Assembly (NCBI RefSeq): GCF_021730435.1
Contig: NZ_JABWGX010000003.1
Coordinates: 62,001-126,000, forward strand
Reading direction: 5' to 3'
Origin: Xanthobacter agilis
GTDB taxonomy: Bacteria; Pseudomonadota; Alphaproteobacteria; Rhizobiales; Xanthobacteraceae
DNA length: 64,000 nucleotides
Shown: positions 1 to 64,000 of the stretch, one piece after another
Layout of the letters: each line of letters opens with the position of its first letter
Numbering within the stretch: position 1 is the stretch's first letter
Made by a program: the position numbers and the translations under genes
Notes under the pieces: model-generated
The model's input: the letters and a program-made list of their open reading frames with translations, nothing else
Database searches by the model: none
What the model was told of the DNA's origin: nothing

Positions 1-232
1 GCTTATCGTTGCGCCAGTCGCGCAGGAACCAGTTCAGCTTGTCCAGGGTCGCGGAATCGTAGCGGCCATCCTTCTTGAAGGTGAAGGTGCCGGTCTCACC
101 GCGATGGCTGTGGTGCAGCGTCAAGGTTCGGGTGTCGCCATTGGCGACCGCGTTCTGGAGCGCCGTGGACCCCATGACCAGGAGCGTGACGCCGATGGCC
201 GATGCGCGCAGCACCCGCGCGCCGCGGCGCAT
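1..232 (-). CDS. DUF882 / YcbK-like peptidase M15-family protein (3' part cut by window edge)
   Basis: The reading frame runs off the left edge. The visible N-terminal 77 residues comprise a short basic segment, one hydrophobic stretch that could be a Tat/Sec-type signal or anchor, then the sequence typical of DUF882 proteins: VANGDTRTLTLHHSHRGET, followed by GRYDSATLDKLNWFLRDWR. DUF882/YcbK belongs to the peptidase M15 superfamily and is expected to act on peptidoglycan in the periplasm; the metal ligands would lie in the missing part. In E. coli ycbK lies next to ycbB (ldtD), and here an YcbB-like L,D-transpeptidase gene lies upstream on the same strand, which supports the call. I took the ATG at 232; the frame stays open further upstream, so a longer start is possible. 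Confidence 0.75.
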   Translation of the reverse strand, partial: MRRGARVLRASAIGVTLLVMGSTALQNAVANGDTRTLTLHHSHRGETGTFTFKKDGRYDSATLDKLNWFLRDWRNDK

Positions 233-730
233 GGGACGGGAGAAGACCGTGAAAACGGTCAAGGCGGAAGTCCTGGCCAATGTCGCGAACCCGGGGCTCT
301 GGTTTCGTTGGCGCCGCGGCGAACCGCGACGTGTAGCTAACGGAGTCTTGCCGGGTTCGGTTAAGGGCGAATTGACATCCACTCCCTCCGACGCATGGCA
401 CCCATGATGGTCACGCCGTCGTGACATCCCACACCACCGTGGCTACCGGCGGAGTATGGCGAAAACGTGCTGGAAGCTGGTGCGGGGCTGTGACGGAAAC
501 GCCATAGGCAAGGCGATCAGGCCGATGCGAGGCTCGTGGATCTGCGGCAAAAGCGCGCGAACCTGGTCGTGACGCAAAGGCCGTCGGCGCGCCGTGCGCT
601 CTTGCTATCCAATGTTTTCAGTCTGTTGTGGGATAGAGGCCGTGTCGTCAGAAGGTCTCGACGGGGCGGCTTGAGGTGTGCCGCAGGGCGCGGCGGCCGC
701 CGGGTATGGGGCGCCGGGCGGCCGTGCGAA
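233..730. other. intergenic region, no gene seen
   Basis: About 500 bases between the L,D-transpeptidase stop and the DUF882 start. The open frames here have no recognisable content and no good ribosome binding site. Around 680-720 there is a GC-rich stem-forming sequence (CGGCCGCC paired with GGCGGCCG) downstream of the L,D-transpeptidase stop. It has no T tract, so it is at best a factor-dependent terminator or a 3' stabilising stem. Confidence 0.4.
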
Positions 731-3055
731 TCACCTGCGGGCGGGGGTACCGCCGTCGGCCATGCGGCGCTTGGCGGCGCCGAGGCCGAGCCGCGATTTC
801 ACCTCGGCGTTGATGCCGTAGAGATCGTCGCGGGTCTCCAGCCGGCCGGCGGCGTTCACGAAAGTGGTGAAATAGACCACATGCACCGGAATGCGCTGCT
901 TCAGGGTGACGTAGCGTTCCTTGCCGCCGAACATCTTGCCGATCCGCTGGGCGGTCCAGTTCTCGCCCGGCAGGCCGATGTTGAACAGCGCCTCGCCGAA
1001 CTCCAGCGGGTCCTGAACGCGCATGCAGCCGTGGCTGAAGGCGCGCTGATCCCGCTCGAACAGCGCCTTGGACGGCGTGTCGTGGAGATAGACCGAGTGG
1101 TCGTTGGGGAACATGAACTTGATGCGGCCGAGGGCGTTCCGCTCTCCCGGCGACTGGCGGAAGGTGTAGCCGCCGGAGCCGTTGCGCACCACCTCGATGC
1201 CGCGCCGCTGCAGGGCGGAAGGGTCGGAGCGCAGCAGCGGCATCATCTCGTTGCGGGCGATGGACGGCGGGATGTTCCAGGCCGGGTTCACCACCGCATA
1301 GCGCATGTCCTGGCTGAGGAGCGGCGTGGGCGTCTCCTTCTTGCCCACCACGATGCGGGTCTCGTGGATCACCGCGTCGCCTTCGTGGATGCGGGCCAGG
1401 TATTCGGGGATGTTGACCCACACATAATAGGCGCCGAGGTCGCGCGGCAGCCAGCGCCAGCGCTCCATATTGGCGATGATGTCGGCCTTCGTCTCCGCGC
1501 TCGGCGCCGCCGAGACGCTCCGGTTGAGGGCGGTCACGGTGGCCGCGCCCAGCACGCCGGTGGGCTTCAGCCGCACGCTGTCCTGGAACGCCTTCACGGC
1601 GGTGACGAGGGCCGGATCATAGGTGAGGTCGCCGCGCGCGCCGGGCAGGCCGAGGCGTGCGCGCAGGGCCGGCACGCGAGCATCGCTGTCGCCGGGCTTC
1701 AACAGTTCGCCGGGTGGAATGGCGACCTGGGCCGGACCTTTCGGCTGGCTCAGGCTGGCGAGCTTTGCCTTGAGGGCCTTGTAGCCGGTGTGGGGCGGGT
1801 TGAAGGCCGCCAGCGTCCCGTTGACGTCCGCTACGGTCGAAAGGGTGGCGAGCACCGCCGCCGGATCGGGGATCTCGCGGGTGGGGGTCACCATCTCGGA
1901 GATGCGGTTGGGATCGAAGCGGCCTGACTGGGCGTGACGGGCATAGGTCAGCGCCGCGACCGCCAGGCGCAGTTCGGTCGCCGCGAGCGTCGCGGCATCG
2001 GCGCCGCGTGGCGGCTTGGTCACGCCATAGTCGGCCGGGTCGAGCCCGTCCTCTTCGGCGAGGGAGAGGCGGGCGAGCACCGCCGTGCCACGGGCGTTCA
2101 CGCCCCGCTCATCGACGAAGGCGGGCAGGCCCTGGCGGGCGCCGTAGAAGGCCACCAGGGCTTCCGTTTCCTTCTTGGTCGCGCCGAGGCCGGTGGGCTG
2201 CGCGAGCTGCACGGCGATGGCCTCGGCCACCGGCGCCAGCGGCCCCGCGATCCCGGCCACCGCCGGTGCCGGGGCGCCGATCGCTGCTTGAGCCGGGGTC
2301 GCCTGCGCTGGGGCCGGCGGTGGCGGATTGCTCTGGGCCGCCGTCTGGCCCGCCGGAGGCTGGGCCGGCGCAACCGGCATCGCGGCGGCATGAGCCGGCG
2401 CGAGCGCGGGCGGCGCCACCGGAGCGGTCGCGCTCTGGGGCGTGGCCACCGGCGGGCCGTTGGGCGCGAGGTCGGGCGCGGTCTGGTTGGCGGCGCCCTG
2501 GCTGCTCGACGCCGCGGCGCGGGGTGGGGCAGGTGCTTCGGCGTGGTCGGGCGCGAGGGGCGCCGCCGGCATGGCGTCGGCGCGCGGCGCGGCCGGGGCG
2601 ATGGGGAGGGCTTGCGGCGCCGGCCGGGTGGCCACGGCCTGAGCCGGGGACTCGCCGTTGCCGGCGGCATCGATACCGCTCGCGCTCGGATACGCCGTCG
2701 CTGGCCGGGGTGCTCCCGTGGCCGTCACGGGGACGGCACTCACGGGCGGGGCATTCACGGGCAGAGCATTCACCGGGGCGGCTTCGGCCTGCCGGGGCGG
2801 GTCGGCGGTGCCCATGCCGGCATTGTTGGTGGTGGGCGCGGTCGGGCGCGGGCCGTTGAGCAGCGCGCGCGCCGAGGCGGCCGCTGGCGACGGGCTCAAG
2901 GGCGCGTCGCCCGGTCCGGCCTCGGCCGCCGGAAGCCAGGACAAGGCGAGGGCAAGGCTGATGACGCTGGCGCCTACGCGGCGGGCGAGCCTGCCGTCGT
3001 GGTGGCGGGTGGGCGCGATGGCGTGCCCGGTGTGCCGTGTGGTTGTGACCCCCAT
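731..3055 (-). CDS. YcbB/LdtD-type murein L,D-transpeptidase
   Basis: This 774-residue protein probably forms or edits 3-3 peptidoglycan cross-links in the periplasm. It has an N-terminal signal sequence (hydrophobic core SVISLALALSWLPAAEA), then about 230 residues of Ala/Pro-rich low-complexity linker, a region typical of the YcbB N-terminal domain, a peptidoglycan-binding domain (LLKPGDSDARVPALRARLG onward) and a YkuD catalytic domain. The YkuD active-site motif is intact: HDTPSK, then FSHGCMRV with the nucleophilic Cys near residue 677. The start at 3055 was chosen because GAGGAG lies six bases before it; a start nine codons upstream is open but has no such site. The Ala/Pro linker is longer than in E. 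coli LdtD and probably spans the periplasm. Homology to YcbB is clear; the symbol is left open because paralogues are common. Confidence 0.9.
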   Translation of the reverse strand: MGVTTTRHTGHAIAPTRHHDGRLARRVGASVISLALALSWLPAAEAGPGDAPLSPSPAAASARALLNGPRPTAPTTNNAGMGTADPPRQAEAAPVNALPVNAPPVSAVPVTATGAPRPATAYPSASGIDAAGNGESPAQAVATRPAPQALPIAPAAPRADAMPAAPLAPDHAEAPAPPRAAASSSQGAANQTAPDLAPNGPPVATPQSATAPVAPPALAPAHAAAMPVAPAQPPAGQTAAQSNPPPPAPAQATPAQAAIGAPAPAVAGIAGPLAPVAEAIAVQLAQPTGLGATKKETEALVAFYGARQGLPAFVDERGVNARGTAVLARLSLAEEDGLDPADYGVTKPPRGADAATLAATELRLAVAALTYARHAQSGRFDPNRISEMVTPTREIPDPAAVLATLSTVADVNGTLAAFNPPHTGYKALKAKLASLSQPKGPAQVAIPPGELLKPGDSDARVPALRARLGLPGARGDLTYDPALVTAVKAFQDSVRLKPTGVLGAATVTALNRSVSAAPSAETKADIIANMERWRWLPRDLGAYYVWVNIPEYLARIHEGDAVIHETRIVVGKKETPTPLLSQDMRYAVVNPAWNIPPSIARNEMMPLLRSDPSALQRRGIEVVRNGSGGYTFRQSPGERNALGRIKFMFPNDHSVYLHDTPSKALFERDQRAFSHGCMRVQDPLEFGEALFNIGLPGENWTAQRIGKMFGGKERYVTLKQRIPVHVVYFTTFVNAAGRLETRDDLYGINAEVKSRLGLGAAKRRMADGGTPARR

Positions 3056-3152
3056 GGTCTTCTCCTCGCCGCTGTCCCGCATGTTCTGGTGCCGTGGCCG
3101 ATGCCCCCGATCAACTCACAAGCGTGAGGCGCGCGGGGTTTTCGCGCGCTTG

Positions 3153-3938
3153 TCACTCAGCGGCAACAATATGGGCTGCTATCGGTTCCAGATGGTGCGG
3201 TGGCACCGCTCCGAGGTGGGCGAATGCCCCCTCCTGGGCGGTAAGGCCGAGCCGCGAAAGCTTGCGATAAAGGGTGGAGCGGCCGATGCCGAGCCGACGC
3301 GCCACCTCCGTGAGTCGTCCGCCGTAGAGGGCGCAGGCAAAGCGGATCGCCTTTTCCTCGATGTCCTCGAGCGGCCGCACATGGCCTGTCTGATCGAGGA
3401 AGGGCGCGGGCTGCGGGGCAGGCGAGGGGGCCTGCCCGACCGCATGGAGCGTCACGACGTTCTCGTGTGGAGCGCGGGCGTCGCGGAGCGTCACAACGCG
3501 CTCGCGCGGCGTTTGCGCATCGCGCGGGGGCTGGGCCTCGCGCGCCACCGCCGTCGGCTGCGGGCCGCCAATGGCGCCCAGCGCGATGGCATTGGCGAGG
3601 GCCACCCGCAGGCGCAGCGCTCCAGCGGGCTTCACCACGAAATCCCGTGCCCCGGCGCGGATGGCGGAGGCGGCCAGGTCGAGGCCCGCGGCGGTCACCG
3701 CCGCCACCACCGGCGTGGCGATGCCGCGCGCCTTCATGGCGCCCAACAGGCCCATGCCGTCCAGTTCCGGCAGCACCAGATCGAGCAGCACCACGTCGAA
3801 CGCCATGCGTTCCATGAGGGCCAGCGCCGCGTCGCCGTCGCGGGCGAGGGTGGCGTCATAGCCCATCTGGAGCAGGGCCGATTCGAGGCGGCGCGCTTCG
3901 AGAGGGTCATCTTCGACCAGCAGCAGCAAGGGTTTCAT
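3153..3938 (-). CDS. response regulator with Fis-type HTH and no AAA+ domain
   Basis: This 261-residue two-component regulator has a receiver domain at about residues 1-120, with the acidic pair E9/D10/D11, phospho-acceptor D53 (in LLDLVLPELDG), a Thr in VTAAG and Lys in VVKPAG. A low-complexity linker with repeated VVTL..A segments follows, then a C-terminal Fis-type helix-turn-helix (EEKAIRFACALYGG, then EVARRLGIGRSTLYRKL). This is the NtrC layout without the central sigma-54 AAA+ ATPase, so it should act as an ordinary DNA-binding regulator. No partner kinase is adjacent. The start at 3938 gives MKPLLLLVEDD, the usual receiver N-terminus; the upstream extension in frame is not receiver-like. 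Confidence 0.85.
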   Translation of the reverse strand: MKPLLLLVEDDPLEARRLESALLQMGYDATLARDGDAALALMERMAFDVVLLDLVLPELDGMGLLGAMKARGIATPVVAAVTAAGLDLAASAIRAGARDFVVKPAGALRLRVALANAIALGAIGGPQPTAVAREAQPPRDAQTPRERVVTLRDARAPHENVVTLHAVGQAPSPAPQPAPFLDQTGHVRPLEDIEEKAIRFACALYGGRLTEVARRLGIGRSTLYRKLSRLGLTAQEGAFAHLGAVPPHHLEPIAAHIVAAE

Positions 3939-4160
3939 GGGAATCCGGCGGGGTGCGAAACAGGTCCAGCTTGGCGGGTGTTGGTTAAGCAAGTCTGAGT
4001 GTCACGCATTCGTGTGCCGCCGCGGCGGGGCAGCCAGCGGGGCGGGCCGTGTGGCGGGGGCGGCGCGTGGCGGGTTGCGGCGCGGCGCCATTGAGGTGAT
4101 CGTGGCCCCCGAGCTATTGAGGGTGCCGCAGGCGCCCGTCCTGATCTTGCCGGAGGTTCC

Positions 4161-6062
4161 ATGTCGCTTCATCGTCGCCCCGCCGAGCTGTCCGTCCATG
4201 CGCCCGAGAGGGCGGACGGGGGCATGGTCGCCCAACGGGGCCAGGTCCATGCGGCCGCCGCCGGGGGCGCCGTGGCCGCCGCGGAAACGCTGCCCGAGTG
4301 GAACCTGTCCGATCTTTACCCGGCCATGGACGCGCCGGAGCTGGAAGCCGACCTCATCAAGGCGGATATCGAGTGCAAGGCGTTCGCGGAGGCCTACAAG
4401 GGCAAGCTCGCCGCCATGCTCGCCGGCACCGAGGCCGGGGCCGCCCTGGCCGCGGCGGTGACGCGCTATGAGGAGATCGACGACCTCATCGGCCGAATCG
4501 CCTCCTATGGCAGCCTGATCTATGCGGGCGACACGTCCGATCCGGCCCGCGCCAAGTTTTATGGCGACATCCAGGAGCGCCTGACCGACGCCTCCACCCA
4601 TCTTCTGTTCTTCGCCCTGGAGCTGAACCGGCTCGACGACGCGGCGCTGGAAGCGGCGATGGCGGACCCGGCGCTCGCCCATTACCGGCCCTGGGTCGAG
4701 GACCTGCGCAAGGACAAGCCCTACCAGCTCGACGACAAGATCGAGCAGCTCTTCCACGAGAAGTCGAGCCCGTCCCGCTCCGCCTGGGGCCGGCTGTTCG
4801 ACGAGACCATGGCCTCCCTGCGTTTCAGCGTGAACGGGCAGGAACTCGCCATCGAGCCGACCTTGAACCTCATGCAGGACACCAAGGAAGAGGTCCGCCG
4901 CGCCGCCGGTCTCGCGCTGGGCGATACCTTTTCCAAGAATCTGCGGTTGTTCTCCCTCATCACCAACACCCTGGCCAAGGACAAGGAGATCTCCGACCGC
5001 TGGCGCGGCTTTCCGGATGTCGCCTCCGCCCGCCACCTGTCCAACCGGGTGGAGAAGGAGGTGGTGGATGCCATGGTGGAGGCCATCCGCGGCGCCTATC
5101 CGCGCCTCTCGCACCGCTATTACGCGCTGAAGGCCCGCTGGTTCGGCAAGGACAAGCTGGAATTCTGGGATCGCAACGCGCCCCTGCCCAAGGTGGAGAC
5201 CGCCGACATCGGCTGGCGCGAGGCCAGGGACACCGTGCTGTCCGCCTATGGCGCCTTCTCGCCGAAGATGGCGGACATCGCCGGCGTATTTTTTGACAAG
5301 GGGTGGATCGACGCGCCGGTGCGTCCCGGCAAGTCGCCCGGCGCCTTCGCCCATCCCACCGTGCCGTCGGCCCATCCCTATGTGCTGCTCAACTACCAGG
5401 GCAAGCCGCGGGACGTCATGACGCTCGCCCATGAACTCGGACACGGCGTGCACCAGGTGCTTGCCGCCCGCCAGGGGGCGCTGATGGCGCCGACCCCGCT
5501 GACGCTGGCCGAAACCGCCTCGGTGTTCGGCGAGATGCTGACCTTCCGCCGGCTCCTCGACCAGGCGCAGACGCCGCGCGCCCGCAAGATCATGCTCGCC
5601 CAGAAGGTGGAGGACATGATCAACACGGTGGTCCGCCAGACCGCCTTCTACACCTTCGAACGCCACGTCCACACCGAGCGCCGCAACGGCGAGCTGACCG
5701 CCGAGGCCATCGGCGAGATCTGGATGAAGGTGCAGGGGGAGAGCCTCGGCCCGGCCATCAATCTCGGGGCGGGCTATGAGACCTTCTGGACCTACATTCC
5801 CCACTTCATCCACTCGCCTTTCTATGTCTACGCCTATGCGTTCGGCGACTGCCTCGTGAACTCGCTGTACGCGGTCTATGAGAAGGCGGCGGACGGATTT
5901 GCGGAGCGCTATCTGGCGATGCTGGCGGCGGGCGGCACCAAGCACCATTCGGAGTTGCTCGCTCCGTTCGGCCTCGATGCCCGCGACCCGGCCTTCTGGC
6001 AGACCGGCCTGTCGCTGATCGACGGCATGATCTCCGAGTTGGAAAGCCTGGAGACGGCCTGA
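4161..6062 (+). CDS. pepF: M3-family oligoendopeptidase F
   Basis: This 633-residue cytosolic zinc metallopeptidase is expected to degrade oligopeptides. The N-terminal M3 domain begins near PEWNLSDLYPAMDAPE (about residue 45), and the catalytic domain carries the zinc site HELGH (residues 424-428) plus the downstream ETASVFGEM glutamate ligand. YAYAFGDCLVNSLY near the C-terminus is also typical of PepF. Length matches the family. The start at 4161 follows GGAGG at 4151-4155; the first 40 residues look non-conserved, so a start a little downstream cannot be excluded. The gene stands alone between a regulator on the opposite strand and the M23 gene. Confidence 0.93.
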   Translation: MSLHRRPAELSVHAPERADGGMVAQRGQVHAAAAGGAVAAAETLPEWNLSDLYPAMDAPELEADLIKADIECKAFAEAYKGKLAAMLAGTEAGAALAAAVTRYEEIDDLIGRIASYGSLIYAGDTSDPARAKFYGDIQERLTDASTHLLFFALELNRLDDAALEAAMADPALAHYRPWVEDLRKDKPYQLDDKIEQLFHEKSSPSRSAWGRLFDETMASLRFSVNGQELAIEPTLNLMQDTKEEVRRAAGLALGDTFSKNLRLFSLITNTLAKDKEISDRWRGFPDVASARHLSNRVEKEVVDAMVEAIRGAYPRLSHRYYALKARWFGKDKLEFWDRNAPLPKVETADIGWREARDTVLSAYGAFSPKMADIAGVFFDKGWIDAPVRPGKSPGAFAHPTVPSAHPYVLLNYQGKPRDVMTLAHELGHGVHQVLAARQGALMAPTPLTLAETASVFGEMLTFRRLLDQAQTPRARKIMLAQKVEDMINTVVRQTAFYTFERHVHTERRNGELTAEAIGEIWMKVQGESLGPAINLGAGYETFWTYIPHFIHSPFYVYAYAFGDCLVNSLYAVYEKAADGFAERYLAMLAAGGTKHHSELLAPFGLDARDPAFWQTGLSLIDGMISELESLETA

Positions 6063-6258
6063 GCGCACCGGTCCGCGCCCCGTCCTGAGGCGGGGCGCGG
6101 GTGGTGTTATACGGGGTGCTGCGGCACGTGTGGGTGATGCCCCCGCGCCGGGGCGTGCGTCCGCGCCACCGGGCGGCGTGCGCGCGGGTCCGGCGGAATT
6201 GCCGCGCGGCGTGACGGCCTTTACGTCTCATCAACCCTGCCGCCTTAAGCATTGGTTC

Positions 6259-7683
6259 ATGATGCGGAGATCCGGGCTGCTGCTGTGTGCCTGCGCCATC
6301 GGCCTCGCCGGGCCGGTGACGACGGCCCGTGGCCAGGACGCCCCCGGTGTGCCCCCGGCCCCGGCGCCGTTCGCGCCGGCCCCCGGGGCGCAGGGGGCCG
6401 CGCGGCCGCCCTTGCGGGTGCCGCTGCCGCCGGCGTCTCCGGTGCGCCGCGGCCTCGATACCGATGCGCTCAAGGCCGATGTCAGGGGCAGCGCCGAATT
6501 TCAGAAGCGCATCGCCGCCGAGCTGGATGCCGCCAAGGGCGACCGTGCCAAGCTCAACACCCTGCTGCTGGAGACCGCCGACCGGTCGCGGGCGGTGGAG
6601 CTGCAACTGATCGACGTGGAGGGGCGTATCGGCGCCCTCGATCTATCCGCCGCGCAGCTCTCGGCGTCCCTCGCCAAGCGGCGCGACGTGCTCGCGGAGG
6701 TGCTGGCGGCGCTGCTGCGCATGGGGCGCAATCCGCCGCCGGCGCTGCTGATGCGGCCCGATGATGCGCTCGACGCGGTGCGCTCGGCGATCCTGCTGGG
6801 GGCGCTTCTGCCCGAGCTGCGGGTGGAAGCGGAGACCCTGGCCGCCGACCTCTCCGACCTGGTGCGGGTGCGCGGCGAGCTTACGGCGGCGCGGGAGAGC
6901 CTTGGCCAGTTGCGGACCGCGCTGGACCAGGACAAGAAGCGCCTTGCCGCCCTTGTCGGCGAGCGCCAGCGCCGGCAGGCGGAGGCCCATCCCCTGCCGC
7001 AGGGTGAGAAGGCCCAGGTCGATTCGGTGGCGAAGACCTCTACCGATGTGCACGATCTCGTGACCCGGATGGAGAGCGAGGCGCCGCCCGCCGCCCGCGC
7101 AGCCGACGCGGCCCGCGCGGCGCCGAGCCCCTCGGCGGCGGCGAAGTCCGACCTTGCGGCCCTGCAGAACCCGGCGCGGATCGCCCCGGCGGTCCCCTTC
7201 ATTGAGGCCAAAGGCCTGCTGCCGCTACCGGTTGCGGGCGTGCGGGTGCGCGACTTCGGCGCTCCGGACGATGTGGGCGCGGCGGCCAAGGGGCTCAGCA
7301 TCGCCACCCGCGCCGGTGCCCAGGTAACGGCGCCAGCCGATGGTTGGGTGGTTTATGCCGGACCGTTCCGCAGCTATGGCCAACTCTTGATTATCAACGC
7401 CGGCGACGGATACCATATCTTGATGGCGGGCATGGAAAAGATCACCGTGGACCTCGGCCAGTTCGTGCTTGCCGGGGAGCCGGTGGGGATTATGGGTGGC
7501 CTCGCGCGGATGAGCCCTGCGGCGGCTGGCGCCGCGCCTGTCGGCGGCGCCCCAATTGGCGGCCTGCCCCTTGGCACAGCCTCGGGACAGCCCCAATTGT
7601 ATGTTGAATTTCGTAAGGACGGGAACTCCATCGATCCCGCCCCCTGGTGGGCGGCAACGGACAGTCGGAAGGTGCGCGGATAA
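6259..7683 (+). CDS. EnvC-like murein hydrolase activator (M23 domain, coiled coil)
   Basis: This 474-residue exported protein has a signal peptide (MMRRSGLLLCACAIGLAGPV...ARG), a Pro/Ala-rich segment, a long Glu/Lys/Arg-rich coiled coil (about residues 70-280) and a C-terminal M23 (LytM) domain including ATRAGAQVTAPADGWVVYAGPFRSYG and GDGYHILMAG. EnvC-type proteins activate cell-wall amidases at division sites. I cannot see the full H-x(n)-D plus HxH zinc set of an active M23 enzyme, since the usual HGN/HVH positions read YGQ and HIL; a non-catalytic activator role is therefore likely. The stop overlaps the ctpA start (TAATG), so the two are probably translationally coupled. An upstream in-frame start exists, but the signal peptide favours 6259. 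Confidence 0.87.
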   Translation: MMRRSGLLLCACAIGLAGPVTTARGQDAPGVPPAPAPFAPAPGAQGAARPPLRVPLPPASPVRRGLDTDALKADVRGSAEFQKRIAAELDAAKGDRAKLNTLLLETADRSRAVELQLIDVEGRIGALDLSAAQLSASLAKRRDVLAEVLAALLRMGRNPPPALLMRPDDALDAVRSAILLGALLPELRVEAETLAADLSDLVRVRGELTAARESLGQLRTALDQDKKRLAALVGERQRRQAEAHPLPQGEKAQVDSVAKTSTDVHDLVTRMESEAPPAARAADAARAAPSPSAAAKSDLAALQNPARIAPAVPFIEAKGLLPLPVAGVRVRDFGAPDDVGAAAKGLSIATRAGAQVTAPADGWVVYAGPFRSYGQLLIINAGDGYHILMAGMEKITVDLGQFVLAGEPVGIMGGLARMSPAAAGAAPVGGAPIGGLPLGTASGQPQLYVEFRKDGNSIDPAPWWAATDSRKVRG

Positions 7684-9026
7684 TGCGTCGGACATCCCTA
7701 TTTCTCTTCGGCGTTGCGGCCGGCGCTCTGGTGGCGGTCGCCGCCGTGCAACCGCGCGCCCTTCTCGGCACCGCGGCGGAAGCGGCGTCTTCGGACACCT
7801 ACCGTCAGCTCAACCTGTTCGGTGACGTGTTCGAGCGGGTGCGCTCGGACTATGTGGAGAAGCCGGAGGATTCGAAGCTGATCGAATCCGCCATCAACGG
7901 CATGCTGCAGTCGCTTGATCCCCATTCCTCCTACATGGACGCGAAGAATCACCGCGACATGCAGGTGCAGACCAAGGGTGAGTTCGGCGGCCTCGGCATC
8001 GAGGTGACCATGGAAGACGGCCTGGTGAAGGTGGTCGCGCCCATGGAGGATACGCCCGCCGCCAAGGCCGGCGTGCTGGCCGGCGACCTCATCACCAAGC
8101 TCAACGGCGAGGCGGTGCAGGGCCTGAGCCTGAACGAGGCGGTGGACAAGATGCGCGGTGCCGTGGGCACGCCCATCACCCTCACCATCGTCCGCAAGGG
8201 CGCCGACAAGCCGCTGGACCTCAAGGTCACGCGCGACACCATCAAGATCAAGGTGGTGCGCTCGCGGGTGGAGTCGGGCGACATCGCCTATATCCGCGTC
8301 AATTCCTTCAACGAGCAGACCTTCGACGGCCTGAAGAAGGCCATCGACGACCTGACCGCCGAGATCGGCCCGGACAAGCTCAAGGGCTACATCATCGATC
8401 TGCGCAACAATCCCGGCGGCCTGCTGGATCAGGCCATCGCGGTGTCCGACGCCTTCCTGGATCGCGGCGAGATCGTCTCGACCCGCGGTCGCAATCCCGA
8501 GGAGACGCAGCGCTTCAACGCGCGCGGCGGCGACCTCACCAAGGGCAAGCCGGTGATCGTGCTGGTGAACGGCGGCTCGGCCTCCGCCTCGGAGATCGTG
8601 GCGGGCGCGCTTCAGGACCAGAAGCGGGCCACCGTGCTCGGCTCGCGCACCTTCGGCAAGGGCTCGGTTCAGACCATCATCCCGCTCGGCCAGAATGGGG
8701 CGCTGCGGCTGACCACGGCGCGCTACTACACCCCCGCCGGCCGTTCCATCCAGGCCAAGGGCATCGAGCCGGACATCGTTCTGGCGCAGGACATGCCCGA
8801 CGAGGTGAAGGCCAAGTTCGGGGCTACCGGCGACACCACGCGCGGCGAGGCGTCCCTCAAGGGCCATTTGAAGAACGGTGACGACGAGCAGGCGGGTTCG
8901 CCCTCCTATGTGCCGCCGGACCCGAAGGACGACACTCAGCTCAAGCTGGCCGTCGAGCTGATGCAGGGCACCGTGAAGAACGCGGCCTTCCCCGCGACTC
9001 CCAGCAAGACCACCCAGGCCAACTGA
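7683..9026 (+). CDS. ctpA: S41-family C-terminal processing peptidase (CtpA type)
   Basis: This 447-residue periplasmic serine protease has an N-terminal membrane anchor or signal peptide (about residues 5-23), a PDZ domain near 95-180 (GEFGGLGIEVTMEDG...AGVLAGD) and an S41 catalytic domain. The active-site segments are present: NGGSASASEIVAGALQ with the nucleophilic serine (about 297-310) and FGKGSVQ with the catalytic Lys326. It probably trims or degrades envelope proteins, and the M23 protein encoded immediately upstream may be a partner or substrate (inference from the one-base TAATG overlap). A strong intrinsic terminator follows at 9069. Confidence 0.93.
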   Translation: MRRTSLFLFGVAAGALVAVAAVQPRALLGTAAEAASSDTYRQLNLFGDVFERVRSDYVEKPEDSKLIESAINGMLQSLDPHSSYMDAKNHRDMQVQTKGEFGGLGIEVTMEDGLVKVVAPMEDTPAAKAGVLAGDLITKLNGEAVQGLSLNEAVDKMRGAVGTPITLTIVRKGADKPLDLKVTRDTIKIKVVRSRVESGDIAYIRVNSFNEQTFDGLKKAIDDLTAEIGPDKLKGYIIDLRNNPGGLLDQAIAVSDAFLDRGEIVSTRGRNPEETQRFNARGGDLTKGKPVIVLVNGGSASASEIVAGALQDQKRATVLGSRTFGKGSVQTIIPLGQNGALRLTTARYYTPAGRSIQAKGIEPDIVLAQDMPDEVKAKFGATGDTTRGEASLKGHLKNGDDEQAGSPSYVPPDPKDDTQLKLAVELMQGTVKNAAFPATPSKTTQAN

Positions 9027-9068
9027 CCCCCGGAACCCCATCGGGGTGCCGAAAATGAGCGCACACGG

Positions 9069-9105
9069 ACGCCTCTGCTCAATCTTTGAGCGGGGGCGTT
9101 TTCGT
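9069..9105 (+). terminator. intrinsic terminator after ctpA
   Basis: A 12-pair stem with two G:U pairs (ACGCCTCTGCTC at 9069-9080 with GAGCGGGGGCGT at 9088-9099) closes a seven-base loop and is followed by TTTCGT. It separates the M23-ctpA transcript from the atp operon. Confidence 0.75.
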
Positions 9106-9402
9106 AAATGGGGACGGCGCTGCATTCGAGCAACGGTTGCGCTTTGCCGGCGCCGCCGGGCGCGCGCGCCGCGCGGGGGCCGGGTTGGCATTTTCGTTTA
9201 TTTATGCGGCTTCGGGCTCTGTCTCGGCGCCGGGATTTGCTCCCCATGGCGCGACTGCGGGGGCGTCCGGCTGCATCCCTGGGTGCGTCCGCGATGGCAA
9301 CGTGATGCTCCCGGTGCGGCAATGCGGCCTAGGCGCCATCCTTCGGTCATGTTGCCGCCTTGATCCGCCTGTGTTAGGCAACCCGGGATTTCCAAGGTGG
9401 GG

Positions 9403-9432
9403 TTTCGCCCGCTGGCGAGATCACCCTATAAT
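9403..9432 (+). promoter_or_regulatory. candidate atp operon promoter
   Basis: A perfect TATAAT at 9427-9432 lies 80 bases before the atpH start in an otherwise GC-rich gap. The best upstream -35 (TTTCGC at 9403-9408, spacer 18) is poor, so the -10 is the main evidence. Confidence 0.35.
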
Positions 9433-9512
9433 ATTCCCAACAGATCAAGGGTTTGGGTCATAGCCGGGGCAAACCTGCCCGGGGGGCGGCTGCAAATCCG
9501 AGAGAGGTGCGG

Positions 9513-11596
<2,084 letters not shown>

Positions 11597-11636
11597 GCGG
11601 CTCCTGATAGTTCCTCGAACCTGACGGACGGGCGCG

Positions 11637-13983
<2,347 letters not shown>

Positions 13984-14298
13984 GTTTCGATGCCGACACG
14001 TCGCGGCCCGGCTGGTCCGGGTCGCGACGGTAGTGTTTGTAGGGTGCGGCGACGCGGACGTCGGTTCTCGTCCCTGTACTTGGGAAACCGGCGGTCGCGG
14101 GTTACAGGCGGTCCAGGGGCGGCCCGTTGGTCGGTTCGAGGCGGCTTTGGGGCCCCGTGCCGTGCCTTGGTCGTGCCAGGTAAGAGATAATCGGCGCGGG
14201 TCGGCGCCGGGCCGGGTCTTGGACGCGGTTCGGGGTGCTCGCCCGCAGCGGGGCCATCCGGGGCCGGAGACCGGAGATGCAAGGAACCGGAGACGAAC
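13984..14298 (+). other. long atpD-atpC spacer
   Basis: These 315 GC-rich bases separate beta and epsilon genes, where a few tens of bases are usual. It contains the hairpin at 14000-14028. The open frames inside (for example 13990-14190) are Arg/Gly/Pro-rich and look non-coding. I see no T-tract terminator and no clear promoter, so atpC is probably read through from upstream. Confidence 0.5.
14000..14028 (+). repeat. strong hairpin directly after atpD
   Basis: GTCGCGGCCCGG (14000-14011) pairs with CCGGGTCGCGAC (14017-14028) over 12 positions, including one G:T pair, around a five-base loop. It starts 17 bases after the atpD stop. No T run follows, so it could be an RNA-processing or stability stem, or a partial attenuator before atpC. 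Confidence 0.55.
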
Positions 14299-14721
14299 AT
14301 GGCGCGCTTATCCTTTGAACTCGTTTCGCCCGAGCGGCTGGTGTTCTCCGGCGCGGTGACCGAAGTGATCGTGCCGGGCGCCGAAGGCGAGTTCGGTGTG
14401 CTGGCGGGGCATGCGCCGTTCATCGGCACGCTGAAGCCGGGCATTCTCACCATCAAGGCGGAAGGCGCGCCGAAGCGCTATTTCGTGCGGGGTGGCTTTG
14501 CCGAAGTGAACACCGGTGGCCTGACGATCCTCGCCGAAGAGGCGAAGGCGGTGGAAGAGATCGAGCCGGCGGCGCTGCGTCAGCAGATCGCGGACGCCAA
14601 GGAAGACGTGGCGGACGCCCAGGGCGACGACGCCCTCCAGCGCGCGGAGCGTCACTTGGCGGATCTTGAGCAGGTGGCCGAGGCGTTGGAACGCGGCTTC
14701 GCCGCGCCCGCTGGCCATTGA
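14299..14721 (+). CDS. atpC: F1 ATP synthase epsilon subunit
   Basis: This 140-residue subunit joins the central stalk and inhibits ATP hydrolysis. The beta-sandwich domain spans about residues 1-85 (FELVSPERLVFSGAVTEVIVPGAEGEFGVLAGHAP, then GGFAEVNTGGLTILAEEA). A C-terminal helical segment (KEDVADAQGDDALQRAERHLADLEQVAEAL) follows. Length matches the family. It ends the F1 operon, with a textbook terminator 26 bases after the stop. Confidence 0.96.
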   Translation: MARLSFELVSPERLVFSGAVTEVIVPGAEGEFGVLAGHAPFIGTLKPGILTIKAEGAPKRYFVRGGFAEVNTGGLTILAEEAKAVEEIEPAALRQQIADAKEDVADAQGDDALQRAERHLADLEQVAEALERGFAAPAGH

Positions 14722-14746
14722 GCTGCGGAGATTTTCGCAGGTTGGG

Positions 14747-14774
14747 AGGCCGGGCCGCAACGCCCGGCCTTTTT
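14747..14774 (+). terminator. intrinsic terminator of the atp operon
   Basis: AGGCCGGGC (14747-14755) pairs perfectly with GCCCGGCCT (14762-14770) around a six-base loop, followed by TTTT. It is the clearest intrinsic terminator in the window. Confidence 0.9.
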
Positions 14775-15186
14775 GTTGTGCGCTCCCTCAGGCGGCGGGC
14801 GTCGAACCGCAGTGCCTGATCCCGGTGAGGCGCGCTGCCCGTGCGGGGCGCTCATCTTGGTGCGGCGTCGGTCGCGTCGTGTGCGCCGCATCGCTGGCCG
14901 AGCTGGCATCGGGGACCGGTCAGATTGCAATTTCGGTGGCAAAGTGAGCGGCAGATCCCGCTCGCGCGGATCGCCCTCATGGCGGCGCGCTGCGGAGGGA
15001 CGCGCTGGCGCGCTTCGGCAAAAGCCTGGGCGCCCGGAAGGCCGGGCCTGACGCTGGGGCTCGGGGTGAGCGCCCCACGGCACCATGGCAATCAATCGAA
15101 AAATATAATTGAATGTAGAAATATAACGTGTTTGATCGATGAATGCCGATGCGTGATGGTGCGCCGCAGAACGTGAGGGCATCATC
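14775..15186. other. intergenic region upstream of the YeiH-type exporter
   Basis: About 410 bases without a gene I can support. Most is GC-rich. The last 90 bases turn sharply AT-rich (15091-15145) and carry two copies of AAATATAA 18 bases apart, described separately as a regulatory site. Confidence 0.5.
15100..15140 (+). promoter_or_regulatory. AT-rich promoter/operator before the YeiH-type gene
   Basis: AAATATAA occurs at 15101-15108 and again at 15119-15126, in an AT-rich island ending with TTTGATCGATGA. It lies 50-85 bases before the exporter start. LysR-type regulators often bind T-N11-A sites of this kind near the genes they control, and a LysR gene follows the exporter, so this is a plausible binding region; the exact site is inferred. 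Confidence 0.4.
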
Positions 15187-16251
15187 ATGGTTGATCATCC
15201 ACAGGGAGCAGCAGTGCCGGCCGAGGCGCTGCCCGCGCGCCACAAACGGGTCGTGCACCACCTGCGGGAGGGCGTGGTCCCCGGGCTTGCGCTGACCTGC
15301 GTCATCGCAGCCGCGGCTTATGCCGTGCGGCTTATGCCGGGGCTGGGGCTGGTCAGCCCGCTGGTCATCGCCATCCTGGTCGGCATGGCGTTCCACAATC
15401 TCGTCGGCACGCCACGGGCGGCGGGCGCCGGGGTGAAATTCGCTTTGCGGCGCGTGCTGCGATTCGCAATCGTGCTGCTCGGCCTCCAACTCACCTTCGC
15501 CCAGGTCCGGACGGTGGGCCTCGTGGGCTTCTCGATTGTCGCAATCACGCTGGCGGCCACCTTTTTCGGGACCCGTTGGCTGGGCCGGCTGATGGGGGTC
15601 GATGCGAAGCTGTCGGAACTGATCGCGGCCGGAACCGCGGTCTGCGGCGCCTCGGCGGTGATCGCGACCAATACGGTCACGCGCGGCTCGGACGAGGATG
15701 TGGCCTATGCGGTCGCCTGCGTGACGGTCTTCGGCTCGCTCTCGATGGTGCTGATGCCGGCGCTCCTGCCGTTCACCGGGTTTGACGCCCATGCCTACGG
15801 CCTGTGGACCGGCGCTTCGATCCACGAGGTGGCGCAGGTGGTGGCCGCCGCGTTCCAGGGCGGCCAGCAGGCCGGCGAATTCGGCACCGTGGCCAAGCTG
15901 TCGCGGGTGATGCTGTTGGCGCCGCTGGTGCTGGGCCTGGGCGCGGTCGCCCTGTGGCGGGCGCGCGGCGGGGACGACGCCCATCATGCTCGGCCGCCGG
16001 TGCCGTGGTTCGTGTTCGGCTTCATCGCCATGGTGATGGTGAATAGCGCGGGGGTGATCCCGGTCGAGGTGAAAAGCACCCTGGTGACGCTCACCACCTT
16101 CCTGCTGGCGGTCGCCTTGGGCGCCATGGGCTTGGAAACCGACATCCGCAAGCTGCGGATGAAGGGGGTGCGGCCGCTGATGCTGGGTGCCGCGGCGTGG
16201 CTTTTCATCTCGGCGCTGAGCTTTATCCTCATCGCCACCTTCATGAGCTGA
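15187..16251 (+). CDS. YeiH-family putative sulfate/anion exporter
   Basis: This 354-residue inner-membrane protein of the UPF0324/YeiH family has about ten hydrophobic segments. Family markers include [36 protein letters not shown] and the C-terminal [25 protein letters not shown]. Family members are annotated as putative sulfate exporters, and some relatives lie in sulfonate-degradation clusters; no transported ion can be read from this sequence. The N-terminal 30 residues are polar and cytoplasmic. An ATG at 15187 fits the AT-rich promoter just upstream. A LysR gene starts 13 bases downstream, the familiar yeiH/yeiE-like pairing but in tandem orientation. Confidence 0.9.
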
Positions 16252-16264
16252 CGATGATGGGCCG

Positions 16265-17167
16265 ATGACGCTGGAACAGTTGCGGGTGTTCGTCCTGGTG
16301 GCCGAACACCTGCACATGACGCGGGCCGCCGAGCGGCTCCATATGACGCAATCGGCGGTGAGCGCCTCGGTGGCGGCGCTGGAAGCCTCCTGCGGGGTTG
16401 CGCTGTTTCATCGGGTGGGCCGGCGAATTGAGCTGACAGACGCCGGCGCGGGCTTCCTGCCGGAGGCCCGCGCCATTCTTGCGCGGGTGGAGGCGGCACG
16501 GACCGTGCTCGCCGACTTTTCCGGCCTCAAGCGCGGCCGACTCGCCCTCAAGGCCAGCCAGACCATCGCCAATTATTGGCTTGGCCCGCTGCTCTATCGG
16601 TTCCATGTGCTCTATCCCGAAATCGAGCTGTCCCTGTCCGTGGGCAACACCGCCCAGGTGTCGGCGGCGGTGCTGGAGGGCGAGGTGGACCTCGGCTTCG
16701 TGGAGGGGGAGGTGAATGAGGTGCTGCTGGCCCGCAGCCCCATTCCCGGCGACCGGCTGGTGCTGGTGGTGGCGGCGTCGCACCCCTGGGTCGGACGGGA
16801 GCGGATCGGGCCGGAAGAATTGCTGGACCTGCCGTTTGTGCTGCGGGAGGCGGGGTCCGGCACCCGGCAGATGTTCGAAAGCGCCCTGGCGCGGGCGGGC
16901 ATCGCGCCGGACCGTCTCAAGGTGGTGCTGGATTTGCCGTCAAACGAAGCGGTGCTCAGCGCGGTGATCGCCGGGGCGGGCGCCACCGTGATTTCGGATC
17001 TGGTGGCGCGCTCCGAACTGGCCGCCGGCACCCTGGCGCGCCTGCCCCTGTCGCTGCCGCCACGCAGCTTTTACGCCTTGCGCCATGCGGATCGCTATCA
17101 CTCGCGGGCGGCGGCGGCGCTGCTGGAGCTGGCGCGGAGCGCGGGCGATGGCGCGGGCGCGGTGTAG
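16265..17167 (+). CDS. LysR-family transcriptional regulator (YeiE/CysB-like)
   Basis: This 300-residue regulator has an N-terminal winged helix (MTLEQLRVFVLVAEHLHMTRAAERLHMTQSAV in the usual spacing, residues 1-60), a linker helix, and a periplasmic-binding-protein-like effector domain from about residue 88 (LKASQTIANYWLGPLLYRF, LREAGSGTRQMFE). That effector domain resembles CysB/CbbR/YeiE-type regulators. Its position 13 bases after the YeiH-type gene suggests co-transcription and control of that exporter, with an anionic effector plausible but not shown. Confidence 0.92.
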   Translation: MTLEQLRVFVLVAEHLHMTRAAERLHMTQSAVSASVAALEASCGVALFHRVGRRIELTDAGAGFLPEARAILARVEAARTVLADFSGLKRGRLALKASQTIANYWLGPLLYRFHVLYPEIELSLSVGNTAQVSAAVLEGEVDLGFVEGEVNEVLLARSPIPGDRLVLVVAASHPWVGRERIGPEELLDLPFVLREAGSGTRQMFESALARAGIAPDRLKVVLDLPSNEAVLSAVIAGAGATVISDLVARSELAAGTLARLPLSLPPRSFYALRHADRYHSRAAAALLELARSAGDGAGAV

Positions 17168-17300
17168 GCACCCGGCGGCGCCGCCGGGTGCCCCGCGCGG
17201 GTTACGGCACGCCGATTCGTGACGCGATTCCATGCCCGGGTCTTCGGCCCCCGCCTCGGTCGCGTACAGCGGTCGATGTGGGTGATTCGCTCGGCCTGGG

Positions 17301-19184
17301 TTATCCCCCGGCCGCCTCAAGCTCGGAGCTGACCGTTAGCCACTCCTCCTCGGCCTTGGCGAGGGCCTCGGCGGCGCTGTTGCGGTCCTTGGCGAAACGG
17401 GCGGCGTCGAGCGGCGCCTTGGCGTGCAGGCTCGGCTCGGCCAGCCGGGTGTCGAGGCCGGCGATGTCCTTTTCCAGCTTCGCCACCTGTGCTTCCAGCT
17501 CGCGGATCCGCTTCTTGAGCGGACCGGTGGCGATGCGGCGCTTGGGCTCGGGGGCCGCCGGGTCCGCCCTGGCCTCGGCCTTGTCCTTGCGGCCCTCGCT
17601 GGTCATGCGGTCGCCATCGGCTTTGGAAAGCACCTCGCGGCGATACTGGTCGAGGTCGCCGTCATAGGGCTTCACGGTGCCGCCGCTGACGCGCCACAGC
17701 CGCTCGGCGCAGGCCTCCAGCAGATAGCGGTCGTGGGAGATGAGGATGACCGCGCCGGGAAAGTCGTTGAGCGCCTCGATCAGCGCCGCGCGGGCCTCGA
17801 TGTCCAGATGGTTGGTGGGCTCGTCGAGGATGAGCAAATGCGGCCCCTTGAAGGTGGCAAGGCCCAGCAGCAGCCGCGCTTTCTCGCCGCCGGAAAGGGC
17901 CGAGACCTTGGTGTCGCCGGCGCCGCCGGAAAAGCCCATCTCCGCCGCGCGCGCCCGCACCCGCGCTTCGGGGGCGTCGGGCATCAGCCGGCGCACATGC
18001 TCGGCGGGGCTGTCGTCGGGGCGCAGCTCGTCGAGCTGGTGCTGGGCGAGATAGGCCACCTCCAGCTTGTCGGCGCGCACCATGCGTCCGCTGTCGGTGG
18101 ACAATCGGTCCGCCAGCAGCTTGGCGAAGGTGGATTTGCCGTTGCCGTTGGGGCCAAGCAAGGCGATGCGGTCGTCTTCGTCGATGCGCAGATCGAGATT
18201 GCGCAGGATCGGCTTGCCCGGCACATAGCCCACCGACGCCTTTTCCAGCACCACGATGGGTGGGGAGAGCATGCGTTCGGGGTGGCGGATGGAGATGGCG
18301 GCGGCATCCTCGCTCACCTGGGCGGCCAGCGGCTCCAGCCGGGCAAGGGCCTTCAGGCGGGATTGGGCCTGCTTGGCCTTGGTGGCCTTGGCGCGGAAGC
18401 GGGCCACGAACGCTTCCATGTGCGCCCGTTGCGTCTCCTGCTTCTTGCGCGCCTTCTGGTCGAGCAGCAGCCGCTCGCGCCGCTGGCGATCGAACGAGGT
18501 GAAGCCGCCTTTGTAGAGCGTCAGCTTCTGGCCGCTGAGATGCAGGATGTGGTCCACCGAGCTGTCGAGCAGATCGCGGTCATGGCTGATGAGGATGACG
18601 GTGCGCGGATAGTGCGCAAGGTAGTCCTGGAGCCAAAGGGTGCCTTCGAGGTCGAGATAATTGGTGGGTTCGTCGAGCAGCAGCAGGTCGGGCTCGGTGA
18701 ACAGCAAAGCGGCAAGCGCCACGCGCATGCGCCAGCCGCCGGAAAACTCCGAGCAGGGGCGGCTCTGCGCGCTCTCGTCGAAGCCGAGGCCAGCGAGGAT
18801 GGTGGCCGCCCGCGCCGGCGCCGAATGGGCGTTGATGTCGATGAGGCGCGCCTCGATGTCGCCGATGCGCATGTGGTCGGCCGTGGTCTCGCGCTCGGTC
18901 AGCAGCGCGGCGCGCTCGGTGTCGGCGGCCAGCACGCGGTCGATGAGGCTGTCCGGGCCGGCGGGCGCTTCCTGGGCGACGCGGCCGATGCGGGTGCGGT
19001 TCGGCAGGCGGATGGCGCCGCTTTCCAGCTCCAGTTCGCCCACCAGGGCCTTGAACAAAGTGGTCTTGCCCGAGCCGTTGCGGCCCACCACGCCCACGCG
19101 GGCATTTTCCGGGATGGCCACGGAAGCGTGGTCGATGAGCAGGCGGCCGGCGAGGCGCAGGGAGATATCGTCGAGAACGATCAT
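17301..19184 (-). CDS. ABC-F family ATPase (YheS-like translation factor)
   Basis: This 627-residue soluble protein has two ABC ATPase domains and no membrane segments. Domain 1 has Walker A GRNGSGKTT, signature FSGGWRMR and Walker B LLLLDEPTNYLD; domain 2 has GPNGNGKST, LSGGEKARLLLG and LLILDEPTNHLD. An Arg/Lys-rich interdomain linker (PtIM) includes KARKKQETQRAHMEAFVARFRAKATKAKQAQSR. A C-terminal coiled coil (about 545-627) resembles YheS/Uup. ABC-F proteins bind the ribosomal E site and relieve stalling. The start at 19184 (MIVLDDISLRLAG) fits the first beta strand; the upstream 14 codons are not conserved. Confidence 0.92.
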   Translation of the reverse strand: MIVLDDISLRLAGRLLIDHASVAIPENARVGVVGRNGSGKTTLFKALVGELELESGAIRLPNRTRIGRVAQEAPAGPDSLIDRVLAADTERAALLTERETTADHMRIGDIEARLIDINAHSAPARAATILAGLGFDESAQSRPCSEFSGGWRMRVALAALLFTEPDLLLLDEPTNYLDLEGTLWLQDYLAHYPRTVILISHDRDLLDSSVDHILHLSGQKLTLYKGGFTSFDRQRRERLLLDQKARKKQETQRAHMEAFVARFRAKATKAKQAQSRLKALARLEPLAAQVSEDAAAISIRHPERMLSPPIVVLEKASVGYVPGKPILRNLDLRIDEDDRIALLGPNGNGKSTFAKLLADRLSTDSGRMVRADKLEVAYLAQHQLDELRPDDSPAEHVRRLMPDAPEARVRARAAEMGFSGGAGDTKVSALSGGEKARLLLGLATFKGPHLLILDEPTNHLDIEARAALIEALNDFPGAVILISHDRYLLEACAERLWRVSGGTVKPYDGDLDQYRREVLSKADGDRMTSEGRKDKAEARADPAAPEPKRRIATGPLKKRIRELEAQVAKLEKDIAGLDTRLAEPSLHAKAPLDAARFAKDRNSAAEALAKAEEEWLTVSSELEAAGG

Positions 19185-19311
19185 GACCGCGCCTTTTCGC
19201 AGGCTCGGCGGGGCGCGGCAAGACAATCGTCAGGCGCGGCCGCGCGTCAGGCGCATCCCGGCGCCGCGCGCGCCAGCTTCCCGCCCGAGTTATCCGCGTT
19301 CAGGACAAGGC

Positions 19312-19340
19312 GCGGTCCATGGGCGGCGCCCATGGACCGC
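19312..19340 (-). terminator. hairpin after the DUF3300 gene
   Basis: A perfect 13-base inverted repeat (19312-19324 with 19328-19340) with a three-base loop starts 17 bases past the DUF3300 stop. No U tract follows on the minus strand, so it is either a factor-dependent terminator or a 3' stabilising stem. Confidence 0.45.
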
Positions 19341-19357
19341 CGGATCGTCCGCCGCGA

Positions 19358-20857
19358 TCAGTTGTTCCGGCGGGGGTTCTGTGGTCGCGCATTCTGGTGC
19401 GGCCGCCCCTGCTGACGGGGACGCGCATTCTGATGCGGCTTCGCGCGTTGCGTCGGCCGCTGGGCCTGGGGCCGCTGCGCTGGCCGGTGCTGGCCCGCGT
19501 TCGGCCTGCTGGCCGGACGGTTCTGGCCGGCATTGGGCCGGTTGACGTTCGGGCGCTTCACATTGGGCCGGTTGTCCGGTCGGTTGACGTTCGGCCGGTT
19601 TACATTGGGCCGGTTGTCCGGTCGGTTGATGTTCGGCCGGTTCGCGCCGGGAGGGATCTCCGGCCGGTTGACGTTCGGCCGGTTGATGTTCGGCCGATTG
19701 ATGATGTTGCCGCTGTTGCCCGGCTGATTGATGTTGATTTCCGGCCGATTGATGATGGGACGGTTTCCGCCCGGGCGATTGCCCGGCCACTGGCCGCCGC
19801 CCGGCCGCTGCGGCGGGCGGCCTTCGGGGCGTCCCGAGCCGGGCCGTTCCGGCCGCCAGGGGCCGTTCCCCCAGTTCGGCGGCGGGCGCTGTCCAGGACC
19901 CCACGCGGGTGGGCGGTGTCCGGGGCCCCAATTGGGCGGGCGCGGGCCGGGCTGACCGCCGGGGCCCCAGCCCCAATGGGGCGGCGGACGCCAAGCCGGC
20001 GGCGCCACCCAGATGGTGTTCCAGCCGCGATTGTTCCAGCCCCAGCGGTTGTTCCAGCTCGAGCCCACCAGCACGCCAACCCCGAAGCCGAGGGCGCCGG
20101 CGGCAAACGTGTTGAACACCGTGCTCGGATTGTAGACCGGAACGTAGATGCGCTCCGGATTGGCCGGCGCGATATAGATGGTGCGCTGGCCGGAAACCTC
20201 GCGCGTGGACACCACCTGCTGCTGCGTCGAGGCGAGATTGCCGGCCTTCTCCGCCTGGGCACGCAGCATTTGGATGGTGTTGGAGACGTCCTGCGGCTGG
20301 CGGATGAAGGCGAAGCCGAGGGATTCGGCCCACTCCATGTGCTCATAGAGCTGCTTGAGCACATCGGGGAAGCGGGTCAGCGCCTTGACCGAACTGTCCC
20401 ACGGCTTGCCGTCAAGCGCCGACAGGTCGCCGTGGCGCGCGGTGTTGGGGTTGCGCTTTGCCCATGTGTAGGCGGCCACCAACTGGTCGGGAAAGGCCGT
20501 CGCCGGGAACAGGATCGCCAGCAGCGGGTCCGGATAGAGGGCCACCGGCGCCAGCAGATATTCCAGCTCGGACAGGGTGTAGAGGTCCGGCGCCTGTTCC
20601 GGGGCCTGGGCGGCGGATGCCGCCGGGGGCGTGGGTTGGGCGGCGGATGCCGCCGGGGGCGTGGGTTGGGCTTGGGTCTCGGGTGCGGCGGGCGCCGCCG
20701 GGCTGTTGACGGCGGGCGTGGTTCCGTCCCCGGCGGGCGCCTGCGCCTGCGCTGGCAGGATCGCCGTGGACCAGCCGAACACCGCCGCCACCGCGACGCG
20801 GGACCAGTTGGCTGCCAAGCGTGGCATGCCCTTCTTCCGAACAGGACCAGTCATCAT
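19358..20857 (-). CDS. DUF3300 exported protein with Asn-Arg-Pro repeat tail
   Basis: The protein is about 499 residues. It has a signal peptide (AVAAVFGWSTAILPAQAQA), an Ala/Pro linker, the DUF3300 domain (LYTLSELEYLLAPVALYPD...FVPVYNPS-type segment, here RIYVPVYNPSTVFNTFA), a Gly/Trp-rich stretch that may insert in a membrane (GALGFGVGVLVGSSWNNRWGW), and a 200-residue tail of NRPN/NRPD/NINRP repeats ending in RPQAQRPTQRAKPHQN. The function of DUF3300 is not known. The start at 20857 has GGGAG five bases upstream; the adjacent ATG at 20854 is equally possible. The linker also carries a duplicated QPTPPAASAA. Confidence 0.82.
   Translation of the reverse strand: MMTGPVRKKGMPRLAANWSRVAVAAVFGWSTAILPAQAQAPAGDGTTPAVNSPAAPAAPETQAQPTPPAASAAQPTPPAASAAQAPEQAPDLYTLSELEYLLAPVALYPDPLLAILFPATAFPDQLVAAYTWAKRNPNTARHGDLSALDGKPWDSSVKALTRFPDVLKQLYEHMEWAESLGFAFIRQPQDVSNTIQMLRAQAEKAGNLASTQQQVVSTREVSGQRTIYIAPANPERIYVPVYNPSTVFNTFAAGALGFGVGVLVGSSWNNRWGWNNRGWNTIWVAPPAWRPPPHWGWGPGGQPGPRPPNWGPGHRPPAWGPGQRPPPNWGNGPWRPERPGSGRPEGRPPQRPGGGQWPGNRPGGNRPIINRPEININQPGNSGNIINRPNINRPNVNRPEIPPGANRPNINRPDNRPNVNRPNVNRPDNRPNVKRPNVNRPNAGQNRPASRPNAGQHRPAQRPQAQRPTQRAKPHQNARPRQQGRPHQNARPQNPRRNN
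19530..19745 (-). repeat. short tandem repeats encoding NRPNVNRP units
   Basis: The 3' half of the DUF3300 gene contains repeated CGGTTGACGTTCGGCCGG-like units of 15-18 and larger multiples, encoding NRPNVNRPD/NRPNINRP blocks. Such arrays are prone to length change by slippage or recombination. Confidence 0.7.
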
Positions 20858-20981
20858 GGTCTCCCGCCAATCGATAGGCGAGATCCAACGCCGAATGGGC
20901 GGCCTTCGCAAGCGGCTGGATCAATCTCGGGACGGCGGGCCCAGGGCTGAGACGCGGTGCTCAGCCCGAGCGGTCCCGGTG

Positions 20982-21746
20982 TCAGCGGCCGGCGCGCACG
21001 GCGGCGCCGAAGGCGGCCAGCAGCCGCGCATTGGGGGCCGACTGGGCCGGCTTGTATTCCGGATGCCACTGCACTCCCACGGCGAAGGGGTGGTCGCGCA
21101 GGGAGACCGCCTCGATGGTGCCATCGGGGGCGAGGGCCTCCACGGACAGGGCGGCGCCCACCGTGTCCAGCCCCTGGTAATGCAGGGAATTGACCGCGAA
21201 CCGCCGGGCTCCGAACACCCCGTCCAGGGGCGAGCCCGCCGTCAGCTCCACCTCGTGCAGGGGACCATATTGGAGGTCGAGCGGCCCCTCTTCCGGCGCG
21301 TGGTGGCCCATGCGGCCGGGCACATCGGCAAGGCGCGCATGCAGTGTGCCGCCGAGGGCCACGTTGAATTCCTGGAAGCCCCGGCAGATGAACAGCGACG
21401 GGATGCCCCGCGCCACCGCCGCCCGGATCAGCGCCAGCGCGAACCGGTCGCGGGCCGGATCGAACGGGCCCGGCGCATCCTCTGGCCCGTTCCAGTGGCT
21501 GGGATGCACATTGGAGGGGCTGCCGGTGAAGAAGAAGCCGTCCACGCGGTCGATGAGGGTGGCAATGTCTTGGGCAATGTCTTGGGCGAAGGCGTCGGGT
21601 GCCATCACCGGCAGGGCCATCACCGGCAGGCAGTCCGCGAAATCATAGACGGCGCGGACATATTTCTCGCCCACCATGAAATAGGGCAGCTCGCACTCGT
21701 CTTTCAGGTCGCCCACCATGGCCACCAGCGGCTTGCTCTCAGCCAT
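20982..21746 (-). CDS. class I glutamine amidotransferase-like hydrolase (peptidase C26, PuuD type)
   Basis: This 254-residue cytosolic protein resembles gamma-glutamyl-GABA hydrolases. The nucleophile is Cys121 in LFICRGFQEFNVALGG, and the His/Glu of the triad lie in GVQWHPEYKP near the C-terminus. FFFTGSPSNVHP is the usual oxyanion-side segment. The substrate may be a gamma-glutamyl amine, but no polyamine-pathway gene is adjacent, so this is a family-level call. The start at 21746 (MAESKPLVAMVGD) has GGGAG nine bases upstream. Confidence 0.85.
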   Translation of the reverse strand: MAESKPLVAMVGDLKDECELPYFMVGEKYVRAVYDFADCLPVMALPVMAPDAFAQDIAQDIATLIDRVDGFFFTGSPSNVHPSHWNGPEDAPGPFDPARDRFALALIRAAVARGIPSLFICRGFQEFNVALGGTLHARLADVPGRMGHHAPEEGPLDLQYGPLHEVELTAGSPLDGVFGARRFAVNSLHYQGLDTVGAALSVEALAPDGTIEAVSLRDHPFAVGVQWHPEYKPAQSAPNARLLAAFGAAVRAGR

Positions 21747-21769
21747 TATCTGAAACTCCCGCGCCGTTC

Positions 21770-22462
21770 TCACTCGCCGAGGCTATAGCGCACGCCGATG
21801 CGCAGCTGATGACCGCCGAGCGCGTCGATGCCGATCCCCGGCAGGCCGGGCAGGTCCGGCGCACCGAGGTTCACATAGCGATATCCAAGGTCGATGGTCC
21901 AGGCGCTCGACAGCGCATAGGACACGCCGGCCCCCAGGCTCCAGGCGAAGCGCCAGTCGTTGCCCGGTGCGGGGAGGAAGGCGGGCGGCGCGATCTGGTC
22001 GATGGCGAAGCCGGCGCCGCCGCTGACATAGGGCGTGAAGCCGGCGAGGGTGATGATGTCCCAGTACAGGCTGGCGAGGGCGACCGTGGATTGCGCGCTG
22101 AAGTGCCCCAGCACGGTGTCGACCCCGCCGAGGTCGAGATAGTCGATGCCCACGTCGGCCCGCAGCCAGGGGGTGAAGCGATAGCCGAGGCCGGCGCCGA
22201 CGGACCAGCCGGACGCGGTGCCGGAACCGCCGCTGGGCAGGGAATCCACGAACAGGGTGTTCAGCGAGCCGTCCACATATCCGGCCACATATCCGGCGTC
22301 GGCCCGCAGGTACCAGCCCGAAGCGGCATCCTCCGTCACATCCGGCGGGGCGAGGGAGAAGTCACCGGTCTTGCCGAGGGTGAGCGGTGCGTCGGCAGCC
22401 CGTGCGGCCGTCGCCGGGAGAAGAAAAAGGGCCGCCGCCAGAACGGGAACCAAACGCCACAT
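21770..22462 (-). CDS. outer-membrane beta-barrel protein (OmpW/Omp25-like)
   Basis: This 230-residue protein has a signal peptide (VPVLAAALFLLPATAARA, cleaved near AADAP) followed by amphipathic strands with alternating aromatics: GWYLRADAGYVAGYV, GWSVGAGLGYRFTPWLRADVGIDYL, and the terminal strand GHQLRIGVRYSLGE. This is an eight-stranded porin-like barrel of the type common in Rhizobiales (Omp25/31, OmpW-like). It lies 23 bases upstream of the amidotransferase start on the same strand, so the two may share a transcript, although no functional link is evident. Confidence 0.82.
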   Translation of the reverse strand: MWRLVPVLAAALFLLPATAARAADAPLTLGKTGDFSLAPPDVTEDAASGWYLRADAGYVAGYVDGSLNTLFVDSLPSGGSGTASGWSVGAGLGYRFTPWLRADVGIDYLDLGGVDTVLGHFSAQSTVALASLYWDIITLAGFTPYVSGGAGFAIDQIAPPAFLPAPGNDWRFAWSLGAGVSYALSSAWTIDLGYRYVNLGAPDLPGLPGIGIDALGGHQLRIGVRYSLGE

Positions 22463-22806
22463 CACGCACCCACTGCATTGCCGCTTCAATGGGGCAAGAT
22501 TCGCACGGGATGCTTAAAGTGGAATTAACCCTGACGGCACGTTAAGGGCGGGGTGGAAAAGGCCTGTAGATCTTTGCCCTGGGGCCGCCTTCTTCACATG
22601 ACGCGCTCTATCCCTCGCGTGAAGACATGCCGCACGGATGCGCGGATGTCTCCACGGGCGGACCGAGGTCCGGCGCGCGAGCGCCCACGCATCCGCCGAA
22701 CGGCGGACGCGTCCACTGCGCGGTTTGAAGTCGCGACGGAGCCATGCCCGTTCCCGGAGAGACGGTATCGGGGGCCGGCGTGTCGGGCAGCGGAGTCGGC
22801 GCCCGC
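22463..22806. other. intergenic region between glmM and the beta-barrel gene
   Basis: This 344-base gap has no supportable gene. A stem-loop at 22687-22712 (ACGCATCCGCCG with CGGCGGACGCGT, one mismatch) lies about 95 bases after the glmM stop and may be its 3' end structure; it has no U tract. Confidence 0.4.
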
Positions 22807-24150
22807 TCAGGCGGCGGCGCGCTTCAGGGCGTCGATGACGTCGTCCACCACCTCTTCCACCAGGTCGCGATCGTCGCCTTCGCCCATCACCCGGATCACC
22901 GGCTCGGTGCCGGAGCGGCGGATGAGCAGCCGGCCGCGATTGGAGAGCCGGCGCTCGGCGTCGGCGATGGTGGTCTGCACATTGGCGTCATCCAGCGGCA
23001 TGCCGGTGCCGTAGCGCACGTTCTTCAGCACCTGGGGCAGGGGGTCGAAGCGGTGGCAGATCTCCGACACCGGGCGGCCCTGACGCGCCACCACCGCGAG
23101 CACCTGCAGCGCCGCTACGAGGCCGTCGCCGGTGGTGGAGAAATCGGTAAGGATGAGGTGGCCGGACTGCTCGCCGCCCACGTTGTAGCCGTCCGCCCGC
23201 ATGCGTTCGAGCACATAGCGGTCGCCTACGGCGGTGCGGGCGAGGCCGATGCCCTGCGCCGCCAGGTGGCGTTCCAGGCCGAGGTTCGACATGACGGTGG
23301 CGACGATGCCATTGCCGGTGAGGCGCCCGTCCGCCTTGAAGCTTTCGGCCACCACCGCCATGAGCTGGTCGCCATCGACCAGATGGCCCTTCTCGTCCAC
23401 CAGGATCACCCGGTCGGCGTCGCCGTCGAGGGCGATGCCGATGTCGGCCCGCACTTCCCGCACCTTGGCGCTGAGGGCCTCGGGGGAGGTGGAGCCCACG
23501 TCGCGATTGATGTTGAGCCCGTCCGGCTCGACGCCGATGGCGACCACGTCCGCCCCAAGCTCCCACAAGGCCTCGGGCGCGACCCGGTAGGCCGCGCCGT
23601 TGGCGCAGTCCACCACCACCCTGAGGCCTTCGAATGTCTGGTCGCGGGGCAGGGTGCCCTTGGCATATTCGATGTAGCGGGCGTGCACGCCCTCCAGCCG
23701 GCGGGCGCGGCCGATCTCCTCGGGCTTGGCGAGGCGGCGGGAGAGGTCCTGGTCGATCAGGCTCTCGATCTCGCGCTCCACCTCGTCCGACAGCTTGAAG
23801 CCGTCCGGGCCGAACAGCTTGATGCCATTGTCGTCGAACGGATTGTGCGAGGCCGAGATCATCACGCCGAGGTCGGCGCGCATGGAACGGGTGAGCAGCC
23901 CCACCGCCGGCGTCGGCATGGGGCCGAGCAGCAGCACCTCCATGCCCACCGATGTGAAGCCCGCCACCAGCGCGTTCTCGATCATGTAGCCGGACAGACG
24001 GGTGTCCTTGCCGATCACCACCCGGTGCCGGTGCTCGCCGCGCCGGAAAACGAGGCCGGCGGCCATGCCGACCCGAAGCGCGATATCGGCGGTGAGCGTT
24101 GCATTGGCGCGTCCGCGCACCCCGTCGGTCCCGAAATACTTGCGCGACAT
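22807..24150 (-). CDS. glmM: phosphoglucosamine mutase
   Basis: This 447-residue cytosolic enzyme converts glucosamine-6-phosphate to glucosamine-1-phosphate for UDP-GlcNAc, peptidoglycan and LPS. It starts [16 protein letters not shown]. The active-site phosphoserine is Ser101 in [15 protein letters not shown], the metal-binding loop is DGDADR ([14 protein letters not shown]), and the sugar-binding GGEQSGH and phosphate-binding [12 protein letters not shown] motifs are all present. Length matches the family. The usual ftsH-folP neighbours are absent here. Confidence 0.97.
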
Positions 24151-24309
24151 GGATCCTCGTGCGTCAAGGGGCGGACCTCGGGCCCGCCCCGGTCTTGTGA
24201 TGGCTTAGCATTCCCCGGCGCGCCGCGCGATCACATCGCGTGACGGCGTCTCACAGCGTCTGTGCGCGACGGCCGGGATCACGCCTTCGCCATCACGTCC
24301 TTTTCGTGA

Positions 24310-25416
24310 TCACTGGCCGATCGGCGTCATCACCGGCGTGCTGGCGAGGGGGAACAGGCGGGGCTCCTTGCCCTCCAGCTTCACCTTCGCCATATCGATC
24401 ACCTGCAGGTTCGGATTGTCATAGGTGTTGAACGTATAGCGCAGGTTCTTCAGGTCGGCGTAGACGGTCCACTCCGTGGTTTCGTCGCCGGAGACCCCGC
24501 CGCCGGCCGCCGAATCGGCCTTTGTCACCACCGAGCCGGGGGCGATGTCGAACGCGTTCATGATGTGGTGAAGGGTGGTCAGCCCCTCCTCGGTGGTGGC
24601 CGGCTGCGGCGCGTTCCGGGAGAAGAAGAACGCCCGCACGAAGCGCGAGGGCGAGAGGGTGTCGCCCGGCAGGCCATGCAGGCCGGCGCCGGTGGAGGGT
24701 GGGGCGATGGTGAGCGGCCCCACCGTCATGGGGTTCGGCTCCACCGGCGACAGGTTCACATACTGGCCGAGATTGGTGATCTGCCAGTCGAAGGCTGGGG
24801 CGTTGGTGAGCACGCTGGTGGGGTTGTCGTACATGTGCAGCGCGCCGCCCACATATTCCACCACCAGGCTGGCGCCGGTGGCGTCATGCAGCGTCATGTG
24901 CGTGGGCACCGGCCCCTTGAAGGTGGCCTGCGGCGCCTGGTTGACCTTGATCTTGGGCAGCGCCGCCTTCACTTCCGCCACCGTGGCGAAGGAGGTGAGC
25001 ACATAGGTGAGCATCTCGAACGAGGCGATGGATGTCTTCGCCTCCGCCGCCGAGACCTCCTGGAATTGCGCGAGATTGGGCAGATAGAGCAGGCCGCCGG
25101 CGAGGCCCTTTTCGTTCATGCCGTCCACGAAGATCTTCTCGCCCACGCCGTTGAGGCCGACAGCCGCATATTTGCCGGTCCAGTTCAGGCCCGTGCCCGC
25201 CGCGCCCGAGGGGCCGGTGCCGGCGAGCGCGATGTTGCGCGGCATGACCATGGCCTGCGACCGCATCGGCAGGCTGAATTCCATGGTGCGCCCGTAGACG
25301 ACGCCGCCATCCTTCGCCTTCAGGATCAGCGAGGTGCAGGCGGAGGCGGCCACGCCTTGCGCCAGCAGGGCCGTGCCGGCGAGAAGCGCCGCGACGATGG
25401 GCTTGGTTTTCCGCAT
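24310..25416 (-). CDS. exported linear amide C-N hydrolase (choloylglycine hydrolase family, Ntn fold)
   Basis: This 368-residue protein has a signal peptide (PIVAALLAGTALLAQGVAASA) whose predicted cleavage exposes Cys27 (CTSLILKAKDGGVVYGRTMEF), the N-terminal nucleophile of Ntn hydrolases. The R near GRTMEFS and the downstream N/R-containing segments fit the choloylglycine hydrolase/penicillin V acylase family. The substrate could be an N-acyl amide such as a signal lactone or an aminolipid; the family has broad substrates. The start at 25416 is preferred because AAGGA lies eight bases before it; an ATG nine bases upstream is open. Confidence 0.86.
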   Translation of the reverse strand: MRKTKPIVAALLAGTALLAQGVAASACTSLILKAKDGGVVYGRTMEFSLPMRSQAMVMPRNIALAGTGPSGAAGTGLNWTGKYAAVGLNGVGEKIFVDGMNEKGLAGGLLYLPNLAQFQEVSAAEAKTSIASFEMLTYVLTSFATVAEVKAALPKIKVNQAPQATFKGPVPTHMTLHDATGASLVVEYVGGALHMYDNPTSVLTNAPAFDWQITNLGQYVNLSPVEPNPMTVGPLTIAPPSTGAGLHGLPGDTLSPSRFVRAFFFSRNAPQPATTEEGLTTLHHIMNAFDIAPGSVVTKADSAAGGGVSGDETTEWTVYADLKNLRYTFNTYDNPNLQVIDMAKVKLEGKEPRLFPLASTPVMTPIGQ

Positions 25417-25758
25417 GGGGGTCATCCTTATCTTGGCGTGTTTGATCTTGGCGTGCCTGATCTTGGCGAGTTCGTCTTTGCGCGCTGGGGCCGCGATCCA
25501 GCCCCGATGCCCGGCCGGCCGGGCATCGGGGCCATGGTGACGTCCATGCGCTCCCCCGCCAGCATACGCCTGCGGGAGTCCATACGAGATGCCGCTCTGC
25601 GCCGGACACCATAAGGCGGGTGGAGGGTAATGGCAGCCTCTTGCCCGTTCCCTGAGGGCTCGACGCGGAGGATGATGACGAAAGGGTTAACGGGTGTCAT
25701 TGCGCGCCCCCTTGCGCGATGCTACCGCTCCGCGTCGCATTTTCGGAGATTGCCGCCC
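25417..25758. other. divergent intergenic region with tandem repeats
   Basis: A 342-base gap between the Ntn hydrolase and PfkB genes, transcribed away from each other. It contains three 15-base tandem repeats (25430-25474) next to the hydrolase start. No clear -10/-35 pair stands out. Confidence 0.45.
25430..25474 (-). repeat. three 15-base tandem repeats in the hydrolase leader
   Basis: ATCTTGGCGTGTTTG, ATCTTGGCGTGCCTG and ATCTTGGCGAGTTCG follow each other without a gap just upstream of the hydrolase start. They share ATCTTGGCG in phase. Confidence 0.85.
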
Positions 25759-26760
25759 GTGTCCGCTCCCACCCTCGACGTCCTCACCATTGGAAACGCC
25801 ATCGTCGATGTGCTCGCCCGCGCGGAGGACGATGTCCTCGCCGCCCATGGCATGAACAAGGGCGGCATGGCCCTCATCGACGAGGCGCGGGCCGAGGCGA
25901 TCTATGGCGCCATGGGGCCGGGCACCGAGATTTCCGGCGGCTCCGCCGCCAACACGGCGGCGGGCGTCGCGGCCCTGGGCGCGCGCGCCGGCTTCATCGG
26001 CAAGGTGAAGGCGGACGGTCTCGGCACCGTGTTCGGCCATGATATCCGCGCCGCCGGGGTCGCCTATGCCACCCCCGCGGCCCCGGCCGGCGCCGCCACC
26101 GCCCGCTGTCTCATCCTGGTGACGCCCGACGGCGAGCGCACCATGAACACCTTCCTCGGCGCCGCCCAGGATCTGACCGCCGCCGATCTCGACCCGGCCA
26201 TGGTGCAGGGCGCGGCCGTGACCTATCTCGAAGGCTATCTGTGGGATCCGCCGGCGGCCAAGGAGGCGTTCCTGGCGGCGGCGAAGATCGCCCACGGCGC
26301 CGGCCGCAAGGTCGCGCTCACTTTGTCTGATTCCTTCTGTGTGGACCGTTACCGGGCCGAGTTCCTGGACCTCGTCCGCACGCATACCGTGGACCTCGTG
26401 TTCTGCAACGAGGCGGAACTGAAGGCGCTCTACGAGACCGCCGATTTCGACACCGCCCTCGTCGCCCTGCGCAAGGATGCGCGGGAAGCAGTGGTGACGC
26501 GCTCGGAGAAGGGGGCTTCCTTCGTCACCTCCGGCGCCGTGGTGAGCGTGCCGGCGGTGCCGGTGGAGCGGGTGGTGGACACCACCGGCGCCGGCGACCT
26601 GTTCGCGGCCGGCTTCCTGGCCGGCTACACGCGCGGCCTCGATCCGGCCACCTGCCTGCGCATCGGCGCGCTGGCGGCGGGCGAGATCATCACCCAGCTC
26701 GGGGCCCGGCCGCAGCGCAACCTGCTCGACCTCGCCCGCGAGGCCGGCCTGCTCTCGTGA
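25759..26760 (+). CDS. PfkB-family sugar/adenosine kinase
   Basis: This 333-residue kinase has the PfkB N-terminal signature GGSAANTAAGVAALGARAGFIGKV and the C-terminal signature DTTGAGDLFAAGFLAG, with the catalytic base Asp in GAGD (about residue 280). The start LDVLTIGNAIVDVLARAEDD and the segment YLEGYLWDPP match alphaproteobacterial adenosine kinase-like proteins, though the exact nucleoside or sugar cannot be read from sequence. The GTG start at 25759 follows GGAG; an upstream in-frame ATG would add a poorly conserved extension. The stop overlaps the helicase start (GTGA), so translation is probably coupled. Confidence 0.88.
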   Translation: MSAPTLDVLTIGNAIVDVLARAEDDVLAAHGMNKGGMALIDEARAEAIYGAMGPGTEISGGSAANTAAGVAALGARAGFIGKVKADGLGTVFGHDIRAAGVAYATPAAPAGAATARCLILVTPDGERTMNTFLGAAQDLTAADLDPAMVQGAAVTYLEGYLWDPPAAKEAFLAAAKIAHGAGRKVALTLSDSFCVDRYRAEFLDLVRTHTVDLVFCNEAELKALYETADFDTALVALRKDAREAVVTRSEKGASFVTSGAVVSVPAVPVERVVDTTGAGDLFAAGFLAGYTRGLDPATCLRIGALAAGEIITQLGARPQRNLLDLAREAGLLS

Positions 26761-28190
26761 GCGGGAGCGAGCAGGGCGGCGGCGCGCCGCCCGTGGCCCA
26801 GCCCGGCGGCGATGTCTCCCAGCCCGGCGGCGGCATGGCTCAGCTTGGCGGGGCTTTGGCTGATCCGGCGGGCCAGTCGGCGCGGGCGCTCGCGGCCCTC
26901 GCGGCGCGGGCGCCGACCCTGATGGTGCTCGGCGGCGCCGGCACCGGCAAGACCACCTTCCTGCACGAGCTGCGCAAGACACCGGTGGGCCAGCAAGGGG
27001 CGAAGCCGGCGCCGAAGCAGGTGTTTCTGGCGCCCACGGGGGTGGCGGCGCTCCAGGTGGGCGGGCAGACGATCCATTCCTTCTTCGGCATCCCCCCACG
27101 CCTGCTCAATCCGGACGAGGTGAAGCCGCGGGTGCAGGTGCGCCGGCTTCTGAAGCGGCTCGACCGGGTGGTGATCGACGAGATTTCGATGGTGCGGGCG
27201 GACCTGCTCGATGCGGTGGACATCTCCCTGCGTATCGCCCGCGACACCTCCGAGCCGTTCGGCGGCGTGCAGGTGGTGCTGGTGGGTGATTTCCTCCAAT
27301 TGCCCCCGGTGGTGCCCATGGCCGAGCAGGAGATGCTCGAGCGCATGGGCTATGAGGGGCCGTTCGCCTTCCACGCCAAGGCGCTGGCCGACCGGCCGGC
27401 GACCGGGGTGCCGTTCACCCATGTGCATCGGCAGACCGATCGCGCCTTCATCGCCATGCTCGATGCGCTACGGCGCGGGCGCGGCGCGCGCGAGGCGGCG
27501 GAGGCGCTGAACGAGGCCTGCGTGCGGCCCCATCGGGAGGGGGCGCTGCCGGTGCTTCTGACCCCCACCAACGCCCGCGCCGATGCCTACAATGCGCGCG
27601 GCCTCGCGGCCCTGCCCGATGAAGGGCGGGCGTTCGCCGGTGTGCTGAAGGGGGAGTTCGGCCTGGAGGGCGACCGCCTGCCGGTGGCGGAAAAGCTGGT
27701 GCTGAAGCGGGGCGCGCGGGTGATGGCGCTGCGCAACGATCCGGCCCGGCGCTGGGTCAACGGCTCGGTGGGCACGGTGGTGGGCCTTGCCCCTTTCAGC
27801 GCCATGGTGAAGCTCGATGCCGGCCCCACCGTCGAGGTCGACGCCTTCACCTGGGAGCGCATCCGCTATGGCTGGGATGACACGAGCGGGCGCATCGAGG
27901 CCCAGGTGGTGGGCACCTATACCCAACTGCCGCTGGCCCCGGCCTGGGCGCTCACCATGCACAAGGCGCAGGGGCTGACCCTTGACGACGTGCGCATCGA
28001 TTTCGGCGAGGGGGCGTTCGCCGCCGGGCAGGCCTATGTGGCTCTGTCCCGCGCCCGGTCGCTGGAAGGGTTGTCCCTGGTGCGGCCGATCCGGGGCTCC
28101 GACGTGCGGGTGGACCGGCGCGTCGCCGCCTTCATGGAGGCGTTCGAGGCGGGCGACGACCCATCGGAACGCCGGTTGGCGCGGAGCTGA
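26757..28190 (+). CDS. Pif1-like superfamily 1B DNA helicase
   Basis: This 477-residue ATP-dependent helicase has Walker A GGAGTGKTT, motif Ia APTGVAALQVGGQTIHSFF, Walker B VVIDEISMV, motif III VVLVGDFLQLPPV and the C-terminal motifs ALTMHKAQGLTLDDV and QAYVALSRARSLEGL. These are the Pif1/RecD2-type motifs; the APTG..A...GG.TIHSFF segment points to Pif1 rather than RecD. An N-terminal Gly/Gln/Pro-rich segment of about 45 residues has imperfect QPGGDVSQPGGG repeats. The GTG start overlaps the kinase stop by four bases. Pif1 family helicases unwind forked and G-quadruplex DNA; the cellular role of this one is not known. Confidence 0.9.
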   Translation: MSGSEQGGGAPPVAQPGGDVSQPGGGMAQLGGALADPAGQSARALAALAARAPTLMVLGGAGTGKTTFLHELRKTPVGQQGAKPAPKQVFLAPTGVAALQVGGQTIHSFFGIPPRLLNPDEVKPRVQVRRLLKRLDRVVIDEISMVRADLLDAVDISLRIARDTSEPFGGVQVVLVGDFLQLPPVVPMAEQEMLERMGYEGPFAFHAKALADRPATGVPFTHVHRQTDRAFIAMLDALRRGRGAREAAEALNEACVRPHREGALPVLLTPTNARADAYNARGLAALPDEGRAFAGVLKGEFGLEGDRLPVAEKLVLKRGARVMALRNDPARRWVNGSVGTVVGLAPFSAMVKLDAGPTVEVDAFTWERIRYGWDDTSGRIEAQVVGTYTQLPLAPAWALTMHKAQGLTLDDVRIDFGEGAFAAGQAYVALSRARSLEGLSLVRPIRGSDVRVDRRVAAFMEAFEAGDDPSERRLARS

Positions 28191-28202
28191 GCGCGACGGG
28201 CT

Positions 28203-29069
28203 CTACCCGCGCCCGCGGGCGGCGCGGGTGGGCACAACCAGCCGCTCCACCCAATTGCGGAGTTCAAGGGTGCGCACCGCCTTGGAAATGACCGCGCCGT
28301 CGATGCCGCAGCGCCAGGCCAGCGCCTTGTTGCCGGGCTCGCGCTCGAAATGCTCAAGATCGGCGATGAAGGCTTCTTCCTCGTCCTCGTCCAGGAAGAA
28401 GCCTTCCGCCACCAGGGACGGGCGCAGCCGGCGGAAGATGGCGGCCATTTCCCGGAACGGATATTCGGGGTGGTACTGCACCGCCCAGCAGGTGGAACGG
28501 CCAGCCGGAATTTCCGCCGCCTGCACCTGGGAATGGTCGTTGGTGGCCAGCAGGCGCGCGCCTTCGGGCAGGGTTTCCACCTCGTCGAGATGCACGGTCA
28601 TGGCCTCGAATACGCCGGGCTTGTCCACGAACAGGTCATGAGCGGCGCCCTCGGCGGTCTGGCGGATGCGGCGGCCGAAGCCGACCTCCCGTCCGCGCGG
28701 ACTGGGCCGCACGCTGCCCCCCGCCGCGACGGTGAGCAATTGCAGGCCCCAGCAGCTTCCGAATATGGGCACGCCGGTGGTGAAGGCGGTGCGGATAAGG
28801 TCGATCTGCTGCCGGATGGCCGGTCCACCGTTGTAGATGTTCAGTGAGGAGCCGGTGATGGCGATGCCGTCATAGCCGTCGAGGCCGGCGCTGTCGGGCA
28901 GGTTGGCGCCGGGATCGGCCGGGTAGCAGATGTCCACGCCGGCGCCGGGGGCGAGCTCGCGCAGGAGCTGGGCATAGCCCTCGCCCGCCGCCTGCCCTCC
29001 GAAATGGATCTGGCGGGCACGGGCTTCGGCGGTGTTTCCTTCGACGACGAGCAGGCGGGGGGCGGACAT
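28203..29069 (-). CDS. class I glutamine amidotransferase-like protein
   Basis: This 288-residue cytosolic protein has the GATase fold: YDGIAITGSSLNIYNG, nucleophile Cys106 in PIFGSCWGLQLLTVAAGG, and the His-Glu dyad in AVQYHPEYPF. There is no attached synthetase domain and no obvious partner gene. An acidic insert (FFLDEDEEEAFIADLEHF) lies after the dyad and the C-terminus carries a predicted helical extension. Related stand-alone proteins are annotated GMP-synthase-like; the substrate is unknown. Confidence 0.82.
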   Translation of the reverse strand: MSAPRLLVVEGNTAEARARQIHFGGQAAGEGYAQLLRELAPGAGVDICYPADPGANLPDSAGLDGYDGIAITGSSLNIYNGGPAIRQQIDLIRTAFTTGVPIFGSCWGLQLLTVAAGGSVRPSPRGREVGFGRRIRQTAEGAAHDLFVDKPGVFEAMTVHLDEVETLPEGARLLATNDHSQVQAAEIPAGRSTCWAVQYHPEYPFREMAAIFRRLRPSLVAEGFFLDEDEEEAFIADLEHFEREPGNKALAWRCGIDGAVISKAVRTLELRNWVERLVVPTRAARGRG

Positions 29070-29224
29070 GATGGCGTGGGGTTCCTGGCGCAGGATCTGG
29101 CGGGTGACGGCGCGAGGATACGGCGGATTTTGACCAAAGCGAGGATGAGCCGCCGGTGATGGCGGATCGCGCCGGCGCCTGTGGAGATGGGGGACGGGGG
29201 CGCGGGCGGGCCGCGCCGCCCGGC

Positions 29225-29716
29225 TCAGATGTCCTCGTCGTCGTCCGTGGCGTCGGCTTCATCGTCGGCCCCGCCATCGGTGCCGAGGCGCGCGGCGAGG
29301 TTCTTCTCCACCTTGCGCAGGAGCTTGCGCAGGCGCTTGCGCTCCTTGCCGTCGAGGCCGGCGACGATCTCGTTCTCCAGCGCCTCCCAGACGCCGTCGA
29401 TGGCGGTGCTGCGCGTGCGCCCGGTCTCGGTGAGGAACACCCGCACCAGCCGGCCGTCGCCATCGGTGGTGCGGCGCTCCACCAGTCCTTGACTGGTCAG
29501 GCGGGCGATGGTCTTGGAGGCGGTGGGCGGGCGCACGCGCAGGGCTGCGGCAAGATCGCCCATGGTGCGACCATCCTGCTCCGACAGCAGCTTCAAGACG
29601 GATTCCTGGCCGGGAAACAGGCCGAGATCGCTCAAGAGCCGCGCCGAAAGCGCCCGCTGCAGGCGGGCGGTGTGGTTCAGCCGATAGCCGATGGTCTTCG
29701 CAAACGGATCCTTCAT
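29225..29716 (-). CDS. MarR-family transcriptional regulator
   Basis: This 163-residue regulator has the MarR winged helix (SVLKLLSEQDGRTMGDLAAALRVRPPTASKTIARL, then RRTTDGDGRLVRVFLTETGR for the wing) flanked by dimerisation helices. An acidic tail (ADDEADATDDDEDI) is unusual. The start at 29716 (MKDPFAKTIGYRL) has GGGGAG just upstream. It is divergent from metX with about 250 bases between, so it could regulate itself, metX, or a distant target. Confidence 0.87.
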   Translation of the reverse strand: MKDPFAKTIGYRLNHTARLQRALSARLLSDLGLFPGQESVLKLLSEQDGRTMGDLAAALRVRPPTASKTIARLTSQGLVERRTTDGDGRLVRVFLTETGRTRSTAIDGVWEALENEIVAGLDGKERKRLRKLLRKVEKNLAARLGTDGGADDEADATDDDEDI

Positions 29717-29915
29717 GCTCTCCCCCACCGCACGCAGATCCCCGCGCCCGCATGCGCCAAGAGGGATCCTGGACGCTCAGGGCAGGGGGTGACGTGCCGT
29801 CGGCCGCGCCACGCGCGCGGGCCGCCCGCGGAGCCCTTATCGGCGCGCCGGCTTACAATTTTAAGAAGGTTTGGGAATTGCGGCGTCTTTCGTTGCCACC
29901 GGTCGCCTGACCGGC

Positions 29916-29952
29916 GCCCTTGACAGCGGCCCTTGACAGCCGCCCTTGGGCG
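29916..29952 (+). repeat. 13-base-period repeats with TTGACA before metX
   Basis: GCCCTTGACAGC occurs at 29916-29927 and 29929-29940, and a degenerate third unit GCCCTTGGGCG follows at 29942-29952, ending 17 bases before the metX start. Each of the first two contains a consensus -35 hexamer, but they lie too close to the start to serve the usual promoter. I find no SAM-II-like riboswitch sequence in this leader. Confidence 0.6.
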
Positions 29953-29968
29953 TCGCTTGGTTCCGTTC

Positions 29969-31201
29969 ATGACATCGTTCGTCCCCCCGGATGCCTCCGC
30001 CCCGAAGGCTGATGCCGAGGCAGAAGACGCCGTCGAAACCCGTGCCCGGCAGGAGGCGGACGATCCGCATTCGCCGGTGGCGCGCTTCGGCCCGTCGCAG
30101 CCCCTGCGGCTTGATGCCGGCGTGCTGCTGCCGCATCTGCAGATCGGCTACCAGACCTATGGCGAGCTCAACGCGGCCCGCACCAATGCGGTGCTGGTGT
30201 GCCATGCGCTCACCGGCGACCAGCACGCGGCCAATCTCAATCCGGTGACCGGCAAGCCCGGCTGGTGGGAGACCCTGGTGGGGCCGGGCAAGCCCATCGA
30301 CACCGAGCGTTTCCACGTCATCTGCGCCAATGTGCTCGGCGGCTGCATGGGCACCACCGGGCCCTCTTCCACCAATCCCGCCACCGGCCGGCCCTACGGG
30401 CTCGACATGCCGCTCGTCACCATCCGCGACATGGTGAACGCCCAGGCCATGCTGCTCGATCACCTGGGCATCGACAAGCTCCTGTGCGTGGCCGGCGGCT
30501 CCATGGGCGGCATGCAGGTGCTGCAATGGGCGGCGAGCTATCCCGAGCGGGTGTTCTCGGCCCTGCCGATCGCCACCGCGGCGCGCCATTCGGCGCAGAA
30601 CATCGCCTTCCACGAGGTCGGCCGGCAGGCGGTGATGGCCGATCCGGACTGGCGTGGCGGCCGCTATCTGGCGGAAGGCGTGATGCCGTATCGCGGCCTT
30701 GCGGTGGCGCGCATGGCCGCGCATATCACCTACATGTCCGACCAGGCCCTGCATCGCAAGTTCGGCCGGCGCCTTCAGGACCGGGCCACGCCCACCTTCG
30801 GCTTCGACGCCGACTTCCAGGTGGAAAGCTACCTGCGGCACCAGGGCGAGGCGTTCGTGCAGCGGTTCGACGCCAATTCCTATCTCTATGTCACGCGGGC
30901 CATGGATTATTTCGACCTCGCGGCCGATTACGACGGGGTTCTGGCCCATGCCTTCAAGGGCTCGAAGACCCGATTCTGCCTTGTTTCCTTCACCTCCGAC
31001 TGGCTGTTCCCGACCGAGGATTCGCGCACCATCGTCCATGCGCTGAACGCCTCCGGCGCCAATGTCTCGTTCGCGGAGATCGAGAGCGACAAGGGTCACG
31101 ACGCCTTCCTGCTGGAAGAGCCGGAACTGTTTGCCATCGCCCACGGCTTCCTCGACAGCGCGGCGCGCGCCTTCGGCCTGCCGCCGGCACGCGGGAGGTG
31201 A
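29969..31201 (+). CDS. metX: homoserine O-acyltransferase (MetX type)
   Basis: This 410-residue alpha/beta hydrolase acylates homoserine in methionine synthesis (family annotated homoserine O-acetyltransferase; some members use succinyl-CoA). The nucleophile lies in [14 protein letters not shown], the Asp in [12 protein letters not shown] and the His in [24 protein letters not shown] and [11 protein letters not shown] are family signatures. The N-terminal 35 residues are acidic, Ala-rich and variable. The ATG at 29969 gives MTSFVPPD. It precedes metW by three bases, the common alphaproteobacterial metXW pair. Confidence 0.94.
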
Positions 31202-31203
31202 GG

Positions 31204-31857
31204 ATGGCTTTGCGCGAACCCGTGCTGGACGAAGGGGCGGTGAGGACGGAGGGCGGGCGCGTCGACCTCGTGGTGGTGGCGGAGATGGTGAAGCCCGGCT
31301 CGCGGGTCCTCGACGTGGGGGCGGGCGATGGCGAATTGCTGGAGCTGCTCGCCACCACGCGCGGCTGTGATGCCCGTGGCATCGAGCTGTCCCGCGAGGG
31401 CGTCAACGCGGGGGTGGCGCGCGGGCTCGCCATCATCCAGGGCGACGCGGACGTGGATCTTGCCCATTATCCCGACGATGCCTTCGATTATGTCATTCTG
31501 TCCCAGACCCTCCAGGCCACGCGGCGGCCGCGCTGGGTGCTGGAGCAGATGTTGCGCATCGGCCGGCGAGCCATCGTCTCCTTCCCCAATTTCGGCCATT
31601 GGCGGTCGCGGCTTGACCTGCTGGTCAACGGCCGCATGCCGGTGACGGACAACATGCCGTTCGCCTGGTACGAGACGCCCAACATCCACTTCTGCACCAT
31701 CCGCGACTTCGTGGCCCTGGCGGAGGAACTGGACGCGAAGATGGAGAAGGCGGTGGCGCTCAATTCCGCCGGCCACCGGGTGCGCGTCGACATGCCGTGG
31801 TGGGTGTGGAACCTGATGGGCGAGCAGGCGGTGTTCCGCCTCACCCGCAAGGCGTAG
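31204..31857 (+). CDS. metW: MetW methionine biosynthesis protein
   Basis: This 217-residue SAM-methyltransferase-fold protein has motif I RVLDVGAGDGELLELL and the family-specific IELSREGVNAGVARGLAIIQGDAD, YVILSQTLQATRRP and NFGHWRSRLDLL. MetW works with MetX; its own enzymatic reaction is not firmly established. It starts two bases after the metX stop, with the GGAGG of the metX tail serving as ribosome binding site. Confidence 0.95.
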   Translation: MALREPVLDEGAVRTEGGRVDLVVVAEMVKPGSRVLDVGAGDGELLELLATTRGCDARGIELSREGVNAGVARGLAIIQGDADVDLAHYPDDAFDYVILSQTLQATRRPRWVLEQMLRIGRRAIVSFPNFGHWRSRLDLLVNGRMPVTDNMPFAWYETPNIHFCTIRDFVALAEELDAKMEKAVALNSAGHRVRVDMPWWVWNLMGEQAVFRLTRKA

Positions 31858-31876
31858 CCCGGCGGCGGAGCGAGGG

Positions 31877-32608
31877 TCAGACCGCCGGCATCCGCCCCAA
31901 TGCCGGCCCCAGCGCCGGTTCCAGCACCGGCGCGAGGCGGGTGCGGCGCACCGTCACCGGGCGATAGAGCTGCTTGGTCGCCTCCACCACCAGCACCCCG
32001 GAGAACGGCAGCGACAGCCGCGCGCCGATGCGCTCGAACGCGACCGCGGTGCGCTGGAACCAGGGGCTCGGCGGGGCGTAGAGGGCCTCGCTCCAGCCCA
32101 CCGGGGTGAACAGCGCCTCCCGCAGCAGGCCCACCACCTGCCCGCGCGAGAACGGACGACCGTTGCCGAACGGCGTGGTGTCGAGCCGCGCCCATACGCC
32201 GCGCCGGTTCGGCACCACTGCCAGCAGCCGGCCGCCGGGCGCCAGCACCCGCCACACCTCGCGCAGCATTTCGGCGGGATTGGATGTCATCTCGAGGGCG
32301 TGCACCGCCAGCACCCGGTCCATGCTGGCGGTGGGCAGGGGCAGCGAGGTCTCATCGGCAAGGGTGGCGAGGGTCGGTCCGGTGGAGGGCCAGCGCACCA
32401 CGCCCTGGGCAGCCGGCATTACGGCGATGCAGCGCTCGGCCTCCTCGCGGAACACGCCGAGATAGGGCGTGGCGTAGCCCAGGCCGAGCACCGCGAGGCC
32501 GGTGAGGTCGTCGAAGCGGACACGGATGGCGCGCCCCAGGAGCCGCCGCGTCATGACGCCGAGGGGCTGGGCGTAGAAATTGCGGAGGTCCACCACGTCG
32601 ACATTCAT
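31877..32608 (-). CDS. class I SAM-dependent methyltransferase
   Basis: This 243-residue methyltransferase has motif I LAVLGLGYATPYLGVF, an acidic motif-II position and the MLREVWRVLAPGGRLLAVVPNRRGVWARLD segment typical of the UbiE/COQ5-like Methyltransf_11 group. The substrate is unknown. The protein probably starts at MNVDVVDLRNFYAQPLG (32608); the upstream ATG at 32647 would add 13 residues. A gloB-like gene lies divergently upstream, an arrangement common in Rhizobiales. Confidence 0.85.
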   Translation of the reverse strand: MNVDVVDLRNFYAQPLGVMTRRLLGRAIRVRFDDLTGLAVLGLGYATPYLGVFREEAERCIAVMPAAQGVVRWPSTGPTLATLADETSLPLPTASMDRVLAVHALEMTSNPAEMLREVWRVLAPGGRLLAVVPNRRGVWARLDTTPFGNGRPFSRGQVVGLLREALFTPVGWSEALYAPPSPWFQRTAVAFERIGARLSLPFSGVLVVEATKQLYRPVTVRRTRLAPVLEPALGPALGRMPAV

Positions 32609-32860
32609 GCCGCCGCTGATGATCCCCTGACTGCCGAGATCCCACATGCTGTCGATTCCAGGTCCCCGCGGCACGCGATTTCCGCCGGAGTGCGCCCGCG
32701 CCGGGTGAGTGGAGCACGATCGCACCTTTCTCGCCGCGCATGAATAGACCATCGGCACCGCAGGGTCGCCTGGGATCTGGTGCTGCGGCATGAAAGCGGG
32801 GAGGCGGGGGCGCGCGGGCTCTGCTATGGTGGCGTTCCCATCGCACCGAAGGAGCCGTCC

Positions 32861-33634
32861 GTGCCGGCCGAGATCCGTCTCGTTCCCTGCCTGTCCGACA
32901 ATTATGCCGTGCTCGTGCATGACCCCGCCACCGATGCCACCGCCGTGGTGGATGCTCCGGATGCCGCGGCCATCATCGCCGCGGCGGACGCGGCGGGCTG
33001 GACCCTCACCCAGGTGCTGGTCACCCATCACCACGCCGACCATGTGCAGGGGATTCCCGCCTTGAAGGCCCGCTACGGCGTCACCGTGGTGGGACCGCGC
33101 AAGGAAGCCGACGCCATCCCCGGCCTCGACGCGGTGGTGGAGGACGGCGATCCGGTCGCGGTCGGGGGGCTGGTGGGGCGGGTGCTGGAGACGCCGGGCC
33201 ACACCCTGGGCCATGTGGTCTATCTGTTCGAGGACGAGCGGCTGCTGTTCTCGGGCGACACCTTGTTCTCGCTCGGCTGCGGCCGCGCCTTCGAGTGCGA
33301 GCCGGCGGTGTTGTGGCATTCCCTGCTGCGCCTGCGGGCCCTGCCGGCGGACCTCTCGATCTATTGCGGGCATGAATACACCGCCGCCAACGCCCGTTTC
33401 GCCGTGTCGGTGGACCCGGACAATCGGGACCTGCGCGCGTTTGCGGCGCGGGTGGAGGAAGCGCGCGCGGCGGGCCAGCCCACCGTGCCCTCGCTGCTCG
33501 CCGACGAGATGGCGGCCAATCCCTTCCTGCGGGCGGATGATCCGGAGCTCGCCGCCCGGCTCGGCCTCGCCGGCGCGGAGCCGGCGGCCGTGTTCACGGA
33601 GCTGCGGGCGCGCAAGAACGATTTCCGGGGGTGA
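32861..33634 (+). CDS. gloB: hydroxyacylglutathione hydrolase (glyoxalase II)
   Basis: This 257-residue metallo-beta-lactamase-fold enzyme hydrolyses S-lactoylglutathione to D-lactate and glutathione. The metal ligands are in THHHADH (residues 55-61), the conserved TPGHTLGHV, and FSGDTLFSLGCGRAFE; the C-terminal glutathione-binding segment includes YCGHEYTAANARFA and NPFLRA. The GTG start has AAGGAG upstream. Length and the C-terminal domain match glyoxalase II. Confidence 0.95.
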   Translation: MPAEIRLVPCLSDNYAVLVHDPATDATAVVDAPDAAAIIAAADAAGWTLTQVLVTHHHADHVQGIPALKARYGVTVVGPRKEADAIPGLDAVVEDGDPVAVGGLVGRVLETPGHTLGHVVYLFEDERLLFSGDTLFSLGCGRAFECEPAVLWHSLLRLRALPADLSIYCGHEYTAANARFAVSVDPDNRDLRAFAARVEEARAAGQPTVPSLLADEMAANPFLRADDPELAARLGLAGAEPAAVFTELRARKNDFRG

Positions 33635-33637
33635 AGG

Positions 33638-34102
33638 GTGGATCCTCAAAGTGCGCCCGACCCCGTCTCCGCCCTCGATCCGCGCCTGTCCGCGGCCGAG
33701 GTGATCGCCGTGCTCGGCCTCCAGCCGCACCCGGAGGGTGGGCATTTCCGCGAGACGTTCCGCGATGTGGCGCCGGACGGCGGGCGCGGCGCCTCCACCG
33801 CCATCTACTTCCTGCTCGCGGCCGGCGAGCGGTCCCACTGGCACCGGGTGGATGCGGTGGAGATCTGGCATTGGCACGCGGGGGCGCCGCTCCTCCTGTC
33901 GGTGGCCCATGGCGCCACCCGCAGCGCGCTGGTGCTGGGACCGAAGCTGCATCTGGGGGAGCGGCCACAGGGGGTGGTGCCCGCCTTCGCGTGGCAGGCG
34001 GCGGAAAGCCGTGGCGCCTGGACCCTGGTGGGCTGCACCGTGGCGCCCGCCTTCGAGTTCGCCGGTTTCGAGCTGGCGCCGCCCGGCTGGGCGCCCGATT
34101 GA
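33638..34102 (+). CDS. DUF985-family cupin
   Basis: This 154-residue cupin has the DUF985 pattern: LQPHPEGGHFRETFRD, STAIYFLLAAGERSHWHRVDAVEIWHWHAGAPLLL and LVGCTVAPAFEFAGFELAPPGW. The His/Glu residues of the HxH..E cupin metal site are present. The biochemical role of the family is not established. It starts with GTG three bases after the gloB stop, so the two are probably co-transcribed. Confidence 0.87.
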   Translation: MDPQSAPDPVSALDPRLSAAEVIAVLGLQPHPEGGHFRETFRDVAPDGGRGASTAIYFLLAAGERSHWHRVDAVEIWHWHAGAPLLLSVAHGATRSALVLGPKLHLGERPQGVVPAFAWQAAESRGAWTLVGCTVAPAFEFAGFELAPPGWAPD

Positions 34103-34213
34103 CGATCGGCGCCGCGGCGGCCTCAACGTCCCCGCGTCTTTCGTTCCTGTGCCTTCACGCGCCCTGTGTCCTTGGCCTTCGGTGCGCGAGCGCGGCGTGC
34201 CGGCCGGCGCGGC

Positions 34214-34819
34214 TCAGCCGTCGCCGCGGCCGCTGTCGTTGCGCCCGCCATGGGCGGTCGAGAGGGCGATGGCGTCCGCCTCCACCACATCGGCGGTCGC
34301 CTCGGCGCCCATCAGGACCAGGAGCTTGGTGCGGGCGCGGTTGACCCGGCTCTTGATGGTGCCCAGCGCGCAGCCGCACACCTCGGCGGCTTCCTCGTAG
34401 GAGAGGCCGGCGGCGCCCACCAGCACCAGCGCCTCGCGCTGGTCGTCGGGCAGATGGGTCAGGGCTTCCTGGAGGGATTTCAGGGTCATGGACCATTCCT
34501 GGCTCGGACCCACGTTGCTGTCCTGGTGCGCCAGCACCGACAGGCCCTCGGTCTCGCGCCGACGCTTGCGCATGTCGGTGTAGTAGGTGTTGCGTAGGAT
34601 GGTGAACAGCCAGGCCCGGAGGTTGGTGCCGGGATCGAAGCGATCGACATTGGCGAGCGCCTTCAGCAGCGTCTCCTGCACCAGATCGTCGGCTTCGGTG
34701 CGGTTGCGGGTGAGCGAGCGCGCGAATGCGCGCAGCGCCGGCAGGAACTCAAGCACCTGCGTGCGCAGGGGCGGCTCGCTGTCCGGGCCGGTCGCGGGCG
34801 GGCGGGGCATCACATCCAT
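34214..34819 (-). CDS. ecfG: EcfG-type ECF sigma factor
   Basis: This 201-residue sigma factor has region 2 (LVQETLLKALANVDRFDPGTNLRAWLFTILRNTYYTDMRKRRRE) and region 4 (LTHLPDDQREALVLVGAAGLSYEEAAEVCGCALGTIKSRVNRARTKLL). This is the ECF15/EcfG general stress type, held by anti-sigma NepR until phosphorylated PhyR titrates NepR. A phyR gene is 2.7 kb away. NepR is expected immediately upstream, but no NepR-like frame is seen there. The start at 34819 gives MDVMPRPPATG; earlier in-frame codons are not conserved. Being EcfG rather than another ECF is inferred from the sequence and neighbourhood. Confidence 0.88.
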   Translation of the reverse strand: MDVMPRPPATGPDSEPPLRTQVLEFLPALRAFARSLTRNRTEADDLVQETLLKALANVDRFDPGTNLRAWLFTILRNTYYTDMRKRRRETEGLSVLAHQDSNVGPSQEWSMTLKSLQEALTHLPDDQREALVLVGAAGLSYEEAAEVCGCALGTIKSRVNRARTKLLVLMGAEATADVVEADAIALSTAHGGRNDSGRGDG

Positions 34820-35098
34820 GGCGAACCCTCGCGTGCGACGACATCGGCCGCGCCGGTGCCCCACGCCGGGCGGATCATGGGCACGTCGCACCCGCGTCCG
34901 ACCGCGCCACGACGGAGGAGACGGCTGGCGGGCCACCGCGCGTCGCGCCGGTCGCCCCGGATCGGGGCGCGCGTCCGTCTCAGTACAGGACAGCGCCGAC
35001 CACGCGGGAAAGCAAGCCCCATCCGCCCGCTCGCTCTCATGTTCCGGCGATGTCCGCCGCCTCCGGGCACGCAGATCCGCACAGAACCCGTTCCCGGC
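34820..35098. other. gap upstream of ecfG, no nepR found
   Basis: I translated the three minus-strand frames of these 279 bases. Two are open but of random composition; the third stops within about 20 codons. None contains a NepR-like helix pair. No EcfG-type promoter is seen here either. Confidence 0.5.
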
Positions 35099-35380
35099 TC
35101 AGGCCCCACGGCCGCCGGAGCCCTGCCCACTGCTTTTCTGTCCGCCCTTCTGCCCGGCCTGGGAGGCGAGGGTCCGGTTGCGGGAGAAGCTGCGCTGGTC
35201 GTCGGACACGCTTTGTCCGCCCTTGCGGCCGGCGGCGGCGGCCAATGCCCGGTTCTGGGAGAAGCTGCGCTTCTCGGCTGGCACGCTTTCGCCGCCCTTG
35301 CGGGCGATGGCGCGCTGCTTTTCCGTGTCCATGGCCGCAAAGCCGCGGTGGGAACGGCTCTTCGGTTGAACCTTTTCCAT
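35099..35380 (-). CDS. KGG-repeat stress-induced protein
   Basis: This 93-residue, basic, hydrophilic protein has three copies of the KGG motif unit: AIARKGGESVPAEKRSFSQNRALA, AAAGRKGGQSVSDDQRSFSRN and ASQAGQKGGQKSSG. Such proteins are general-stress or desiccation-associated, as in E. coli YciG (stress-induced KGG-repeat protein). It lies between ecfG and the sensor gene on the same strand, with an EcfG-type promoter motif 160 bases upstream, which makes it a probable member of the regulon. Confidence 0.85.
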   Translation of the reverse strand: MEKVQPKSRSHRGFAAMDTEKQRAIARKGGESVPAEKRSFSQNRALAAAAGRKGGQSVSDDQRSFSRNRTLASQAGQKGGQKSSGQGSGGRGA

Positions 35381-35539
35381 GACTGCTGCTCCTGGTCCCT
35401 AGCATTCCATACCAACGGTCCCGGTGCTCACCGGTCCGGATCGGACGTCGCTCAGGCGCCATCTGGCGCAAGGAAAGCCGCCACCGCCGCGCGGCTTTGC
35501 TGCCACGACCGCGCCCGGCCATCCGGCTCCAGAAGCATG

Positions 35540-35564
35540 AACGTTGCAGAACGGCGGAGGTTCC
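35540..35564 (-). promoter_or_regulatory. EcfG-type promoter motif before the KGG gene
   Basis: Reading the minus strand from 35564 down to 35540 gives GGAAC-N16-CGTT, the known consensus of EcfG-dependent general stress promoters in alphaproteobacteria. It lies just after the sensor gene stop (35586) and directs transcription to the KGG gene, 160 bases away. Confidence 0.7.
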
Positions 35565-35585
35565 CTGCAAGTTGCACGGGATCGT

Positions 35586-37337
35586 TCAGGGGCGGCAGGG
35601 AAAGTCGCCGGAGACCACCGTGCGCCCGCTGTCCGCGCCGTGGCTGAGGGTGCCGCCGAGCTGCCCGGCGAAGCCCTGGGCGAGATCGCCGGCCCCGGAT
35701 CGGGCCGGTTGCAGCCCGGCGGCGCCGACGCGGAGAAACAGGCGCCCCTCGGTAACGACCCCCGCAAGGGTGAGCGCCGTCGCCCGCCCCATCGGCGCCT
35801 CGTCTTGACCGCCCGCGGCGAGATCGAGCACGATTTCCACCACCATCAGCGCCAGCGGCACCGCCATGTCCATGGGCAGGGGGGCATCCTCGGCCTCCAC
35901 GGAGATCCGCACCGGGCGCTCGCAGGCGCACTCCAGCAACCCGGCCAGCTCGCTCAGAAGCTCACTCAGCCGCACCTGGGAACCCTCCGCCGCCTCGTAG
36001 AGGATGCGATGCACCAGCGCGAGGGTGTTGACGCGGGTGCGCAACTGGTCGAACCGCCGCCGGTCCTCGCCCCGCACCCCCGAGCCGTAAAGGCTGATGA
36101 GGCTGACCACGATCTGCAGGCTGTTCTTGATGCGGTGGTGGATCTCCCGCACCAGGGCCGACTTCTCCGCCAGTCCCTGCCGCAGCTTGGCGTCGCGCTC
36201 GCGCACCGCGAGCGCCATGTTTTCCACCGCATGCCCGAGGGCGCGGAACTCGCTGGGGGCGGCATCGATGCGGGTCGGCCGGAAGCCGTAATGGCCCTGC
36301 GCATAGACCGCCGTGACCCGCCGCAGATAGAGCAGCCATTGCAGCACGATGCGGTCCACCGCCAGCCACAGCCCCACCAGCGAGACCACCACGATCAGCG
36401 TCGGCAGGGCGAAGCTCGCCGCCACCGTGAGGACGGTCCAGCGGAACAGGCGGTCGGTGGGCAGCGCGAAGGCCGCCACCAGATCGTCGCGGCCGAGGGG
36501 GGCGGTGGCGAAGGTGAAGCCGCGACCGACCGCGTCCTGCGCCTCCCGCAGCGCAGGCGGCCGCCCGGCCTGCGGCGGCGCCATGGTCTGGCCGGCGAAC
36601 AGCACGGCGGACAGGGGCCGTGCATTGGACAGCAATTCCTCGCCCGAGGCCGAGAACAAGCTGACCACGCCCTGGTTGGCCGGCGTTTCGCGCCGCAGCA
36701 GCCCCTCCAGCCAGGCGACGTCAATGGACAGGGTCACGGCTCCAGTGAAGCGCCCGTCCGGCTCCCGAAGCGGCAGCACCCCCACCAGCACCTCGGTCCG
36801 CGCCGCCCGGCTGAAGACGCGGTTCGACAGCACAAAGCTGTTCCCGCGCCGGGTCTGCTGCCACCAGCTCTCGCCCGCGACATTGCGTGCGCTCAGGGGC
36901 AGGGCGGAGCAGACCAGGGTGCCGTTCGCATTCAGCACGGAAATGTTGCTGGCGAAGGGCAGGCTCAGCACCGCGCCGTGCAGGATCGCCGGGCAGGAGG
37001 GGCCGCCCTCCCGCACGTCGGCCACGTTCTGCAGCGCCCGCAGCACGTTTTCCGCCGAGGCGAACGCCTTTTCGAGGGTGGAGGCATCGGCCTGCGCATG
37101 CTGCAGGAGCCGCTGGCGCGCCTCCTGCTGCGCCGCCGCAAGCTGCAGGGCGCCCTGGATGAAGTTGAGCCCGGCGATGGGAGCGAGGGCGAACAGGACC
37201 ATCACGATCAGCCGCCGGCGGACACTGTCCAGGAGGCCGCGCGGATGGCCGGCGGCCGCCGCGAAGATGGCGCTGCGCTCCTTGTGGCGCGCACGCGCCG
37301 CTTCCGCCTTCACCCAATCCATCGACAGCTCCGACAA
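35586..37337 (-). CDS. HisKA_2 membrane sensor with degenerate ATP-binding domain (PhyP/PhyK-like)
   Basis: This 583-residue protein has two transmembrane helices (about 43-61 and 301-325) around a periplasmic sensor domain, a HAMP-like segment, and a HisKA_2 H-box LVREIHHRIKNSLQIVVSLISLYGSG with candidate phospho-His near residue 400. The catalytic domain that should follow looks damaged: the N-box reads LMVVEIVLDLAAGGQDE (about 498-513) where VNELVTNALKHA is expected, and the G1 region reads RVGAAGLQPARSG in place of VxDNGxGxP. It therefore may not bind ATP. In Sphingomonas PhyP, a similar HisKA_2 protein with a degenerate domain acts as a phosphatase on PhyR. Placed divergently from phyR, it is probably the partner. 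Confidence 0.8.
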   Translation of the reverse strand: MSELSMDWVKAEAARARHKERSAIFAAAAGHPRGLLDSVRRRLIVMVLFALAPIAGLNFIQGALQLAAAQQEARQRLLQHAQADASTLEKAFASAENVLRALQNVADVREGGPSCPAILHGAVLSLPFASNISVLNANGTLVCSALPLSARNVAGESWWQQTRRGNSFVLSNRVFSRAARTEVLVGVLPLREPDGRFTGAVTLSIDVAWLEGLLRRETPANQGVVSLFSASGEELLSNARPLSAVLFAGQTMAPPQAGRPPALREAQDAVGRGFTFATAPLGRDDLVAAFALPTDRLFRWTVLTVAASFALPTLIVVVSLVGLWLAVDRIVLQWLLYLRRVTAVYAQGHYGFRPTRIDAAPSEFRALGHAVENMALAVRERDAKLRQGLAEKSALVREIHHRIKNSLQIVVSLISLYGSGVRGEDRRRFDQLRTRVNTLALVHRILYEAAEGSQVRLSELLSELAGLLECACERPVRISVEAEDAPLPMDMAVPLALMVVEIVLDLAAGGQDEAPMGRATALTLAGVVTEGRLFLRVGAAGLQPARSGAGDLAQGFAGQLGGTLSHGADSGRTVVSGDFPCRP

Positions 37338-37427
37338 GACCCGCCATCGTCGCGGCGACGACGCCGGTGAAGGCCAGCTTCATGCCCTTTATAATGCAAG
37401 GCGTTGCCGGGCGGTTCCGGGCGGCCT

Positions 37428-37452
37428 GGAACTTTCCGGCCAAGGTGGCGTT
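37428..37452 (+). promoter_or_regulatory. EcfG-type promoter motif before phyR
   Basis: GGAAC at 37428-37432 is followed by exactly 16 bases and CGTT at 37449-37452, ending 93 bases before the phyR ATG. It fits the EcfG consensus and the known self-regulation of phyR loci. Confidence 0.75.
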
Positions 37453-37545
37453 TGGAACCTGTTCCCTTTTTCGCCGGGTTCCGGGTGCAGGGTCGCGACC
37501 GGAACCCGCATTCGGGGACACCCGATCGCCAACAAGGGGTCGCGC

Positions 37546-38331
37546 ATGGCGCACGCTTCGATCGTCAAGCAGCTTCCAGCGCTCCGGCGCTATGCGCGCG
37601 CGCTCCTGGGCTCCCAGCCGGCGGGCGATGGTGCGGTGCGGGAGACCCTTCAGGCGCTCATCGACGGCAAGGTGGCGCTCGACGGCGGCATCTCCTCCCG
37701 GGTCGCTCTCTATCGCGCCTTCCATCGGGTGTGGAACCGCAAGGTTCCCGGCGGCCCGCCGGACCTCAACGCAGACCTGCGCCTCCAGGCCATGGACCTG
37801 TCGTCGCGGGTAGCGTTCCTGCTCACCGCCATGGAGGGCTTTTCCTATACCGAGGCGGCGAGCATCCTCGCCGTGCGCATCGACGAGGTGGAAGCCCAGG
37901 TGATCGCGGCCCAGCGCGACATCGACCGGCAGACCGCCACCCGGGTTCTCATCATCGAGGACGAATGGGTGATCGCCCTTGATCTCCGCAGCCTGGTGAA
38001 CGAGCTGGGGCACGAGGTGGTGGGCGTGGCGCCGACCCATTCCAAGGCGGTGGAGCTGGCGGAGGCCGGCGATTTCGGCTTGGTGCTGGCCGACATCCAG
38101 CTCGCCGACGGCTCGTCCGGGGTGGAGGCGGTGCACGACATCCTCGGCACCTACAATGTGCCGGTGATCTTCATCACCGCCTTTCCCGACCGGCTGCTCA
38201 CCGGCGAGCGGCCGGAGCCCACCTATCTCATCACCAAACCATTCCTGTCGGAGACGGTGAAGGCCACCATCGCCCAGGCCCTGTTCTTCCATGAAGCGAA
38301 GCGCGCGCCGTCCGCGGTCCGCATCGCCTGA
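37546..38331 (+). CDS. phyR: PhyR anti-anti-sigma response regulator
   Basis: This 261-residue protein has an N-terminal sigma-factor-like domain (residues 1-125; region 2-like RRYARALLGSQPAGD, region 4-like VAFLLTAMEGFSYTEAASILAVRIDEVEAQ) and a C-terminal receiver (132-250) with phospho-acceptor Asp183 in LVLADIQLADGSSG, acidic E138/D139/E140 and Lys231. This reversed layout is specific to PhyR. When phosphorylated, PhyR binds the anti-sigma factor NepR and frees EcfG. The start at 37546 follows AAGGGG. Confidence 0.96.
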   Translation: MAHASIVKQLPALRRYARALLGSQPAGDGAVRETLQALIDGKVALDGGISSRVALYRAFHRVWNRKVPGGPPDLNADLRLQAMDLSSRVAFLLTAMEGFSYTEAASILAVRIDEVEAQVIAAQRDIDRQTATRVLIIEDEWVIALDLRSLVNELGHEVVGVAPTHSKAVELAEAGDFGLVLADIQLADGSSGVEAVHDILGTYNVPVIFITAFPDRLLTGERPEPTYLITKPFLSETVKATIAQALFFHEAKRAPSAVRIA

Positions 38332-38441
38332 GAGAGACCATTCCCATCCCGATGCGGGTCCGGCGGTCGCTTCGCGCCCTTGCGGCGGCGGACCGTTCCG
38401 GCGCATCCTTCCCATCGCCCCGCACCCACAGGAGCCGTAGC

Positions 38442-38747
38442 ATGGTCGAGAAGTCCACCGCCGCGAAGGTCGAAGAGGCCGCCGAACCCAACCTCGCCGA
38501 CGTGCGGCAGGATCTGGAGCGGCTGCGGGCCGAGATCGCCCGCCTGCTTGATGCCGCCGGCCAGGGCGCCAAGGATCTGGCCGACGAGGCCGTCACCGCC
38601 GCCGAGGTCAAGGTCGAGAGCGCCGGCGTGTGGGCCGAGGGGCGGTGTGAAACCGTCCGCGAGACCATCCGCGCTCGGCCGCTCGCGGCCTGCGCCCTGG
38701 CCGCCGGCCTGGGTCTGGTCCTGGGTCAGGTGCTGCTGCGCCGCTGA
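38442..38747 (+). CDS. DUF883/ElaB-like membrane-anchored protein
   Basis: This 101-residue protein is Ala/Glu-rich with a predicted coiled coil (LADVRQDLERLRAEIARLLDAAGQGAKDLADEA) and a C-terminal hydrophobic helix (LAACALAAGLGLVLGQVLLRR), as in ElaB/YqjD proteins that anchor ribosomes at the membrane during stationary phase. No EcfG promoter is seen, but its position after phyR suggests stress regulation. The start at 38442 has AGGAG upstream; earlier in-frame codons look non-coding. Confidence 0.78.
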   Translation: MVEKSTAAKVEEAAEPNLADVRQDLERLRAEIARLLDAAGQGAKDLADEAVTAAEVKVESAGVWAEGRCETVRETIRARPLAACALAAGLGLVLGQVLLRR

Positions 38748-38883
38748 GCGCTCTCCGCTTGCGCGCCGCCCATGGATGGCGGTGCCTTGGCGGTGTCCTG
38801 GCGGTGTCCTGGGGTGACCTGGCCGGAACGTCAAAGACAGGCCAGGCGGGCCGCTCGTGGTCCGGTGTGACGCAGCGCCGGAC

Positions 38884-39339
38884 TCACTCTTCCGGCAGGT
38901 CGATGCCGAAGCGTTGAAAGGTCGTGCGCAGGGTGCTCCCGTCATAGGGCTTGCGGATGACCGCCACGCCGTCGACGCGGGCAAACTCCGCCTCGATCTC
39001 CTCGGTGGCGTAGCCGGTGGCGATGACGATGGGCAGCGCCGGAAGAAGCCGGCGCAGGGCGCGCACCACATCGCCGCCGTCCATGTCCGGCAGGCCCATG
39101 TCGACCAGGGCCAGCACCAGGGCGTCGGGGGCCGCCGCAAGGGACCCTTCCAGCGGAGCACTGCCCGCCCATGTCGCGCCCGGCCGGCTTCTCTCCACCT
39201 GCTCCAGGGCCGCCCGGCCGTGGGTGGCCACGACCACCGCGAAGCCGTGGTCTTCCAGCACCTGCTGGACCAGGAGGGCCACGAAGGGTTCGTCCTCCAC
39301 CAGGAGGATGGTGCCGCGGCCGGCTGGCTGATCGCGCAC
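38884..39339 (-). CDS. single-domain response regulator
   Basis: A 151-residue receiver domain without an output domain: LLVEDEPFVALLVQQVLEDHGF, LALVDMGLPDMDGGDVVRAL (phospho-Asp in LVDMGLPDMDG) and VIRKPYDGSTL. About 20 residues inserted between beta-2 and beta-3 (SRPGATWAGSAPLEGSLAAAPDA) are unusual. In GSR systems single-domain receivers (SdrG, MrrA) modulate PhyR kinases, so a similar role here is plausible but not shown. The start is GTG, with AGGAGG six bases before. Confidence 0.83.
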   Translation of the reverse strand: MRDQPAGRGTILLVEDEPFVALLVQQVLEDHGFAVVVATHGRAALEQVERSRPGATWAGSAPLEGSLAAAPDALVLALVDMGLPDMDGGDVVRALRRLLPALPIVIATGYATEEIEAEFARVDGVAVIRKPYDGSTLRTTFQRFGIDLPEE

Positions 39340-39617
39340 TGGATGCCCTCCTGTTCCGCGGGGGCCTGTGCGGCCCGGCGCGGTTCGGATCGATTCCCCT
39401 CCCCATCATGGCACATTGCCGAGCGGGCCGCAGGCGCGCGGGCGGGTTGCCGACCTTGCGCCGGGGCGTGCATCATGGCACCTGCGCGGGCGGCGCCCCG
39501 TGCGCCCTGGGTGCTTGCGCTCCGGCGCCGGGCGCCCATCTGTCGTTCATGTTCCGCCCACCGGTGGCATCGGCGCTTTTGACGCCGGAGCCGCTTCGAG
39601 CCGCAGGATGCCTTCGT

Positions 39618-40097
39618 ATGTTTCGCAGCCTCTCCGATTTCATCATGGACATCGCCGGTGGCCAGCGGGAGGCGACCGCGTTCGGTGCCGATGACTACCG
39701 TCTCGCTGCCGCCGCACTCCTCGTGCATGTCATCACCATCGACGGCGTGGTGACGCAATCGGAACGCTCCATGCTGAAGCATGTCCTGGAGCAGCGGTTT
39801 TCCCTGGCCGGGGCGGAAAGTGATAAGCTGGTCGAATTGGCCATTGCCAAGGATGCCGAAGCCGTTGATCTTTATGCTTTCACCAGCGTGCTGAACCGGG
39901 CTCTGGACGACGCGGGTCGCCGGCGCATCGTGGAGATGATGTTCCAGGTGGCCTTCGCTGACGGCACCCTCACCGAGTTCGAGGACAATCTCGTCTGGCG
40001 CGCGGCGGAGCTGCTCAATGTGGATACGCGCGATCGGGTGGAGATCCGTCGCGAGATCCGTGAGGAGGCGGAAACTGGCGGTGAGCGACAAGACTAG
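39618..40097 (+). CDS. TerB-family tellurite-resistance-like protein
   Basis: A 159-residue all-helical TerB/TerB-like domain: LAAAALLVHVITIDGVVTQSERSMLKHVLEQRF (acidic DxxxxxxE metal-binding helix), FTSVLNRALDD and MMFQVAFADGTLTEFEDNLVWRAAELLNVD. Related proteins probably bind calcium or metals at the membrane; the substrate is unknown. It overlaps the downstream amidotransferase by 17 bases. Confidence 0.83.
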   Translation: MFRSLSDFIMDIAGGQREATAFGADDYRLAAAALLVHVITIDGVVTQSERSMLKHVLEQRFSLAGAESDKLVELAIAKDAEAVDLYAFTSVLNRALDDAGRRRIVEMMFQVAFADGTLTEFEDNLVWRAAELLNVDTRDRVEIRREIREEAETGGERQD

Positions 40098-41100
40098 CGC
40101 GCTTTGGGTCGAAGGCGAAACACCTGCAAGCGCCGGGTGCGGGCGGGATGCGCCTGCCGGGGACGGGCATGGGCGCGCGCCCGATGCCCCTGATGGGGGT
40201 GCCGTCCGGGCGGGTGACGCCGGTGGTGGCGCGCGGACGCCGCAGGGCGAGCCCGACGAAGCGGGATTCGCGGCGGAAGGAGCCGCGGAATGGCCGGTGG
40301 CGCCGCTTCTGAATGAAGAGGCCCTCCAATCCGGCGCCGTGTCCGCTCCGTGCGTCCTGTCTCAGGTGCCGGGCCGGGACACGGCGGACAGCACCGACAT
40401 TCTGATCGTGGTGCATCAGGCGCACTCGACGCCAGGGCGCATCGGCGAGCGCCTGGAGCGGCGGGGCTACCGGCTCGACGTGCGCCGGCCGGCGCTGGGG
40501 GATCCCTTGCCCGACGCCCTCTCGTCTTATGCGGGGGCGGTGGTGTTCGGCGGGCCCATGAGCGTCAATGACGACCTGCCGTTCATCCGTGCCGAGATCG
40601 ATTTCATCGATCGGGCCCTGAAGGCGCAGACGCCGCTGCTTGGCATCTGCCTGGGCGGGCAGATGATGGCCAAGGCGCTCGGCGCGCGGGTGTCGCCCCA
40701 TCGGGAGGGGACGTGCGAGATCGGCTATTATCCGCTCGCGGCCACCGATACCGGCGCCGCGCTGCTGCCTTGGCCAAGCCATGTGTACCATTGGCATTCC
40801 GAGGGCTTCGAGCTGCCCCGCGGCGCGGACCTGCTGGCCACGGGGGAGGTGTTTCCCAACCAGGCCTTTCGTTATGGCGCGTCCGCTTATGCCCTCCAGT
40901 TTCACCCGGAGGTGACGCGGGAGATGATGTGCCTGTGGACGGTCCGCGGCGCCCATAACCTCACCAAGCGCGGCGCCCAGCCCGGTGAGGCCCACCTGCA
41001 AGGGTGGGGACGCTACGACGCCGCCGTGTGCCGCTGGCTCGATGGCTTCCTCGACATGTGGCTCGCCGCCGAGCGCGGACCCGGTCGGCAAGACGGCTGA
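40081..41100 (+). CDS. glutamine amidotransferase-like protein with long N-terminal extension
   Basis: A 339-residue protein with a GATase domain from about residue 105: ILIVVHQAHSTPGRIGERLERRGYRLD, AVVFGGPMSVNDDLPF, nucleophile Cys in LLGICLGGQMMAKALGA, and His-Glu in ALQFHPEVTREM. This resembles the stand-alone GMP-synthase-like group. The first 100 residues are Gly/Ala/Glu-rich with no family signature. The GTG start is chosen because it overlaps the TerB stop and has a purine-rich site; a later start cannot be excluded. Confidence 0.82.
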   Translation: MSDKTSALWVEGETPASAGCGRDAPAGDGHGRAPDAPDGGAVRAGDAGGGARTPQGEPDEAGFAAEGAAEWPVAPLLNEEALQSGAVSAPCVLSQVPGRDTADSTDILIVVHQAHSTPGRIGERLERRGYRLDVRRPALGDPLPDALSSYAGAVVFGGPMSVNDDLPFIRAEIDFIDRALKAQTPLLGICLGGQMMAKALGARVSPHREGTCEIGYYPLAATDTGAALLPWPSHVYHWHSEGFELPRGADLLATGEVFPNQAFRYGASAYALQFHPEVTREMMCLWTVRGAHNLTKRGAQPGEAHLQGWGRYDAAVCRWLDGFLDMWLAAERGPGRQDG

Positions 41101-41192
41101 GACCGGCGCCGCCCCGCGACTTGGGGCGGCGATTTTCACGAGCAAGCGGGAACCGGCACAGCGCGCCCGCGCGGCCGTCAGGCTGCCTTGCA

Positions 41193-41250
41193 TTTTGCAA
41201 TATGCGGATGGAGATATTGCAAAACGAGAAATTTGATCGCATTCTGCAAT
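41193..41250. promoter_or_regulatory. inverted-repeat operator candidate (TTTTGCAATAT / ATATTGCAAAA)
   Basis: TTTTGCAATAT (41193-41203) and ATATTGCAAAA (41214-41224) form a perfect inverted repeat with a ten-base spacer, and TTCTGCAAT at 41242-41250 resembles a third half site. This pattern suggests a dimeric regulator binding site. Alphaproteobacterial PHB regulators (PhaR) bind TGCA-rich DNA, but no such gene is nearby, so the regulator is unidentified. Confidence 0.55.
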
Positions 41251-41388
41251 TCCGGTTCAGTCTGTAGATCCATATTTAGTGGCCAATCCCATATGTATCG
41301 CTAAATCTGGGCCTTCGGCAGCTGGCCGGAGTCTTGCTAAGGAAGTGTTGGATCGATCGTCAGGTGTCAGCGTCATCGATCCGGATAA

Positions 41389-41430
41389 AGGGCGTTCGTC
41401 GACCCCCGGCGAACGCCCTCATTCTTTTTC
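41389..41430 (+). terminator. hairpin with T tract
   Basis: AGGGCGTTCG (41389-41398) pairs perfectly with CGAACGCCCT (41410-41419) around an 11-base loop, followed by CATTCTTTTTC. It lies 211 bases before the downstream gene, so it may end a short transcript (sRNA) or act as an attenuator. Confidence 0.65.
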
Positions 41431-41640
41431 GGCGCCCAAGCACGTTCAGAGCTCAAGCGCCTTCGGAGCCCAAGCGCGCCGCGACCGTGGCAATCCCCAC
41501 CGGCACTCCCTCCCTTGCTTCCATCTCTTGCCCTTCATCTCGCCGCGTTCGTGCGCTCCTGTCCCGTGAAAGGCTCCCTTTGCGCGCCGGTGTCGCGGGC
41601 ATCGGGAACCTTCGGAAAGCACGTGGAACAGGAGGCAGCA

Positions 41641-42558
41641 TTGGACGCACAGGCAGTACGGCCGGCCATCCGGGGCATCGGCTATTCCATTCGCGCCACG
41701 TCACCTGATTTCGATGACCTCGGCCCGAAGCTGGACGAGGCGGAGCGGCTGGGGGTCGATTATGTGGAGCTGCCGATCTTCGCGTGGACCCTCATCATCG
41801 ATGGCAAGGTTTTGCCCGAGCGCCTGGAGCGCCTGGTGGAGGCCACCGCCAACCGGCCGTTCGGCTATACGGTGCACGGGCCCTTGGCCGTGAACCTGAT
41901 GGATCATCCGGCCCGCCAGCGCCATCACCTCGCCTATCTCGAGGCGGCCATCGATGTCGCCGGGGCCCTGGGGGCGGTGACGCTGGTGGTCCATGCCGGC
42001 TGCGTGCGCGAGGAGGCGGACGTGGACGCCGCCTATGTCCGCCAGCGCGCCGCCTTGGAAAAAGCCGGCGACCGCGCGGCGCGTCATGGCCTGACCCTGT
42101 GCGTGGAGAACATCTTCCGCTTCGAGCCCATGCGCGAGACCGCGCTGCCCTCGCGCCTCGCCGCTGAGATCGCCACCCTCGACCATCCCCATGTGCGTGC
42201 GACGCTGGATTTCAGCCACGCCTTCCTGCGCACCACCGACGCCGGCGTGGATTATTTCTCCGAGATCGCGGCGCTCGCCCCCTATGCCCGCCATCTGCAT
42301 GTCCATGACAGCTTCGGCCGTCCGGCCACGAGCTGGGCCATCGATGACGGCGAGCGGGCGGGCCTGGGCGAGGGCGACCTGCATCTGCCCCTCGGCTGGG
42401 GCGGCATCGATTGGGAGCAGGTGGCGGCCCGCTGCCGGTTCGATGCCGGCGCAGTGGTGAATCTGGAGCTGAACCGGCGCTATTGGAGCGAGCTGCCCCG
42501 GCAGATCCCCGTCCTGCGCGCCCTCGCGGATCGCTTCGCGGCCGCGGCCACCGTTTGA
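41641..42558 (+). CDS. sugar phosphate isomerase/epimerase-like TIM-barrel protein
   Basis: A 305-residue AP-endonuclease-2/xylose isomerase-like TIM barrel: GYSIRATSPDFDDLGPKLDEAERLGVDYVELP, TLVVHAGCVR, LTLCVENIFRFEP, VRATLDFSHAFLRT and HLHVHDSFGR, with the metal-binding H/E/D/H residues of the family. The substrate is unknown. The TTG start at 41641 was chosen because AGGAGG lies five bases before; the GTG at 41623 is an alternative. Confidence 0.83.
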   Translation: MDAQAVRPAIRGIGYSIRATSPDFDDLGPKLDEAERLGVDYVELPIFAWTLIIDGKVLPERLERLVEATANRPFGYTVHGPLAVNLMDHPARQRHHLAYLEAAIDVAGALGAVTLVVHAGCVREEADVDAAYVRQRAALEKAGDRAARHGLTLCVENIFRFEPMRETALPSRLAAEIATLDHPHVRATLDFSHAFLRTTDAGVDYFSEIAALAPYARHLHVHDSFGRPATSWAIDDGERAGLGEGDLHLPLGWGGIDWEQVAARCRFDAGAVVNLELNRRYWSELPRQIPVLRALADRFAAAATV

Positions 42559-42684
42559 GCCCCGCGCCGGGCTGGATGGCCGGGGGCGCGGCGAGCGGTG
42601 CAAGAGGCGCCCCTTTTTCATGGTGGCCCCTTTTTCATGAAGATGCTGTAGCTTGGCGTCAATCCAAACGGGAGGCCGCCACTC

Positions 42685-44355
42685 ATGACGGGCAACACCA
42701 CCGCGCGCTTCGGGCTGACGCCGGGCGCCAAGCGGCTGCTCAGCCGCTACAGCGTCTTCATCGCCGTCTGCCTCGGGGCGCTGATCTGCGTGATCTTGTC
42801 GTTCACGAGCCATCAGGCGTGGCTGATCGGCTTCTGCGTGCTGTTCCCGCTGGTGCTGCTCGGCGTGTTCGACATCATCCAGCCGAACCATTCGTTGCTG
42901 CGCAACTATCCCGTCATCGGCTCCATGCGCTGGCTGTTCGAGGCGATCCGCCCCTACCTGCGCCAATATCTGATGGAGGATGATCTTTCCGAGAAGCCCT
43001 ACAACCGCGACGACCGCTCGCTGGTCTACGCCCGCTCCAAGAACGAGGAAGATCGCCAGCCCTTCGGTACTGAGCTCGACACCTACGCGGCCGAATACGA
43101 GTGGATGACCCACTCCCTCGCCCCCACCCCGGTGAGCCGCGAGCCGTTCCGGGTGACGGTGGGCGGGCCGGCCTGCACGCGGCCCTATTCGGCCTCGGTG
43201 CTCAACGTGTCGGCCATGAGCTTCGGTTCGCTCGGCGGCAATGCCATCGAAGCGCTCAATCTCGGCGCCAAGCGGGGCGGCTTCTATCACGATACGGGGG
43301 AGGGGAGCCTTTCCAAATACCATCGCATCCATGGTGGCGACGTGGTGTGGGAGATCGCGTCCGGCTATTTCGGCTGCCGCAACCCGGATGGCACCTTCTC
43401 GGCGGAGCGGTTCCGCGAGCGGGCGGCCGACGACCAGGTGAAGATGATCGAGGTCAAGCTGTCCCAGGGCGCTAAGCCGGGCCATGGCGGCATGCTGCCC
43501 GGCGCCAAGGTGACGCCCGAGATCGCCGAGGCGCGCGGCATCCCGGTGGGCCGGGACTGCATCTCGCCGGCCCGCCATTCGGCCTTCTCCACGCCGGTCG
43601 AGATGATGGAGTTCGTAGGTCGCCTGCGCGAATTGTCCGGCGGCAAGCCGGTGGGGCTCAAGCTGTGCGTCGGCCATCCCACCGAGGTGTTCGCCATGGC
43701 CAAGGCCATGCTGAAGACCGGCATCCGGCCCGACTTCATCGTCGTGGACGGGTCGGAAGGGGGCACCGGCGCCGCGCCCCACGAGCTGGCCGACCATGTG
43801 GGGATGCCCCTGCGCGAGGGGCTCATCATCGTGCGCAACGCGCTGGTGGGCACCGGCCTCAGGCCCGAGGTGAGGCTCGCCGCGTCGGGCAAGGTCACCT
43901 CCGGCTTCTCCATGGCGGCCAACATGGCGATCGGCGCCGACTGGTGCAACGCCGCGCGCGCCTTCATGTTCTCGCTCGGCTGCGTGATGAGCATGCGCTG
44001 CCATACCGGCCAGTGCCCCACCGGCGTCACCACCTCCGATCCCCACCTCCAGCGGGGCCTGGTGGTGGCCGAGAAGGCGGAGCGGGTGCAGAATTTCCAG
44101 CACCATACGGTCGCGGCCCTGGCGGAATTGGTGGCGGCGGCGGGGCTTACTCATCCCAGCGAGCTGCTGCCGCACCACATCTGGCATCGGGTGAGCCCGA
44201 TCGAGGTGAAGGCCCTCGATCGCATCTATCCTTTCCTGCCCGCCGAAATCCTGCTGGCGGCGCCGGACGAGACCCATTACGCGGCCGATTGGGCGGCGGC
44301 GGATCCCGACAGCTTCAGCCCCCGCCATGTGGTGGGGCCGCGCCGGGCCGCCTGA
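42685..44355 (+). CDS. membrane-tethered GOGAT-like FMN-binding protein
   Basis: This 556-residue protein has two N-terminal transmembrane helices (about 22-42 and 45-65) and then a GltB-type synthase TIM barrel: SAMSFGSLGGNAIEALNLGAKRGGFYHDTGEGSLS, KLSQGAKPGHGGMLPGAKVT and IVVDGSEGGTGAAPHELADHVGMPL. MSMRCHTGQCPTGVTT matches the Fe-S/Cys region of the family. It lacks the glutaminase and C-terminal domains of glutamate synthase, so it is the stand-alone 'FMN-binding glutamate synthase family' form (YerD-like), with an unknown physiological reaction. Confidence 0.88.
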   Translation: MTGNTTARFGLTPGAKRLLSRYSVFIAVCLGALICVILSFTSHQAWLIGFCVLFPLVLLGVFDIIQPNHSLLRNYPVIGSMRWLFEAIRPYLRQYLMEDDLSEKPYNRDDRSLVYARSKNEEDRQPFGTELDTYAAEYEWMTHSLAPTPVSREPFRVTVGGPACTRPYSASVLNVSAMSFGSLGGNAIEALNLGAKRGGFYHDTGEGSLSKYHRIHGGDVVWEIASGYFGCRNPDGTFSAERFRERAADDQVKMIEVKLSQGAKPGHGGMLPGAKVTPEIAEARGIPVGRDCISPARHSAFSTPVEMMEFVGRLRELSGGKPVGLKLCVGHPTEVFAMAKAMLKTGIRPDFIVVDGSEGGTGAAPHELADHVGMPLREGLIIVRNALVGTGLRPEVRLAASGKVTSGFSMAANMAIGADWCNAARAFMFSLGCVMSMRCHTGQCPTGVTTSDPHLQRGLVVAEKAERVQNFQHHTVAALAELVAAAGLTHPSELLPHHIWHRVSPIEVKALDRIYPFLPAEILLAAPDETHYAADWAAADPDSFSPRHVVGPRRAA

Positions 44356-44532
44356 TCCCCCGCGCGCAATGTGTCCGCGTGCCGCGGCGACGGGCCGGCT
44401 GGGTCCCCATGTCGGAGGCGCGCCGCCCGGTCTTGCGGGCGGGTCCCGCCCTTCCCATATGCGAAAACGTCGGGATGCCGCTGAGGGTCCCGGTGGGCGC
44501 GGCCGGATAGGTGCGCGTCCGGCACAAGCCAG

Positions 44533-44568
44533 ATCGCTTGACCAAGTCGCTTGATGAGGACTTGAGGC
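44533..44568 (+). promoter_or_regulatory. possible RNA thermometer in the hsp20 leader
   Basis: CAAGTC (44543-44548) pairs perfectly with GACTTG (44559-44564), bringing the AGGA ribosome-binding segment (44556-44560) into the stem. A second overlapping possibility (CAAGC/GCTTG) lies just upstream. Rhizobial hsp20 genes often carry ROSE thermometers; this leader does not show the canonical ROSE sequence, so it is only a candidate. Confidence 0.3.
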
Positions 44569-44997
44569 ATGTCGCGAGTATCTTCGTTGTCGAGCCCGTT
44601 TCTCCTGGGGTTCGACGAGGTCGAGCGGGTGCTCGATCGGGTGACCAAGGGGGCCGACGGATATCCTCCCTACAATGTGGAGAGGATTGAAGCGGCGGCG
44701 GGTGAACCGCTCTGCCTGCGCATCACGCTGGCGGTGGCGGGTTTCTCCGCGGACCAGCTCGAGATCACCCTCGACGAGAAGGAGCTGACCATCCGTGGCC
44801 GGCAGGTGGATGACGGGCAGAGCCGGGTCTTCCTGCATCGGGGCATCGCGGCCCGGCAGTTCCAGCGCACCTTTGTCCTTGCGGAAGGCATGAACGTGCT
44901 CGGCGCCGAGCTGCGCAACGGCCTGCTTTCCGTGGATCTCGTTCGCCCGGAGCCGGTGCGGCAGGTCAAGCGGATCGATATCGTCCCGCGGCCTTGA
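44569..44997 (+). CDS. small heat shock protein (Hsp20/IbpA-like)
   Basis: A 142-residue sHsp with a short N-terminal arm (MSRVSSLSSPFLLGFDEVERVLDRV), the alpha-crystallin domain (YNVERIEAAAGEPLCLRITLAVAGFSADQLEITLDEKELTIRGRQ, then LHRGIAARQFQRTFVLAEG) and the GLLSVDLVRP C-terminal strand with an IxI-like tail (IDIV). It holds unfolded protein for refolding by other chaperones. DUF1150 follows after 41 bases, a conserved pairing. Confidence 0.92.
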   Translation: MSRVSSLSSPFLLGFDEVERVLDRVTKGADGYPPYNVERIEAAAGEPLCLRITLAVAGFSADQLEITLDEKELTIRGRQVDDGQSRVFLHRGIAARQFQRTFVLAEGMNVLGAELRNGLLSVDLVRPEPVRQVKRIDIVPRP

Positions 44998-45038
44998 GGG
45001 CGTGGGCGGTGGCGCGCCAGAGTGAGGGAGTAATGAAG

Positions 45039-45293
45039 ATGACTGAGAATTTGGCACACGAGATCACACCTGAAGCCCTGGCGGGCCTGGGCGGCGGCGA
45101 GATCGCTTATGTCCGGACCATCCGCTCTGAGGATGTGAAGGCCATGTTTCCGCAGGCGCCGCAGATCGCGCCGGGGATGACCCTGTTCACCCTGCATGCC
45201 GCGGACGGCACGCCCATCATGTTGACCGATAGCCGTGAAGCCGCGCTGGCCAATGCGATGGAACATGAGCTGGTGACGGTGAGCGTGCACTGA
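45039..45293 (+). CDS. DUF1150 protein
   Basis: An 84-residue protein matching DUF1150: LGGGEIAYVRTIRSEDVKAMFPQAPQIAPGMTLFTLHAADGTPIMLTDSREAALANAMEHELVTVSVH in sequence pieces. DUF1150 is frequently encoded after hsp20 in alphaproteobacteria; its function is unknown. The start at 45039 has GAGGGAG at eight bases; an ATG six bases earlier is too close to that site. Confidence 0.88.
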   Translation: MTENLAHEITPEALAGLGGGEIAYVRTIRSEDVKAMFPQAPQIAPGMTLFTLHAADGTPIMLTDSREAALANAMEHELVTVSVH

Positions 45294-45628
45294 GGCGCCG
45301 GCGGGCTGAGCCCTCGCCCATCGGGAAGGCCGCGCCCCTTTTGGCGCGGCGGCCCCGCGGGGTTTTTGGAAAACGTGCTCGCGCGCCTTTTGCGGTGCCG
45401 GGTCATGCAAGGCATGGCGATGCCCCCTCGCATTGTCCCGCCGCGTCAGGCGGCAGCTTGAGCACAGGTGAGACGGCTGGCGATATCTTCCGGCGCTTTC
45501 GTCGGCGGCAGGAAGGCCCGGGCCTGATCGCGGAGCCGTGCGCGCTTGCGGGCAACAGCTGACGCGCGCGCCCTGGCGCTCGCGACGTGGCCCGCCGCCA
45601 GATGGCGCGCCACTATGATGGCATGCGC
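45294..45628. other. intergenic region with terminator
   Basis: A 335-base gap between DUF1150 (plus) and ptsN (minus). It begins with the terminator at 45329-45367; the rest is GC-rich, convergent and holds no supportable gene. Confidence 0.5.
45329..45367 (+). terminator. double hairpin terminator after DUF1150
   Basis: GCCGCGCC (45329-45336) pairs with GGCGCGGC (45343-45350), and CCCCGCGGGG (45353-45362) forms a second short self-complementary stem followed by TTTTT (45363-45367). Confidence 0.6.
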
Positions 45629-46093
45629 CTATGCGGCGTTGGACGCCGATGTCGCCGTCAGAAGATTATACATGAGCGTCGCATCACGGGTGGCGCGCAG
45701 CTTTTCCACCACATCGGGGTCGCGCAGCATGCGGGCGACCCGCGCCAGCGCCTTCAGATGGTCGGCGCCCGCGGCTTCTGGGGCCAGCAGCAGGAACACG
45801 AGGTCCACCGGCTCGCCGTCCAGTGATTCGAAATCAATGGGCTTTTCCAGCCGCGCGAACAGGCCGCACAGCTTGGCGAGGTTGGGCAGCTTGCCGTGGG
45901 GAATGGCGATGCCGTTGCCGACGCCGGTCGAGCCGAGACGCTCCCGTTGCAGGAGCGTCTCGAAGATTTCCCGCTGGTCGCGGTCCACCAATTGGGCGGC
46001 GTGCTGAGCCAGCTCCTGGAGAACCTGCTTCTTGCTGCTCGCCCGCAACATCGGCAAGACCGCGTTCGGTGCGAGGAGGTCGGCAAGGGGCAT
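45629..46093 (-). CDS. ptsN: PTS IIA-Ntr regulatory protein
   Basis: A 154-residue PTS EIIA type 2 domain: LLQRERLGSTGVGNGIAIPHGKLPNL, with phospho-His66, and DHLKALARVARMLRDPDVVEKLR. EIIA-Ntr receives phosphate from NPr and regulates nitrogen and potassium-related proteins rather than transporting sugar. It follows hpf by 73 bases on the same strand, a conserved pair. Confidence 0.93.
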   Translation of the reverse strand: MPLADLLAPNAVLPMLRASSKKQVLQELAQHAAQLVDRDQREIFETLLQRERLGSTGVGNGIAIPHGKLPNLAKLCGLFARLEKPIDFESLDGEPVDLVFLLLAPEAAGADHLKALARVARMLRDPDVVEKLRATRDATLMYNLLTATSASNAA

Positions 46094-46166
46094 AGATCGG
46101 TTCCCTGCAGCGTAAGGCCCGGTAATTCGAGAAGGCGCGGACGCCTAGCTTATACCGGGGCGAGGG

Positions 46167-46760
46167 TCAATGGACTTCGTCGGCGGACGGATCGATCCAC
46201 CCGACGTGACCGTCCGATCGACGATATACCACGCTGACGCGTCCATGGCCTCCGTGCCGGAAAACGACCACCGGCGCGCCGGTGATGTCGAGTTCCACAA
46301 CCGCGTCGGCCACCGACATGGTGCGCAGGCGCGTGACCTGTTCGGCCACCACGGTCGGGCTCCAGGCGTCGAGCTCCTCTTCGGTTTCCGATTCTGGAAC
46401 GCCGCTGAGAATGTAGCTCTGCGCCGCGGAGCTCTGGTCCGCCACCTCCGCCGCCGACAGGCGATCCTTCAGTCGCGCCTTGCGCTGCTTATAGCGGCGC
46501 AGGCGCTTCTCGATCTTTTCCACAGCGGAATCGGCGCAGGCGTTGGCATCCTGTGCGTTGGCCTGGGTCTGGAGGTTCACGCCCGAATCAAGATGCAGCA
46601 AGCATTCCGATCGATAGCCGGACCCCTCGCGGGACACGGTGACGTGTCCCGACCATCCTCCGTCGAAATATTTAGCGAGAACTTCGGAGACCCGCTCCGT
46701 GAGCCGAGCCCGGAGGGCTTCCCCAACGTCGATGTTCTTTCCCGACACGCGTAGGGCCAT
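46167..46760 (-). CDS. hpf: long-form ribosome hibernation promoting factor
   Basis: A 197-residue HPF long form. The N-terminal S30AE domain (MALRVSGKNIDVGEALRARLTERVSEVLAKYF...CADSAVEKIEKRLRRYKQRKARL) is followed by a linker and the C-terminal dimerisation domain (VEQVTRLRTMSVADAVVELDITGAPVVVFRHGGHGRVSVVYRRSDGHVGWIDP). It forms 100S ribosomes. rpoN usually precedes hpf in rhizobia, but the gene upstream here is ribA on the other strand. The start MALRVSG is standard. Confidence 0.93.
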   Translation of the reverse strand: MALRVSGKNIDVGEALRARLTERVSEVLAKYFDGGWSGHVTVSREGSGYRSECLLHLDSGVNLQTQANAQDANACADSAVEKIEKRLRRYKQRKARLKDRLSAAEVADQSSAAQSYILSGVPESETEEELDAWSPTVVAEQVTRLRTMSVADAVVELDITGAPVVVFRHGGHGRVSVVYRRSDGHVGWIDPSADEVH

Positions 46761-46832
46761 GCGATTTGATCCTCTTTGAGCGGGCCTTCTCGAGACGGGC
46801 CCGCTCTGTTTTACAAACCGGCCGGCATCACA

Positions 46833-46861
46833 GGAGTAGGAGTGGTTTGCCGGCGTGTCAA
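46833..46861 (-). promoter_or_regulatory. candidate hpf promoter
   Basis: On the minus strand TTGACA (46861-46856) is followed after 17 bases by TACTCC (46838-46833), 73 bases before hpf. The -35 is perfect and the -10 weak. Confidence 0.35.
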
Positions 46862-47007
46862 CGGAGGGGAAGGCGCCGGTGCCCGGCTGGGGGCTTCCGC
46901 GCGTGTCCGCAGTCGGCTCAAGGTTGAGCGCAGCGCCCGGCCGGTGCGCGTGCGGCGCCCTTGCGCGCCGTCGGGATCGTCGCCATTTCTGAAACGGAAA
47001 CAAGAGC

Positions 47008-48180
47008 GTGGCCGGGGGCTGGATGGCCGTTGGCGCAGACGGGACGCGCGGGGTGTGCATCGTGTTGGCAGCGGATCATTTTGGTGTGGGCGCGGGCGGG
47101 AAGGTCGCCGTCGCCCGTGCCATCGCCGAGTTGCGCGCCGGCCGCCCGGTTCGCCTGTTTGCCACGGCCGAGGCGGATCGCGCGGTGCTGGTCATCGGCG
47201 CGGAGGCGTTCGACGGCCGTCTGGCGGAGGCGTTTGCAGCTGTGGGCCGGGGCCTGCGCCTGGTGTTGCCGGGGCCGCGCCTCGACAAGCTCGGACGCCC
47301 CTCGGTGGAGCCGGGATGCATCGCCCTGGCGGCGCCCGCCGCGCCGCAGGCCGCCCTGCTGGCGCTTGATGTGGAGGCGGCCTTGCCGCCCACGGTGCCG
47401 GTGACGCCGGCCACGGGGCGCGAGCGGGCCGCGCTCGACCTGCTCGGCCTCGCCTTGGTGCTGCCGGCGGCGGTGGTGGCGGATGTGGCGGCGGACGCCG
47501 CGCCGGGCCTGCTGACGGCGACGACGGCGGACATCGCCGCCTATCGTAAGGCGCGGGTGGAGACGCTGCATGTGGTGGGCCGCGCGCGGGTGCCGCTGGA
47601 GGGTGCGCCGCAGACCGAGTTCGTGGTGTTCCGCGGCGGCGAGGGGCTCCGCGACCAAGTGGCGATCATCGTTGGGCGGCCGGACCTTTCGGGGCCGGTG
47701 CCGGTGCGGCTGCATTCCGCCTGTCTCACGGGGGATCTGTTCGGCTCACTGAAATGTGATTGCGGCGATCAATTGCGAGACACGGCCCGCCTCATGGCCG
47801 AGGGCGCTGGCGGTATCCTGCTCTATCTGGATCAGGAGGGGCGGGGCAATGGCATCGCCAACAAGATGCGCGCCTATCACCTCCAGTCCGAGGGCTATGA
47901 CACGTTCGACGCCGACGCCGCGCTCGGATTCGGTCTGGATCAGCGCCGCTTTGATTTCGCCGCCGAGATGCTGCGTCGGCTCGGGGTGCGCACGGTGCGG
48001 CTGCTGACCAACAATCCACAGAAGATCGCCGCGCTGGCCGCAGCCGGGCTGGAGGTGGCGGGGGACGAGCGGGTGCTCGGCCGTCCGACGGCGGAAAATG
48101 CGGGCTATCTCGCCGCCAAGCGCGACCGGGCGGGACATCTCATCGATCTTGCGGCGCTTGCCGCGCGCGCCGACGACTGA
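47008..48180 (+). CDS. ribA: GTP cyclohydrolase II with long N-terminal domain
   Basis: A 390-residue enzyme of riboflavin synthesis. The C-terminal GCHII domain is intact: HSACLTGDLFGSLKCDCGDQL (zinc Cys), LYLDQEGRGNGIANKMRAYHLQ and VRLLTNNPQKIAAL. The first 190 residues are not GCHII; they include VARAIAELRAGRPVRLFATAEADRAVL and LPATTADIAAYRKAR-like elements, resembling a DHBP synthase (RibB) domain without its acidic active-site residues. This degenerate-RibB-plus-RibA layout occurs in alphaproteobacteria. The start is a GTG; an ATG at 47023 is an alternative. I see no FMN riboswitch upstream. Confidence 0.9.
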   Translation: MAGGWMAVGADGTRGVCIVLAADHFGVGAGGKVAVARAIAELRAGRPVRLFATAEADRAVLVIGAEAFDGRLAEAFAAVGRGLRLVLPGPRLDKLGRPSVEPGCIALAAPAAPQAALLALDVEAALPPTVPVTPATGRERAALDLLGLALVLPAAVVADVAADAAPGLLTATTADIAAYRKARVETLHVVGRARVPLEGAPQTEFVVFRGGEGLRDQVAIIVGRPDLSGPVPVRLHSACLTGDLFGSLKCDCGDQLRDTARLMAEGAGGILLYLDQEGRGNGIANKMRAYHLQSEGYDTFDADAALGFGLDQRRFDFAAEMLRRLGVRTVRLLTNNPQKIAALAAAGLEVAGDERVLGRPTAENAGYLAAKRDRAGHLIDLAALAARADD

Positions 48181-48386
48181 GGCTGTGGCGCTGTCCGGGG
48201 TGGGGGGCCGGCGCCGCGCCGAAGCGACGGTCCGGCGATGATGCCGCCGCCCTGGCCACGCACCGGGGGTGAGGCGCGTTTCGGCCCTTGAGCCGGGCGC
48301 CGGCTTGTGCCGTTGTGTAAGGGCACGACGCAATACCATCACCGCCCCGGAAAGAATGGGCGGGATCGAGACGGGAGGATCGTCCG

Positions 48387-49145
48387 ATGAGTCCCACGGC
48401 CAACAGGAAGGTGGCCATCGTCACCGGTGCCGGCTCCGGCATCGGGCGCGCGGTGGCGGTGGCGCTGGCCGCCGACGGCTATGGCGTCGCCATCGCCGGC
48501 CGCCGCGCCGAAGCGCTGGCGGAAACCGCCGATGCCATGGGCTCGCCCCATACCATGGCGGTGCCGACGGATGTGACGGATCCGGCCTCGGTCGCGGCGC
48601 TGTTCGCGGCGGTGAAGGACAAGTTCGGCCGGCTCGACCTCCTGTTCAACAATGCCGGCACCGGCGCTCCCGCGGTGCCGCTCGAGGATCTCACCTTCGG
48701 CCAGTGGCGGGCGGTGGTGGACACCAATCTCACCGGCCCGTTCCTGTGCACCCAGGCCGCGTTCCGCCTGATGAAGGCGCAGAACCCGCGCGGCGGGCGC
48801 ATCATCAACAACGGGTCCATTTCGTCGGAAGTGCCGCGCCCGTTCTCCGCGCCCTACACCGCCACCAAGCACGCCATCACCGGCCTCACCCGCTCCACCT
48901 CCCTGGATGGTCGGGCCTATGACATCGCCTGCGGCCAGATCGACATCGGCAACGCCGACACCGCCATGGCCGAGCGCATGAAGGCCGGCATCCTCCAGGC
49001 CGACGGCGCCATCAAGGTCGAGCCGGTGATGGATGTGGCCCATGTGGCGAGCGCGGTGCTCTACATGGCGCACCTGCCGCTGGACGCCAATGTGCAGTTC
49101 ATGACGGTGATGGCGACCAAGATGCCCTTCATCGGCCGGGGGTGA
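48387..49145 (+). CDS. short-chain dehydrogenase/reductase
   Basis: A 252-residue classical SDR: NAD(P)-binding TGAGSGIG (residues 13-20), NNAG (88-91) and active-site Ser144, Tyr157 and Lys161 (YTATK). The family-specific tail [15 protein letters not shown] and the C-terminal [26 protein letters not shown] fit the 3-ketoacyl reductase-like group. The substrate is unknown and no adjacent pathway gene helps. Confidence 0.9.
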
Positions 49146-49158
49146 GAACCGGACCCGC

Positions 49159-51219
49159 TCAGCCCCACATGCCGCGCAGGCGCCCGCGCACGTCCACCAT
49201 GGCCGGGCCGAGGGGGGCGGCGGTTTCCGCTTCCCCCGGCGGCGGCCAGGACCGCGCCTCGAACAGGTTCAGCATTTTTGCGGGGATGAAGCGGGTGCGG
49301 CTCGCATAGACGTGGCGGTCGCCGCGGGCGTGCTGGCCGTGCACGAAGAAGCGCTGCGGCACCACAAGGTCGAGATCGTCCTTTGCCCGCGTCATGGCCA
49401 CATAGAGCAGCCGGCGTTCCTCCTCGATCTCGGCGCTCGATCCGGCGCCGAGATCGGACGGCAGGCAGCCGTCCACCACGTTCAGCACGAACACGGATTT
49501 CCATTCCTGCCCCTTGGCGGAATGGATGGTGGACAAAATGAGATAGTCCTCATCCTTCAGCGGCGCGCCGGCCTCCGCCGAGGTGGCGTCGGGCGGGTCC
49601 AGGGTCAGTTCGGTGAGAAAGCGGGCGCGGCCGGGATAGGCGGCGGCGATGGCCTCCATTTGCAAGAGGTCCGCCTTGCGCATGTCCGCATCCTCGTGGA
49701 TGCGCTCCAGGTGCGGTTCGTACCAGCGGCGCACCCGGCTCATCTCCGCCGGCCAGTGGGGATCGGCCGTCCCGAGGCTGTCCATGAGGATCGCGAACGC
49801 GGCGAAGTCCGCCCCGGCGCGCGGCGGCGGCGCCATCTCTCCGAGCGCCTTCAGCGGCGCCGGGCTCTCCCCCATGGCGTCGAGCACCTTCTGCGCCGAT
49901 GCGGAGCCCACCCCCGGCAACAGGTTCAGCAGGCGGAAGCCGGCTACCCTGTCGCGCGGGTTCTGGGCAAAGCGCAGCACCGCCAGCAGGTCCTTCACAT
50001 GGGCGCTGTCGAGGAATTTCAGCCCGCCGAACTTCACGAACGGGATGTTGCGGCGGGTCAGCTCCACCTCCAGCGGGCCGGAGTGGTGGGCGGCGCGGAA
50101 CAGGACGGCTTGCTGCTTCAGGAGCGTGCCGGCCTCGCGGTGGGCGAGAACTTCGTCGGCGATGAAGCGGGCCTGTTCCGTCTCGTCCCGCACGCTGACG
50201 AGGCGTGGTCGGCGGCCGGACGCGCGTTCCGACCATAAATTCTTGGTGAAGCGCTCCTGCGCCTCGCCGATCACCGCATTGGCGGCGGCGAGGATGGGCT
50301 GGGTGGAGCGATAGTTGCGCTCCAAAGTCACCACCTCCGCCGGCGGCGAGAAGGCGCGCGGGAAGTCCAGGATGTTGCGCACGGTGGCGGCACGGAAGGA
50401 ATAGATGGACTGGGCGTCGTCCCCCACCACGGTCAGGCCCCGCCCGTCCGGCCGCAGGGCGAGCAGGATGGCGGCCTGGAGGCGGTTCGTGTCCTGGTAT
50501 TCATCAACCATTATATGGTCGAAGCGCGCACCCATGTGGGCGGCGAGGGCCGGCTCGCGCACGGCTTCGGCCCAATAGAGCAGCAGGTCGTCGTAATCGA
50601 GCACGTTCTGGCGCTGCTTGGCCTCCACATAGGCGCCGAACAGGGTCTTCAGCTCGGCTGTCCAGGCGGCGCACCAGGGGAAGGCGGTGCGCAGCACCTC
50701 GGCGAGGTCGGCCTGCGCATTGAGGGTGCGGGAATAGATGGCAAGGCAGGTGCCCTTGGCGGGAAAGCGGGTCTGCGTCTTGGACAATCCGAGCTCGTGC
50801 CGGACCAGGTTCATGAGATCGGCGGAATCTTCCCGGTCGTGGATGGTGAAATCGGGGGTGATGCCCAGTTCGCCCGCATATTCGCGCAAGAGCCGCGCGC
50901 CGATGGCGTGGAAGGTGCCGGAGAAGTTCAGCGCCGCGCCCACCGGCCCGGCCTTGGCGCCCAGTACTTGCGTGCAGATGCGCTCCACCCGCCGCGTCAG
51001 CTCCTCGGCGGCGCGGCGGGAAAAGGTCATGAGCAGGATGCGGGCGGGGTCGGCGCCGTTCACGATCAGGTGGGCGACCCGGTGGGCGAGGGTGTTGGTC
51101 TTGCCCGATCCGGCTCCGGCGATGATGAGCAGCGGGCCGCCACGGTCCCCCTGGAGCATCTCGGCGACGCCGTGGGTGGCGGCACGGCGCTGGTTGTCGT
51201 TCAGCGTGTCGAGATGCAC
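49159..51219 (-). CDS. UvrD/Rep-type superfamily 1 helicase
   Basis: A 686-residue ATP-dependent 3'-5' helicase. Motifs: Q-motif LNDNQRRAATH, Walker A IIAGAGSGKT, ILLMTFSRRAAEEL, Walker B VDEYQDTN, VVGDDAQSIYSFR, NYRSTQPILAAAN, TIHSAKGQEWKSVFVLNV and LYVAMTRAKDDLDLV. The helix-hairpin-like LLPGVGSASAQKV region matches the UvrD family 2B end. It is shorter than E. coli UvrD and lacks an obvious nuclease domain. The GTG start at 51219 has AGGGGAG eight bases before; a longer frame upstream is not conserved. Confidence 0.9.
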   Translation of the reverse strand: MHLDTLNDNQRRAATHGVAEMLQGDRGGPLLIIAGAGSGKTNTLAHRVAHLIVNGADPARILLMTFSRRAAEELTRRVERICTQVLGAKAGPVGAALNFSGTFHAIGARLLREYAGELGITPDFTIHDREDSADLMNLVRHELGLSKTQTRFPAKGTCLAIYSRTLNAQADLAEVLRTAFPWCAAWTAELKTLFGAYVEAKQRQNVLDYDDLLLYWAEAVREPALAAHMGARFDHIMVDEYQDTNRLQAAILLALRPDGRGLTVVGDDAQSIYSFRAATVRNILDFPRAFSPPAEVVTLERNYRSTQPILAAANAVIGEAQERFTKNLWSERASGRRPRLVSVRDETEQARFIADEVLAHREAGTLLKQQAVLFRAAHHSGPLEVELTRRNIPFVKFGGLKFLDSAHVKDLLAVLRFAQNPRDRVAGFRLLNLLPGVGSASAQKVLDAMGESPAPLKALGEMAPPPRAGADFAAFAILMDSLGTADPHWPAEMSRVRRWYEPHLERIHEDADMRKADLLQMEAIAAAYPGRARFLTELTLDPPDATSAEAGAPLKDEDYLILSTIHSAKGQEWKSVFVLNVVDGCLPSDLGAGSSAEIEEERRLLYVAMTRAKDDLDLVVPQRFFVHGQHARGDRHVYASRTRFIPAKMLNLFEARSWPPPGEAETAAPLGPAMVDVRGRLRGMWG

Positions 51220-51318
51220 TCGGCTGGCTCCCCTCGTCCCGCGCGAATCGGATGATGGGAACAAATATCGAACAGGATGGCGGCGCCGGCAACCGTGCGC
51301 CGGCACCGTCCCGGCGGG

Positions 51319-51879
51319 TCAGTCGGCGTCGCGTTCGTGAATATGGTACCAGGCGAGGGCGAGCACCACCGCGCCCAGCACCAGCGCCACCAGCGCCAGC
51401 ACCAGCGCCGACCGGTCGAGCCAGGCGACCGCCGGCACGCTGAGCCCCATCACCACGCCGTTGAGGGCCATGCGCCAGGAGGGGGCGTGGACACCGGCGA
51501 CGAAGGTGCCCAGCGCCAGCAGCAGCAGGACCACGAGATTGGTGGAATCCACATCCGCGATCGCCTGCACCGAGGGCAGGAACACCAGCCGCATGGCGAT
51601 GAGGAAGGCCGCCCAGTGCAGGGCCTGGGTCCAGATGAGATGCCAGCGTTGCTGCCTGGTGGTGGCCCGCGGCCAGCCCCCGGAGATGGAGACGAGGGCG
51701 ATCACCACCGCCACCACGTCCCAATAATATTCGAGCGGCCGGCGCATGAGGCTGATGTAGGCGACGCCGCCGATGGTGAGCGCGAGAATGACGAGATGGG
51801 GAATTTCGCCGATCCAGAACTCTTTCCAATAGCTGTCCGCCGGGGCGGAGAAGGGATCGCGATCATTCACCGGCGCCAT
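51319..51879 (-). CDS. hypothetical inner-membrane protein
   Basis: A 186-residue protein with about five predicted transmembrane helices (for example HLVILALTIGGVAYISLM, WDVVAVVIALVSISG, LVVLLLLALGTFVAGV, LALVALVLGAVVLALAWY) and a short N-terminal cytoplasmic segment. I do not recognise the family. It is 100 bases upstream of the helicase on the same strand. The start at 51879 is chosen for MAPVNDRDPF; the upstream 29 codons in frame are Ala-rich and probably not translated. Confidence 0.7.
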   Translation of the reverse strand: MAPVNDRDPFSAPADSYWKEFWIGEIPHLVILALTIGGVAYISLMRRPLEYYWDVVAVVIALVSISGGWPRATTRQQRWHLIWTQALHWAAFLIAMRLVFLPSVQAIADVDSTNLVVLLLLALGTFVAGVHAPSWRMALNGVVMGLSVPAVAWLDRSALVLALVALVLGAVVLALAWYHIHERDAD

Positions 51880-51976
51880 GGGAGGTATCCTTAAAGCTCG
51901 CGGGAGCACGGCGTTCGATGCCGCCGCTTTGGCCGCAGTTGTGTCGCGCGCGGGGGCTTCCGGCAAGGGGCTGGCG

Positions 51977-53482
51977 TCAGTTTCCCGCGCGGCGGGCCTC
52001 CAGGGATTGGCCGATGCGCGTGAAGGCCAAGGCCAGTTCGTCGGGGGTCAGGGCGCCGAAGCCGACGAGGAGGGTGCGCGCGAGGGTCGCGCCGGCGCTG
52101 CGCACCCCGCATTCGGCCGCCGGATGCAGCCCCACACCCACCGCGCGGGCGGCTGCCGCGACGCTGGAGGCATCCGGGCCGTCATCGGGCAAAACGCAGC
52201 AGAGATGGAGCCCGCCATCGGTTGCGGGCACCGCGAGGCGGTCGCCGAAGATGTGGCGCAGTCCAGCCAGGGCGGCGTCGCGGCGGGCGCGATAGGCGGT
52301 CCGCAGGCGATTGAGATGGCGCTGATAATGGCCCCCTTCCAGGAAGGCGGCGAGGATCTGCTGGTCAAGCCACGACTGGCCATAGCTCATAAGGCTCTTG
52401 GTGGCCTCGGCGGCGGCGGCGAAACGGAGCGGCACCACCATGTAGCCGAGCCGCAGGCCGCTGCCGAGGGTCTTGGAGAAGGAGCCCACGAACAGGGTCC
52501 GCTCGCGCCCCTCCCCGGTGGCGAGGGCGGCCGGCGGGGGGCGATCGAACACGATTTCGCCGTCGTAATCGTCCTCCACGATCAGGCTGCCGCAGGCGGC
52601 GCAGGCGGCGAGGAGGGCGGTCCGGCGGGCCGGGCTCATGCGGGCGCCGGTGGGAAACTGGCGGGCCGGTGTGACATAGACGAGGCGCGGCCCGAGGCGC
52701 TCGACACCGGCCGCATCCAGCCCCTCGGCGTCCACCGGGACCGGGTGGAGCCGGGCGCCGTGGGCCTCGAACACCTGGGCGGCCGCCGCATAGCCGGGGT
52801 CCTCCACCACCACCCGGTCGCCGGGAGTGAGGAACAGGCGGGAAATGAGGTTGAGCGCGTCCTGCGCGCCGCTTGTCACCACCACCTGCTCCGGCTGCAC
52901 GGCGATCCCGCGGTGCACCGCGATGTGCGTGGCGATGGCCCGGCGCAGGCGCGGGTCGCCCCCCACCGGGCCGTAGGCGCTGAGCCCCACGGCGCAGGCG
53001 CCCAGCGCCGCGTTGCCGAGCCGGCGCCATTGCGCGGCCGGAAACAGGCGCGGGTCGGGGCGGGCATACCACAGGTCGAATACCGGGCGCGTCGCGTCGC
53101 GGGTGATGAGATGGGGGCCGTTCACCGCCGGCGGCGGATCATCCTCAAATTGCAGTGGAGCCGGCAGGGTCGTCGGTGGGGGCCGAGGATCGAGGAGCAG
53201 GCGCGCGACGAAGGCGCCGGCGTGGGCGCGCACCTCCACATAGCCTTCGCTCGCCAGCCGCTCGTAAGCCAGGATCACCGTGTTGCGCGACACGCCGAGG
53301 GCGCGGGCCGCCTCCCGCGTCGCCGCAAGCCGCGTCCCGGCGGGCAGCGCGCCGGCGACGATGCGGGACTTCAGCGCCTGGTAGATCTGCTCCTGCAGCG
53401 TGACCGCGCCGGCCCGGTCGAGCGGCAGCGGCAAGATCGGGAGCGGCAAGGCGGGGAGGGACAAGACGGGGAGCAGAGGCAT
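51977..53482 (-). CDS. MocR-type GntR/aminotransferase regulator
   Basis: A 501-residue fusion of an N-terminal GntR winged helix (LQEQIYQALKSRIVAGALPAGTRLAATREAARALGVSRNTVILAYERLASEGYVEVR) and a PLP-dependent aminotransferase-like domain, with the PLP Lys in SFSKTLGSGLRLGYMV and the family segments YGPVGGDPRLRRAIATHI and EDDYDGEI. MocR/PdxR-type regulators sense PLP. The divergent gene encodes a pyridoxamine-phosphate-oxidase-like protein, which supports a vitamin B6 or related role. Confidence 0.92.
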   Translation of the reverse strand: MPLLPVLSLPALPLPILPLPLDRAGAVTLQEQIYQALKSRIVAGALPAGTRLAATREAARALGVSRNTVILAYERLASEGYVEVRAHAGAFVARLLLDPRPPPTTLPAPLQFEDDPPPAVNGPHLITRDATRPVFDLWYARPDPRLFPAAQWRRLGNAALGACAVGLSAYGPVGGDPRLRRAIATHIAVHRGIAVQPEQVVVTSGAQDALNLISRLFLTPGDRVVVEDPGYAAAAQVFEAHGARLHPVPVDAEGLDAAGVERLGPRLVYVTPARQFPTGARMSPARRTALLAACAACGSLIVEDDYDGEIVFDRPPPAALATGEGRERTLFVGSFSKTLGSGLRLGYMVVPLRFAAAAEATKSLMSYGQSWLDQQILAAFLEGGHYQRHLNRLRTAYRARRDAALAGLRHIFGDRLAVPATDGGLHLCCVLPDDGPDASSVAAAARAVGVGLHPAAECGVRSAGATLARTLLVGFGALTPDELALAFTRIGQSLEARRAGN

Positions 53483-53642
53483 GGGACGCTTCGGGCGGTG
53501 GACATCGGCGATGGGCGCGGGACCCGGCGGCGCGGCCGGTCCTCTGCCGTGGCACCATTCGCGCGCGCGACGGCGGACCTATGCGCGCCGGCACCGGCGG
53601 CCGATGGTGCGCCATTCCTGTTCCGAAGGCGAGTTCCTTTCC

Positions 53643-54335
53643 ATGTCCGATGTCCCCGAGTCTGATGCTCCTGAGTCTGATGCGCGCGAATCCGGCGCCC
53701 CGAGCGAACGTACCCGCGTCAAGCGCTATCACCGGCTGGCGCACTACGACAGCGCGACCATCCATGCCGTTCTCGACGCCATGCCCGTATGCAATGTGGC
53801 CTATGTGCACGAGGGCCGCCCCATCGTCACCCCGACCCTGCAATGGCGCGACGGCGACCGCATCTATTGGCACGGCTCGGCGGCGAGCCGCATGATTCGC
53901 GCGGTGGCGGGCCAGGAGGTGTGCGTCACCGTTTCGCTCATCGACGGGCTGGTGCTGGCCCGCTCGGCTTACAATTACAACATCAACCACCGCTCGGTGA
54001 TGATCTTCGGCAAGGCCGAGGTGGTCACCGACCCGGACCAGAAGAAGGCCCAGCTTCAGCGCTTCGTGGACGGCTTGATCCCCGGCCAGTGGGACCGTCT
54101 GCGCCCGGTGAAGGCGCAGGAACTGAAGGCCACGACCGTGCTGTCGCTGCCCATCACCGAAGCCTCTGCCAAGGTGCGCACCGGCCAGCCGGAAGACGAG
54201 GCGGAGGATTACGCTTTCCCGGCCTGGGCGGGCGTGGTGCCGGTGCGCCTGGTGGTGGACCCGCCGGTGGCCGACCCCAGGAACCTGCCGGGGGTGGAGA
54301 TGCCGCCCGAGGTGCGCGCGTTCAAGATCGGCTGA
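53643..54335 (+). CDS. pyridoxamine 5'-phosphate oxidase-like flavin-binding protein
   Basis: A 230-residue FMN-binding split-barrel protein: HAVLDAMPVCNVAYVHEGRPIVTPTLQWRDGDRIYWHGSAASRMIRA and CVTVSLIDGLVLARSAYNYNINHRSVMIFGKAE are typical of the PNPOx-like (COG3467) group. The N-terminal 20 residues contain a repeated PESDAPESDARESG segment. Divergent orientation from the MocR gene suggests control by it. The family includes heme and flavin-reducing enzymes, so 'PNPOx-like' does not prove vitamin B6 chemistry. Confidence 0.87.
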   Translation: MSDVPESDAPESDARESGAPSERTRVKRYHRLAHYDSATIHAVLDAMPVCNVAYVHEGRPIVTPTLQWRDGDRIYWHGSAASRMIRAVAGQEVCVTVSLIDGLVLARSAYNYNINHRSVMIFGKAEVVTDPDQKKAQLQRFVDGLIPGQWDRLRPVKAQELKATTVLSLPITEASAKVRTGQPEDEAEDYAFPAWAGVVPVRLVVDPPVADPRNLPGVEMPPEVRAFKIG

Positions 54336-54383
54336 GGGGCGGCGCGTGGGCGGTACTTGCATGTCGCGCCACGCTGGTCCTCT

Positions 54384-54397
54384 ATATCGCTGGATAT
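54384..54397. promoter_or_regulatory. palindromic operator before the padR gene
   Basis: ATATC-GCTG-GATAT is a perfect five-base inverted repeat overlapping the likely -10 region (TATATC, 54383-54388). PadR regulators often bind ATAT-type palindromes at their own promoter, so autoregulation is the simple reading. Confidence 0.45.
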
Positions 54398-54596
54398 GAC
54401 GGTGCGCGGCATGGTGGGGGCGTTCGAGCAGGTGCAGGCTCAATTCCAGAGCCGGAGCGGCAATTGGAGCACGGTGATGTGGGTTGAAAATCTGCCGCAG
54501 AACATCACCACCGCGATGCGCACGGTGGCGCGGGTCAATCCCGGCTGCCGGGCGCGGGCGGTGGACGGCCTTTGCCGGGTGTTGGACCTTCTGTAG
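54396..54596 (+). CDS. small ORF before padR (66 residues)
   Basis: The frame MTVRGMVGAFEQVQAQFQSR... ends at 54596. If transcription starts near the palindrome it would be almost leaderless. Composition is unlike random high-GC frames (contains NLPQNITTAMRTVARVN), but I recognise no family. Confidence 0.3.
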   Translation: MTVRGMVGAFEQVQAQFQSRSGNWSTVMWVENLPQNITTAMRTVARVNPGCRARAVDGLCRVLDLL

Positions 54597-54624
54597 CCGG
54601 GGCGAGAGCGCACGGGAGGCGCGG

Positions 54625-54930
54625 GTGGAGCATCAGGAGCTTCTGTCCGGGCTCATCCGGCTGCACATCCTGCATCATGCGGTGGAGGGCGAGGTCTACG
54701 GTCAGTGGATGATCGAGGAACTCGCCCGGCACGGCTACCGGCTGAGCCCCGGCACCCTTTATCCCATGCTGCACGCCATGGAGCGCAAGGGCTACCTGAC
54801 CGCGCGGGAGGAGCGCCAGGGGCGTTCCGCCCGCCGGCTCTACAGCGCCACGCCGCTGGGCCGCGAGGCCCTCGCCGTCGCCCGCCGTAAGGTGCGCGAG
54901 CTGTTCCGCGAGATGCTGCCGGAAGATTGA
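54625..54930 (+). CDS. PadR-family transcriptional regulator
   Basis: A 101-residue PadR winged helix: LIRLHILHHAVEGEVYGQWMIEELARHGYRLSPGTLYPMLHAMERKGYLTAREER, with the wing RRLYSATPLGREAL. It lacks the extra C-terminal dimerisation helix, as in short PadR-s2 forms. The GTG start has GGGAGG five bases before. Its target is unknown; it may regulate itself through the palindrome at 54384. Confidence 0.87.
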   Translation: MEHQELLSGLIRLHILHHAVEGEVYGQWMIEELARHGYRLSPGTLYPMLHAMERKGYLTAREERQGRSARRLYSATPLGREALAVARRKVRELFREMLPED

Positions 54931-54985
54931 GGGACGCGGCGCCCGCGCGTCATCGGCCTCCGCTTCCACCGGCGGCGGGACGGGA

Positions 54986-55798
54986 TTACTCCGCGAACGC
55001 GCGCTCGGTGACGAAGGCGCCCGGCGCGGCGTTCGCGCCCTCGGTGAAGCCGGCGGCGAGGAGCAGCCCGCGCGTGTCCTTCAGCATGGCGAGCGAACCG
55101 CAGATCATGCCCCGGTCCACGGCCGGGTCGAGCGGCGGCACGCCGAGGTCGGCGCACAGCCTGCCGCTCCCCATGAGATCGGTGATGCGGCCCCGCCGCG
55201 CATAATCCTCGCGGGTGACGCTGGCATAGTGGCGCAGCTTGCCCCGCGCGACTTCGCCCACCAGGGGATCGGCCAGGGCCTCCGCGACGATGTCGAAGCC
55301 GTATTGCAGCTCGGCCACCGCACGGCAGGTGTGGGTGAGGATGACGTCGTCGAACTTCTCATAGGTTTCCGGGTCGCGGATGAGGCTCGCGAACGGGGCG
55401 ATGCCGGTGCCGGTGGAGAACATGTAAAGCCGTCGGCCGGGGGTGAGGGCGTCGAGCACCAGCGTGCCGGTGGCCTTCTTGCGCATGAGCAGGCCGTCGC
55501 CGGGGCGGATCATCTGCAGGCGGGAGGTGAGCGGGCCATCCGGCACCTTGATGGAGAAGAACTCCAGTTCCTCCGCCCAGGCCGGGCTGGCGATGGAATA
55601 GGCGCGGTAGAGCGGCTTGCCGTCCGCCAAGAGGCCGATCATGGCGAATTCGCCGGAGCGGAAGCGGAAGCTCGCGGGCCGCGTGGCGCGGAAGCGGAAC
55701 AGGCGGTCGGTGTAATGGGTCACGCTGGTGACGGTCTCGATGAAGAGGCCGTCGGGCGCTTGCCGGGCCAGGGCTTCGGCGGATAGGGGCAGGGTCAT
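54986..55798 (-). CDS. fpr: ferredoxin-NADP(+) reductase
   Basis: A 270-residue FAD enzyme moving electrons between NADPH and ferredoxin or flavodoxin. The FAD motif is RAYSIASP, the NADPH-binding motif GTGIAPFASLIRD, and the family marker ICGSLAMLKDTRGLL appears near the C-terminus, which ends AFAE. It follows fdxA by 26 bases on the same strand, so the two probably form an electron-transfer pair. Confidence 0.93.
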   Translation of the reverse strand: MTLPLSAEALARQAPDGLFIETVTSVTHYTDRLFRFRATRPASFRFRSGEFAMIGLLADGKPLYRAYSIASPAWAEELEFFSIKVPDGPLTSRLQMIRPGDGLLMRKKATGTLVLDALTPGRRLYMFSTGTGIAPFASLIRDPETYEKFDDVILTHTCRAVAELQYGFDIVAEALADPLVGEVARGKLRHYASVTREDYARRGRITDLMGSGRLCADLGVPPLDPAVDRGMICGSLAMLKDTRGLLLAAGFTEGANAAPGAFVTERAFAE

Positions 55799-55824
55799 GG
55801 CGGTGTCCTTCGGATCGCGGGCGG

Positions 55825-56160
55825 TCAGCGGGCCTCGGCGGCCTTGTCGCTGAGCAGGGGCATCTTGTCCGGGCGGCCGTTCCAGTCCTCGGCGTCGCCG
55901 AGGGGGTCGATGCGCTCGGCGATCGCCGGCCACACGGCGGCATATTTGCGGTTGATCTCCAGCCAGGGCCGCGCGCCCTCGGCGCTGTCGGCGACGATGG
56001 CGTCGGCCGGGCATTCCGGCTCGCACACCCCGCAGTCGATGCACGTCTCAGGATTGATGACGAGCATGTTCTCGCCCTCGTGGAAGCAGTCCACCGGACA
56101 GACTTCGACGCAATCGGTGTATTTGCAGCGGATGCAGTTCTCGGTGACGACGAAGGCCAT
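55825..56160 (-). CDS. fdxA: 7Fe ferredoxin FdxA
   Basis: A 111-residue ferredoxin with the two Fe-S motifs [21 protein letters not shown] (3Fe-4S side) and [16 protein letters not shown] (4Fe-4S). The C-terminal extension ([25 protein letters not shown]) is normal for FdxA. It is divergent from the DUF971 and AprA-like operon and upstream of fpr, making it a candidate electron donor or acceptor for the flavoprotein cluster on the other strand (inference). Confidence 0.94.
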
Positions 56161-56290
56161 GATCGCGTCCTGACGTGGTGAGGATGGCCCTTCGCTTAGC
56201 GCCCAGGGAGGCACGGGGTCTGTCAAGTTGTTGCTATCGGCAGCCCTCGCGCGTGGTGATCTTCTCCCACCCGATGCGGAGAATTGCCCC

Positions 56291-56641
56291 ATGACCCATG
56301 TGAACCCCGCCCCTCCGGTGGAGATCCGCTTGTCCGCGGACAAGAGCCGGCTGACCCTGGTGTGGCAGGAGGGCGCCGAGGACGTTCTGCCGGCGTGCGA
56401 TCTGCGCGCCCGCTCGCCCGCGGCCGGCGAGAAGCGCCTGCGCCTTGCCGGGCTCGACGCGCCCGTGCGCTCCGACCTGACCCTGACCGGTGTCCGCCTG
56501 CTCGGCGGCTATGGCCTCAACCTGTCCTTCTCCGACGGCCACGACCGGGGCATCTACCCCTGGGGGCTTTTGAAGGAGATCGGGCAAAGCCTTCAGACCG
56601 CAGGAAAAACACCGATCGCGTTCCGCAATGCAATTCCTTGA
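56291..56641 (+). CDS. DUF971 protein
   Basis: A 116-residue DUF971 (GBBH-like N-terminal domain) protein: [83 protein letters not shown]971 is often near Mrp/ApbC and Fe-S proteins. It starts 130 bases from fdxA and precedes the AprA-like gene by 60 bases. Confidence 0.85.
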
Positions 56642-56701
56642 CCGACGCCGGAGCCTGGAACGGTTCAACTGTGCGCCAACTTGGACTTGAAGGAGGCTCG
56701 C

Positions 56702-58441
56702 GTGGACGAGATCACGGCCGGACTTTCGGAAATCGACTGCGATGTGCTGGTCATCGGCGGCGGCACCGCCGGCCCGATGGCCGCCTACAAGGCCAAGATG
56801 AAAAATCCAGACGCTAAGGTGGTGCTGCTGGAAAAGGCCAATGTGAAGCGGTCCGGCGCCATTTCCATGGGCATGGACGGGCTGAACAACGCCGTCATTC
56901 CCGGCCACTCGACGCCCGAGCAGTATACCAAGGAGATCACCATCGCCAATGACGGCATCGTCGATCAGGCGGCGGTGCTGAAATACGCGGAAAACTGCTT
57001 CGAGATGATCCAGGAGCTGGACCGCTTCGGCATCCGCTTCCAGAAGGACGAGAACGGCGACTACGACGTTAAGAAAGTGCACCACATGGGCACGTATGTG
57101 CTGCCCATGCCCAATGGCGAGACGGTGAAGAAGGCGCTTTATCGCCAGCTCCGCCGCGCCCGCATCCTCATTTCCAACCGCTACATGGCCACCCGCCTCC
57201 TCACCGGTAAGTCGGGGCGCATCGCCGGGGCCATCGCGGTCAACACCCGCACCGCCGAGTTCCTGGTGGTGCGCGCCAAGACCGTCATCATGAGCATGGG
57301 GGCCGCCGGGCGCCTCGGCCTGCCCACCTCCGGCTATCTGTTCGGCACCTATGAGAATGCCGCCAATTCCGGCGAAGGCTATGCCATGGCCTATCATGCC
57401 GGGGCGAAGCTGGCGAACCTCGAATGCTTTCAGATCAACCCGCTCATCAAGGATTACAATGGCCCGGCCTGCGCCTATGTGGCCGGTCCGTTCGGCGGGT
57501 ACACGGCCAATGCAAAGGGTGAGCGCTTCATCGAGTGCGATTACTGGTCGGGCCAGATGATGCAGGAGTTCTACAAGGAGCTCCAGTCCGGCAACGGCCC
57601 GGTGTTCCTACGCCTCAACCACCTGCGCCAGGAGACGGCCGACCATATCGAGCACATTCTGCACACGGTGGAACGCCCCTCCCGCGGGCGCTTCCATGAG
57701 GCGCGCGGCACCCGTTATGCGCAGACCATGATCGAGATGCATATCTCGGAAATCGGCTTCTGCTCGGGCCATTCGGCTTCCGGCGTGTTCGTGGATGAAT
57801 GCGCCCGGACCACCGTGCCCGGCCTCTATGCCGCCGGCGACATGGCGAGCGTGCCGCACAATTACATGCTGGGCGCCTTCACCAATGGCGCCATCGCCGG
57901 CGAGGATGCCATCGACTTCGCGGCGGAGGTGGATTTCGACGCCTACGATCGCGCCGACGTGCTGGCGGAGCAGGAGCGGGTTCTGGCCCCCACCCGGCGC
58001 GAAGATGGCATTCCGCCGAACCAGATCGAGTATAAGGTGCGCCGCCTCGTTAATGATTACTTGCAGCCGCCGAAGGTGAGCAAGAAATACGAGCTGGCGC
58101 AGCAGCGCTTTGCGGAAGCCCGCGAGGATATGGAACAGGTCATGGTGGCCCGCGACGCCCACGAACTGATGCGCGCCCTGGAGGTGTCGTCCATCCTCGA
58201 CTGCGCCGACATGGCGGCCTGCGCCTCGCTCTACCGCGCCGAAAGCCGCTGGGGCCTCTACCATTGGCGCACCGACTATCCCGAGCGCAACGACGACGAA
58301 TGGAAGTGTCATGTGCTCCTGGGCAAGCAGGACGATGGCACGATGGGGTGCGAGAAGCGCGCGGTCCAGCCCTATATCGTCCCGATCTCCGACGACGAGA
58401 AGGACGCCTATTACAAGCAGCGCATCACGGCCGAGGCGTGA
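56702..58441 (+). CDS. AprA-like flavoprotein (fumarate reductase/adenylylsulfate reductase family)
   Basis: A 579-residue FAD enzyme: VLVIGGGTAGPMAAYKAK (GGGTAG at residues 19-24), VVLLEKANVKRSGAISMGMDGLNN (the RSGA.SxG segment of AprA) and the FAD-binding ARTTVPGLYAAGDMASVPHNYMLGAFTNGAIAGEDA near residues 360-400. The arrangement is that of adenylylsulfate reductase alpha or fumarate reductase flavoproteins, but the catalytic residues cannot be verified by eye and it is shorter than canonical AprA. The start at 56702 (GTG) has GGAGG upstream. The next gene encodes an AprB-like ferredoxin. Confidence 0.88.
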   Translation: MDEITAGLSEIDCDVLVIGGGTAGPMAAYKAKMKNPDAKVVLLEKANVKRSGAISMGMDGLNNAVIPGHSTPEQYTKEITIANDGIVDQAAVLKYAENCFEMIQELDRFGIRFQKDENGDYDVKKVHHMGTYVLPMPNGETVKKALYRQLRRARILISNRYMATRLLTGKSGRIAGAIAVNTRTAEFLVVRAKTVIMSMGAAGRLGLPTSGYLFGTYENAANSGEGYAMAYHAGAKLANLECFQINPLIKDYNGPACAYVAGPFGGYTANAKGERFIECDYWSGQMMQEFYKELQSGNGPVFLRLNHLRQETADHIEHILHTVERPSRGRFHEARGTRYAQTMIEMHISEIGFCSGHSASGVFVDECARTTVPGLYAAGDMASVPHNYMLGAFTNGAIAGEDAIDFAAEVDFDAYDRADVLAEQERVLAPTRREDGIPPNQIEYKVRRLVNDYLQPPKVSKKYELAQQRFAEAREDMEQVMVARDAHELMRALEVSSILDCADMAACASLYRAESRWGLYHWRTDYPERNDDEWKCHVLLGKQDDGTMGCEKRAVQPYIVPISDDEKDAYYKQRITAEA

Positions 58442-58478
58442 TTGGACGCAAAACTGAAGTCATCGAAGGAACTGCCCC

Positions 58479-58712
58479 ATGCCTTTGGCCAATACGTCCA
58501 CCTCCGTTCCGGTCGTCGTTGATGAAGACAAGTGCATTGCCGACAAGGGCTGCACCGTATGCGTCGATGTGTGCCCGCTCGACGTGCTGCGCATCTCCGA
58601 ACTGACCGGGAAAGCCTATATGAAGTTCGACGAGTGCTGGTACTGCATGCCGTGCGAGGCGGATTGCCCGACCGGCGCCGTCACCGTCAACATCCCCTAT
58701 CTGTTGAAGTGA
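58479..58712 (+). CDS. AprB-like 4Fe-4S ferredoxin
   Basis: A 77-residue protein with two 4Fe-4S clusters: CIADKGCTVCVDVCPLD and CWYCMPCEADCPTGAV. The spacing of the first, with an insert between the Cys, resembles AprB rather than bacterial ferredoxin. It is 37 bases after the AprA-like gene and probably its electron carrier. The C-terminal tail of AprB is missing. Confidence 0.88.
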   Translation: MPLANTSTSVPVVVDEDKCIADKGCTVCVDVCPLDVLRISELTGKAYMKFDECWYCMPCEADCPTGAVTVNIPYLLK

Positions 58713-58720
58713 GGCCTGCC

Positions 58721-59674
58721 ATGACCTTCGAGCCGTTCGAGGCGTTCTGCGACCTCGATGACCTTGCCGAAAAGCTGCGTGACGCCGATCCGGGCGTGCG
58801 TCGGGTGGCGGTGATGGATCTGGCCGACACCGCCGAGCCGGGGGCGGTGGCGCTCATCGGCTCCGCGCTCCACGACGGTGTGCCCGAAGTGCGCCTTCAG
58901 GCGGCGATCGCGCTCGGGGAGTTCGACGGGCGCGACTGCGCGCAGATGCTGGTGGTGGGCCTCGTGGATGCCGACCATCGGGTCGCTCGCGCCGCCGCCG
59001 ACAGCCTCGCCGAGCTGAAGGACCCGGCGGCGGCCGATCCCATCTTTCCGCTCATCGCCCATGCCGCGCCGGCGGTGCGGGCCGGCGCCCTGCGCGGCAT
59101 CAAGGAATTGCGGCGGCCGGATGCGCTGCCGCTGGCGCTGCGTGCGCTCGATGATGCCGATCCACAGGTGCGGGTGGAGGCGCTGGGCGTCGTCGGCTAC
59201 CTGAAGGTGGAGGAGACGCTGCCGGCGCTCATCGCCGCCTCCCGCGATGCCCATGCCGAGGTGCGGCGCACGGCGGTGGGCGCGCTCGGCTTCTCGCGTT
59301 CCGCCCACGCCGCTGAAGCGCTGATCCGCGCGCTTTCGGACAGCGACTGGTCGGTGCGCGCGGCGGCGGCTGAGATTCTGGGCAAGGGCCGCTTCGCCCG
59401 CGCCGTCGCCCCGCTCATGGCCGCGTTCGAGGATCCCGAATGGCAGGTGCAGGTGAAGATCATGCGGAGCCTCGGCCAGCTCAAGGCGGCGGAGGCGGTG
59501 CCTCTCATCGGCCGGTCGCTGGAGGCTGAGATCTCCAATCTGCGCAAGGAGGCCGCCGCCGCCTTGGGCGAGATCGCGGTGCCGGCATGCCGCCCGTATC
59601 TGGAAGGCTTTGTCGATGATCCCGATCCCGACGTGCGAAAGAACGTGCGTTGGGCCCTCGGTCGGATAGAATAG
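58721..59674 (+). CDS. HEAT-repeat protein
   Basis: A 317-residue protein of about eight EZ-HEAT (PBS-lyase-like) repeats, such as LHDGVPEVRLQAAIALGEFDGRDCAQMLVVGLVDADHRVARAAADSLAELKDPAAADPIFPLIAHAAPAVRAGALRGIKEL. Such repeats bind proteins; in phycobilin and archaeal systems related ones act on cofactors. It starts eight bases after the ferredoxin, so it is probably part of the complex or its assembly. The role is unknown. Confidence 0.88.
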   Translation: MTFEPFEAFCDLDDLAEKLRDADPGVRRVAVMDLADTAEPGAVALIGSALHDGVPEVRLQAAIALGEFDGRDCAQMLVVGLVDADHRVARAAADSLAELKDPAAADPIFPLIAHAAPAVRAGALRGIKELRRPDALPLALRALDDADPQVRVEALGVVGYLKVEETLPALIAASRDAHAEVRRTAVGALGFSRSAHAAEALIRALSDSDWSVRAAAAEILGKGRFARAVAPLMAAFEDPEWQVQVKIMRSLGQLKAAEAVPLIGRSLEAEISNLRKEAAAALGEIAVPACRPYLEGFVDDPDPDVRKNVRWALGRIE

Positions 59675-59859
59675 CCAAACGCCCGAGGTCCGGCGCCTTC
59701 GCCATGATATGGCGGGAACGGCTTCTGCGTCTGCGGCGCGCCCGCGCCCCGCCGGATGGAGGCGCGCGCGGTGCCGCAAGGCGGCCGGCTTGGCGCCGCG
59801 TGTGACGGCCCCACGGGGCGAGGATCGGGAGACCCGCCATACCGCCCTCCGGACCGAAA

Positions 59860-60681
59860 ATGCCCCCATCTGAACCGGTCTCGGAACGCCGCGGCGCGGC
59901 CGCGCAGACCTGCGCGGAAGAGCGTAAGGGCTTCGGGGTCCGCGGGCGGGCCGATGCGGCCAAGGCGCCGCGGGTGCCCAAGTATCTTGAGTTGAAGGAG
60001 TGGCTGCTGCGCGGCGTGTTGGAGGGGCGGTTTTGCGCCGGCAGCGCCTTGCCCAGCGAGAACGAGCTCGCCCAGACCTTCCAGGTGAGCCGCATCACCG
60101 TGCGTCAGGCGCTGGACCTCCTGCGCGCGACCGGGCTTGTCACCTCCCATCAGGGCAAGGGCTATTTCGTTCGCGGCATCAGCGCGTTGCAGGATCTCGG
60201 CCGGCTCCAGGGCTTCGGCGAGATGATGGAGCCGCTGGGCATCGCCACCCGCTCCGAGGTGTTGAGCGCGGCCATGGTGGAGGCCCCCGCCCAGGTGGCG
60301 CGCGCGCTCAATGTCAAGCGCGGCGAAGAGGTGGTGAAGATCGAACGCCTCAGGATCGCCGCCGGCGTCACCATGTCGGTCGATCTCAGTTATTTTCCCC
60401 TTGATGTGGGCCGCCCGCTGCTCGCGCTCGACCTCCAGCGGGTGGACGTGTTCAAGCTGATCGAGACCGATCTCAAGATCGAAATCGGCTTCGCCGACAT
60501 CACCATGAGCGTGGTAGAGGCGGATGTGGAGCTGTGCGCGGACCTGCCGCTGAAGCCCGGCGCCCCGGTGATCCATATCGAGCGGCTGACCCACGCCATG
60601 GATGGGCGGCCGATCGATTTCGAGAACCTCTACGCCCCCGCCGGAAGCCATCGCTTCAAGGCCCGCATCCCGCGCTGGTGA
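59860..60681 (+). CDS. GntR/UTRA (HutC-family) regulator
   Basis: A 273-residue regulator with a GntR winged helix (LKEWLLRGVLEGRFCAGSALPSENELAQTFQVSRITVRQALDLLRATGLVTSHQGKGYFVRG) and a UTRA ligand domain (LGRLQGFGEMMEPLGIATRSEV, ending APAGSHRFKARIPRW). It lies between the HEAT gene and the transporter genes and probably senses the system's substrate. The first 40 residues are variable; the start could be later. Confidence 0.88.
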   Translation: MPPSEPVSERRGAAAQTCAEERKGFGVRGRADAAKAPRVPKYLELKEWLLRGVLEGRFCAGSALPSENELAQTFQVSRITVRQALDLLRATGLVTSHQGKGYFVRGISALQDLGRLQGFGEMMEPLGIATRSEVLSAAMVEAPAQVARALNVKRGEEVVKIERLRIAAGVTMSVDLSYFPLDVGRPLLALDLQRVDVFKLIETDLKIEIGFADITMSVVEADVELCADLPLKPGAPVIHIERLTHAMDGRPIDFENLYAPAGSHRFKARIPRW

Positions 60682-61169
60682 GCAAGGCTCGGTTGCGTGT
60701 GCGCGCCTATAATACACTAAATTTATAGATATAATTGACAATTGGCCAGCGGCAGGACATGGTCGGGCGACGGTTGCGGGCGACCTCCCGCGCAGCGCTC
60801 GGCGCGTGACCCGGTGCCGGCCTTGCCTTTGGCCCGCAAACGCGTCTGCGACTGGCGCGCGGACCGCGGCGAAAACGCCGCCGCGGACCTGGAGCGATCC
60901 TGGGCGAGCGGCGGAGGGACCCAGGGAACTTGTATTATCGGGGCGGGGATCGCTCTGCCCACGCGGACACCAACTGCGCCATGCTTGAGCAACGGGCAGC
61001 GATGAATTCGCGGACAAAGCCGCGCCGTCACCGGGGCGCATATCTCCATTTTCCGTTGTTTTCTGGACGTTTTCCAACTCCAGCATCGGCATGCAAGGGG
61101 GCTCTGGCACGGCAGTTGCGGCCCTCAACGGGCGTTTTAGGACAAGTGGCAGCTTTCGAGGGATCAGAC
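60682..61169. other. 488-base gap before the binding-protein gene
   Basis: An AT-rich island at 60706-60745 contains TATAAT twice (60708-60713 and 60730-60735), TTGACA (60735-60740) and TTATA-GA-TATAA (60723-60734), a possible GntR operator. The remaining 420 bases are GC-rich with no gene I can support. Confidence 0.5.
60723..60734 (+). promoter_or_regulatory. candidate GntR operator
   Basis: TTATA-GA-TATAA is a five-base inverted repeat with a two-base spacer, inside the only AT-rich stretch of this gap and about 435 bases before the binding-protein gene. Regulation by the adjacent GntR protein is inferred. Confidence 0.4.
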
Positions 61170-62537
61170 ATGCGACATCATTCGATGCCCTTTCATACGA
61201 TGCTCCTGGGCGTCGCCCTTTCGGCGCTCATGGGCGCCCCCGGCCGCGCCGAGACGATCGAGATCGGCATCGGCCACCAGAGCACCGTGACCAATACCGT
61301 TCCCGGCGGCATCATCCTGGAGAAGCTGGGCCTTCTGGAAAAGCACCTGCCCCACGACGGCAAGTACAAGGATGCCGACTACAAGGTGGTGTTTCAGGAC
61401 TACACGTCCGGCCCGCCCATCACCAACCAGATGCTGGCCGGCAAGCTCGCCTTCGGCGTCATGGGCGATTACCCGCTGATCGTGAATGGCGCCAAGTTCC
61501 AGGCCGGCGGCAATGCGGAAACCCGCTTCATCGCCGTCACCGGCTACAATCTGAAGGGCACCGGCAACGGCATCGTGGTGCCGGTGAAGTCGGATGTCTT
61601 CTCCCTGGAGCAGCTCAAGGGCAAGATCATCTCGACGCCGGTGGGCAGCGCGGCATGGGGCATGACCCTGAAGGCGCTGCGCGACGCCAAGATGTTCGAC
61701 GAGGTGAAGATCCAGAACCAGTCGCCGCCGGTGGGCGTCGCCGCCATCGCCCAGGACAAGATCGACGCCCACGCCGATTTCTGCCCCTGGTCGGAGGTGA
61801 TGGAGTTCCGCGGCACCGGCCGCAAGATCTTCGACGGCAGCGAGGCCGACATTCCCACCTTCCACGGCACGGTGGTGCTCAAGGACTTCGCCGAAAAGTA
61901 TCCGGAACTGGTCCAGGCCTATATCGAAGCGACCATGGAAGCTCAGGACTGGATCGCCAAGAATCCGGTGGAGGCCGCCATCAAGGTTTCCGAATGGACC
62001 GGCATCGAAAAGGAGGTGCTTTACCTCTATTTCAGTCCCGGCGGCATTTCCACCTTCGAGGCCTCGATCAAGCCCGAGTGGGTGAAGGCGCTGAAATATG
62101 ATCACGCCTTGCTCGCCAAGGAGACCAATCTTTCACCGCTGGACTTCGACCGCTGGGTGGACCCCGCCTTCGTGAAGGCGGCGTTCAAGGCCCGTGGCAA
62201 AGATTATGACGCTGCGGTGCGGCAGGTGGTCGTCTCCAAGCCGGGCGCGCCAGGCCTCAAGCCCGCCGAGATCTGGATCGATGGCGCCGGCATCACGGCG
62301 TTCGACAGCATCAAGGCGATGACAGACGCGGCCAAGGCCGCGAAGGGGGCCGGCAAGCCGGTTCTCGCCACCTATGTCTACGACCATGCGAGCGGGCTCA
62401 AGCTGTTCGGCAACGTGGCCTTCTTCGTGGAGGCCAGGGACGGCGCGCTCACCGCCTTCATGAAGAAGGGCGAGGCCGAGGCGTTCGCCAAGAGCTCCGG
62501 CGGCAAGGTGGTGGGCTGGGACGCCATCGCCTCGTGA
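61170..62537 (+). CDS. ABC substrate-binding protein with C-terminal NosL-like domain
   Basis: A 455-residue secreted protein. Signal peptide residues 1-27 (LLGVALSALMGAPGRA). Residues 30-345 are a TauA/SsuA/NrtA-type binding domain (IGHQSTVTNTVPGGIILEKLGLLEK, MLAGKLAFGVMGDYPLIVNGA, ISTPVGSAAWGMTLKALRD). Residues about 367-455 resemble NosL: AEIWIDGAGITAFDSIKAM, ATYVYDHASGLKLFGNVAFFVEA and TAFMKKGEAEAFAKSSGGKVVGWDAI. NosL is a copper-binding protein of nitrous-oxide reductase assembly; here the copper-binding Cys/Met motif is not evident. The fusion is unusual. The start has GAGGG just upstream. Confidence 0.85.
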   Translation: MRHHSMPFHTMLLGVALSALMGAPGRAETIEIGIGHQSTVTNTVPGGIILEKLGLLEKHLPHDGKYKDADYKVVFQDYTSGPPITNQMLAGKLAFGVMGDYPLIVNGAKFQAGGNAETRFIAVTGYNLKGTGNGIVVPVKSDVFSLEQLKGKIISTPVGSAAWGMTLKALRDAKMFDEVKIQNQSPPVGVAAIAQDKIDAHADFCPWSEVMEFRGTGRKIFDGSEADIPTFHGTVVLKDFAEKYPELVQAYIEATMEAQDWIAKNPVEAAIKVSEWTGIEKEVLYLYFSPGGISTFEASIKPEWVKALKYDHALLAKETNLSPLDFDRWVDPAFVKAAFKARGKDYDAAVRQVVVSKPGAPGLKPAEIWIDGAGITAFDSIKAMTDAAKAAKGAGKPVLATYVYDHASGLKLFGNVAFFVEARDGALTAFMKKGEAEAFAKSSGGKVVGWDAIAS

Positions 62538-62634
62538 CGGACGGCGTGGCGCGGGTTTGCTGCGCCGCGCTCCCGGCTGGCCCGCGCGGCCCGCACCTCC
62601 CATTTCAGGATCTCGTTTCAGGACTCATCGTTCC

Positions 62635-63615
62635 ATGCAAGACGCATTGAAACACAAGGTGGCTTACGCCGGCCCGGCGTCGGTTTCCGTCGAGCCCGCT
62701 TCCGCCGCCACTCCGCCCGCCGCTCCGTCGCCCCCGCGCGCACACCCTGGGGCACGCGAAGAGACGCGCGAAACCCGCGCGGGCGGGCGGCCTCCCGGTA
62801 TCGGCGCCGCGCGCACCGGGCTGAATGCTGTCACCGCCTGGTTCCAGGCGAAGGCGTACGGCCTTGTGGTGGGCACCATCGGCCTCGCCCTCGGCCTCGG
62901 CCTGTGGCAGGTGCTGAGCGTCAACAAGGTGAACGCCTTCATCAATTTCTCGAACGTGCCACGGCCCGGCCTGGTGTTCGAGGCGTTCGTAAAGCAGGCG
63001 TTCAACCCGGTCTTCTATGTGCATATCGAGGTGTCGGTGCTGCGCATCGCCGCCGGCTTTCTCACCGCGGCGGTGATTGGCATCGCGCTGGGCACGCTGA
63101 TGGGGCGCTCGAAGTTCGGCGCGGCGCTGTTCGCGCCTTACATCGAGATCATGCGGCCGATCCCGGCGGTGGCCTGGATTCCCCTCGCCATTCTCATGTG
63201 GCCCACCGATGAAGCCTCGATCGCCTTCATCACCTTTCTCGGCGCCTTGTTCCCCATTGTCATCAACACCATGCAGGGGGTGGAGCAGACCCCGGCGGTG
63301 CTGGTGCGGGCGGCGAAGTCGCTGGGCGCCTCGCCGTTGCAGATCTTCTGGAACGTGATCCTGCCGGCGGCGCTGCCGAGCATCGTCACCGGCCTTGCGG
63401 TGGGCATGGGGGTGAGCTGGTTCTCGCTGCTCGCGGGCGAGATCATCTCCGGCCAGTACGGCATCGGTTACTTCACCTGGAACGCCTATTCGCTGGTCGA
63501 TTACCCGGACATCATCGTCGGCATGCTGGTGACCGGAGCGCTGGGCACCCTTTCTACGGCTCTGGTGCGCCTTGCCGCGCATCCGTTCCTGAAGTGGCAG
63601 CGCCGCGCGCGCTAG
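62635..63615 (+). CDS. ABC transporter permease (SsuC/TauC type)
   Basis: A 326-residue inner-membrane permease. The first 80 residues are a Pro/Ala/Arg-rich cytoplasmic segment; the membrane domain has about six helices and the EAA-like loop RAAKSLGASPLQIFWNVILPAALPSIVTGLAVGMGVSWFSLLAGE. It follows the binding-protein gene by 97 bases. The substrate type is inferred only from the aliphatic sulfonate/taurine-like family. Confidence 0.88.
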   Translation: MQDALKHKVAYAGPASVSVEPASAATPPAAPSPPRAHPGAREETRETRAGGRPPGIGAARTGLNAVTAWFQAKAYGLVVGTIGLALGLGLWQVLSVNKVNAFINFSNVPRPGLVFEAFVKQAFNPVFYVHIEVSVLRIAAGFLTAAVIGIALGTLMGRSKFGAALFAPYIEIMRPIPAVAWIPLAILMWPTDEASIAFITFLGALFPIVINTMQGVEQTPAVLVRAAKSLGASPLQIFWNVILPAALPSIVTGLAVGMGVSWFSLLAGEIISGQYGIGYFTWNAYSLVDYPDIIVGMLVTGALGTLSTALVRLAAHPFLKWQRRAR

Positions 63616-63742
63616 AGCAATTTCAGCAAAAGTGTGCAGCGGTTTCGCGTCTGAAATTGCGATAAAATAAGTAGATAGAGCTTTCAAGCGAAGTGGAGTC
63701 CAGTTCGCGTGAAGAACATGCGTCAATGCAATACATGAGAGC
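63613..63742. repeat. alphaproteobacterial palindromic intergenic repeat
   Basis: GCAATTTCAG (63617-63626) and CTGAAATTGC (63651-63660) are a perfect ten-base inverted repeat, followed by a second element beginning AGCTTTCAAGCGAAGTGG and including CAGTTCGCGTGAAGAA at about 63679-63742. These resemble repeats scattered between genes in Rhizobiales genomes. It overlaps the permease stop and sits within the transporter operon. Confidence 0.55.
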
Positions 63743-63819
63743 GGATGACGTGAGCCCGTGCCAACGGAACACGCTCTGATCGAACCGAGCCAGAAGCAAC
63801 AGCATTCGGAGCCAGGACC

Positions 63820-64000
63820 ATGGAACACGTCGTGTCCCTCACCGATCGGCTCGCCAGCATCGGCGGCCGACGCTCCAGCGCGGGGCGTGGGCATATCCGC
63901 GTGGACGGCGTGGCCATCACCTTCGGCAGCGGGCGCAAGGCGCACCATGCGGTGATGGAGACCAGCCTTGATATCAAGCCCGGCGAATTTGTATGTATCC
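63820..64000 (+). CDS. ABC transporter ATPase (5' part; cut by window edge)
   Basis: The first 60 residues, MEHVVSLTDRLASIGGRRSSAGRGHIRVDGVAITFGSG, lead into KAHHAVMETSLDIKPGEFVCI, the strand pair just before the Walker A motif of SsuB/TauB-type ATPases. The Walker A itself lies beyond the edge. It starts 204 bases after the permease, with AGGA upstream. Confidence 0.82.
   Translation, partial: MEHVVSLTDRLASIGGRRSSAGRGHIRVDGVAITFGSGRKAHHAVMETSLDIKPGEFVCI

Follow-up and report, generated by a model that had tools for sequence, protein, structure and literature searches.

A conserved flavoprotein-ferredoxin-HEAT cassette with a sulfonate-type importer in Xanthobacter agilis: a candidate organosulfur desulfurisation module

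We analysed a 64,000-nucleotide stretch of X. agilis DNA (the window; contig NZ_JABWGX010000003.1). Family profile searches of its end revealed eight genes on the plus strand, in the following order: a DUF971/GBBH-like_N protein (56291..56641; PF06155, 54 bits); an FAD flavoprotein assigned to PRK08275 and distantly related to AprA and MtPAPSR (56702..58441; NF006131, PF00890, PF02910); a 77-aa 2x[4Fe-4S] ferredoxin lacking the AprB-type C-terminal tail (58479..58712; PF12838, 39.8 bits); an NblB/CpcE-like HEAT-repeat protein (58721..59674; PF13646, 165.8 bits); a GntR/UTRA regulator (59860..60681; PF00392, PF07702); a substrate-binding protein of SsuA/TauA type carrying a NosL-like domain at its C terminus (61170..62537; TIGR01728, 102.8 bits); an NtrB/SaoP/SsuC-like ABC permease (62635..63615; PF00528, 91.6 bits); and an importer ATPase whose start lies within the window (63820..64000). 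The whole ATPase gene (63820-64671, or L001:7821-8672) extends beyond the window, and a Crp/Fnr gene follows it there. Divergent to this cluster, on the minus strand upstream of the flavoprotein gene, are the ferredoxin gene fdxA (55825..56160; NF045490, 159 bits; cut-off 135) and fpr, encoding a ferredoxin-NADP reductase (54986..55798; NF008178, 130 bits, below the cut-off of 390). A preliminary description had placed the flavoprotein, ferredoxin, HEAT protein, GntR/UTRA regulator and TauA/SsuA-type importer in this order, with fdxA and fpr upstream in the opposite orientation; all were present as claimed. The DUF971 gene had been overlooked. The flavoprotein start given there is probably correct because an AAGGAGG sequence directly precedes GTG 56702; our flavoprotein searches used the longer frame 56681-58441. 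No Rfam match at gathering threshold was found in the window or in L001.

The flavoprotein is a member of PRK08275 (NF006131, 1063.5 bits; cut-off 587). Its nearest solved structures were of AprA type: MtPAPSR alpha (202 bits) and AprA (151-152 bits). The FAD-binding motif GGGTAG was present and was invariant in an alignment of family members, so the FAD-binding residues are not lacking. The position of AprA Arg265, which we take to be the catalytic Arg, is occupied by Leu255; Leu was found here in 29 of 29 aligned members, whereas MtPAPSR retains Arg. The flavoprotein scored below cut-off with aprA model TIGR02061 (163.2 vs. 641.75 bits) and with the MtPAPSR-like model PRK06854 (285.2 vs. 557 bits). 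Because the catalytic Arg is replaced by an invariant Leu and both of these APS-reductase models fell below cut-off, the protein is not AprA of an AprAB pair. The preliminary description was thus right that this is no canonical AprAB; its label "AprAB-like" holds in that the closest solved structures are of AprA type, but the kinship is distant, the family is PRK08275 and the catalytic Arg is absent. APS-reductase_C (PF12139) was outside the flavoprotein's Pfam list and had no match in the genome or in any of 14 control genomes. The flavoprotein has motifs of its own relative to MtPAPSR and AprAB (YVLPMP, ECFQINPLIKDYNGP, GHSASG and PHNYM). An AlphaFold2 model of it reached a pLDDT of only 59 (29 sequences, the others 76-88% identical) and was left out of all active-site claims.

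These structural likenesses, together with the alignment of AprA N74 and the MtPAPSR GH motif with conserved flavoprotein residues, would fit an APS or PAPS reductase serving assimilation or sulfur oxidation. Such a role is nevertheless extremely improbable in view of the Leu substitution and the low model scores. In addition, the ferredoxin has no AprB tail, APS requires no importer, and PF01507, a PAPS-reductase family, has two matches over cut-off in the genome.

The ferredoxin has eight Cys, arranged as C-x5-C-x2-C-x3-CP and C-x2-C-x2-C-x3-CP, and scored below every family cut-off among the models listed. With aprB model TIGR02060 it reached 34.1 bits (cut-off 135.65), the alignment ending at position 65 of 132. 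The HEAT protein gave 93.8 bits with the NblB model (cut-off 300) and matched positions 628-895 of PRK13800, a model of a flavoprotein-HEAT fusion. In Tsukamurella the two are indeed fused as one protein (PRK13800/NF010374, 1568 bits; cut-off 1196); in the window they are separate genes, and the PRK13800 score of 830 bits was below this single-chain cut-off. Canonical AprAB need no HEAT partner, as the preliminary description noted; here the HEAT protein is a near-invariant cassette member (116 of 117 stretches, below) rather than a stray addition. It is possible that the DUF971 protein delivers Fe-S clusters. All three cyanobacterial loci examined were without DUF971 and had an Mrp/NBP35 Fe-S carrier gene after the HEAT gene.

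The cluster is a genuine conserved cassette. Profile searches of 117 related stretches detected the ferredoxin in 117, the HEAT protein in 116 and DUF971 in 106; for the importer, the binding protein was found in 111, the permease in 110 and the ATPase in 111. Ferredoxin and HEAT matches were on the same strand as the flavoprotein in every case, and the sole HEAT miss (L034) was on a contig that ends 357 bases past the flavoprotein match. The cassette is evidently not confined to one strain. Linkage to the electron-transfer genes also recurs, with fpr in 71 stretches (absent from 46) and fdxA in 28 (absent from most). These counts include 50 Bradyrhizobium stretches (L133-L135 so counted by kinship) and at least three probable duplicates (L131, L133 and L134, from the same genomes as L040, L057 and L067), and the profiles were derived from the same stretches. 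When Bradyrhizobium was excluded (n = 67), the counts were ferredoxin 67, HEAT 66, DUF971 57, binding protein 62, permease 61, ATPase 61, Crp 40, GntR 34, fpr 25 and FdxA 24; GntR, Crp and ATPase matches may include non-orthologues. One set of 80 loci represents the closest 80 of at least 581 relatives. Pairwise distances of the flavoprotein correlated with those of the HEAT protein (r = 0.89) and ferredoxin (r = 0.82), values to which shared ancestry contributes. The importer covaried weakly with the flavoprotein (r = 0.46) and may therefore be exchangeable.

Plasmids often carry the cassette, which occurred in rhizobia, Bradyrhizobium, Paraburkholderia, Cupriavidus, Acinetobacter, Acidithiobacillus, cyanobacteria and Tsukamurella; it was present in Methylobacterium radiotolerans JCM 2831 (L020). 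At L017 and L151, both cyanobacterial, a LysR gene sits immediately upstream of the flavoprotein gene. In the records examined, the cassette proteins bear generic names only, and a search of mainly open-access literature revealed no publication giving the flavoprotein-HEAT cassette a function.

The best profile matches of the binding protein were TauA and SsuA. Its scores with the SsuA and TauA family models were below cut-off (TIGR01728 for SsuA, 102.8 vs. 163.5 bits). When its AlphaFold2 model (61173-62537; pLDDT 87.2) was searched with Foldseek, the top eight matches were all SsuA or TauA, the first being SsuA with MES. The profile and Foldseek matches thus bear out the predicted TauA/SsuA-type importer, which is probably of sulfonate type. 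Sulfur genes were clearly present near 9 of 18 annotated cassette copies and absent near 6; the 3 ambiguous copies (L009, L010 and L015) were not scored positive, and unannotated L153 was outside the 18. In a same-plasmid test on eight records, 7/8 cassette stretches vs. 0/8 control stretches of the same records had sulfur genes, by a list of gene names fixed after the cassette loci had been viewed and ahead of the control stretches, with flanks varying from 10 to 13 kb and with msrB and a MOSC protein gene in control L172 left uncounted. The preliminary description reported no sulfite-handling gene in the window. Among related copies, genes for TauE/SafE or YeiH/sulfate exporters were found at L008, L017, L147 and L151, and 9 stretches in a set of 49 (which includes L022, an AprA-like comparator) had a YeiH-type family. 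L008 is also adjoined by thi genes and L147 by nitrogen genes.

Nitrate, bicarbonate and thiamine precursors are further ligands of proteins with the NMT1/SsuA fold, and the Foldseek matches extended to NrtA, CmpA and Thi5. The importer could accordingly move another anion or a cofactor precursor on which a fumarate-reductase-like flavoprotein acts; the copies without sulfur neighbours, and the thi and nitrogen genes at the two loci just named, are in keeping with this. We consider it unlikely, given the SsuA/TauA identity of the first eight structural matches and the 7/8 vs. 0/8 distribution of sulfur genes.

The NosL-like domain of the window protein is weak (17.1 bits; cut-off 24); the Leptolyngbya binding protein scored above cut-off (29.2 bits). 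SCO1 was found in 17, PCuAC in 15, cytochrome c in 13 and TlpA-like proteins in 10 of the 49 stretches. A copper-linked redox module, in which these proteins and the NosL-domain binding protein act on a sulfur ligand bound to copper or serve in the maturation of a copper enzyme, would account for this company. However, SCO1 was absent from 32 of the 49 stretches, and neither in the window nor in Lutibaculum were SCO1, PCuAC, TlpA and cytochrome c genes beside the importer. Cys, Met and His are the expected types of copper ligand; the invariant positions of the NosL-like part include none of them. A copper role therefore appears very unlikely.

According to PMC4267179, the asf plan comprises a reductase, a ferredoxin, a binding protein and an ABC importer, and the window has all four together. 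The order flavoprotein-ferredoxin-binding protein in Cupriavidus pinatubonensis, Acinetobacter and Paraburkholderia is likewise consistent with a place in asfRABC, the known system for arylsulfonate desulfonation, and our first hypothesis was that PRK08275 is AsfA. PMC2864759 assigns asfRAB of C. metallidurans to replicon CHR2. However, none of the five PRK08275 matches on CHR2 was over cut-off (best 83.8 vs. 587 bits), so there is no PRK08275 member on it, whichever pair is AsfAB. The probable AsfA, from a flavoprotein-ferredoxin pair at the estimated position of Rmet_4334/5, was 22% identical to the window flavoprotein. Rmet_4334/5 was placed near 928 kb by gene-number calibration, with sqhC (Rmet_4148) at 722.8 kb and a NuoF-like gene near 894 kb, called by sequence reading, as Rmet_4300; if a second hopene cyclase copy at 998.8 kb is Rmet_4148, the estimate shifts past 928 kb. 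TcuAB at 793 kb was rejected as AsfAB, being TcuA/TcuB by cut-off and away from the calibrated position. The X. agilis genome has a separate asfAB-like pair on contig C5 (64% and 54% identical to the C. metallidurans pair), and no match to the window HEAT, DUF971, fpr or fdxA was found in the 15 kb around it. The hypothesis was dropped on the grounds of CHR2, the 22% identity and this second pair; in addition, the window regulator is GntR and not LysR. From these comparisons with the C. metallidurans replicon and the second X. agilis pair, the cassette seems to lie outside the known Asf system, and membership in it is highly improbable.

We propose, with a probability of roughly 0.6, that the cassette is an Asf-like but distinct module for import and desulfurisation of organosulfur compounds, with release of sulfite. 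The preliminary description had suggested, from the coupling of importer and oxidoreductase, a catabolic or assimilatory route for an imported and possibly organosulfur compound; the sulfonate-type importer and the co-occurrence favour it, but not its AprAB-like label, which reflects distant kinship only. We infer the sulfur substrate, electron route, sulfite product and roles of the HEAT and DUF971 proteins as follows. The SsuA/TauA-like importer would take in a sulfonate-type compound. NADPH would supply electrons, which Fpr and FdxA would relay to the 2x[4Fe-4S] ferredoxin of the cassette itself, and this in turn to FAD. The AprA-related flavoprotein would cleave the imported compound, by reductive N5 attack on sulfur or in an O2-dependent manner, freeing sulfite for assimilation; surplus sulfite may be exported where TauE/SafE or YeiH is present. 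The HEAT protein would partner the flavoprotein structurally, DUF971 may help in the supply of Fe-S clusters, and GntR/UTRA (elsewhere Crp/Fnr or LysR) may sense the substrate or sulfur state. More tentatively, and with odds well below even, the flavoprotein could represent a new desulfurising flavoenzyme class: an APS-reductase chassis without the APS-binding Arg, with ferredoxin-reduced FAD and HEAT as an obligatory subunit, removing sulfite from an imported molecule of the sulfonate, sulfamate or sulfate-ester type without recourse to SsuD, TauD or Asf. Organic forms make up about 95% of soil sulfur, according to PMC4267179. Few enzymes are known for its bacterial release. If the proposed role is confirmed, the cassette would provide an organosulfur-to-sulfite route separate from the known ones, and a function for PRK08275/PRK13800, the HEAT partner and the associated DUF971 protein.

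Among known systems, MtPAPSR, the nearest solved enzyme, frees sulfite from PAPS, as stated in PMC10322725. MtPAPSR and AprAB share with the window a flavoprotein fold family, a 2x[4Fe-4S] partner and an RSGA...N motif; the window differs in its invariant Leu, in the missing AprB tail and in having an importer and HEAT protein. AsfAB, also of soil bacteria, shares the FAD reductase, small 2x[4Fe-4S] ferredoxin and ABC importer, but differs in the LysR regulator of its description and in flavoprotein sequence, and both types coexist in X. agilis. With SsuABC/TauABC the binding protein shares its fold and best PDB matches, and the permease resembles SsuC/TauC among others; however, the window binding protein is longer at the C terminus, with its NosL-like domain, and scores below the SsuA/TauA cut-offs. 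PRK08275 (NF006131), to which the flavoprotein belongs, and PRK13800 (NF010374), whose C-terminal part the HEAT protein resembles, carry no NCBI label beyond fumarate reductase/succinate dehydrogenase flavoprotein subunit, and the listing gives them no function.

The plus strand of the window carries genes for a DUF971 protein (56291-56641), an FAD flavoprotein (56702-58441), a 77-aa 2x[4Fe-4S] ferredoxin (58479-58712), a HEAT-repeat protein (58721-59674), a GntR/UTRA regulator (59860-60681), a substrate-binding protein (61170-62537), a permease (62635-63615) and the start of an ATPase (from 63820). The rest of the ATPase and then a Crp/Fnr gene follow beyond the window edge; fdxA and fpr lie upstream of the cassette in divergent orientation. 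All genes named in the preliminary description were located and its list was correct, except that the DUF971 gene had been overlooked. The flavoprotein start at 56702 was backed by AAGGAGG immediately 5'. At 51977-54335, a gene for a MocR/PdxR-like regulator (386 bits; cut-off 320) and a pyridoxamine-phosphate-oxidase-like gene are divergently oriented. DUF971 was missing from 3/3 cyanobacterial loci examined, and a Mrp/NBP35 Fe-S carrier followed HEAT in the same three loci. Because this carrier is present where DUF971 is missing, we infer that DUF971 may function in Fe-S delivery.

The cassette is genuine and occurs widely. Scanning GTDB species genomes revealed at least 581 relatives among at least 592 pattern-matching stretches; the best 80 of the at least 581 were kept. 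A tally of 117 stretches showed ferredoxin in 117, HEAT in 116, DUF971 in 106, binding protein in 111, permease in 110, ATPase in 111, Crp in 89, fpr in 71, GntR in 60 and FdxA in 28. In even samples that counted the window's own genome, the PRK08275 family exceeded its cut-off in 21/398 Pseudomonadota genomes and 4/289 genomes of the window's class; its distribution is therefore patchy. Flavoprotein distances correlated with those of HEAT (r=0.89), ferredoxin (r=0.82) and binding protein (r=0.46), and binding protein with permease (r=0.94). These values, to all of which shared ancestry adds, suggest two blocks: flavoprotein/HEAT/ferredoxin and binding protein/permease. In Tsukamurella, flavoprotein and HEAT are joined in a single 893-aa protein. 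To the right of this fused gene, the Tsukamurella plasmid (L018) has a nucleotidyltransferase/ThiF/Mov34/SAVED-domain set resembling a CBASS-type defence island. Plasmid records are frequent carriers (related loci L008-L010, L014-L021, L147-L154); among the 58 matching plasmid records, 14 were typed conjugative and 8 mobilizable. Because of this frequent plasmid location and partial mobility, the cassette may spread horizontally.

The flavoprotein is a clear PRK08275 member (1063.5 bits; NCBIfam cut-off 587); the fusion sister of this family, PRK13800, has HEAT repeats. Its nearest solved structures in profile search were the Methanothermococcus PAPS reductase (MtPAPSR; 202 bits) and AprA (151-152 bits), which were also the top Foldseek matches of a poor predicted model. 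The flavoprotein scored under the cut-offs of both APS-reductase models listed, PRK06854 and TIGR02061. FAD-binding residues are intact. In profile alignments, AprA Arg265, a catalytic/APS-contact residue, corresponds to Leu255, which is invariant in 29/29 members; MtPAPSR keeps Arg. YVLPMP, ECFQINPLIKDYNGP, GHSASGV and PHNYM were among the motifs common to ten aligned family members (window, Acinetobacter, cyanobacteria, Tsukamurella) and were not found in the comparators of that alignment. The model scores, the Leu-for-Arg replacement and the family's own motifs argue that the flavoprotein is a remodelled relative and not itself an APS reductase.

TauA and SsuA were the best PDB profile matches of the binding protein. 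Foldseek matches 1-8 of its predicted model (pLDDT 87.2) were all SsuA or TauA, the first being SsuA bound to MES. Among 18 annotated cassette stretches, 9 had an unambiguous sulfur gene nearby, 3 an ambiguous one and 6 none; the unambiguous neighbours were ssuD, tauD, sulfonate binding proteins, TauE/SafE, YeiH, O-acetylhomoserine sulfhydrylase and 3-mercaptopropionate dioxygenase. On eight of these records, sulfur genes occurred in 7/8 cassette stretches vs 0/8 control stretches elsewhere. Three SsuD genes of the host genome score above cut-off. Beside the Leptolyngbya cassette (L017:7388-9424), a 678-aa LysR regulator is fused to an NMT1/SsuA-type binding domain and perhaps senses the ligand that the importer takes up.

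Some loci have additional genes for SCO1, PCuAC, cytochrome c, a TlpA-like protein and a small membrane protein. SCO1 lies within the importer operon in L024-L029, L032, L033, L035, L041, L051, L058, L077, L078, L091, L094 and L096; most of these loci also have PCu(A)C, cytochrome c or a short membrane protein, and some a TlpA-like thioredoxin. Cassette binding proteins bear a NosL-like C-terminal domain, which passed the Pfam cut-off (24 bits) in 1/5 scanned (Leptolyngbya, L017:3833-5344, 29.2 bits; window, 17.1 bits). A copper link of the cassette is possible.

Most likely, an imported sulfonate-type molecule would be cleaved by ferredoxin-reduced FAD, with putative release of sulfite. For MtPAPSR and APS reductases, PMC10322725 proposes that N5 attacks sulfur and the leaving group departs. 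Such chemistry on the window chassis would fit substrates whose leaving group is good: S-, N- and O-sulfonates and alpha-activated C-sulfonates. The alternative to reductive N5 attack would be O2-dependent cleavage, as PMC4267179 describes for aryl desulfonation. The Ilyobacter plasmid pILYOP02 (L022) carries an AprA-like alpha subunit and ferredoxin adjoining cysC, cysD and a DASS anion symporter; this set resembles the MtPAPSR route, plasmid-borne.

The gene plan of the cassette is like that of asfRABC, which comprises reductase/ferredoxin, binding protein, ABC transporter and LysR and is required for aromatic, not aliphatic, sulfonates, according to PMC4267179. PMC2864759 places asfRAB on C. 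metallidurans CHR2, with AsfA/AsfB as Rmet_4334/5. The CHR2 record (NC_007974.2) is without gene annotation, and gene-number calibration suggested, as candidates for Rmet_4334/5, a 549-aa flavoprotein and a 111-aa ferredoxin near 928 kb. Profile search of this replicon revealed no PRK08275 member over cut-off, and the candidate AsfA is 22% identical to the window flavoprotein. Contig C5 of the window's genome carries, amid several ABC-importer genes, an asfAB-like flavoprotein-ferredoxin pair (L181:6002-8019) that is 64% and 54% identical to the CHR2 pair; C5 also has ssuD-like genes and many LLM-monooxygenase matches. On these three grounds (no PRK08275 member over cut-off on CHR2, the low identity and the separate C5 pair), and with the calibrated C. 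metallidurans candidate as AsfA stand-in, membership of the window cassette in asf was rejected; asf-type and window-type systems probably coexist as separate systems in this genome.
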